Below are positions 1-35,126 of a stretch of DNA of 35,126 nucleotides, one piece after another. The DNA is from an uncultured Roseibacillus sp. (GTDB lineage Bacteria; Verrucomicrobiota; Verrucomicrobiia; Verrucomicrobiales; Akkermansiaceae). A program made the position numbers and the translations under genes. Within the stretch, counting starts at the first letter, position 1, and each line of letters begins with the position of its first letter. A model generated the notes under the pieces. It saw nothing but the letters and a program-made list of their open reading frames with translations. It did no database searches and was not told the DNA's origin. The stretch lies in assembly GCA_937949965.1 (NCBI GenBank), contig CALFBF010000112.1, positions 1 through 35,126 on the forward strand. Reading direction: 5' to 3'.

Positions 1-1378
1 AATATGATGAAGTTCATGGCCTATTACTCCACTCCAAGAGTTTGGCAGGCTCACATGATCATTAAACTCGAACCCATCTAAACCAAGCGCCCCTGAATTG
101 TACACTACTCGAAATGGCCCTACTGAAATTCCCGCCTTAAAATAGCATGCCTTTTGATCCCTAGAGCTTTCATCATTCTCACCACGAGCTACGACAAAAA
201 CAATCATACTAGGGTTCACAAAATCAGCCCAAGCAAACTGAGAGCTTGAAAGATCACCAAAAAAATCCTCAACAAATGGCACGCTTAAAGGGTCTTGATA
301 ACTATATCCAGAAACTGGAATAAGTCCAAGGTAGTCCGAGTAGTTCACCCCATCATTCCCAACAAATCCATAAAAATTCTCTCCCCCTCTTTCTCCAATC
401 GGATCCCTACTTGGCCAGCGACCTGTTACGGGATCATAGTAGCGGTATCCGTAGTAGTAGAGGCCGTTTACTTCATTCAATGGTTTGGTGCTAAAGCGGT
501 ATTCGTTCTCTAAGGCTCTTTCGCCTTGCGTTACTAAGATGTTGCCGAAGGCGTCGTAGCGGTAGCTGTCTCGGCCTGCTCTGCCACAGAGATCTTGGCG
601 AGAGACTTTGAGGAGGCGGTTCTTACTATCCCACTGATAGGCTCGCGTGCCGTCGTGGAGGAGCTTGCCCTTGACATCGTGCCTCCGTGCGCCCGAGGGC
701 GGTATAGTGACCGAGGTGATGGATTGATATTGGTTCACCGAATTGACAAAGTAGTGCGTAGTCCGCCCTCCGTCAATAGAACTCAAGCGGTTGCCCATGG
801 CATCGTATTGATGGCGGGCGGTGGGGTAAGGCTGTCGCGGTAGCGGATGGAGAGGAGGCGTCCTCGTTGATCGTAACTGTAGTCTTGGCGCTTGCCATCG
901 GCGCGAATGAGGAAGGTCATGCGGCGGAGTTCGTCGTAACGGTATTCCTCACCCTGGCCATCAGGATAGGTTTTGCGGAGGAGAAGATCACGGGGGTCGT
1001 AGCTCCATTGGCTGACCTTGCCATTGGCATCGATGAGGATGGCGATGCGGCGAGAGTCTCCGTCGTAAGTGTAGCTGAGGGTCTCACCCGCGGCGTCGAT
1101 GGCGTCGATGGCGGCAATGGTGCGCCCGAGAGTATATCGCGTAAGGTGCTGGTGACGGTGCCATCAGCGGCGGTCACGACCACGAGGCGGTCGGCACTGC
1201 GGTATTCGGTGGTGTGGACCCGGCCGAGAGGATCGGTCTGCTTGATGGGTCGATTAAGAGCACCATAATCGAGGCGGGTCTATCCTTCACATGGATCAGT
1301 GGTATGAATGTGGTTACTATCCTTATCGTAACGATAGATAGTCACTGCCTTGTCCCCAGTTCCGCTCGCGGAAGCCAT
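1..1378 (-). pseudogene. Decayed RHS/YD-repeat protein gene, 3' part, running off the left edge
   Basis: Minus-strand translation gives YD repeats (for example RYTLGRTIAAIDA, YDPRDLLLRKTYPDG, YDELRRMTFLIRADG) and then the RHS core: YDAFGNILVTQGE, GLYYYGYRYYDPVTGRW and SRDPIGERGGENFYGF. The coding signal is spread over all three minus frames. Roughly 1378-1142 is in one frame and has an in-frame TAG at 1280-1282. Roughly 1139-831 is in a second frame, and 828-1 in a third. At least one stop and two frameshifts within 550 bases point to a pseudogene, or less likely to sequencing errors. The 5' part expected of a full RHS protein (signal, dozens of repeats) is missing, because mpl ends only 80 bases upstream. 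The third segment stays open for over 270 codons and carries a variable C-terminal tail past the core, ending at the window edge in an HELHH motif. RHS proteins of this shape are known as secreted or polymorphic toxins; whether this one was a toxin is inference. Confidence 0.85.
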
Positions 1379-1459
1379 CCAAGAGATGGCCCTCTAACTC
1401 CTCCAGCTGAGTCACCACGTTTTTACTCTTTCGGAGGCCTATTAATAAGATTAGTTCCT

Positions 1460-2842
1460 CTACTCACCACTAAGCGCTTGGAGGAGTTTTTCGTGGATGC
1501 CGCCGAAGCCGCCGTTGCTGAGGACGGCAACGACGTCGCCTTCTTTTGCTTCTTGGCTAACCCAACTAACGATATCTTCCACGGACTCGATGCTGCGGAC
1601 ATCGCCGCCTGCGACGTTCGCGTCTTTGACTAACTGAGGGACATCGAGGAGTTCATCTTCAGCAATACGACCAGCCTCTAACACCGGAGGCACGACTGCT
1701 AAATCGGCATTGGCGAGGGCGGCGGCAAGGTTCCCTTTATGGGCTTCTTGACGCATGGTGTTAGAACGCGGTTCCAAAATCACGATCAAACGGCGATCAG
1801 GATAGCCTTCGCGTAGACCTTGGATGACGAGTTCTACTGCGGTGGGGTGATGGGCGAAGTCGTCAATAACGGTGACCCCACGTTCCTCGCCGCGCACTTC
1901 TTGGCGGCGCTTGATTCCTTGGAAAGAATTAAGTCCCTCGCGGATTTCCTCTGTGCTGAGACCAGCCTTGCGAGCGACCTCAATCGCCATGGCGGCATTG
2001 CGGACATTGAATTCGCCAGTCATCGGGAGTTGAAATTCTTCCCCATTGAGGCGGAAAGTAGTCGCACCATCACGGGCGACCATCTCACTAATCCGAACAT
2101 CACAATTCTCACCCAAGCCGACGAGCTGTATCGGACAGGGAGCTTCTGCTACGAGAGCGAGGGAGTTCTCGCAGTCGCCATTAAGAAAAGCCATTCCGTT
2201 GCTGGGTACGATCCGTAGGAGACGTGAGAAAGTGAGCAATACCGCATCGAGATCTTCATAGATATCAGCGTGGTCGAACTCGATATTATTAATGACCGCC
2301 ACCTCGGGAAGATAGTGAAGGAACTTGGAGCGTTTATCAAAGAAGGCGGTATCGTACTCATCCCCTTCGAGGACCACGAACTCGGAATCGGTGAACTCGG
2401 CACCACGCGCAAAGTTCTTGGGCACGCCACCGATCATGTGACTGGGGTCGCGGCCAGCGGACTTCAACAACCAAGCTACGAGAGAACTCGTAGTTGTCTT
2501 ACCATGCGTTCCCGCAATCACGAGATTGCGCCGTCCACGCAGAAAGTGTTCCTTGAGGACCTCGGGGAGAGATTGATAGAGTAACTTACGATCAAGCACT
2601 TCTTCAGCTTCCTCATTGCCGCGACTGACGGCATTACCCACGATGATCACTTCCGCATCTTCAGGGATATTGGAGCGACGATAGCCCTCGAAGAGAGGGA
2701 TCCCCTCTCCTTCGAGGAAAGTTGACATGGGGGGATAGACATTGGTATCCGAGCCAGTGACTTGGTAGCCCGCGCGTTTCATCGCTGCCGCTACTGACCC
2801 CATCGCCGTCCCACAAATGCCAATAAAATGAAAGTGCCTCAC
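1460..2842 (-). CDS. mpl: UDP-N-acetylmuramate:L-alanyl-gamma-D-glutamyl-meso-diaminopimelate ligase (murein tripeptide recycling)
   Basis: Cytoplasmic Mur-family ligase of 460 residues, the usual Mpl length. It joins recycled L-Ala-gamma-D-Glu-meso-DAP to UDP-MurNAc using ATP, returning cell-wall peptide to precursor synthesis. The N-terminal UDP-binding segment HFIGICGTAMGS and the following GSDTNVYPPMSTFLE are Mpl rather than MurC signatures. The ATP P-loop GTHGKTTTSS is at about 111-120, followed by IGGVPKNF and the central-domain motif LEGDEYDTAFFDKRSKF. DDFAHHP lies in the C-terminal third. The start is GTG at 2842; the next in-frame ATG would cut off the glycine-rich N-terminus. It is 84 bases downstream of miaB on the same strand, so co-transcription is possible. 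It implies DAP-type peptidoglycan turnover in this organism. Confidence 0.93.
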   Translation of the reverse strand: MRHFHFIGICGTAMGSVAAAMKRAGYQVTGSDTNVYPPMSTFLEGEGIPLFEGYRRSNIPEDAEVIIVGNAVSRGNEEAEEVLDRKLLYQSLPEVLKEHFLRGRRNLVIAGTHGKTTTSSLVAWLLKSAGRDPSHMIGGVPKNFARGAEFTDSEFVVLEGDEYDTAFFDKRSKFLHYLPEVAVINNIEFDHADIYEDLDAVLLTFSRLLRIVPSNGMAFLNGDCENSLALVAEAPCPIQLVGLGENCDVRISEMVARDGATTFRLNGEEFQLPMTGEFNVRNAAMAIEVARKAGLSTEEIREGLNSFQGIKRRQEVRGEERGVTVIDDFAHHPTAVELVIQGLREGYPDRRLIVILEPRSNTMRQEAHKGNLAAALANADLAVVPPVLEAGRIAEDELLDVPQLVKDANVAGGDVRSIESVEDIVSWVSQEAKEGDVVAVLSNGGFGGIHEKLLQALSGE

Positions 2843-2926
2843 AGGCAGTAGCCAAGCGAAATCCTCGCTACCATAAAAGCCCTCGACCGCTAAATCAGCG
2901 TCATGAATAACCCCTACTCTCGGCGA

Positions 2927-4372
2927 TTAAGCGAAATCAGGGCGACCATAGAGGGTGTACCCAGTGGAATCCTCGACATGAACATCGAAGAGCTGTCCTG
3001 TCATGCGCTCGGCGTCACCGTCGAAGATGACGATCTTATTATGCACAGTGCGACCGCTGAGTCGTTGCTTATTGGTCTTACTCGGCCCCTCGCAGAGCAC
3101 CTGCTGACGAGTTCCTATTAGTTCGGCATTTTTAGCCTTAGTCAGTTCGCCTTGGATACGGAGAAGCTCTTGATTGCGTTCCTCCTTGACCCGCTCGGAC
3201 AACTGGCCCTCCATCTCAGCCGCTGGGGTGTCCTTGCGCTTGGAATAGCGGAAAATGAAGCTGTTATCGAATCCGATATGGCGCACACAGTCCACGGTAG
3301 CTTGGAAATCTTCCTCAGTCTCACCCGGGAAGCCCACGATGATGTCGGTCGTGATTGCCATGTCAGAACGAGCGGCCTTCATCTTCTCGCAAATCGCAAT
3401 GAACTTCTCGTTCTTATAAGGACGACGCATCGCCTTAAGAATACGATCACTGCCACTCTGCATCGGAAAGTGGATGTGAGAACACAGCTTGGGCAAATAG
3501 GTGAAAGCAGCTACCAAGTCATCGCGATAACCAATCGGATGCGGACTGGTGAAGCGGATACGCTCAATGCCTTCGACCTCATGAACAGCCTCTAACAACT
3601 GAACAAATGGTGACTTACCGTCTACCTTATCGAACTCTGTGCGCCCGTAGAGGTTCACGATTTGACCAAGGAGAGTGATTTCCTTAACGCCCTCGTCGCG
3701 GAGATTTTTCACCTCATCCACGATTTCATTAATCGGCCTTCCCCGCTCTTTGCCGCGCGTGTCGGGCACGATGCAGAAGCTACAACGCATGTTGCACCCC
3801 TGCATGATACTGACGAAAGCACTGGCTCGCTTCTCAGTAGAAGGAACGTGATCGCGAATGGTGTTCTGGCTGCCTGATTCTTCCTCGATATCGACGAGGC
3901 CTTCCGAGATGGGCTTCGGTTTGCCATTGCCGCCTAGAGGTCGAATACTGACTTCATCCTCGACCCGGCTCGTCAAAATCTCGGCTCCGACCTCATCCAT
4001 ACGGCCCACTAAGCGAGTCCGCAATATCCCATCAACGTGATGAAACACCTTGTGGTATTTCTGAGTCCCGACCACGACGTCCAGGTGTGGGATGCGTTCA
4101 AAGAGCTCTGCCCCCCGGCTCTGAGCCATACATCCCATGAAGCCGTAGACCACATGGGGACGCTCCTCGCGGTGCTTGCCCATCATGCCCATCTTCCCGA
4201 GAGCCTTCTGCTCCGCCTGATCACGCACCGAGCAGGTATTGACCAAGATGGCATCGGCATCGGTTTCATCACGGGTCAGAGTGTAGCCTCCATCCACGAA
4301 CTCACGAGCAACCTGCTCAGAGTCGCGTTCGTTCATTTGTCATCCGTAGGTCTTGATAAATACTTTCGGCAT
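2927..4372 (-). CDS. miaB: tRNA-2-methylthio-N6-dimethylallyladenosine synthase MiaB, probable selenoprotein (UGA at codon 11)
   Basis: Radical-SAM methylthiotransferase that converts i6A37 to ms2i6A37 in tRNAs reading UNN codons. Translation from ATG at 4372 gives MPKVFIKTYG, then TGA (4340-4342), then QMNERDSEQVA, an uninterrupted match to the family N-terminus except that the first conserved cysteine is TGA. The other two cluster cysteines are present, in NTCSVRDQ (about residue 47) and GFMGCMAQ (about 81). The SAM-cluster motif CNMRCSFC is at about 193-200, LLGQIVNLYG follows, and the last 60 or so residues fit a TRAM domain. The total is 481 codons, normal for MiaB. Starting at the ATG two codons past the TGA (4336) would drop the first cluster ligand and is unlikely to give an active enzyme. 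A SECIS-like hairpin follows the TGA. Alternatives are a sequencing error, a recent nonsense mutation, or readthrough. The MiaB identity is certain; recoding as selenocysteine is inferred. Confidence 0.9.
4295..4327 (-). promoter_or_regulatory. SECIS-like hairpin inside miaB, just downstream of the in-frame UGA
   Basis: On the miaB mRNA, the 13th to 45th bases after the UGA fold into a stem. CGCG pairs with CGUG (one G-U), ACUC pairs with GAGU, and GAGCA pairs with UGCUC. There are small bulges (U on the 5' side; GU and U on the 3' side) and the apical loop is GGU. The loop begins 26 bases after the UGA. Known bacterial SECIS elements lie within the coding region right behind the UGA, have a short apical loop with a G in its first two positions, and place it about 16-37 bases away. 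The E. coli fdhF element likewise has a GGU-containing loop and bulged U. All these criteria are met. I could not calculate folding energy or compare homologues. Confidence 0.65.
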
Positions 4373-4552
4373 GGTCGTGGGAGGCGAGGATGTAGCGTTT
4401 TTAGCCAAAAACTCAATACTTGAGCCACGAAATCGTCTCGTATGGTACGGAGAGCTCAAATCAAGCCACTTCTACCCTCTTTCACATTCTTAAAAATGGG
4501 ATATCTTCCCACTCTCCGTATACACTCACCCCCCATAGATCCCATCCCTCTG

Positions 4553-5449
4553 ATGCAACTCTTTGACAAACATACTAAAATACTCGTAGAATGTGCGATT
4601 GCTGAGCGTCTGCGACGCCTCCCAGAGGTAGAACTTCACCCCACCCTCTTCAACACCCCCCTCATCTACACTCCTGGGCCTGCCCTCGAGGCGATGAGCA
4701 CGATTTACCGAGAGTATATTGCCATTGCAGAGGGGGCTAGGCTTCCCCTCCTTCTCACCGCGCCTACTTGGCGGCTCGATGCCCACCGAGTGCGAGAGGC
4801 TGAGGTCCCTCTTACGATCAATAGTGACGCGGTACACTTCTTGAAAACTCTGGTTACGAACGCAACCCCTTCTGTCCCGGTCAAGGTAGGAGCGCTCATT
4901 GGCCCACAGAACGATTGCTACCGTCCCGACCTAGCCCCCGCACTGACGGTAGCTAAAGAACACCATCGCGACCAAATTGCGGAATTGGCTAAGACCGAAG
5001 CCGATTTTCTTCTCGCTCAGACCCTCCCCGCACTTCCCGAAGCCACTGCCATCGCACAACTGATCGTTGAAACAGGAAAGCCCAGCCTCATTAGTTTTTG
5101 CACTGGTCCTGATGGGCACGTTCTTGATGGGACCCCCCTACCCGAAGCGATGGCTACCATCGATGAGGCGACCTCTTCACCTCCATTGGGTTACTTCGTC
5201 AACTGCACTCACCCTCAGTTCCTGCTCGACCATTATCAACCTGGTGAACTGAGGCGCCTCATTGGCATTCAGGCAAACGGTTCGGCCAAGGATGTCCGTC
5301 GGCTTGATGGTTCATCACAAACCGAAGCCGACCCTCTCGCGCACTGGACCCATGCTATGCTATCACTCCATAACCAACATAAAGTCACTGCACTCGGAGG
5401 TTGTTGCGGCACAACTTCCGAGCACCTCTCGGCCTTGGCCAAAGGTTAG
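4553..5449 (+). CDS. Homocysteine (selenocysteine) S-methyltransferase family protein
   Basis: A 298-residue zinc-dependent methyltransferase of the S-methyl_trans family (MmuM/BhmT-like), which moves a methyl group from S-methylmethionine, SAM or a related donor to homocysteine, or selenocysteine in some members. The zinc ligands are visible: the cysteine of NCTHP in the middle of the barrel and the double cysteine of GGCCGTT near the C-terminus. GPQNDCYRP and ADFLLAQTLPAL match the family's barrel strands. The start at ATG 4553 is chosen because MQLFDKHTKILVECA aligns with family N-termini; the frame is open upstream to 4442 but that stretch has no family character. It is divergent from miaB, with about 180 bases between the two starts. 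The actual methyl donor and acceptor cannot be told from sequence. Confidence 0.8.
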   Translation: MQLFDKHTKILVECAIAERLRRLPEVELHPTLFNTPLIYTPGPALEAMSTIYREYIAIAEGARLPLLLTAPTWRLDAHRVREAEVPLTINSDAVHFLKTLVTNATPSVPVKVGALIGPQNDCYRPDLAPALTVAKEHHRDQIAELAKTEADFLLAQTLPALPEATAIAQLIVETGKPSLISFCTGPDGHVLDGTPLPEAMATIDEATSSPPLGYFVNCTHPQFLLDHYQPGELRRLIGIQANGSAKDVRRLDGSSQTEADPLAHWTHAMLSLHNQHKVTALGGCCGTTSEHLSALAKG

Positions 5450-5636
5450 TGAGAAACTTACAAAAGAATCCCACTGTGACTTCCTCCTTCTCTTTTTTGC
5501 TAACACTTGGACTCGAACATATTTCCGAAAATGAATTCTGAAATCCCGCCCTCCTTTCCCGCCCTTTAGCGTAGAAACGGAGTAAGGACGGGCACCAGCC
5601 TTGCCTCCCCTCGCATCACTCAATAGTCTATTAGTG

Positions 5637-6527
5637 ATGGCCCCTCTCGTGGACAGCTTCATCCTCTATCTCGCCACCGAGCGAGGACTCTCCCCTGCCT
5701 ATCAACTCTCGGTGCGGCAGTCTCTCGACGGCTTTATCAAGTGGGCAACCGCCCAAGGGCTAACAGAACCTACCAACTGCACCACTGACACCCTCACGCG
5801 CTATCTCTCCAGTCGACGTAAGAGTGGACTCTCGGCTTCGTCACAACGGGTGCTCGTCGTCCACCTCAAGATTTTCTTCCGCTTCCTCACCACTCGTCAT
5901 GGGCTCGCCCACGATCCGGCGGAATCTCTCCTCACACCGAAGGAGCCCGCCAAACTCCCCAACACCTTCTCTGCCGACCAGTTAGAACAACTCCTGAACT
6001 CCATCGATATCACCAAGCCTCTCGGTAAACGTGATCTCGCTGTGATGGAGCTATTCTACTCTTCAGGATTACGGCTCTCTGAGCTCTGTAATGCCCGGCT
6101 AGAACACCTCGACGAAGACGAAGCTATTCTACGCGTGACTGGTAAGGGTAACAAAACCCGCATCGTCCCTGTCGGTGAGCGAGCCCTGCAAGCGCTCACC
6201 CGCTACACCACCAACGAGCGACCAGAGTTAGTCAAAACTAGTAAAACCTCTTCTCATATTTTTCTCTCCATTCGTGGAGGAGCGCTCTCTCCGGACCGCG
6301 TTCGTCAAATTGTAAAAAAACGAGCCGAACAAGCAGGACTTCCCCAAAAAATTTACCCCCACCTCCTCCGTCACTCCTTCGCCACCCATCTGCTAGAAGG
6401 CGGAGCTGACCTTCGGGTCATCCAAGAACTCCTCGGACACGCTGATATCGCGACTACACAGATCTACACCCATCTCGATCAGAAGCACTTGATCGCAACC
6501 CATCAGAACCACCATCCGAGGGCTTAA
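5637..6527 (+). CDS. xerD: Site-specific tyrosine recombinase, XerD type
   Basis: A 296-residue integrase-family recombinase with an N-terminal SAM-like DNA-binding domain (about 1-90) and a C-terminal catalytic domain. The catalytic residues are Arg146 (SSGLRLSEL), Lys170 (TGKGNKTR), His242 and Arg245 (HLLRH), His268 (LGHADI) and nucleophile Tyr277 (QIYTH). Their spacing equals E. coli XerD (R148, K172, H244, R247, H270, Y279) shifted by two, and the total length is nearly the same, so it is likely XerD rather than XerC. XerC/XerD resolve chromosome dimers at dif during division. The ATG at 5637 is preferred over an upstream TTG at 5601 because the sequence between does not resemble the family. 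No phage or integron genes adjoin it, which favours the housekeeping role. Confidence 0.88.
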   Translation: MAPLVDSFILYLATERGLSPAYQLSVRQSLDGFIKWATAQGLTEPTNCTTDTLTRYLSSRRKSGLSASSQRVLVVHLKIFFRFLTTRHGLAHDPAESLLTPKEPAKLPNTFSADQLEQLLNSIDITKPLGKRDLAVMELFYSSGLRLSELCNARLEHLDEDEAILRVTGKGNKTRIVPVGERALQALTRYTTNERPELVKTSKTSSHIFLSIRGGALSPDRVRQIVKKRAEQAGLPQKIYPHLLRHSFATHLLEGGADLRVIQELLGHADIATTQIYTHLDQKHLIATHQNHHPRA

Positions 6528-6596
6528 TTCAGCCATCTCAGTGCGCCCTATCGAGTGCATATGAAAAGAGTCGGGGCTGGTCATATCTCTACTTGC

Positions 6597-7475
6597 TCAA
6601 GACTCGAGACTCGATGAAGAATCTCGCCACCGTTGCGTCACTTCTTGATAAGTCTCGATCCTTCGATCACGAAAAAAAGGCCACCACCGGCGATGTTCCT
6701 CCAGAGCTGCAAGATCACAACTCCACCTCAAAATCTCAGTCTCGTCATCAGAAGCCTTCGCGACAACACGCCCCATGAAATCACTCACAAAACTCTGTCC
6801 CCAAAATCGAGTCTTCTCCTCCTCGCCAACACGGTTAACGGCAGCTAGGTAGCAACTATTGGCGACTGCATGACCACACTGAACCGTCTCCCAAGCATGA
6901 TGCTGTCTAGAACGCAGCTCTTCCTTCTCATCAGCTAACCAGCCAATCGCAGTGGGGTAAAACAGGATCTCGGCTCCAGCGAGAGCCATGAGGCGAGCGG
7001 CTTCGGGGAACCATTGATCCCAACAAATAAGGACTCCCACTTTCCCAAACTGAGTCTTCCAAATAGGGTATCCTAAATCCCCGGGAGTGAAGTAAAACTT
7101 CTCTTCAAAGCCTGGGTCTTGCGGAATATGATTCTTGCGATAACGACCCAAAAGGCTGCCATCAGCGTCGATAATAACCGCCGAATTGTGATAAATCCCA
7201 GTTGCTCTTTTCTCGAACAAAGCGGCAATGATGACGACACCACAGAGCGCAGCCACTTCTTGCAAAGATTCAGTCGTCGGCCCCGGAATACGTTCTGCCA
7301 AATCAAAGGCTGCGGGATCTTCCTTCTGACAAAAATAGGCGGTGGTGAAGAGCTCTTGAGTACAGATAATCTGAGCCCCTTCAGCGGCAGCTTCACAAAT
7401 GCGAGCAACCGTCCAATCGAGATTAGCAATATGCGAACCGAAGTCTTTTCCTTGAATGAGTGCAATCTCAGTCAT
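6597..7475 (-). CDS. aguB: N-carbamoylputrescine amidase (nitrilase superfamily)
   Basis: A 292-residue carbon-nitrogen hydrolase. The catalytic triad is Glu41 (TQELF), Lys114 (YRKNHIP) and Cys151 (ICWDQWFPEAAR). The CWDQWFPE block and the RKNHIPQDPGFEEKFYF stretch are typical of AguB, which hydrolyses N-carbamoylputrescine to putrescine in the agmatine route of polyamine synthesis. The partner agmatine deiminase AguA is not in the window. It ends with TGA, showing that TGA works as a stop in this genome. It lies 109 bases downstream of the sugar transferase gene on the same strand, with a terminator between, so it is probably transcribed separately. A general omega-amidase is a less likely alternative. 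Confidence 0.88.
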   Translation of the reverse strand: MTEIALIQGKDFGSHIANLDWTVARICEAAAEGAQIICTQELFTTAYFCQKEDPAAFDLAERIPGPTTESLQEVAALCGVVIIAALFEKRATGIYHNSAVIIDADGSLLGRYRKNHIPQDPGFEEKFYFTPGDLGYPIWKTQFGKVGVLICWDQWFPEAARLMALAGAEILFYPTAIGWLADEKEELRSRQHHAWETVQCGHAVANSCYLAAVNRVGEEEKTRFWGQSFVSDFMGRVVAKASDDETEILRWSCDLAALEEHRRWWPFFRDRRIETYQEVTQRWRDSSSSLES

Positions 7476-7515
7476 GAGTGATGCTTTGCATGAAAAGAGA
7501 AATCGCTAAATCAAA

Positions 7516-7543
7516 AAGAGCAGCCTATTTCCAGACTACTCTT
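7516..7543 (-). terminator. Intrinsic terminator behind the sugar transferase gene
   Basis: On the minus strand AAGAGTAG pairs with CTGCTCTT (8 bp with one T-G wobble) around a 12-base loop, followed at once by TTTTTG. It lies 42 bases after the stop codon of the sugar transferase and upstream of aguB. Confidence 0.65.
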
Positions 7544-7584
7544 CTTGTATTACGGGGTGAATCTTAGTCCAAGATGGGTTTTGC

Positions 7585-9078
7585 TTAGCAAGCGCCACTG
7601 CGCTTAAAGAAAGTAAGAGCCATGATGCGAAGGTCCCATAGGAAATTCCAGTTCTCCATGTAGTGTAGGTCGAACTTTACCCGAGTGGTAAGACAGGTAT
7701 CACCGCGAAGACCATTGATTTGAGCCCAACCGGTGAGACCTGGCTTAATGTTGTGACGGAGATTGTAATGAGGAATCTCTTCCTTGAAGTCGTGGATGAG
7801 TTCTGGCCGCTCGGGACGAGGTCCCACAAGGCTCATCTCTCCGCGAAGAACATTGAAAAATTGGGGAAGTTCATCAATATTCCAACGACGCATAAGGGCT
7901 CCTACCTTGAGGCAACGAGGATCATCCTTAACAGTCCAACCAGGTCCACCGGTAGACTCCGCATCGAGCTTCATGCTGCGGATCTTGAGAATCTCAAAGG
8001 GCTTGCCATCCTGACCGAGACGAACTTGCTTATACACAAGGGGACCCTTGGATTCCATTCTAACAAGGGCCATGAACAATCCGATAACAGGACCAAAGAT
8101 AGCCAAACCAGCCAATGCACCTATGATATCGAACGTCCGCTTGGCAATACTGTTGAAGGCATGGTGGAGAGGCAGAGTCCCCACACCGAGGAGAGGCATT
8201 CCATTGACGTTCTCTAACTTAAGACTAGAGACGAGAACCTGGAAGCAACTCGGAACCAGTTTGAAATCGATGAACTCGCGCCCACAAATCTCGGAGACCT
8301 CCATGAGGGCTGCACGGTCAGCAGCTCCATTGACCGCAATGAGCATATCCGCATCTTCCTTTCTTAGCGAAGTGCGAAGGTCAGCAAAGGAACCTAAGAT
8401 TGGGACCTCTTGAGGAGGTTCTTCTTCAAAGTTACCATCCTGTGGTTTGATCACACCAGCGACTTCGATTAGATCAACATCTCCCCCGGACATCCGGTTC
8501 ACGGCAGAGGCACACTCCTCGTTCCAGCCTAAAAAAACGACCTTCTGGCGCAGTGCCTTGCCCCAAGAGAACGAGCGTAAAACGCTATAGAAAACGTAAC
8601 GCCATCCCAAGAGAGTCACCATTGCAATGTTACCAGCCACAATACAGTAAATCCGTGAAATCGCAGGATCGAGCTTGAGGACCAGAGCCAAGGAGAGGAA
8701 AAGAACAGACCAGGACACACACACTTGGAAAACAGCTTTGGCCATGGGCCGAAAAGTCAGAAATTTCTTGGGATCATAAAGCCGATAGTTAATCGCCAAG
8801 GCAACCATCACAACAGTACCAAAAACAAGGTGCCCACCGTAGCTTTGTAAGGTCAGATTAAAATCTGCGACTCCAACTGTGCCTAAGAAAGTCTCGAAAC
8901 GCACGAAGTAACCAACGCAAAGAGCTATTACAATGGCAACGAGATCACCCATGAAGCTGGTAACCACCATCTTCTGATGAACAAGGCCCGGGCGCTTACG
9001 AGCACGGAGTTCATACTGGGGTTTCTCCTCGACTTCGAGGGGATGTCCCTCAAGCGGGACGGTTTTAGCAGGCTTCAT
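7585..9078 (-). CDS. Undecaprenyl-phosphate sugar phosphotransferase (exopolysaccharide initiation, WcaJ-like)
   Basis: A 497-residue membrane protein of the polyprenyl glycosylphosphotransferase family. It loads the first sugar phosphate onto undecaprenyl phosphate to begin exopolysaccharide or capsule repeat units. Four hydrophobic segments occupy the first 180 or so residues (for example GDLVAIVIALCVGYFV and AVFQVCVSWSVLFLSLALVL). A nucleotide-binding-like middle domain follows (KVVFLGWNEECASAV). Then comes the transferase domain with a membrane hairpin (FDIIGALAGLAIFGPVIGLF), the conserved KIRSM and the signature DELPQFFNVLRGEMSLVGPRP. The start at ATG 9078 is favoured over a TTG at 9108. 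No glycosyltransferases or export genes adjoin it, so it is either an orphan initiator or serves a cluster elsewhere. The sugar cannot be predicted. Confidence 0.87.
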   Translation of the reverse strand: MKPAKTVPLEGHPLEVEEKPQYELRARKRPGLVHQKMVVTSFMGDLVAIVIALCVGYFVRFETFLGTVGVADFNLTLQSYGGHLVFGTVVMVALAINYRLYDPKKFLTFRPMAKAVFQVCVSWSVLFLSLALVLKLDPAISRIYCIVAGNIAMVTLLGWRYVFYSVLRSFSWGKALRQKVVFLGWNEECASAVNRMSGGDVDLIEVAGVIKPQDGNFEEEPPQEVPILGSFADLRTSLRKEDADMLIAVNGAADRAALMEVSEICGREFIDFKLVPSCFQVLVSSLKLENVNGMPLLGVGTLPLHHAFNSIAKRTFDIIGALAGLAIFGPVIGLFMALVRMESKGPLVYKQVRLGQDGKPFEILKIRSMKLDAESTGGPGWTVKDDPRCLKVGALMRRWNIDELPQFFNVLRGEMSLVGPRPERPELIHDFKEEIPHYNLRHNIKPGLTGWAQINGLRGDTCLTTRVKFDLHYMENWNFLWDLRIMALTFFKRSGAC

Positions 9079-9416
9079 AACAAAGGACGGAACAAGGGGG
9101 GTGAACAAAGGGGGGGCGGCGGTTTAGAACAAAGTTTCGTTCGAAAAGCCACAAAGGATTTATAAAAATTATCGAGAAAGGGAAGTAGTTTTTACAAATT
9201 TTTAATGAAATAAAGCTATTATCTTACTTTTATTAACAATAAATTTTCATTGTTCACTAGGAAAAACGAGTCACTATTTGACCTTTAATAACAACTCAAA
9301 TGACTTGTAACCAACCAGTTAAACCCTTGATTAAAAAAATCACGAACCTGAACGATTCAGCAGATACGTAATTGCGCTTCAATAAATACCCAATTGCGTC
9401 AAATATTTTTTCTTAG
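9079..9416. other. AT-rich intergenic stretch between recQ and the sugar transferase gene
   Basis: About 340 bases without a credible gene, much richer in A and T than the flanking genes. It holds the candidate promoter for the sugar transferase gene. It also has a pair of direct repeats AATTGCG (9370-9376 and 9392-9398) 22 bases apart start to start, about two helical turns, near the recQ end. No clear hairpin terminator for recQ is visible. Confidence 0.6.
9168..9197 (-). promoter_or_regulatory. Candidate sigma-70 promoter for the sugar transferase gene
   Basis: TTGTAA (9192-9197) and GATAAT (9168-9173) on the minus strand are separated by 18 bases, in an AT-rich stretch, with the gene start about 90 bases downstream. 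Hexamers match the consensus at 4 and 5 of 6 positions. Chance matches are common in such AT-rich DNA. Confidence 0.4.
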
Positions 9417-11357
9417 CTATCGAGTTTTCCCAAGTGCTTGCACGGCAGTTAAAACCTCCAAAAAGGGAAACGCACTTAGAATTCCGAACGAAGAATGTCT
9501 TTTTAGACGCGCTCCAGCACTAGCTGGACTCGTAATCCCGCAAAAAAAACGAGCTAATTGGCGAGAACTGCGTAGCGCAGCCTGTCTCTCGGCTATGACT
9601 TCCTGAATTTTTGCTAACTCCGCAAGGGAAAGCTCGGGAATGGAGCGCTCACCCAAAGGAGCGCTACTCCCCCGACAGACACTACAGTGCCCGCAGGTGC
9701 TGGAATCTTCTTCGCCAAAATATTGGAGTAGTGAGAGGGTGAGGCATTTCTTAGATGCGAGAAAGGCAAGCACGCTTTCCAAACGACTAATATCGCGTTC
9801 CTCGCGTCCCGCGAAAGTTTCACCGAGCCTTTGTGAAAGTTCTCTTACTTGGGATGAGTCAGTTGGTTGCAAGCGGCGAAAACGACGCCGGACTTGAGAA
9901 GGTTTCACCAATAAATCGCCGTAAGACTCGAGTTCATCAAGAACCTGTGCAATCCGTGTGGTAGGAACTTCTAACTGCTGGGAAGCTTCCTCTAATGACA
10001 CGTGTAACCAACTGCGACCTTCGCGCCCCGTCGCGAATACTTTTGCTAACAAATTACGTTCCCCTTCTTCGCAGCCAGCCAAGACTCGATCACGACCTCG
10101 TAGAAAACGAAGTGAACGTTCAGCGTAAAAAGCGCCTCGGGATTCGATCCAGCCCTCAACCTCTAAATAAGCGAGAACAGTCTCAACCACTGCTGGTTTG
10201 ACATCACAACTTCGGCTGAGCTGATAGAGACTGAGGTCAAAGTCTTCGCCTAACAAAAGCACGTGTTCTAGCACACTCTTGAGCGTTTTCTGATCGGGGG
10301 TGTCCGAGTAGACGAAATTCTCTAAAGTATTCAGATCATCTAAGCAGGCCAGCACCTCACAATGAGAGGCCTGTCCATCGCGACCAGCGCGGCCGACTTC
10401 TTGCACAAAGTTCTCCACTGTCTTTGGAAGATTATAGTGGAAGACTGCGCGAATCCCTCCCTTATCGATTCCCATCCCAAAGGCAATCGTGGCCACCACA
10501 ATACGAAGATCGTCATCCATAAAGGCATTCTGCACTTCCTCGCGAGCCTCTGCTCGCATCCCTGCGTGATAAGCTCGCGCCGAAAAACCAGCTCGTTGCA
10601 GAACTCCCGCCACCGTCTCAGCAGTGTGCTGTAAAGTCACGTAGACGATGACCGCCCCCTGAATCTGCGCCACCTTTTGCTTAAGCAACTCATCCCGCTC
10701 CTCTGCTGCGCAAGGGGTCACGTGGAACGCTAAATTTGCACGACGAAAACCAGTCTGCACCACATCTGATGTCACAATCCCAAAAGCCTCTTGAATATCG
10801 CGAGCTACTTTAGGGGTAGCAGTCGCGGTCAAGGCTAGCGAACGTCGAACCTCTAACTGATTAGCAAGGCGGGCCAGCTTTAAATAGTCGGGACGGAAAT
10901 TATGCCCCCACTCCGAGATACAATGAGCTTCATCAATAGCAAGGAGTTCAATTTGGCAATTAGCAAGCGCATGCCGGAACCGTTCATTCGCGAAACGCTC
11001 GGGTGCCACGTAGAGAATCTTGATCTCATTCTTACGCAGTCGCCCATAAACGCCCTGAGCTTGTCCAGCATCTAAGGAACTATCGAGACGAGCTGCGGCA
11101 ACTCCTTTCTCCTGCAAAAAGTCAACCTGTTCTCTCATCAGAGCCATCAAGGGGCTCACCACCAGCGTCACTCCCGGCCATAATAAAGCGGGGAGCTGAT
11201 AGCAAAGGCTCTTCCCTCCCCCCGTCGGAAACATAGCAAGGGACGAGCGCCCCGCTAACAGAATCTCCACCACCTCCCGCTGTCCTGGTCGCAGGGACGA
11301 AAACCCAAATACCGATTCGAGGCTAGAAAGGTAATTAGGATTCGGTGATTCGGTCAT
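9417..11357 (-). CDS. recQ: ATP-dependent DNA helicase RecQ
   Basis: A 646-residue superfamily-2 3'-5' helicase for recombination and stalled-fork repair. Walker A TGGGKS is at about 45-50. The DEAH box with the RecQ-specific loop (DEAHCISEWGHNFRPDY) begins at about 142. Motif V/VI VATIAFGMGIDKGGIR and QEVGRAGRDGQ follow. The zinc-ligand cluster CGHCSVC sits far downstream, behind what looks like a winged-helix RQC region. No clear HRDC domain is visible in the short C-terminus. The start at ATG 11357 (MTESPNPNYL) is chosen; the frame runs open to 11432 but those residues overlap the menA upstream region and look non-coding. It is divergent from menA with 158 bases between starts. Confidence 0.93.
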   Translation of the reverse strand: MTESPNPNYLSSLESVFGFSSLRPGQREVVEILLAGRSSLAMFPTGGGKSLCYQLPALLWPGVTLVVSPLMALMREQVDFLQEKGVAAARLDSSLDAGQAQGVYGRLRKNEIKILYVAPERFANERFRHALANCQIELLAIDEAHCISEWGHNFRPDYLKLARLANQLEVRRSLALTATATPKVARDIQEAFGIVTSDVVQTGFRRANLAFHVTPCAAEERDELLKQKVAQIQGAVIVYVTLQHTAETVAGVLQRAGFSARAYHAGMRAEAREEVQNAFMDDDLRIVVATIAFGMGIDKGGIRAVFHYNLPKTVENFVQEVGRAGRDGQASHCEVLACLDDLNTLENFVYSDTPDQKTLKSVLEHVLLLGEDFDLSLYQLSRSCDVKPAVVETVLAYLEVEGWIESRGAFYAERSLRFLRGRDRVLAGCEEGERNLLAKVFATGREGRSWLHVSLEEASQQLEVPTTRIAQVLDELESYGDLLVKPSQVRRRFRRLQPTDSSQVRELSQRLGETFAGREERDISRLESVLAFLASKKCLTLSLLQYFGEEDSSTCGHCSVCRGSSAPLGERSIPELSLAELAKIQEVIAERQAALRSSRQLARFFCGITSPASAGARLKRHSSFGILSAFPFLEVLTAVQALGKTR

Positions 11358-11515
11358 GGGATTGAGTGAACTGGACCTTGCCCCAAGAAAAGACCCCTGC
11401 CAAAGGAGAAAGTCAATTCCTTCATACAACAAGGACCTTTCATGAGTTGCCAGCGGGACTCTTCCTAGGCAAGGTTCGCCGCAAAGTAATCGCCTTACAT
11501 CTGACCTCCGCCACC

Positions 11516-12409
11516 ATGCTCTCTTCCCTCCTGCTCGCCGCTCGCCCCAAGACGCTCCCTGCCGCCATTGTCCCGGTCTGGGTTGGTTGTGCTCTTGCTT
11601 GGAAGCTCACTTCTCAATTCGACTGGCTCCTCGCGGTCGCAACTTTAGCGAGTGCGATTTGCATCCAAATTGCCACAAACTTGTTCAACGATGCCATTGA
11701 TGACGCCAAGGGTGCGGATACCGAAGAACGACTCGGCCCTACCCGCGTCACCGCTAGTGGATTACTCTCTCGCAAGACCGTCTATCTACTTGCTACCATC
11801 TTCCTAGTACTCGCCATGCTCTCGGCAGTCCCCTTGATCGTCACTCGCGGCTGGATCATTCTAGTTGTCGGTATCCCCAGCCTCCTCCTCGCCTACGGAT
11901 ACACCGGCGGCCCCTTCCCGCTCGCCTATCTCGGATTGGGTGAAGCCTTTGTCATTCTTTTCTTCGGAATCATCGCTGTGACCGGCTCCGTCTTTGTCCA
12001 AACTGGACAGTTCTTCCCCGCCGCATTCTGGCTAGGGATCACTGTTGGCTGCCTCTCTGCCGTCCTCATCACCATCAACAATCTGCGCGACATCGCCGAA
12101 GACACCCAATCCGGTAAGCGAACCCTAGCGGTGCGATGGGGATTCGAAAAAGCCGCTAACTTAGTACGAACAGAATATCTCATCGCCATTGTCTCCTTTT
12201 ACCTCGCCCTCAACACCGCTTTCGGGAAGCCCGGCTTGAGCGAAGTCTTCTTTGTCGTACTCATCCTCGCCTTCCCTTCCATCCGAGTGGTCAGCTCCGT
12301 AAAAGAAAATGGGCCTACCCAAGCACTCAATGTTCAACTCGCCCACGCGGGGCTCCATCTACTCATCTTCGCTTTGGGCTGGCAATTCTTGGTCTTTTTC
12401 AGTCGTTAG
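11516..12409 (+). CDS. menA: 1,4-dihydroxy-2-naphthoate polyprenyltransferase (menaquinone synthesis)
   Basis: A 297-residue integral membrane prenyltransferase of the UbiA family with about eight or nine hydrophobic segments. It attaches the polyprenyl tail to DHNA, giving demethylmenaquinone. The first aspartate motif is NDAIDDAKGAD (about 58-68), followed by RLGPTRVTASGLL. The second is NNLRDIAEDTQSGKRTLAVRWG, with NLRDI and GKRTLAV typical of MenA rather than UbiA. The start at ATG 11516 gives the family N-terminus MLSSLLLAARPKTLPAA; the longer frame from 11366 adds non-family residues. It converges on the sulfatase gene, with 10 bases between the stops. No other men genes are in the window. 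Confidence 0.9.
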   Translation: MLSSLLLAARPKTLPAAIVPVWVGCALAWKLTSQFDWLLAVATLASAICIQIATNLFNDAIDDAKGADTEERLGPTRVTASGLLSRKTVYLLATIFLVLAMLSAVPLIVTRGWIILVVGIPSLLLAYGYTGGPFPLAYLGLGEAFVILFFGIIAVTGSVFVQTGQFFPAAFWLGITVGCLSAVLITINNLRDIAEDTQSGKRTLAVRWGFEKAANLVRTEYLIAIVSFYLALNTAFGKPGLSEVFFVVLILAFPSIRVVSSVKENGPTQALNVQLAHAGLHLLIFALGWQFLVFFSR

Positions 12410-12419
12410 ATCAGAATCT

Positions 12420-13916
12420 CTAACGGAACTGATCATATTCAGGATTCACCTTCGCATCGCGGAAGATATCTCTCTGAATCCAGAGGTCGAAGGTTGGCTT
12501 GAGCGAAACCGCACTCTCAGGCTCCGCACCCTTGTCCCCAGTTTCTTTAACCCAGTTCTCCAAAATATCACGGTGCTTCTTAAGCTCTTCAGCAAACTCT
12601 TCCTTCCCTGCCAAGTTATTCATCTGATGGGGATCGGCCACGAGATCGTAGAGTTCCTCTTTCGGGCGCTCACCAAACCAGTGCTCAGATTGGTAACTCG
12701 TTAGTTTCCCTTCTTTATGCAGATTATGCAGATCTGCTACCGTTGGATGCTTATCGCGGTACTGAGCTTGGAGCAGAGGACGATCAGTATAGTAGTTGCG
12801 AAGGTAACGATACTTGTCCGAACGCACCGTACGAATGCGGTCAATGGTGTAGTCACAACGGTCGCGTGCAGAAATCACATAATCACGAGGTTCATGTTCA
12901 GTGGCGAAAAGATCCTTCCCATCGAAATAATCAGGAATCTCGATACCAGCGAAAGCCAGCGTAGTCGCCGAGATATCGAGACTAAGCACCAAGTCATCAC
13001 GGATAACCCCTGCTTTCAACTTCGGGTGAGCCCCCTTCACCATCAGAGGGACATGCACCCCCCCTTCATAACAAAACTGCTTGTGCCGGAGGGACTGATT
13101 GTTCCCGTGGTCCGAGAAGAAAAAGACAATAGTATTGTCCAACTCGTCGTCCTTCTCCAACTGGGCCAAAATATCTTCCACTTGTTTATCCGCTCCTCGG
13201 GCTGCATTATAGTGCTCCGTCCACGCTCGTCGATGGGCCGAGGTATCCGGAAAGTAAGGAGGCACCGCCACCTCTTCCTTCGCCAAAGCTTGCCCTTCTC
13301 GCACATGCTTCTCCTTCGCCTTGCCACCCCAAATCGTAAGTTGACCAAACCAAGGCATGTCTTCATCAGGGCGAGACTCCCAAGTATTTGAATTCCAATT
13401 CTTATAGTCCTCTGAGGTATTCCCCTGCCAACCATTCATCCCTACTTTATAAGAGGGCTTGTTTCCCACCGAATAAAGAGCAGCACGATCATAGTGGAAA
13501 TTATAATCATCCTTCCCCGAATTAAAAGTAAAGTAACCGGCCTCTCGGAATAACTCGGGGATGGTTCGCATCCCCTCCGGCAGCTGAATCCGAACTTCTT
13601 CCGGAACAACCTCACCTTCGGGCCAACGAGAAGAACGATGAAGATGAGTCCCCGTCGTCGTCTGATAGACCCCCGTCATCATCGCCGAGCGACTCGCCGA
13701 ACAAACCGGTGCCGCCACAAAAGCTCTCTTAAAAAGTACTCCCTCCTTCGCAAACTCATCAATCGCAGGAGTAAACCCCTTATTAACCGGATCATCGTAA
13801 CAACCCATATAGGGTGAAAGATCCTCCGAAAAAATCCAAAGAATGTTCGGTCGGTTATCTGCCAGCGCATTGCAAGCAAAAGGTAAAAGAAGACAAGAGA
13901 GAGCTAATTTCATCAT
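12420..13916 (-). CDS. Secreted sulfatase (formylglycine-dependent, type I)
   Basis: A 498-residue sulfatase. A signal peptide (MMKLALSCLLLPFACNALA) directs export. Metal ligands appear in NILWIFSEDL and FSDHGNNQS. The formylglycine site is Cys72-Ser-Ala-Ser-Arg76 (VCSASRSAMMTG), so a formylglycine-generating enzyme must exist elsewhere in the genome. The TTTGTHLHRS block resembles sulfamidase or heparan-type branches, but the substrate cannot be fixed. Such enzymes are abundant in Verrucomicrobiota and Planctomycetota that degrade sulfated polysaccharides. Two ATGs are adjacent (13916 and 13913); GAGG upstream sits 2 bases from the first and 5 from the second, so the second may be used. It stands alone, without carbohydrate-active neighbours. 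Confidence 0.9.
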   Translation of the reverse strand: MMKLALSCLLLPFACNALADNRPNILWIFSEDLSPYMGCYDDPVNKGFTPAIDEFAKEGVLFKRAFVAAPVCSASRSAMMTGVYQTTTGTHLHRSSRWPEGEVVPEEVRIQLPEGMRTIPELFREAGYFTFNSGKDDYNFHYDRAALYSVGNKPSYKVGMNGWQGNTSEDYKNWNSNTWESRPDEDMPWFGQLTIWGGKAKEKHVREGQALAKEEVAVPPYFPDTSAHRRAWTEHYNAARGADKQVEDILAQLEKDDELDNTIVFFFSDHGNNQSLRHKQFCYEGGVHVPLMVKGAHPKLKAGVIRDDLVLSLDISATTLAFAGIEIPDYFDGKDLFATEHEPRDYVISARDRCDYTIDRIRTVRSDKYRYLRNYYTDRPLLQAQYRDKHPTVADLHNLHKEGKLTSYQSEHWFGERPKEELYDLVADPHQMNNLAGKEEFAEELKKHRDILENWVKETGDKGAEPESAVSLKPTFDLWIQRDIFRDAKVNPEYDQFR

Positions 13917-14478
13917 GACCTCAATACTCCCTTCCCCCGCCGCCTTCTATCAAGCGAAAAGAGGAGAATACCAAATTGCCAAATGTTAAAGACTCTCATA
14001 ACCTAACAGAACACTGGGCATCATTCATTACTCTGACTATCCTGACGTACCGAAAAGTACGGAAAACACGAGTTGGAAGCATAATGGATTGGAACCACTG
14101 GATGCGGAGCCGCATGTCTGATAGTGAGTTGTAACGATTAGAACCCCTCACCTGCCTGATTTTTATCATTCGATCTTCGTTGCGTCATAGAGATCTACAC
14201 TAGGAGATAGGATCTCTTCCGGGAATGTCTCTGAAGCCCTGTAAACTCGTAGCGCTTGGCTAGGGTAAGTTTGGTTATCTGACGGACAGGTTCAAGGTCA
14301 GCCTTTCCTGTTCTTCTGGCAAGGCGGAGGGGCCGCCAAGCAGGACCTTTTCCTTCGCACAAACGAGCTTCGTTCGCACTCTCGATCTCAAGAATCGAGC
14401 CTCCCCCTTAAAATGTCCTCCACGGTCGATGCTCTAAGACTTCGAAATAATCGCAGTCATCATGTAATCGTAAAAACA
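13917..14478. other. Gene-free stretch with several inverted repeats
   Basis: About 560 bases with no convincing protein on either strand. Inverted repeats seen: ATGCG-GAGC-CGCAT near 14102-14115, inside a longer imperfect stem running from CACTGGA to GTG; ACAGG/CCTGT (14286-14311); GGCGG-AGGGG-CCGCC (14323-14337); AACGA-GCT-TCGTT (14362-14374); and CTCGAT/ATCGAG (14381-14399). I looked for tRNA, tmRNA, RNase P and SRP RNA consensus blocks and found none. The first hairpin loosely resembles a group II intron domain V, but its loop is not GNRA and no reverse transcriptase is nearby. It may hold an unrecognised structured RNA or mobile-element relic. Confidence 0.5.
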
Positions 14479-14479
14479 A

Positions 14480-14509
14480 AAAACCACTTCCTCGAAAGGA
14501 AATGGTTTT
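14480..14509 (-). terminator. Intrinsic terminator of the rplM-rpsI operon
   Basis: On the minus strand AAAACCA pairs with TGGTTTT and TTCCT with AGGAA, joined by one T-G wobble and closed by a TTCG tetraloop, followed by TTTGTTTTT. It lies 33 bases past the rpsI stop. Very strong stem and U-tract. Confidence 0.9.
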
Positions 14510-14541
14510 GGAAAAAAAGTGAGAGTGGAAGCACTCGTCGA

Positions 14542-14937
14542 TTAACGCTTCGAGAACTGGAAGCGTTTACGTGCACCGGGTTGACCAGCTTTCTTACGCT
14601 CTTTCGCACGCGGGTCACGGCGAAGAAGACCAGCAGCCTTAAGAGCGGGACGAAGCTCGGCGTCAACTTGGAGGAGTGAACGCGCGATTGCGAGCTTCAC
14701 TGCGCCAGCTTGGCCGTGCAGTCCGCCTCCTTTGGCGACGACGCGAACGTCATACTTGTTCATGAGGTTGGCGACTTGGAAAGGAGCCAACACTTCACTC
14801 TGGAGAGGGAGGGTCGCGAAGTATTCTTCGAAACCACGGTCGTTAATTTCAATTTTGCCAGAGCCTTCGGTGAGGTAGACCCGAGCGACCGCAGTCTTGC
14901 GGCGGCCTGTTGCAGTAAATTCAGATGCAGTTGCCAT
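14542..14937 (-). CDS. rpsI: 30S ribosomal protein S9
   Basis: A 131-residue ribosomal protein of the small-subunit head whose C-terminal tail reaches the P-site tRNA. Family motifs: TGRRKTAVARVYL near the N-terminus, VVAKGGGLHGQAGAVKLAIARSLL in the middle (S9 signature) and the basic end GARKRFQFSKR. The length is normal and the terminal Lys-Arg is present. It follows rplM by 38 bases on the same strand, the conserved L13-S9 operon order, and ends at a strong terminator. Confidence 0.97.
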   Translation of the reverse strand: MATASEFTATGRRKTAVARVYLTEGSGKIEINDRGFEEYFATLPLQSEVLAPFQVANLMNKYDVRVVAKGGGLHGQAGAVKLAIARSLLQVDAELRPALKAAGLLRRDPRAKERKKAGQPGARKRFQFSKR

Positions 14938-14975
14938 CAGATTAAATAGTTAAAAGAGTTTATGAAAGGTAGGAA

Positions 14976-15407
14976 TTACTTGACTTCGTACGGCTGTGGA
15001 TTCTGAGCTTCGTGGGGATGCTCAGGTCCAACGCACACCTTCAACTTCTTGATGATTTGACGGCCCAACTTGTTGTGAGGAACCATCCCCCAAACAGCAC
15101 GCTCAAGGAGTAGTTCGGGACGGCGCTCACGGACTTTACGCGGAGTCTCCACCTTCTGACCACCGACGTATCCGGTGTAGCGAGTGTAGATCTTCTGCCA
15201 CTCTTTATTGCCGGTGAAACGGGCTTTCTCGGCGTTGATGATGACGACGTGGTCGCCGCAATCAACGTGAGGAGTGAAAATGGTTTTGTGCTTTCCGCGC
15301 AGGAGGCGGGCAGCTTCGACGGCGACATCGCCGAGCACTTTGTCTGTCGCATCAATGAGATGCCACGCGCGCTCGACCTCTTCGGCTTTTGCTGAGTATG
15401 TTTTCAT
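14976..15407 (-). CDS. rplM: 50S ribosomal protein L13
   Basis: A 143-residue early-assembly large-subunit protein. It shows WHLIDATDKVLGDVAVEAARLLRGKHK at the N-terminus, then DCGDHVVIINAEKARFTGNK, the L13 signature region with AVWGMVPHNKLGRQIIKKLKV, and a short C-terminal end. The length is normal. First gene of the rplM-rpsI operon, divergent from pyk, with a consensus-like promoter upstream. Confidence 0.97.
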   Translation of the reverse strand: MKTYSAKAEEVERAWHLIDATDKVLGDVAVEAARLLRGKHKTIFTPHVDCGDHVVIINAEKARFTGNKEWQKIYTRYTGYVGGQKVETPRKVRERRPELLLERAVWGMVPHNKLGRQIIKKLKVCVGPEHPHEAQNPQPYEVK

Positions 15408-15472
15408 AAGGTAATGGGAGCAGGGGCTCTTAGACCATTCCGTCCAGAACCTTTCGGCACGGACGGGCGCGG

Positions 15473-15501
15473 AAGCTAGGAAGATTACTCCCCCCTGTCA
15501 A
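15473..15501 (-). promoter_or_regulatory. Promoter of the rplM-rpsI operon
   Basis: A perfect -35 box TTGACA (15496-15501) and the -10-like TAGCTT (15473-15478) on the minus strand are 17 bases apart, about 65 bases upstream of the rplM start. This leaves a leader of about 60 bases, in which no obvious L13-binding mimic was recognised. Confidence 0.6.
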
Positions 15502-15652
15502 CTTCAAACGTTTCTCGCTTCTCAAAACTGTTCCACTAGAATGCCCCTTCTTCCATTTGTCAGAAACCTTATTCGTTTACCTAAAAATCGGATTATTTGT
15601 CGGATTCTGCACTCGGCATGGACGCGGTATTCCTTTTCACTTCGTCCCAGAA

Positions 15653-17065
15653 ATGAAGCCAATTAAGATGCGCCGCACGCGCCTACTCGCCACCCTGGGA
15701 CCAGCCTCCGATAGCGATGAAAAAATAGAAGCTTTGCTCGATGCAGGTGCGGATTGCTTCCGTATCAATATGTCTCACGCACAGCACGAGGTCGCCCGCG
15801 ACACGGTGCGACGGATTCGACGAATTGCGGTAGGACGTGAGTATCCAGTTGGCATTCTCTTTGACCTCACCGGCCCTTCCATCCGGACAGGCACTTTGGA
15901 GACTCCCTACCAACTCAAGAAAAACGACCAGGTGGAGTTCCGTATCGAAGGCTCAGAAGCCCAGCTCCCAATCTCGACCACCGTTAACTACGGAGGACTC
16001 CTCAACGATGTCAAAGTGGGCAACACCCTCATCGTTGATAACGGAACTCTCATTATGACAGTGGACTCGATCACTGAGGATCGGCTGATCGCTACAACGA
16101 GTACTCCCGGTGAGCTCGGCTCCCGTCGTCACATCAATCTCCCCGGCACACGGCTCAATCTGCCAGCTCTCACGGAGAAAGACCGCAAGGACTTGGACCT
16201 CGCAGTGGAATGCCAAGCTGACTTTGTGGCGGGTTCATTCGTGCGCGACGCTAGCCATGTGCTCGAACTCAAAGCGGAGATTGCGAACTTGGGAGGTCAC
16301 GCTCAAGTCATCTCAAAACTAGAAGACCAAGAGGCCATTCGCAATCTCGATGCCATCATCGAAGCTTCAGACGTCATCATGGTCGCTCGGGGAGATTTGG
16401 GAATTGAGGTTCACATTGAGGAATTACCGATTCTACAGCGCAAGATTGTGAAGCGCTGTTTGGAGGAAGGTAAGCGCGTCATTGTGGCTACTCATATGTT
16501 AGAGTCCATGATCTCTAACCCAACCCCAACACGGGCAGAAGTGACGGATGTCGCCAACGCGGTCTTCGAAGAAGCAGACGTGTTGATGGTTTCCGGCGAG
16601 ACTTCGGTTGGGCAGTATCCAGTGGAATGTCTTGAGATTCTCAACCGTGTCGCTCGTCGCATTGAGCGCTCGGGTGGGCTTGGTTTCGCTGAAAAATCCA
16701 AACTCGTCACTGATAAGCACAAAGCGATTCGTTCTGCCGTTCAGCTGGCAGACTCTATGCCGGGTGCGATTCTCGCCGTCTTTACCCGCACGGGAGAAAC
16801 GGCACATCGCACCTCGCTGATGCGACCACGCTCCCCTATCTTCGCCTTCACTCCTGATGAGCAAGTGCGACGTTTTCTCACCCTCTCCCGAGGCACGCGA
16901 AGCTTCTGCATCGACTTCGAGGCCACTCCTCGGCTCACGATCTCGAAAGGAATCGAGCTCTTGAGACAACAACGAAACGTACCACAAGGAACTCCTGTCG
17001 TCGTGGTCTCCGATACTTTACAAGACGACCGTCCAGTTAACACGATTCTGTTAGAGCACGCCTAA
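15653..17065 (+). CDS. pyk: Pyruvate kinase
   Basis: A 470-residue glycolytic enzyme converting phosphoenolpyruvate and ADP to pyruvate and ATP. Visible: RRTRLLATLGPAS and CFRINMSHA at the N-terminus (substrate and nucleotide contacts), a B domain in the middle of the first half, the catalytic-lysine segment VISKLEDQEAIRNLD, metal-site VMVARGDLGIEV, and ATHMLESMISNPTPTRAEVTDVANAV. The C-terminal domain includes FTRTGETAHRTSLMRP. The ATG at 15653 is used; a TTG at 15557 would add 32 residues of non-family sequence. The stop codon lies inside a 7-bp inverted repeat, CTGTTAG/CTAACAG (17048-17068), which lacks a following T-run. It converges on the Nudix gene, with 9 bases between stops. Confidence 0.95.
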   Translation: MKPIKMRRTRLLATLGPASDSDEKIEALLDAGADCFRINMSHAQHEVARDTVRRIRRIAVGREYPVGILFDLTGPSIRTGTLETPYQLKKNDQVEFRIEGSEAQLPISTTVNYGGLLNDVKVGNTLIVDNGTLIMTVDSITEDRLIATTSTPGELGSRRHINLPGTRLNLPALTEKDRKDLDLAVECQADFVAGSFVRDASHVLELKAEIANLGGHAQVISKLEDQEAIRNLDAIIEASDVIMVARGDLGIEVHIEELPILQRKIVKRCLEEGKRVIVATHMLESMISNPTPTRAEVTDVANAVFEEADVLMVSGETSVGQYPVECLEILNRVARRIERSGGLGFAEKSKLVTDKHKAIRSAVQLADSMPGAILAVFTRTGETAHRTSLMRPRSPIFAFTPDEQVRRFLTLSRGTRSFCIDFEATPRLTISKGIELLRQQRNVPQGTPVVVVSDTLQDDRPVNTILLEHA

Positions 17066-17074
17066 CAGGGCTTG

Positions 17075-17536
17075 TTAGAGTTCTACCGCAAAAAAATCTT
17101 TCATTACTTTGCGGTAGACTTGTTGCTTAAATTCTGGGAGCCAGCTGAGCTGAAAATCGGCTGGCTTGATCCAATCAGTAGCACGGAATTCGCGTGGTTC
17201 GCGTTCGATATCAATCTTGGCCTTTTGATCGTGAAGAAGGCAGCGGTAGTAAGTTTGCTCTTGGCCGTCAAAGTACTTCTTGCCCTTCTTCTTTTTCTTC
17301 ACATTGTCAGGATACACATAGCGGTATCCTCCTTTCATTTCCAAAATGTCGTAGCTTACAGGAAGAAGGCCGATCTCCTCTTCGACTTCACGCTTGAGCG
17401 CTTCTTCGAGGGTCTCCCCTTCATCCACTCCTCCTTGTGGAAACTGCCAAGCTCCCTTCACTTTCAAGCGTTCGCAAACCAATAAACGCCCGTCCTCACG
17501 GACTAATAAAATGGCTACATTAGGTCGATATTCCAT
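17075..17536 (-). CDS. Nudix hydrolase, probable RNA pyrophosphohydrolase or dinucleoside polyphosphate hydrolase
   Basis: A 153-residue Nudix protein. The Nudix box GX5EX7REUXEEXGU is complete at residues 35-57 (GGVDEGETLEEALKREVEEEIGL). The preceding KGAWQFPQGG and the later aromatic-rich C-terminus resemble RppH/NudH, which removes pyrophosphate from 5' ends of mRNA or cleaves Ap4A. A basic run (KKKKKGKK) around 90-100 sits between the Nudix box and the C-terminal strands. The start MEYRPNVAILL at 17536 is preferred to upstream in-frame ATGs because RPNVAILL is the usual family opening. It is divergent from pgsA. The exact substrate is uncertain. Confidence 0.8.
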   Translation of the reverse strand: MEYRPNVAILLVREDGRLLVCERLKVKGAWQFPQGGVDEGETLEEALKREVEEEIGLLPVSYDILEMKGGYRYVYPDNVKKKKKGKKYFDGQEQTYYRCLLHDQKAKIDIEREPREFRATDWIKPADFQLSWLPEFKQQVYRKVMKDFFAVEL

Positions 17537-17686
17537 CATTATGGCTAACACCATGACCAGTCTCGACAGAGGGCTCAATCCTTGGAGCGATGTTTTGACG
17601 TCATCCTTTACACTGCTTATTCTTGCGACAGATTCTCCGTGTTCGCTCTGATAGACGGAGTCTATTTCTCTTTCATCTTTTCATTC

Positions 17687-18253
17687 ATGAATCTTCCCAA
17701 CTCCATCACGGTCGCCCGCCTAGTTCTCGCTGCTATTTTCGTAGTAGTGGCCTCTTTAGGAACTCCGGCAGGCAATCTTGCGGCCTTGATTTGCTTTGCC
17801 CTCGCTGCGGTGTCAGATTTTCTCGACGGCTATCTTGCTCGCAAACTGAACTTGGTCACCTCACTTGGTAAGCTCCTTGATCCCTTAGCGGACAAGATTT
17901 TGGTCGCAGCTGCGTTCGTTCATCTCACTGCTCTAGGTATTGCGCCAGTCTGGCTCACCTCCGTCATCATCGCACGCGAGTTCTTGGTAACTGGGCTTCG
18001 CCAAATTGCGGTCGAGCAAGGCCAGGTCATTCCTGCCGATAATCTCGGCAAGTGGAAGACGACCTTTCAACTTACCTTCTGCATCGCAGCGCTGGTCTGG
18101 CTTTTGGTGGCAGAGAAAACGGATCATCCACTCCACGGCCTGACTCAACCAGGAGGATTACTCTTGAATATTTCGCTCTATGGTTCGCTTATTCTGACCA
18201 CGCTATCAGGGGCGAACTACACATGGAAAGGGCGCCACCTCCTCAAAGGGTAG
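17687..18253 (+). CDS. pgsA: CDP-diacylglycerol--glycerol-3-phosphate 3-phosphatidyltransferase
   Basis: A 188-residue membrane enzyme of the CDP-alcohol phosphatidyltransferase family, making phosphatidylglycerol phosphate. The full catalytic motif is present: D44-x2-D47-G48-x2-A51-R52-x8-G61-x3-D65-x3-D69 (SDFLDGYLARK, then GKLLDPLADK). The N-terminus MNLPNSITVARLVLA and REFLVTGLRQIAVEQG fit PgsA rather than phosphatidylserine synthase. About five hydrophobic segments. The ATG at 17687 begins the family N-terminus; the frame is open further upstream to 17582 without homology. It converges on purH with 61 bases between stops. Confidence 0.92.
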   Translation: MNLPNSITVARLVLAAIFVVVASLGTPAGNLAALICFALAAVSDFLDGYLARKLNLVTSLGKLLDPLADKILVAAAFVHLTALGIAPVWLTSVIIAREFLVTGLRQIAVEQGQVIPADNLGKWKTTFQLTFCIAALVWLLVAEKTDHPLHGLTQPGGLLLNISLYGSLILTTLSGANYTWKGRHLLKG

Positions 18254-18314
18254 ACGCTCTCTTACTAAACTAGCCAACCGGCTCGCCCTTGGCCTCCTTG
18301 GCCCCCCCCTTCGC

Positions 18315-19886
18315 CTAGTGACGGAAGTGGCGGTGTCCGGTGAAGACCATCGCGATATCTGCGGCATCTGCGGCGGCGATCACTTCTTCATCACGGATAG
18401 AGCCTCCCGGTTGGATACAGGCAGTCGCACCAGCCTCAATGGCGGCATCGAGTCCATCCGCGAACGGGAACATCGCGTCGGAAGCAATGATGCTTCCCTG
18501 CAAAGAAAGACCTGCTTGTTCAGCCTTCCAGCACGCAATCTTGGAAGAATCGACTCGACTCATCTGTCCCGCACCGATTCCCAAAGTGCGGTCGGCACCA
18601 GAAAAGACGATAGCGTTGGACTTCACATGCTTCACCACGCGCCAACCAAAGCGCATGGCCTTGAGTTCGCCTTCTGTCGGAGGTCTCTTGCTGACGACTT
18701 TTCCTTCTAGATTCTCGAGTCCCTTCACTTCGTGATCTCGCTCCATGACCATGAGGCCACCGGGACAAGAACGAACTACAGGCTCTTTCTTCTCCTCGCG
18801 GTAAGCGGCCTCGTTCATGTGCATGAGGCGAAGGTTTTTCTTTTTCTGCAAAATCGCTCGGGCCTCTGGCAGATACTCAGGGGCGATGATGACATCGGTG
18901 AAAATCTCAGAAATCACACGTGCCAAACCTTCGTCAATAGGACGGTTACAAACAATGACCCCGCCAAAGGGAGCCTGACGATCGGTTTCGAAAGCCTTAC
19001 TCCACGCTTTCCGCAAGTCTTCATCCTGGCCGATTCCGCAAGGGTTGGTGTGCTTGAGAATGCCCACGGTAGGACGCTTGAAATCGAGAATGAGGTCAGC
19101 CGCCGCCTCGATATCGAGAATGTTGGTATAGCTCAGTTCCTTGCCCTGGAGTTGAGAAAAGAATTCGGAGAAATTACCATAGAGACGAGCGGGTTGGTGA
19201 GGATTATCCCCGTAGCGCAAGTCGTGATCTAACGGTAATGAAATCGAGTAGTTGCCGGCTGTCCCTTGGTCACATTTGCCAAGGTAATCGGCAATGGCGC
19301 CATCATACTCATTGGTGCGGCGGAAAACCTTAAGGGCAAGTTCCTCGCGGAGCCGCAAGCTGGTCTCTCCTTTAGTAGTCGACTCGCCACCAAGTTCCTC
19401 GACTTCGTCCATCTCAGCGAGGACGCGGTCGTAGTCAGTCGGGTCTGTTACCACGGTGACGGCAGAATAGTTCTTAGCGGCACTACGCAACATAGAGGGA
19501 CCACCGATGTCGATTTTTTCAATCGCTTCCGCAAGAGTCGTCCCTTCTTGGGCGACTGTTTCTTCAAAGGGGTAGAGATTCACGACCACGAGATCGATAC
19601 CGGGGATTTCGTGCTTCTTGGCTTGAGCCTGATGCTCATCAGAGTCGCGACGTTGGAGTAGCCCGCCATGAATCATGGGATGCAGAGTCTTGAGACGACC
19701 TTCGAAAAGCTCCGGCTCACCAGTGTAATCGGAGACATCTTGCACCTCGAGTCCAGCCTCGCGTAAGGCGGACGCAGTGCCCCCTGTTGAGAGTAATTCC
19801 ACTCCGAAGTCCTCCGCCAATCGGCGAGCAAAAACCACTAGTCCTGTCTTATCGGACACCGAAAGAAGCGCACGTTGAATAGCCAT
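18315..19886 (-). CDS. purH: Bifunctional AICAR formyltransferase / IMP cyclohydrolase
   Basis: A 523-residue enzyme for the last two steps of purine synthesis: formylation of AICAR with 10-formyl-THF, then ring closure to IMP. The N-terminal MGS-like cyclohydrolase domain begins ALLSVSDKTGLV and contains LSTGGTASAL, VSDYTGEPELFEGRLKTLHP and HGGLL. The transformylase domain contains ELSYTNILDIEAA, the catalytic KHTNPCGIGQ, and near the end DAMFPFADGLDAAIEAGATACIQPGGSIRDEEV. The length is normal. The ATG at 19886 starts the family N-terminus; the open frame to 19955 is not family-like. It follows trkH by 104 bases on the same strand. The other purine gene here, purB, is 13 kb away, so there is no purine operon. 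Confidence 0.96.
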   Translation of the reverse strand: MAIQRALLSVSDKTGLVVFARRLAEDFGVELLSTGGTASALREAGLEVQDVSDYTGEPELFEGRLKTLHPMIHGGLLQRRDSDEHQAQAKKHEIPGIDLVVVNLYPFEETVAQEGTTLAEAIEKIDIGGPSMLRSAAKNYSAVTVVTDPTDYDRVLAEMDEVEELGGESTTKGETSLRLREELALKVFRRTNEYDGAIADYLGKCDQGTAGNYSISLPLDHDLRYGDNPHQPARLYGNFSEFFSQLQGKELSYTNILDIEAAADLILDFKRPTVGILKHTNPCGIGQDEDLRKAWSKAFETDRQAPFGGVIVCNRPIDEGLARVISEIFTDVIIAPEYLPEARAILQKKKNLRLMHMNEAAYREEKKEPVVRSCPGGLMVMERDHEVKGLENLEGKVVSKRPPTEGELKAMRFGWRVVKHVKSNAIVFSGADRTLGIGAGQMSRVDSSKIACWKAEQAGLSLQGSIIASDAMFPFADGLDAAIEAGATACIQPGGSIRDEEVIAAADAADIAMVFTGHRHFRH

Positions 19887-19990
19887 AATGTGTGTGGTGA
19901 AGGGCAAGAAGCCCGTCGAGTCTGTTGGCGTACTGATGACCCGCCTTGCAAACAAGCATTATTTCCAGCCGAACCGTTTCGACAAAACCT

Positions 19991-21481
19991 CTAAAACTTA
20001 CGCCAAGCAGCGGGAACAAAGAGAACAAGGAAAGCGAAAATCTCGAGACGCCCCATCACCATTAACAGAGAAAGGTAGAGAAGGGTAGGCTGTCGGAAAT
20101 GACCAAAATTATCGGTAGGACCGACATCTCCGAATCCGGGTCCAATATTAGAAAGCGTAGTCAGGACCGCAGCGACCGTGGTCTCGAAGTCTACTCCGTG
20201 CGCCGTTTCTAGAATAGCCACCACCATCATGGAGACGATGGCAATGAACCAAAAGAGAGCGACAAATAAGATCGTCTGACTGCGTCCTTGATCGTTAATG
20301 GGATTCCCATTCACTTGGAGCCGGAAGACCTGATGTGGGCGAAAGGCTTGCACGATTTCCTGATGGACCGAGCGAACGAGAAGCATGACACGGCTCACCT
20401 TGGCCCCACCTGCCGTGGAGCCGGCACAACCACCCATAAGCATGAGGCCCAAGACGATGAAGTGGGCGCCCACGGGCCAAGCTTCGAAATCCACGGTACC
20501 ATATCCGGTGGATGAGGCGATGGAAACCACTGTGAAAATAGCACCACGGAGAGCTTCTCCAAACTGGGTGTCTCCGAGCATAAACTTAATTCCTACAACC
20601 AGTATAACAGCGATCGCAACGAGCATGAGATACCACTTGGCCTCTTCCTCGCTGCGCAGACGCTTCCAATTCTTATTTAAAATCACGACGTAAATGAGAA
20701 AGCTGATACTTCCGAGTAACATAAAGAGAACAATCCACATCTCAATCGCGAGACCAGTCTCCCAGTTCGAAAAATAGCCAATGCTCGCGCTATGAGTCGA
20801 GAAGCCACCCGTGGAAACACAGGTCAGCGCATGCGCAGTAGCATCGAACCAGCTCATCCCCAATCCTTTGAGCCCAAGAAGACAAATCACGGTGAGAACG
20901 AGGTAAATTTTCCACAAAAGGAGGGCAGTATCGCGAATCTTGGCGTTGGAAACCTCTGCGGCCTCGAAAGAGGATTCATTCCGAAAAAGTGACTTGGTGC
21001 CCGCTCCGAGACTGGAGAGAAGCGCCACAAAGAGGACCAGAATCCCTAATCCCCCTAACCATTGCGAAACAGAGCGCCACATGAGGATGCCACGCGGCCA
21101 AGCTTCCAAATCACCAATCACAGTAGAACCCGTGGTGGTAAATCCCGAAACGGACTCAAAGAAAGCTGCCGAGGGATTGAGGCCCGGTTCGGCCAGCATA
21201 AAAGGAATCGCTCCAATAAACCCCGATGTCATCCAACCTACTCCGACAATGATCACGCCCTCACGGCGCGGAATACGATCGTATCTCCCCCGCCCTAGAA
21301 TCACGAGCACAATGCCCAAAAGAAGCGCAAATACGGTCGTCGCTCCGAGAGCAATCGATGCCGAATCATTCGCCCCACTATCTAACACTGAAAAGAGAGT
21401 ACAACTCATCAAAGCGAGACTCTCCATCATGAGCAGCAGACCGAGCACCTTGGCTAAGAGCTTGAAGTTCACCGACGGCAT
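19991..21481 (-). CDS. trkH: TrkH-family potassium uptake protein
   Basis: A 496-residue inner-membrane protein, the potassium-translocating subunit of a Trk/Ktr system. About ten hydrophobic segments alternate with four selectivity-filter loops, recognisable as TTGSTV, CVSTGGFST, ASSTGYGT and SNIGPGFG, each with the filter glycine. FVLFGSC-type Ktr features are lacking and the length fits TrkH. The regulatory NAD-binding partner TrkA is not in the window, so it must be encoded elsewhere. It starts at ATG 21481, is divergent from gltB, and is followed by purH. Confidence 0.92.
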   Translation of the reverse strand: MPSVNFKLLAKVLGLLLMMESLALMSCTLFSVLDSGANDSASIALGATTVFALLLGIVLVILGRGRYDRIPRREGVIIVGVGWMTSGFIGAIPFMLAEPGLNPSAAFFESVSGFTTTGSTVIGDLEAWPRGILMWRSVSQWLGGLGILVLFVALLSSLGAGTKSLFRNESSFEAAEVSNAKIRDTALLLWKIYLVLTVICLLGLKGLGMSWFDATAHALTCVSTGGFSTHSASIGYFSNWETGLAIEMWIVLFMLLGSISFLIYVVILNKNWKRLRSEEEAKWYLMLVAIAVILVVGIKFMLGDTQFGEALRGAIFTVVSIASSTGYGTVDFEAWPVGAHFIVLGLMLMGGCAGSTAGGAKVSRVMLLVRSVHQEIVQAFRPHQVFRLQVNGNPINDQGRSQTILFVALFWFIAIVSMMVVAILETAHGVDFETTVAAVLTTLSNIGPGFGDVGPTDNFGHFRQPTLLYLSLLMVMGRLEIFAFLVLFVPAAWRKF

Positions 21482-21502
21482 CCAAGCGTATCCCGCTCAA
21501 AA

Positions 21503-21538
21503 CTCGATCCTAAATCGAGAAATCAGGAGGATTTCTCG
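21503..21538. repeat. Two overlapping, mutually exclusive inverted repeats between trkH and gltB
   Basis: CTCGAT (21503-21508) pairs with ATCGAG (21514-21519). CGAGAAATC (21516-21524) pairs perfectly with GATTTCTCG (21530-21538) around an AGGAG loop. The two stems share CGAG at 21516-21519, so only one can form at a time. They sit 20 to 60 bases upstream of trkH and about 230 upstream of gltB; either could be the regulated gene. Confidence 0.55.
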
Positions 21539-21766
21539 CCTTTATCTTCTGATTTTGAACCATTCCTTCATTCGAAATTCCGCGGAAGTATTCATTCTCA
21601 GGAATCACACGCACGAAAATCTTGGCAGACGAGCCTACCCCCTCTACTTTTTGCCCTCCTTCACGACTGGGGAGTTTCTGAAAAGACTTGAACTTTCGCT
21701 CGTCTCGTCGAATTGAAGGCGACAGAGATTCGAAGAATCAGAACGACTTCAGCTACCAAGAACCTC

Positions 21767-24700
21767 ATGACTAGCCATTCTCCCTATCATCCCGACTTCA
21801 CTCCCGACTCTAGTGCCACTTTGCATTCTTTTGGCAATGAACGAGATAACTGTGGAATGGGAGCCATTGCGCACTTGGGAGGGAAGCGTTCATACGAAAT
21901 CATAGAGCGTGCGATCGACTCAGTCTGCAACATGACCCACCGGGGAGCAATTGATGCCGATGGCAAGACCGGAGACGGTTCGGGTATCCTCACCCAAATC
22001 CCCCGTCAGCTCTTTTCCCGCGAGCTGGATAAACTGGGCTACAAAATCAATCACATTGACGACCTCGCGATCGGGGTCTTTTTCCTCCCCGCAGACGACG
22101 CGGCCGTAGCGAAGAGTATTCAAGAGGCCGCCGTCAGCTTGGCTAAAGGGCGAGGCATCACCTTCCTCGGTTGGCGCGAAGTGCCGGTGCAACCGAACGA
22201 ACTCGGTAAGTTGGCAGCAGCGAGTCAGCCCAACATCCAACATCTTCTATTAGCAAAACCGACTGACTGGGATGGCGATCAATTCGAGCGCCAGCTCTAC
22301 CTCGTGCGTCGTTCTCTCGAACGCCAGTTTGCAGAAGTCCCGAACTTCTACATCCCTACTCTCTCTGGCCGCCTTCTTTCTTACAAAGGATTGGCGATGC
22401 CTGCGACTCTGCAAGCCTTCTATAGCGACTTGCAGGATTCAGACTTCCAAGTTTCCCTCGCGCTCTATCACCAGCGCTTCTCGACCAACACTTTCCCGGC
22501 GTGGCCGCTCGGTCAGCCCTTCCGCATGATGTGCCATAATGGCGAAATCAACACCGTGCGCGGCAACCGCAACTGGTGGGCTTCGCGGGAAGAATTCTTC
22601 GAACACGAAGTCTGGGGCAGTGATGTTGACCTCTTGAAGGATGTCATGTCTGGTAAGGAATCAGACTCCTCTTCCCTCGACCACGCCTTAGAAATCCTCG
22701 TCCTCTCCGGTCGCCCTCTTGAGCACGCAATGTGCATGCTCGTGCCGCCCGCCTTCCGCCACGATCTTGAACTTTCGGAAGAGGTTCGTGACTTCTTCCA
22801 CTACCATCGCTCCTTCGCCGAACCATGGGATGGCCCTGCCGGTCTCGTTTTCACCGATGGAACGAAGGTCTGCGCCTCTCTTGACCGGAACGGTCTTCGT
22901 CCTTCGCGCTACACCCTTACCGAAGATGGCCTGCTCATCATCGGTTCTGAGTCCGGCACCAGCCCCGTGCCCGATGGCGACATCTCCTCTCGCGGACGCT
23001 TAGGACCAGGTCAGATGATCTCTGCTAACACTGAGACGGGTGAACTGCTCTTTGACCAAGAGATCAAGAACTCTCTCGCAGCAAAGCAAAATTACGGCAA
23101 ATGGGTTGATGAAAACCGAGTCGAACTGAAAAAATTCGTCTCACACAATGCACATTCTCCTACTTGCGAATACAATGCGGTTGAACTCTCCCAGCATCAG
23201 GTTGCGCAAGGAGTCACCGCCGAGGATCTCGATATGATCTTCCCTCCCATGGTGAAGGGCTCGCAAGAAGCGGTCTTCTCGATGGGTGATGACATCCCCC
23301 TTGCCCCTCTTTCGCGCTACCCACGACTCCTCTTCACCTACTTCAAGCAGCTCTTTGCTCAAGTCACCAACCCACCCATCGACCCCATTCGCGAATGGGC
23401 GGTGATGACTTTGGCAGCGGGCCTCGGGCGCGAGCGCAATATCCTGAGCGAATCCCCCGAACACGGAAGGATCCTCCACCTTGAATCTGCCATCCTCTTC
23501 GAACAAGAAATCGAGTATATCAAAGAGCGGGAGGCACACGGCTTCAAAACGGCAGTGTTAGATACTACTTTCGCCGTAGAAGACGGAGCTTTCGGGCTAC
23601 GCACTGCGGTAGAAGCGCTCTGCAAAGCGGCCGAAAAAGCGGTCGATGACGGAGCAGAAATCCTCATCCTCTCGGACAAGAAGCTCTGCTCAGTCCGCGC
23701 CGCGATGCCATCCCTGATGGTGACCGGAGCCGTTCACCACTACCTCACCAAGAAACGCAAGCGCCTCCGCGCCTCCCTCGTCATTGAGACGGGTGAAGCC
23801 CGCGACACCCATCAGCTGGCCTGTCTCTTTGGTTACGGTGCCACTGCGGTCTGCCCTTACCTCGGCTACGCTACCGCACGTGCGATCCTGAACGACGAAA
23901 AACTCAACAAGAAGCACAAGTTCCCCGAAGACCTCACCCCTGAGATCGCAATGGCGAACTACCGCAAGGCACTTGAGAAAGGTCTTCTCAAGATCATGTC
24001 CAAGATGGGCATCTCGGTTCTGAACTCCTATCAGGGAGCACAGACCTTCGAAGCCTTGGGAGTCGGGGCCGAAGTGGTCGATTTCTGCTTCACTGGCACC
24101 ATCACCCGGATTGGCGGAGTGGGCTTCAACGAAATTGCACACGAGACCCTTACTCGCCACCAAACTGCTTTCGCCGAACCAACTTCCGAACCTCTCGACT
24201 TGGGAGATCCAGGATACAACCGTTACCGCAAGACTGGCGAAGCACACGCGATCTCCACCGACGTCATCAGCAACCTCCATACCTTCGTTAAAAATAACAA
24301 GAAGGAGGACTACGATGACTACGTGAAGGCTTCGCTCGAGAACAATCCCATCACGATCAAGGACCTCCTTGAGTTCCGTCTTGAGGACGCCAAAGCGATT
24401 CCTCTGGAGGAAGTGGAACCCGCTTCCGAAATCGTGAAACGATTCACGACTGCAGCGATGTCGTTAGGAGCCCTTTCGCCAGAAGCTCACGAAACCCTCG
24501 CCATCGCCATGAACCGCCTCGGCGGAAAGTCTGACTCGGGAGAAGGTGGCGAAGACACCCGTCGCTTTGAGCCCTATCCAAACGGAGACCTCGCTCGCTC
24601 AGCGATTAAACAAGTTGCTTCGGGACGCTTCGGCGTGAGTGCTCATTACCTCGTCAACTGCGACGAAATTGAGATCAAGATGGCCCAGGGAGCCAAGCCT

Positions 24701-26389
24701 GGTGAAGGCGGCCAACTCCCCGGACACAAGGTCAACAGCCTCATCGCCCGACTGCGAAATACTCAGCCCGGCGTTCAGCTCATCTCCCCTCCTCCTCACC
24801 ACGATATTTATAGTATCGAGGACTTGGCCCAGCTGATTCACGACCTCAAGGAAGTGAACCCCGCCGCCCGTATTACGGTCAAACTCGTAGCAGAAGCCGG
24901 AGTCGGCACCGTAGCCGCAGGAGTAGCAAAAGCATGTGCCGACAACATCCTCGTCTCAGGACATGACGGCGGCACCGCGGCCTCTCCACTATCCTCCACC
25001 AAACACTGTGGTCTCCCCTGGGAACTTGGGATCGCGGAAGCACAACAAACTCTCGTGATGAACAATCTCCGGGAACGAGTCGTTCTGCGAACAGATGGTG
25101 GTTTCCGCACCGGGCGCGATGTCGTCATCGGTGCCATGTTAGGTGCTGAACAATTCAACTTTGGCACCATTGCCATGATCGCAATGGGTTGCGTTTACGT
25201 TCGCAAGTGCCACCTCAACAACTGCCCAGTCGGAGTAGCAACTACTAATCCGAAGTGGCGTGCGAAGTTCAAAGGCACCGCCGACCACGTCGTTAACTTC
25301 ATGATGGGAGTAGCGGAAGAAGCACGCGAGCACATGGCGAGCCTCGGCATTCGCACCATCGAAGAGATGATTGGTCACACTCATCACCTCCGTCAACGCG
25401 AAGTGCCCGACCACCCGAAGGCTGCTACGGTAGACCTTTCCAAAGTGCTTCGCGAAGCAGTCCCTGCGGACGGGGGCAAACGCTACCGCACCCACGAACG
25501 CAATGTCGGCATCCACAAGCCCGCGCTTGATCTCCAGATTCTCGACGACTTGCGAGCACACACCAATACTGCGGCAGGCGACAATCCCGCCCAACAGCTG
25601 ATGGACAGCGCTCCTTTTGAGAAAACGTATCCGGTTGTGAACACTGACCGCAATATCGGCACGCGCCTCTCGGGCCGCATTGCCGAGGTCTATGGTAATC
25701 ACGACCTCCCCCCAGAAACGATCAAGCTCTCCTTCACAGGTTCAGCGGGACAATCCTTCGGCACCTTCCTCTGCAATGGCGTGCAACTCACCCTCATCGG
25801 TGAGGGCAACGACTACGTTGGTAAGGGCATGGCTGGTGGTTCCATCATCGTGCATCCGCCTCAAGAAATGTCTGGCGACTACCAACCCGCGGACAACTCC
25901 ATCGTCGGCAATACTCTACTCTACGGAGCCACGGGCGGAGAACTCTTCGTCAATGGTCGTGCTGGTGAGCGCTTCTGCGTGCGGAACTCCGGCGCCACTG
26001 CGGTCTGCGAAGGCGTAGGAGATCACGGCTGCGAATACATGACCAACGGCCTCGTGGCCATTCTTGGCTTAACAGGCAAGAACTTCGGCGCTGGCATGTC
26101 TGGTGGAGTAGCTTACGTCCTCGACCTCGACGGACAGTTCCAATCTCGTCTGAACCCTGAGATGGTGGTGGCCCTCCCCGTTGCCCGTCAGATTGACATC
26201 GACGAAGCCCAAAGCCTCATCGAAGCTCACTTTAAAAAGACGGGCTCTCCACGGGCGAAAGAACTTCTCGCCGACTGGGAAAAGACCCTCCATCGTCTCT
26301 TGCGCGTGATCCCAAAAGATCGTCACACTCTCGAACTTGAGGAAGCCAAGCACGAATCTGCAGTCGAAGTGGAAACTGCTAAAAATTAA
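21767..26389 (+). CDS. gltB: Glutamate synthase, large (alpha) subunit
   Basis: A 1540-residue enzyme making glutamate from glutamine and 2-oxoglutarate. Domains in order: a class II glutaminase domain whose catalytic cysteine is Cys29 (DNCGMGAIAHLGG), implying a 28-residue propeptide to be removed; further marks CHNGEINTVRGNRNWW and LDRNGLRPSRYT. A central linker domain follows. The FMN synthase domain contains GGKSDSGEGGEDTRRF and KPGEGGQLPGHKV. The 3Fe-4S cysteines are in C-x5-C-x4-C (GCVYVRKCHLNNCPVG). The last domain is a glycine-rich beta-helix (GSIIVHPP, GATGGELFVNGRAGERF). The ATG at 21767 is preferred over TTG at 21713. No gltD small subunit follows, so it may be ferredoxin-dependent or gltD may lie elsewhere. 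Confidence 0.95.
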   Translation: MTSHSPYHPDFTPDSSATLHSFGNERDNCGMGAIAHLGGKRSYEIIERAIDSVCNMTHRGAIDADGKTGDGSGILTQIPRQLFSRELDKLGYKINHIDDLAIGVFFLPADDAAVAKSIQEAAVSLAKGRGITFLGWREVPVQPNELGKLAAASQPNIQHLLLAKPTDWDGDQFERQLYLVRRSLERQFAEVPNFYIPTLSGRLLSYKGLAMPATLQAFYSDLQDSDFQVSLALYHQRFSTNTFPAWPLGQPFRMMCHNGEINTVRGNRNWWASREEFFEHEVWGSDVDLLKDVMSGKESDSSSLDHALEILVLSGRPLEHAMCMLVPPAFRHDLELSEEVRDFFHYHRSFAEPWDGPAGLVFTDGTKVCASLDRNGLRPSRYTLTEDGLLIIGSESGTSPVPDGDISSRGRLGPGQMISANTETGELLFDQEIKNSLAAKQNYGKWVDENRVELKKFVSHNAHSPTCEYNAVELSQHQVAQGVTAEDLDMIFPPMVKGSQEAVFSMGDDIPLAPLSRYPRLLFTYFKQLFAQVTNPPIDPIREWAVMTLAAGLGRERNILSESPEHGRILHLESAILFEQEIEYIKEREAHGFKTAVLDTTFAVEDGAFGLRTAVEALCKAAEKAVDDGAEILILSDKKLCSVRAAMPSLMVTGAVHHYLTKKRKRLRASLVIETGEARDTHQLACLFGYGATAVCPYLGYATARAILNDEKLNKKHKFPEDLTPEIAMANYRKALEKGLLKIMSKMGISVLNSYQGAQTFEALGVGAEVVDFCFTGTITRIGGVGFNEIAHETLTRHQTAFAEPTSEPLDLGDPGYNRYRKTGEAHAISTDVISNLHTFVKNNKKEDYDDYVKASLENNPITIKDLLEFRLEDAKAIPLEEVEPASEIVKRFTTAAMSLGALSPEAHETLAIAMNRLGGKSDSGEGGEDTRRFEPYPNGDLARSAIKQVASGRFGVSAHYLVNCDEIEIKMAQGAKPGEGGQLPGHKVNSLIARLRNTQPGVQLISPPPHHDIYSIEDLAQLIHDLKEVNPAARITVKLVAEAGVGTVAAGVAKACADNILVSGHDGGTAASPLSSTKHCGLPWELGIAEAQQTLVMNNLRERVVLRTDGGFRTGRDVVIGAMLGAEQFNFGTIAMIAMGCVYVRKCHLNNCPVGVATTNPKWRAKFKGTADHVVNFMMGVAEEAREHMASLGIRTIEEMIGHTHHLRQREVPDHPKAATVDLSKVLREAVPADGGKRYRTHERNVGIHKPALDLQILDDLRAHTNTAAGDNPAQQLMDSAPFEKTYPVVNTDRNIGTRLSGRIAEVYGNHDLPPETIKLSFTGSAGQSFGTFLCNGVQLTLIGEGNDYVGKGMAGGSIIVHPPQEMSGDYQPADNSIVGNTLLYGATGGELFVNGRAGERFCVRNSGATAVCEGVGDHGCEYMTNGLVAILGLTGKNFGAGMSGGVAYVLDLDGQFQSRLNPEMVVALPVARQIDIDEAQSLIEAHFKKTGSPRAKELLADWEKTLHRLLRVIPKDRHTLELEEAKHESAVEVETAKN

Positions 26390-26478
26390 GCGATTCTGAA
26401 AAATATGCCCGGCTCCAATCTTCTCTCTGGCTCACTTCTTGCTAAGAATTGGGTAACGAATATCGTAAATCTATAATT

Positions 26479-27105
26479 ATGCCCAATCTCAGCTTCACCA
26501 TCCCAGGTCAGTCACCCCTGCCCTACAGCATTCCCCTAGACACCGAAGCGCTTGTGATCGGTCGTTCCGCCGAGTGCAACATCGTCCTCGATCACCCCTC
26601 GGTCTCCTCACAACACTGTGAACTGAGTCGAGTACCGGGTGGCTTTGTGCTGCGAGACCTGAACTCTACAAATGGAATTCACCTCGGGGAAAAGCAGATG
26701 GAAGCCATCGATCTGTTAGGCGGCACCGTAGCCCAAGTTGGCGACATCGTAGTTACCAACGAAGTTAGCGAAGAAGAAGAGGTCGTCTTTTCCGAAGAGA
26801 AATTTAAGTCTCAACAAAAGAAGAAAAAGATCGCGAAACCAAAAGCAACTCCTAAAGCGAAACCGACTCCCGCCGTTCGCCCTGGCTACCCAGGCACTTC
26901 GACCTTCCAGCCCAAGCCCGATACCAGCGGCCGGGACTTCGCAATCTTCTTAGCCTGTGCTGCCGCTGCCGTCTTCGCCTTCTACATCGGCCTCAATACC
27001 GCCTACCGTGCCACTATCCCCAAAGAAGATCGTCTTGGCAAAAGTGTCTGGAACGACAAGATCATGGGCAAAAGCGCGGAAGAAGAATCCACAGAAGAGT
27101 CCTAG
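26479..27105 (+). CDS. FHA-domain protein with C-terminal membrane anchor
   Basis: A 208-residue protein of no recognised specific family. The N-terminal FHA fold (about 1-95) has the phosphothreonine-binding residues: GRSAECNIVL (28-37), SSQHCEL with Ser-x-x-His (43-49), and NSTNGIHLG (62-70). Then comes an acidic stretch (EVSEEEEVVFSEEK), a Lys/Pro/Ala-rich linker (112-137), one transmembrane segment (about 154-172, FAIFLACAAAAVFAFYIGL) and a short charged tail. FHA domains bind phosphothreonine peptides made by Ser/Thr kinases, so it is probably a membrane-linked adaptor in such signalling; no kinase is nearby. The start at ATG 26479 gives MPNLSFTI just before the first FHA strand. It stands 89 bases after gltB and could be co-transcribed. 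Confidence 0.8.
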   Translation: MPNLSFTIPGQSPLPYSIPLDTEALVIGRSAECNIVLDHPSVSSQHCELSRVPGGFVLRDLNSTNGIHLGEKQMEAIDLLGGTVAQVGDIVVTNEVSEEEEVVFSEEKFKSQQKKKKIAKPKATPKAKPTPAVRPGYPGTSTFQPKPDTSGRDFAIFLACAAAAVFAFYIGLNTAYRATIPKEDRLGKSVWNDKIMGKSAEEESTEES

Positions 27106-27273
27106 GGAATAATCCTCCCAGAAAAGTAGCTAGTTTACTACTATTTGTCTACAAGGGCCCTAACTAGGGAAAGAAGTTACTCAAAGCAGGTTTCATCCTT
27201 AAGGAAGTGGAACTGAGCTGAGCAGGGAATTTTCACAAACAAAAATTTACACTAAGGCATCTCCTAGGACCCA

Positions 27274-29655
27274 TTAAGACTTCCGATTACGCTTCTTTTT
27301 AACAGATGATTCCCGCTTTTGTTTTGGCCCCGATTTGGAAGCTCTTTTGCTGTTTTTTCCTGATTGAGAATGGGAAGCCCTAGACGCTTTCTTAGCAGTT
27401 TTGCGAGACGGTCTTTTTTTCTTAGGACTACCCTTCTTCGGAGAATTTTCTTGGGGAGGAAGTTCGGCGATTTCAACGATCTCGAAATCCACTCGCTGCT
27501 CGATGAAGTCAATCTTGTGAGCCTTCAGCTTAACGGGCACTCCGCCATGGAGTCGTTGTTCACGATTCTCGAAATGCGGACCTGAACTATTAAAGCGCCA
27601 TCCTCGTCCAGGGAGGTCTTCGTTCTTAACAAGTCCCTTCTGCATAATGTCAGTCGCTTCTACGAACAACCCCATCGACCTAACCTCAGTAACGACGCCA
27701 GTAAAAATCGGTGGTTCTTCGCTCATGCGAGTCATTTCTAACCATTCTAACAACTTGAGAGTCTTAGTCTCTTGTTCCGCAAAACTCGAGTTGCGTTCCG
27801 TTTCGGAGATGTGAACAGCGGCTTCTTTGCAGTCCTTTTGACGAAGAGTGCGGTCCGGTTTTTCTGGACGATTTTTGAGTAAATCTTGCAAGGCGCGGTG
27901 AACAACAAGATCAGCGTAACGTCGGATCGGGCTCGTGAAGTGAGCGTAGTCAGCCTTAGCCAAACCATAGTGGCCAAGAGGCTCTTCCGAGTATTCCGCA
28001 CGGCGTAGACTGCGTAGGAGACCGAGTTTGATATTATGCTCTTCAGGGGTTCCGATTGCCTGATCGAGGAGAGATTGCACATGAGCTCGATTGGTGAGGT
28101 CCCCAACTTGATAACCATGGGCGCGAGCCATTTCCCCAAATTCCATTAACTTCTCGGGATCGGGATCATCGTGAATGCGATAGATAGCAGGCTTCTGTCG
28201 GTCGCGGAGAACCTTGGCCACAGCCTCGTTGGCGGCAAGCATGCATTCCTCGATGAGTTGATGGCTCTCGCAATGCTCGACCTTCACATATCCGGTCGCG
28301 GCCTTGCTCTCGTCATCGACCAAGACCTTGATCTCGTCCATCTCCATATCGAGAGCCCCTCGTTTGAAGCGCCGTTTGCGAAGCACGCTGGCGAGTTTCC
28401 ATGCCTCGGGGATCATGGTTTCGAGTTCCTTCTTTAAAGAACCCGTAAAGCGCTTCGGCACTTGTCCACCATCGAGAACGACTTGGGCATCTTCGTAGGC
28501 CAACTTCGCCTGACTGTTGATAAAGGCATCGACGAAGATACTCTTGGTCATCAGTCCTTGGGCATCAAAGTCCATCACCGCACACTTGGTGAGACGGACC
28601 TCATCCGGTCGTAACGAACAAATGCCATTACTCAGGGTCTCAGGCAACATCGGTAAAACGCGATCTACTAGGTATGTCGAGTTTCCGCGTTTGAGAGCTT
28701 CCTTATCGAGCTGAGTGCCGGGCTTCACATAATGGGAAACATCCGCGATGTGCACTGCCAGTTGCCAACCACCGTCTTTTTTGCGCTCGACCCAGATGGC
28801 ATCGTCGTGATCTTTGGCGTCAGCAGGATCGATGGTGATGACCAATCGATCGGTCCAGTCCTCGCGGCGCGCCTTCTCCTTATCGGGCACCGCTACCGCA
28901 ACTGTCTCGGCTTCGGACATCACCTGTTCAGGGAAGTCGGTCTGTAAACCGTACTTGTGAACGACTCCTAAGATATCGACTCCTGGGCTATCGGGCCAAC
29001 CGATAATCTCTTCGACCTGTCCACGTGGATCTTCCCCCTTACGCCACTCGATGAGCTTTACCGCCACCTTTTGTCCATCTCGAGCATCAGGCGCGGGAGC
29101 AACCTCCAGCGTTTGCGGAAGAGCTTCGGAATCTGGTTGAACATAGGAGAATCCCTTACGATCAAAGTAGGTGCCGACCACCAAGCGGTCCGTCCGTTTA
29201 ACAATACGCTCAAGCGAGCCTTGCGGATCAATCTCGCCATCACGGCCGCGCTTCAGAACCACCTTCACTTCTACGGTATCACCGTCCATCGCGACTCCGG
29301 TGCGGCTACTGGGAATGTAAATGCGCTTAATGGCATCGAGGTCAAAGCCACTCTGCTCGTTAGCAACCTCATTATGGTCGGGGTAGACGGTGCCGTGTCC
29401 TTTTGGGAAAATGCGAATGCGTCCGATGATGAGTCCTTTTCCTCCGCTCCCACCTGCTGGGGCCGGTTCTATACGCGCCTTCTTGCCAGGTTTGAGAGCG
29501 CCTTCTTCTATCATTGCTGCGAGGATGCGGCGGAACTCAGCCCTTTCGTTGGGGGCAAGTTCTAGCTGGCGCGCCATCTCGCTTTTAGTCAGCGGTCGGG
29601 CTCCTTCTTGGCTGAGTAGCTCAAGGATGCGTTTGCGGATCTTTTTTTCGTTCAC
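27274..29655 (-). CDS. rnr: Ribonuclease R
   Basis: A 793-residue 3'-5' exoribonuclease that degrades structured RNA. In order: an N-terminal winged-helix region (about 1-60), cold-shock domains (about 75-260), the RNB catalytic domain with Asp276, Asp282, Asp284 and Asp285 in TIDPADAKDHDDA, then PMLPETLSNGICSLRPDE and HFTSPIRRYADLVVHR. An S1 domain (FTGVVTEVRSMGLFVEA) follows, and a strongly basic Lys/Arg/Ser tail of about 60 residues ends the protein, as in E. coli RNase R. The start codon is GTG at 29655. It converges on the FHA gene with 168 bases between stops, in which only weak inverted repeats (for example CCCTA/TAGGG) are seen. Confidence 0.95.
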   Translation of the reverse strand: MNEKKIRKRILELLSQEGARPLTKSEMARQLELAPNERAEFRRILAAMIEEGALKPGKKARIEPAPAGGSGGKGLIIGRIRIFPKGHGTVYPDHNEVANEQSGFDLDAIKRIYIPSSRTGVAMDGDTVEVKVVLKRGRDGEIDPQGSLERIVKRTDRLVVGTYFDRKGFSYVQPDSEALPQTLEVAPAPDARDGQKVAVKLIEWRKGEDPRGQVEEIIGWPDSPGVDILGVVHKYGLQTDFPEQVMSEAETVAVAVPDKEKARREDWTDRLVITIDPADAKDHDDAIWVERKKDGGWQLAVHIADVSHYVKPGTQLDKEALKRGNSTYLVDRVLPMLPETLSNGICSLRPDEVRLTKCAVMDFDAQGLMTKSIFVDAFINSQAKLAYEDAQVVLDGGQVPKRFTGSLKKELETMIPEAWKLASVLRKRRFKRGALDMEMDEIKVLVDDESKAATGYVKVEHCESHQLIEECMLAANEAVAKVLRDRQKPAIYRIHDDPDPEKLMEFGEMARAHGYQVGDLTNRAHVQSLLDQAIGTPEEHNIKLGLLRSLRRAEYSEEPLGHYGLAKADYAHFTSPIRRYADLVVHRALQDLLKNRPEKPDRTLRQKDCKEAAVHISETERNSSFAEQETKTLKLLEWLEMTRMSEEPPIFTGVVTEVRSMGLFVEATDIMQKGLVKNEDLPGRGWRFNSSGPHFENREQRLHGGVPVKLKAHKIDFIEQRVDFEIVEIAELPPQENSPKKGSPKKKRPSRKTAKKASRASHSQSGKNSKRASKSGPKQKRESSVKKKRNRKS

Positions 29656-29747
29656 AGTTCTATCAGTAAAAAATTTTAATTACGAAACCTCTCGTAGTTG
29701 AAACACCTTCTCAGAGTCAGAGTGCACGCCGAGTTTGAGCCCTTAGA

Positions 29748-29771
29748 AAAGCTCTTTTCAGAGAGAGCTTT
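29748..29771 (-). terminator. Likely terminator behind the M23 peptidase gene
   Basis: A perfect 8-bp inverted repeat AAAGCTCT/AGAGCTTT around an 8-base loop. On the minus strand it is followed by a short T-rich tail (TCTAAG after CTTT), about 70 bases past the M23 stop and upstream of rnr. The T-run is short, so efficiency is doubtful. Confidence 0.5.
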
Positions 29772-29842
29772 GACGGTCAAAAAAAGGTGGAAGCAAGATT
29801 GTGTGAAGGGCGATAGCTGGGAAAAAGCACCCGCACAGATTC

Positions 29843-30871
29843 TCAATTTCGCTTCGGAAAATCGTCGGTAATGAGGGAGATGAAACGACTCCCAGACGAG
29901 GTGAGGGTGGCAGTCGAACCCGTTCCTGTCAATCTCCCAATCGTGTAGTGACGATGATCAATCCGAGTAGAACGCACGTAAGTCACCGTTGGTTTACTTA
30001 CTTCGCGATTGCTCAAAGCCACTCCAATCAAGAAGCCCGAACGGGTGAAGGCCATCTCCCAAGACTTACTTGCCTTGTTATGATTCCCGAATTGCATCCA
30101 ACGGTAACGCTGAACGATAGGTAAGGCTCCAGCTGTCTTCCGAGGCACTGTGATGCGGTAATGCTGTGGCAGAGCGTGGATGTATTTCGCGAGATTAAAG
30201 TTCCGGTTCTTGCGCATCTCTAGATAGATCTCCGCAAGATCGAGCCCGAACAAGTTCTGCCCATTGTGGTTCCCATGAGGATTGGCGGCATTGAGGAAAT
30301 CATTATAACTCGTCGAGCCCATGATATTAAGCTCCAAATGAAGATGGGCGCGTGAATTGTTAAGACCACGCCCCGTTGAACCTAAAATGCCCAAGACCGA
30401 ACCTGGCGAAACCTGCTGCCCAACCTGCACTGCTGTGGAGGCCAGATGAGCATAGAGCGAATACATGGGCCCGTATCCGAAGTCGTGTTGCACCACGACA
30501 TACTTGCCATAGTTCGAGCGGCTTGACACAGGGTTGACGTAGGCGACCCGTCCCGCACTGATAGACTTGACGGGGTCGGTGGGAATGCTCCGAGCATCCC
30601 GCGCTACGGGGCGGATATCGAGCCCCTCATGGAAACGTGTATAGACGCGTCCTTGCCCACCGAAGTCGCGTGCATTTCTAACAAATCCCCAAGACCCCGA
30701 CTCCGGTGGTCTCGTTTTGAGATCAGTTGGCATGTAGAAGGCTGCCAAATCTCCTCGGAAAAGAGCATCATTAGCAGTGGGCAGCTTTAAGGAAAATCGC
30801 TGGGCCGAAACAGATCCCACCGTGAGGCAAGATAAGAGGGAGAAAACGATGGTGCGAAAAGAACGTCTCAT
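29843..30871 (-). CDS. Secreted M23-family peptidase (LytM-like)
   Basis: A 342-residue exported protein. The signal peptide MRRSFRTIVFSLLSCLTVGSVSA is followed by an M23 domain with zinc ligands His81 and Asp85 (HEGLDI) and His178 in HLHLE, and catalytic-type histidines at 142 (YAHL) and 176. All key residues are present, so it should be an active endopeptidase, probably cutting peptidoglycan cross-links. About 150 residues follow the M23 domain and match no family I recognise. ATG at 30871 overlaps the stop of the upstream gene (ATGA), which fixes the start and suggests translational coupling. Six further residues upstream in frame are unlikely to be used. Confidence 0.87.
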   Translation of the reverse strand: MRRSFRTIVFSLLSCLTVGSVSAQRFSLKLPTANDALFRGDLAAFYMPTDLKTRPPESGSWGFVRNARDFGGQGRVYTRFHEGLDIRPVARDARSIPTDPVKSISAGRVAYVNPVSSRSNYGKYVVVQHDFGYGPMYSLYAHLASTAVQVGQQVSPGSVLGILGSTGRGLNNSRAHLHLELNIMGSTSYNDFLNAANPHGNHNGQNLFGLDLAEIYLEMRKNRNFNLAKYIHALPQHYRITVPRKTAGALPIVQRYRWMQFGNHNKASKSWEMAFTRSGFLIGVALSNREVSKPTVTYVRSTRIDHRHYTIGRLTGTGSTATLTSSGSRFISLITDDFPKRN

Positions 30872-31359
30872 TTTTTGCGCTGCGCTTTCCACTCTTTCGC
30901 CGTTTGTCCAATGCGAGGCATCATACTATCGGCGAGACCAATCTCACGCGTAGTGATTCCCTGCCAAACTACGATGAGACCATCATTAATCGCTTTATCA
31001 ATCTTGATAACGTCCAAAGCGCGCCCATTGACCCGAGCCATCAGGAGTTTCCCAAGATTCGCATTAGTAATTGCTGATAGCCGGCGGGCTCCAACGCGGT
31101 TGAGCTTAAACATCATGCCATAAGTGATGCCATCATCAGCGGGAAACGGTCGGAAAGACTCAATATCAACCGTCGAAATCTCGGGTGAAAGGCGGAAGAA
31201 AACTCGTCTCCCAGCGACCTCCTGGGGAACGGACATTTTGGGACCATCGCTGTCTGCTCCTTGGAGATTAAATTGCACCACTAGGCGGTCATCTTTCTTT
31301 CCTCCGGCCAAAAGACCGAGGGTGGTGACCAGCCATATTGCTATGATTGCTGTCTTCAT
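30868..31359 (-). CDS. Secreted protein resembling the P1 head subdomain of SecD
   Basis: A 163-residue protein with an N-terminal signal (MKTAIIAIWLVTTLGLLAGG) and no other membrane segment. The mature part reads like the SecDF periplasmic P1 head: FKLNRVGARRLSAITNANLGKLLMARVNGRALDV, followed by KIDKAINDGLIVVWQGIT, matching the pattern FxL-x4-A-x2-L-x2-IT-x2-N-x-GK seen in SecD. The SecD membrane domain is absent, so it is not a translocase. The gene stop overlaps the M23 start by ATGA and it follows the pseudouridine synthase gene by 34 bases, suggesting an operon. The role is unknown; a periplasmic partner of the peptidase is a guess. No lipobox cysteine is present. The SecD resemblance is by eye. 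Confidence 0.72.
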   Translation of the reverse strand: MKTAIIAIWLVTTLGLLAGGKKDDRLVVQFNLQGADSDGPKMSVPQEVAGRRVFFRLSPEISTVDIESFRPFPADDGITYGMMFKLNRVGARRLSAITNANLGKLLMARVNGRALDVIKIDKAINDGLIVVWQGITTREIGLADSMMPRIGQTAKEWKAQRKK

Positions 31360-31393
31360 CTCCCTGATTCTTTATCGGAAACTTTCTCTAAGG

Positions 31394-32140
31394 TCAAAGA
31401 CCGACCTCGCCAGTTTTTGCAAACTCTCTCCCTGAATTGATTATCAATTTGAACACGGCGCTGAGTTCATCCTCTGTTAAAAACCGCCAATGCCCAAGCG
31501 CGAGAGAACCATCCAGTCGCAACGGCCCCATGGCTTCGCGATGTAAGGCCACAACCTTGAGCCCAAAGTGAGCGAACATCCGTTTCACCTGATGATGCTT
31601 TCCTTCGTAAATGGTCAGACGATGCTCGTAATCACTGAGACTCTCGACCTGAGCAGGCTGGGTGGTCACCCCCTCCTTCGCCAACCACATCCCTTGCTGC
31701 AAAGTCTCCCTCATCTCAGCTAACAGGGGACCATCGCAGCAGACGTGGTAAACCTTGCCCACCTTTTGTTCAGGTCGCGTGAGGGCTTCTGAGAATCGAC
31801 CATCATTGGTGAGGACAACGAGCCCACTAGTGAACCGATCCAATCGCCCGGCGAGATGGAGCTCACCAGCCCAGGGCTCCGCAATGAGGTCAATCACCGT
31901 TTCATGCTCTTCATCAACGGTAGCACTGACCACTCCGAGAGGCTTGTGAAGCATCAAGTAACGAGGTGTTTTTTGGGAAAGAACTCGGTCCCCGCATTCC
32001 ACCGTGGCGAAGGGTGAAAGAAGAAGCTGTCCATCACGCACCACCGCACCATCCACACGAACCTCACCGCGCGAGAGACGGAGACGCACTTCACGGCGGC
32101 CCCAATTTCCCTTTGATTTTAAAACACGCTCCAGCTTCAC
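31394..32140 (-). CDS. RsuA/RluB-type pseudouridine synthase
   Basis: A 248-residue RNA-modifying enzyme. An N-terminal S4 RNA-binding domain (about 1-48) precedes the catalytic domain: YLMLHKPLGVVSATVDEEH, the catalytic Asp101 in GRLDRFTSGLVVLTNDG, KVYHVCCDG, and YEGKHHQVKRMFAHFG. The HKPLGVVSAT start and the single-step GRLD motif fit the RsuA family (16S rRNA U516 or 23S sites). The usual GRLDxDTTGL is here GRLDRFTSGL, a small deviation. The start codon is GTG at 32140. The stop is TGA. It is the first of three same-strand genes with the SecD-head-like protein and the M23 peptidase. Which uridine it modifies cannot be told. Confidence 0.87.
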   Translation of the reverse strand: MKLERVLKSKGNWGRREVRLRLSRGEVRVDGAVVRDGQLLLSPFATVECGDRVLSQKTPRYLMLHKPLGVVSATVDEEHETVIDLIAEPWAGELHLAGRLDRFTSGLVVLTNDGRFSEALTRPEQKVGKVYHVCCDGPLLAEMRETLQQGMWLAKEGVTTQPAQVESLSDYEHRLTIYEGKHHQVKRMFAHFGLKVVALHREAMGPLRLDGSLALGHWRFLTEDELSAVFKLIINSGREFAKTGEVGL

Positions 32141-32230
32141 CGATCCTCAAAAAAGGTGATAATGGAATGAGCGATACGATGAAGTCTAATTCTCATCATT
32201 TCATCATTAGACATTCTTTAGAACGGTAGC

Positions 32231-32935
32231 ATGGTGCCGTCTATGGCACATCTTCTCTTCGTTGGCGGGAACTCAGGCATCGGTCTGGAAACCGCTCAAA
32301 AACTACACTCGCAAGGTCACCAAATCACGGCCGCGGTGCGAAACGCCGCTCCCCTACAGGAATTAGGAATCCCGTGTCAGTCTTTCGACGCTACTGACGT
32401 CAGTCCTTTGGAACTACCCAGCCAGCTCGACGGACTTCTCTACTTCCCCGGCACCATTAATCTGAAACCGTTTCATCGCCTCACCCGGGAGGAATTCCTA
32501 ACAGATTATCAAATCAATACACTCGCCGCCATTGAGGTCATTCAGCAGGCTCTCCCAGCCCTCAAAAAATCACCGACGGCCTCGCTCGTCCTGTTCTCGA
32601 CTGTCGCGGTCCAGACTGGGATGCCTTTCCATGCTTCCATCGCCGCGGCCAAGGGCGCCATCGAAGGTCTCACTCGGTCCCTCGCTGCCGAGTTCGCGCC
32701 CAAGATTCGAGTCAATGCCATCGCGCCCTCTCTAACAGACACCCCTCTGGCAACCAGCTTACTCGCCAACGACGCACGCCGTGAGGCAGCCGCCGAACGT
32801 CATCCGCTGAAAAGAATCGCGACCGCAGAGGAACTCGCTAATCTCGCTAGCTATCTCGTCTCCCCAGAGTCCGCTCCACTCACCGGGCAGATCCTACACC
32901 CGGACAATGGCATTTCTTCGCTGAAGCTTTTTTAA
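32231..32935 (+). CDS. Short-chain dehydrogenase/reductase family protein lacking the catalytic tyrosine
   Basis: A 234-residue Rossmann-fold protein. The dinucleotide-binding motif GGNSGIG is at 12-18, an aspartate sits in the adenine pocket (FDATDV), and the usual NAG loop is replaced by YFPGTINLKPF. Ser123 (FSTVA) and Lys141 (AAAKGA) are in place, but the YxxxK position is isoleucine (Ile137 in HASIAAAKGAIEGL). The C-terminal RVNAIAPSLTDTPLA and PLTGQILHPDNG are regular SDR features. I recall a subgroup of SDRs with valine or isoleucine there, so this is likely ancestral for its branch rather than decay. Activity as an oxidoreductase is doubtful. Two starts are possible, ATG 32231 and ATG 32243; the second begins MAHLLFVGGNSG. 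It precedes purB by 75 bases. Confidence 0.83.
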   Translation: MVPSMAHLLFVGGNSGIGLETAQKLHSQGHQITAAVRNAAPLQELGIPCQSFDATDVSPLELPSQLDGLLYFPGTINLKPFHRLTREEFLTDYQINTLAAIEVIQQALPALKKSPTASLVLFSTVAVQTGMPFHASIAAAKGAIEGLTRSLAAEFAPKIRVNAIAPSLTDTPLATSLLANDARREAAAERHPLKRIATAEELANLASYLVSPESAPLTGQILHPDNGISSLKLF

Positions 32936-33010
32936 GGGCATCTGTGAGGACGATTTCTCCCTCAAAATTGACTTAACACGGGAGAATTCTGGTCCACACT
33001 CCCGCCGCAC

Positions 33011-34429
33011 ATGATTCCAAACGTCCTCGCTGAACGCTACGCCTCCCCTTCTCTCAAAGACATCTGGTCCCCAGAAGGTCGCATCCTTCTCGAACGCGAA
33101 CTCTGGCTCGCCGTCGCGCGTGCGCAGAAAGACCTCGGGCTCGACATCCCGGCTGAGGCCCTCGAAGCCTACGAAGCGGTCAAAGACCAGATCAATCTCG
33201 AAGCCATCGACGCGCGGGAACGTATCACTCGCCACGATGTCAAAGCTCGTATCGAGGAGTTCAACGACTTAGCGGGACACGAGCAACTCCACAAGGGAAT
33301 GACCTCCCGCGATCTCACTGAGAACGTAGAGCAACTCCAAGTCTACCGCTCCCTCCTCCTCATGCGGGACAAGACCGTAGCAGCACTCGCTCGCCTCGCC
33401 AAGCTCGCCACCGAAAACAGCGAACTCGTTCTCACTGCCCGCACCCACAATGTCGCGGCGCAGACCACCACTTTTGGCAAACGCCTCGCGATGTTCGGGG
33501 AAGAGCTAGTCGACGGCCTTAATCGCTTTGAGCAGTTAATCGCCAGCTACTCGGTGCGTGGACTCAAGGGTGCAGTGGGCACCCAGCTCGATCAGCTCTC
33601 TCTCTTCGACGGCGACTCAGCGAAAGTCGCGAATCTGGAAAAAAGCCTCGCTAGTCACCTCGGCATCCCAGCGGTGTGGGAAAACGTGGGCCAGGTCTAT
33701 CCTCGCTCACTGGATCTCTCGGTCGTGTCCTCTTTGTTAGAGCTCGCTAGTGGCCCTTCTTCCTTTGCCAAAACCCTCCGCCTTATGGCCGGACACGAAA
33801 CCGCTTCCGAGGGATTTGCTCCCGGTCAGACGGGTTCTTCCGCCATGCCGCACAAGATGAATTCGCGCTCATGCGAACGCATCAACGGCTTCCACACCAT
33901 CCTCAAAGGTCATCTCACGATGGCGTCTTCTCTCGCAGGAGACCAGTGGAACGAGGGCGATGTTTCTTGCTCGGTTGTGCGCCGCGTCATGTTACCCGAT
34001 GCTTTTTTTGCCTGCGACGGCTTGTTCGAGACTTTACTCACCGTTCTCGACCAAATGGAAACTTACCCTGCCGTTATTGCTAAAGAGACCGAGCATTACC
34101 TCCCCTTCCTCCTCACCACCACCATCATGATGGCGGCGGTCAAAGCGGGTGTCGGTCGCGAAACGGCACACCACGTGATCAAGGAACACGCCTTGGCTAC
34201 CGTAGCTGATCTCCGCGGTGGTTCCTTACGCGAAAACGATCTTCTTCAGCGTCTCGCAGACGATGACCGCCTGCCTCTCGACTTGGCTACTCTCCAGAAC
34301 CTTCTCGAAGCGAACCAAACAAACACTGGTAACGCACCGGCACAGATTGAGAGCTTCACCGCCAACGTTCAGGCACTCGTTGCCAAGAATCCAACAGCGG
34401 CGAGCTACACTCCGGGAGCGATTCTCTAA
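33011..34429 (+). CDS. purB: Adenylosuccinate lyase
   Basis: A 472-residue fumarase/aspartase-superfamily enzyme that releases fumarate from SAICAR and from adenylosuccinate in purine synthesis. Visible: RYASPSLKDIWSPEGR at the N-terminus, HKGMTSRDLTEN (substrate phosphate and acid residues), ARTHNVAAQTTTFGKR containing His146, and the signature loop GSSAMPHKMN at 275-284 with the catalytic serine. Normal length with C-terminal helical domain. It starts at ATG 33011 with no clear Shine-Dalgarno site. It converges on the mechanosensitive channel gene, with 13 bases between the stops. Confidence 0.95.
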   Translation: MIPNVLAERYASPSLKDIWSPEGRILLERELWLAVARAQKDLGLDIPAEALEAYEAVKDQINLEAIDARERITRHDVKARIEEFNDLAGHEQLHKGMTSRDLTENVEQLQVYRSLLLMRDKTVAALARLAKLATENSELVLTARTHNVAAQTTTFGKRLAMFGEELVDGLNRFEQLIASYSVRGLKGAVGTQLDQLSLFDGDSAKVANLEKSLASHLGIPAVWENVGQVYPRSLDLSVVSSLLELASGPSSFAKTLRLMAGHETASEGFAPGQTGSSAMPHKMNSRSCERINGFHTILKGHLTMASSLAGDQWNEGDVSCSVVRRVMLPDAFFACDGLFETLLTVLDQMETYPAVIAKETEHYLPFLLTTTIMMAAVKAGVGRETAHHVIKEHALATVADLRGGSLRENDLLQRLADDDRLPLDLATLQNLLEANQTNTGNAPAQIESFTANVQALVAKNPTAASYTPGAIL

Positions 34430-34442
34430 ACCGAGAAAAACC

Positions 34443-35126
34443 TTAATCAGTAAGAGTCTTCCCGAAGCCCTCGGGGAGACTTCGGATGTGGATATCCTGC
34501 TGAGGGAAAGCGATCTCGATATCCGCTTCGCGGAAGGCTTCCTCGATTTGGAAGTGGAGGTCGTGTTGAGTCGAAACCAGATTCCCCACCTGTCCGACGT
34601 GCCCTCTCACAATAAAGTCGAGAGCGCTCGCGCCAAAGGCATTGAAAATCACTTGCGGAGCCGGCTCCTCTAACACATTTGGATGCTGGCTCACGATCTG
34701 AGTGAGAATTTCTTCGGCCTTCCGAGAGTCCGAACCATACGCAATACCTACTAAAACATCGAAACGCAAAACCCCATCACGGAGAGTCCAGTTCGTGAGC
34801 TGATTGGTGATGAAGTCTTTGTTCGGCACCACCAAGTCACGATTATTGAATTGCTGAATCGTGGTCGCCCGAATCTTGATCTCGGTCACTTTTCCCGAAA
34901 TGTTTCCGACCGTGACAATGTCCCCGATCCGAATCGGACGCTCAAAAAGCAGAATAAGTCCCGCCACAAAGTTCGCGAAAATTTCCTGTAATCCAAAACC
35001 AATCCCGAGAGTAATCGCCGCCGCCAGCCACTGCACCTTGTCCCAAGTGATTCCGATTTTATTGAGAGCAATCACGACACCGAAAAGCACGATGAAATAC
35101 TTCACGATGGTAGTGAACGCGAAGTT
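34443..35126 (-). CDS. Mechanosensitive channel of the MscS family, MscK/KefA-like (partial)
   Basis: The C-terminal 227 residues of a channel whose 5' end lies beyond the right edge; the frame is open to the last base. The pore helix region ALNKIGITWDKVQWLAAAITLGIGFGLQEIFANFVAG is followed by LFERPIRIGDIVTVGNISG and VVPNKDFITNQLTNW, then the alpha/beta cytoplasmic domain with GSDSRKAEEIL and a C-terminal IAFPQQDIHIRSLP. LGIGFGLQEIFANF and the end resemble MscK/KefA more than the small MscS, so a large N-terminal part may exist outside. Such channels release solutes on hypo-osmotic shock. Confidence 0.88.
   Translation of the reverse strand, partial: NFAFTTIVKYFIVLFGVVIALNKIGITWDKVQWLAAAITLGIGFGLQEIFANFVAGLILLFERPIRIGDIVTVGNISGKVTEIKIRATTIQQFNNRDLVVPNKDFITNQLTNWTLRDGVLRFDVLVGIAYGSDSRKAEEILTQIVSQHPNVLEEPAPQVIFNAFGASALDFIVRGHVGQVGNLVSTQHDLHFQIEEAFREADIEIAFPQQDIHIRSLPEGFGKTLTD

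Follow-up and report, generated by a model that had tools for sequence, protein, structure and literature searches.

The miaB gene of an uncultured Roseibacillus sp., found on a 35,126-nucleotide stretch of contig CALFBF010000112.1 (hereafter the window), very probably encodes a selenoprotein, in which the UGA at codon 11 would be decoded as selenocysteine (Sec) by SelB and Sec-tRNA-Sec with the help of a SECIS hairpin. The in-frame TGA, its conservation in related genomes, the hairpin following it and the co-occurrence of TGA with the Sec machinery are all directly visible in the sequences, and it is from these that we infer Sec insertion at codon 11 of MiaB.

The miaB gene of the window

Read on the minus strand, the gene begins with the ATG at 4372..4370 and runs as MPKVFIKTYG into the TGA at 4342..4340, after which the frame continues with QMNERDSEQVAREF and remains open for 470 codons until the TAA at 2929..2927 (Table 1). 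The initial annotation of this DNA had described a TGA exactly at the first cluster cysteine of MiaB, placed between intact flanks and followed by an undamaged gene of 470 codons, and both parts of this description hold. With C substituted at the TGA position before protein profile searches, the product obtained 450.2 bits over its full length against the NCBIfam model TIGR01574 (curated cut-off 355.3) and 454 bits against the parent model TIGR00089, with the UPF0004, radical SAM and TRAM domains all present. According to PMC5352715, the auxiliary-cluster ligands of methylthiotransferases follow the pattern C-X35-36-C-X32-33-C and their radical SAM motif is C-X3-C-X2-C; both are matched by the window protein (U11-X35-C47-X33-C81 and C193-X3-C197-X2-C200), except for the predicted Sec codon in place of Cys at position 11. 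Alignment to the solved MiaB structure 7mjv, which covers residues 3-106 and 165-477 as separate stretches, places the TGA at the Cys of TYGCQMN. A single MiaB match at E 1e-60 or better was found in the genome to which the window belongs (G000).

Table 1. Positions of the features discussed, numbered from the first nucleotide of the window
Feature	Position	Strand	Remarks
Open frame truncated at the end of the contig	1-798	minus	contains RYYDPVTGRWPSRDPIG, presumably an RHS-repeat core motif
mpl	1460-2842		NCBIfam
miaB coding sequence	2927..4372	minus	481 residues with predicted Sec at codon 11; stop TAA; TIGR01574, UPF0004 + radical SAM + TRAM
SECIS-type hairpin, apical part	4304..4320	minus	CUGAGC-AGGUU-GCUCGU, loop AGGUU, numbered 23-39 relative to the U of UGA
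In-frame ATG at codon 13, alternative start	4334..4336	minus	gene-finder choice (469-aa ORF, 2927..4336); rejected as main start
In-frame TGA, predicted Sec codon (U11)	4340..4342	minus	first cysteine of the auxiliary-cluster motif C-X35-C-X33-C
Codons 1-10, MPKVFIKTYG, 5' of UGA	4343..4372	minus	conserved peptide from varied DNA in 56 Sec forms
Homocysteine S-methyltransferase-like gene	4442-5449	divergent	NCBIfam, far below cut-off
XerC/D-type recombinase	5601-6527		NCBIfam
aguB-like amidase	6597-7475		NCBIfam, below cut-off
Polyprenyl glycosylphosphotransferase	7585-9108		NCBIfam

The C following the TGA, which had been likened to that in fdhF, is indeed there but says little as evidence, because the conserved Gln codon fixes this base. 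The statement that TGA serves as a stop elsewhere in the window is in turn correct: the aguB-like neighbour is terminated by TGA at its normal place, as read from the stop itself and from a profile match that reaches the gene end.

Translation could instead start at the ATG lying two codons past the TGA, which would yield a 469-aa MiaB without its first cluster ligand and reduce the upstream codons to a remnant. Such an ATG does exist and is the start selected by a standard ORF finder; it is also conserved, though to the same extent as in Cys forms, in which it encodes the Met of QMN (and Met was required by the search pattern). We nevertheless regard this start as highly improbable. Across 56 Sec genes, the ten codons 5' of the TGA occur as 41 distinct DNA sequences that translate into only 8 different peptides, and therefore appear to be selected as translated protein; all 56 genes retain the other five cluster cysteines. 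Against an internal start speak, in addition, the near confinement of the TGA to genomes with Sec machinery and the selection acting on the hairpin in TGA forms, both described below.

Distribution of the TGA codon

The family survey comprised 260 genomes, with a stricter subset of 172 that had a completeness of 90% or more and a contamination of 5% or less. A MiaB motif with TGN at the codon in question was present in 245 of the 260 genomes (171 of the 172), and the codon was TGA in 59 (33 of the stricter subset), representing 7 of 16 genera. Among the relatives listed, the site is occupied by TGA, TGC or TGT and by no other codon; the comparison of close homologues proposed at the outset thus came out in favour of the Sec reading. 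Each of the 59 TGA genomes contains the TGN motif a single time and therefore carries no second, Cys-encoding copy with such a motif.

TGA is found almost solely alongside markers of Sec decoding. tRNA-Sec was detected at E 1e-9 or better in 49 of the 260 genomes, a looser search of 24 adding two TGA genomes, and selA at E 1e-60 or better in 70, 69 of them above the curated cut-off. At least one of the two markers was found in 56 of the 59 TGA genomes as against 13 of the 186 with another TGN codon (Fisher 1e-38, a value that ignores shared descent), and in 4 of the 15 genomes without the MiaB motif. One of the 56 (G354) is counted solely for an incomplete selA that scores below the curated cut-off, and the three TGA genomes in which neither tRNA-Sec nor selA was found (G361, G378 and G404) are each 83-86% complete.

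A species-wide pattern scan of genome contigs gave 64 matches, of which 59 are the same miaB gene within one group, reading MPKVFIKTYG-U-QMNERDSEQ or near variants; 58 of these are assigned by their record titles to Verrucomicrobiota (Akkermansiaceae, Rubritalea, Roseibacillus and the like). A natural stop follows 442-476 codons past the U in 49 of the group loci, the other 10 running beyond the end of the stretch. With 59 of the 260 family genomes and 59 of the 64 scan matches sharing the site, the TGA at codon 11 is not a chance occurrence, although neither count of 59 is independent of the other, since most of the genomes are probably the same. Two cultured isolates are among the matches, Rubritalea marina DSM 17716 (L104) and R. 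profundi (L070), and selA was found in both. One further locus (L091), from a long-branch Verrucomicrobia MAG, has both the miaB TGA and the hairpin; it adjoins a genome of another family in the tree and perhaps lies outside the family.

The remaining five TGA matches (L050, L063, L069, L075 and L084) come from Omnitrophota, two Elusimicrobia, Hyphomicrobiales and Terriglobus, and were rejected as further cases of Sec-MiaB: selA is absent from all five genomes and the AGGU hairpin from all five loci, which makes them useful negatives. The frame meets a stop after 9 codons in L050, 23 in L063 and 48 in L075; it stays open for 467 codons in L069 and 428 in L084. Both Elusimicrobia have the TGA and the early loss of frame in common.

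These data also bear on the suggestion that the TGA of the window results from faulty sequencing or assembly, or from a nonsense mutation newly arisen in this single genome. The TGC found at the codon in three same-genus relatives of G000 would fit such an error, as would the existence of isolated TGA matches in other groups, but the latter are precisely the five odd loci without selA and without the AGGU hairpin, and the TGA is common to 59 family genomes, two isolates included, by which a one-off error is refuted for the family. For the window itself, G000 retains the Sec-type codons GAG CAG GTT GCT, as opposed to the GAG CAA GTG GCT that accompanies TGC in the same-genus genomes G091 and G201, and the chance of an error here is in our estimation negligible.

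Selenocysteine machinery in the host genome and its relatives

The G000 assembly (2.73 Mb in 166 contigs, 90.6% complete) contains a tRNA-Sec scoring 63.9 bits against a gathering score of 47, named tRNA-SeC by ARAGORN with the anticodon TCA (UCA in RNA), together with selB (340.9 bits) and selA (460 bits). A search of this incomplete assembly found no full-length selD. The best selD match there (L048, 56.8 bits) covers only part of the profile, positions 35-177, and was rejected as selD; the open frame of L048 presumably resembles a ThiL-type kinase. The search for sel genes proposed in the initial annotation thus succeeded for tRNA-Sec with the UCA anticodon, selA and selB, and fell short for full selD.

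Among the 16 related genomes searched, selD was above cut-off in 14, including all three same-genus genomes, and was not found in G000 and G236, the two exceptions, where it has likely been lost in assembly. Each of the 14 selD matches contains one TGA, and in the 13 SelD sequences read of these 14 the U sits in SC(A/G)GUASKL, with GCAGGU downstream of the UGA in 9 of the 13, GCAAGU in 3 and GCACGU in 1. SelD itself (loci L203-L216) is thus a UGA protein in genomes related to the window. As for the tRNA-Sec loci, GGTCTTCAAAACC occurs in 20 of 30, the other 10 differing from the exact string, and a second, weaker tRNA-Sec-like match (~48 bits) is present in two same-genus genomes (G088:C5:108059-108144 and G091:C4:171256-171339).

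The missing selD of the G000 assembly is what would favour a reading of the UGA as Cys or Trp, by variant charging of tRNA-Sec or by a suppressor. Against this stand the presence of selA and selB in G000, of selD in 14 of the 16 related genomes searched, and the use of TGA as the ordinary stop of the adjoining aguB-like gene, and we consider insertion of either amino acid very unlikely.

A SECIS-type hairpin downstream of the UGA

The hairpin of the window pairs 5 of its 6 stem positions, C23 and U39 being unpaired. Its conservation was assessed by comparing 56 distinct Sec genes with 55 Cys genes, 30 of the latter from genus g2. Over 202 windows along the 56 Sec genes, no part of the gene varies less in its synonymous codons than codons +7 to +11, counted from the U; in the 55 Cys genes these same codons are not among the eight lowest of 131 windows. 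Sec genes have GAG at +8 and CAG at +9 without exception (56/56 each) and GTT at +10 in 52, as compared to GAA 33 and GAG 21 at +8, CAA 17 and CAG 38 at +9, and only 4 GTT at +10 in Cys genes. Correspondingly, GAGCAGGTTGC is present in 52 of the 56 Sec genes vs 3 of the 55 Cys genes.

Because g2 supplies 30 of the 55 Cys genes, the comparison was repeated without this genus. In the 25 Cys genes left, codon +8 is GAA in 13 and GAG in 11, codon +10 is GTC in 15, GTG in 7 and GTT in 3, and GAGCAGGTTGC occurs in 2. The stem formed by positions 23-28 and 34-39 has six pairs in 38 Sec genes and five in the other 18; no Cys gene has six pairs and 7 have five, all of them outside g2. Against redraws of synonymous codons, the mean folding z is -2.2 for Sec genes and -0.64 for all Cys genes, a contrast which narrows to -2.2 vs -1.18 once g2 is dropped. 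Among 31 control offsets, computed on the first 25 Sec genes with 40 draws each, the lowest z is -0.94.

Only part of the stem is recovered by RNAalifold in the Sec set, at -7.04 kcal/mol vs -1.36 for Cys. Taken alone, the window sequence folds no more than modestly better than its shuffles, with z from -0.64 to -2.43 depending on length. Covariation at pair 24-38 (TA 20, TG 15, CG 15 and CA 6 in Sec genes) was set aside as SECIS evidence, being too weak, with few compensatory changes. A bacterial SECIS element is defined, in PMC1088965, as a hairpin shortly 3' of the UGA with a G within a small apical loop; the candidate agrees with this definition through conservation and pairing, and less clearly so through single-sequence folding energy.

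On the 5' side of the UGA, the Gly codon is GGA in 34 and GGG in 22 of the 56 Sec genes, and GGA, GGT or GGC in Cys genes. A purine immediately precedes the UGA in all 56 Sec genes.

Evolution of the Sec and Cys forms

In a quickly built tree of 111 MiaB genes, with the U/C residue masked, the Sec/Cys label requires 10 changes, at least 7 of them forced by well-supported (starred) branches, compared with a mean of 37 for shuffled labels; the tree gives no direction for these changes. Three Cys genes still have GAGCAGGTTGC, namely L018 (G223), L219 (G221) and L126 (G242). Both G223 and G221 have selA, the former also tRNA-Sec, and to judge from sequence L018 and L219 are apparently recent Sec-to-Cys changes with a fossil SECIS hairpin; G242 has neither marker, and in L126 the string is probably there by chance. 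PMC1794560 reports hairpin remnants after Sec-to-Cys changes in other selenoproteins. Residues separating Sec from Cys forms were also considered as a Sec signature and set aside, their counts appearing to track the split between g2 and the rest.

Proposed mechanism and significance

In the mechanism that we propose, the SECIS hairpin with its AGGUU loop, lying inside the coding sequence 7 to 12 codons 3' of the UGA, would allow SelB and Sec-tRNA-Sec to decode the UGA at codon 11, giving a full-length MiaB in which selenocysteine replaces cysteine as the first auxiliary-cluster ligand. By homology, this Sec-MiaB would turn i6A37 into ms2i6A37 in tRNAs, and the selenolate would be among the three protein ligands that bind the sulfur-carrying auxiliary [4Fe-4S] cluster. 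As set out in PMC5372745, MiaB, in which three Cys ligate the auxiliary cluster, adds a methylthio group at C2 of i6A37, and the source of the sulfur has been debated between the cluster itself and sulfide on its free iron. The benefit of Sec is a matter of speculation, and may perhaps lie in redox tuning of the cluster or in easier recovery from oxidation.

The anticodon loop of the G000 tRNA-Sec, CUUCAAA, has A36-A37-A38, the target context of MiaA/MiaB, and for this reason MiaB could modify the very tRNA-Sec that reads its own UGA. A feedback loop of this kind, with the selenolate as natural ligand of the auxiliary cluster and A37 hypermodification of tRNA dependent on selenium, is a tentative and rather unlikely proposal; were it true, selenium supply, Sec decoding and tRNA modification would control one another.

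If Sec-MiaB itself is real, selenium becomes linked to tRNA hypermodification, and a methylthiotransferase joins the selenoproteins, with Sec on a cluster whose exact role in sulfur transfer has been under debate (PMC5372745). Close Sec and Cys homologues, found even within one genus, constitute a natural experiment on the effect of selenium on the cluster. There is also a practical side, as ORF finders without Sec decoding truncate MiaB at its N-terminus across dozens of species, the window being an example.

Comparison with known systems

Neither MiaB nor any methylthiotransferase appears in Table 1 of a May 2026 review listing 119 prokaryotic selenoprotein families and subfamilies (PMC13188914), and the strings 'miab' and 'methylthio' have 0 occurrences in its text, as in PMC12013277, PMC9312934, PMC2398784, PMC1088965 and PMC1794560. 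Literature searches over the titles and abstract openings listed and over selected passages, with subscription papers and preprints mostly outside their scope, did not find a Sec form of MiaB, and the remark in the initial annotation on the lack of a described form is in line with these searches and with the review table. Its further remark, that selenium on a sacrificial cluster would be chemically new, may hold for a methylthiotransferase and is too strong for Fe-S proteins at large, because HdrA, an Fe-S protein, is given as an experimentally verified selenoprotein in PMC13188914.

Together with HdrA, the 'radical SAM domain protein' TIGR04167 and TrsS (NF045646) resemble the window protein in being radical SAM or Fe-S proteins with Sec; unlike MiaB, none of the three is a methylthiotransferase, to judge from the names and domain identifiers that the table of PMC13188914 gives for them. 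The Sec form of SelD is similar in that it occurs in related genomes, has an in-frame UGA near the N-terminus and shows a similar apical hairpin in most of the sequences read. It differs in being another protein, and one already known as a selenoprotein family from PMC13188914; for SelD, changes from Sec to Cys are described in PMC1794560. MiaB as known from TIGR01574 and 7mjv shares with the window protein its domain order, the other cluster cysteines and its length, and differs from it in that the window gene encodes the first auxiliary ligand by TGA, followed by a SECIS-type hairpin.
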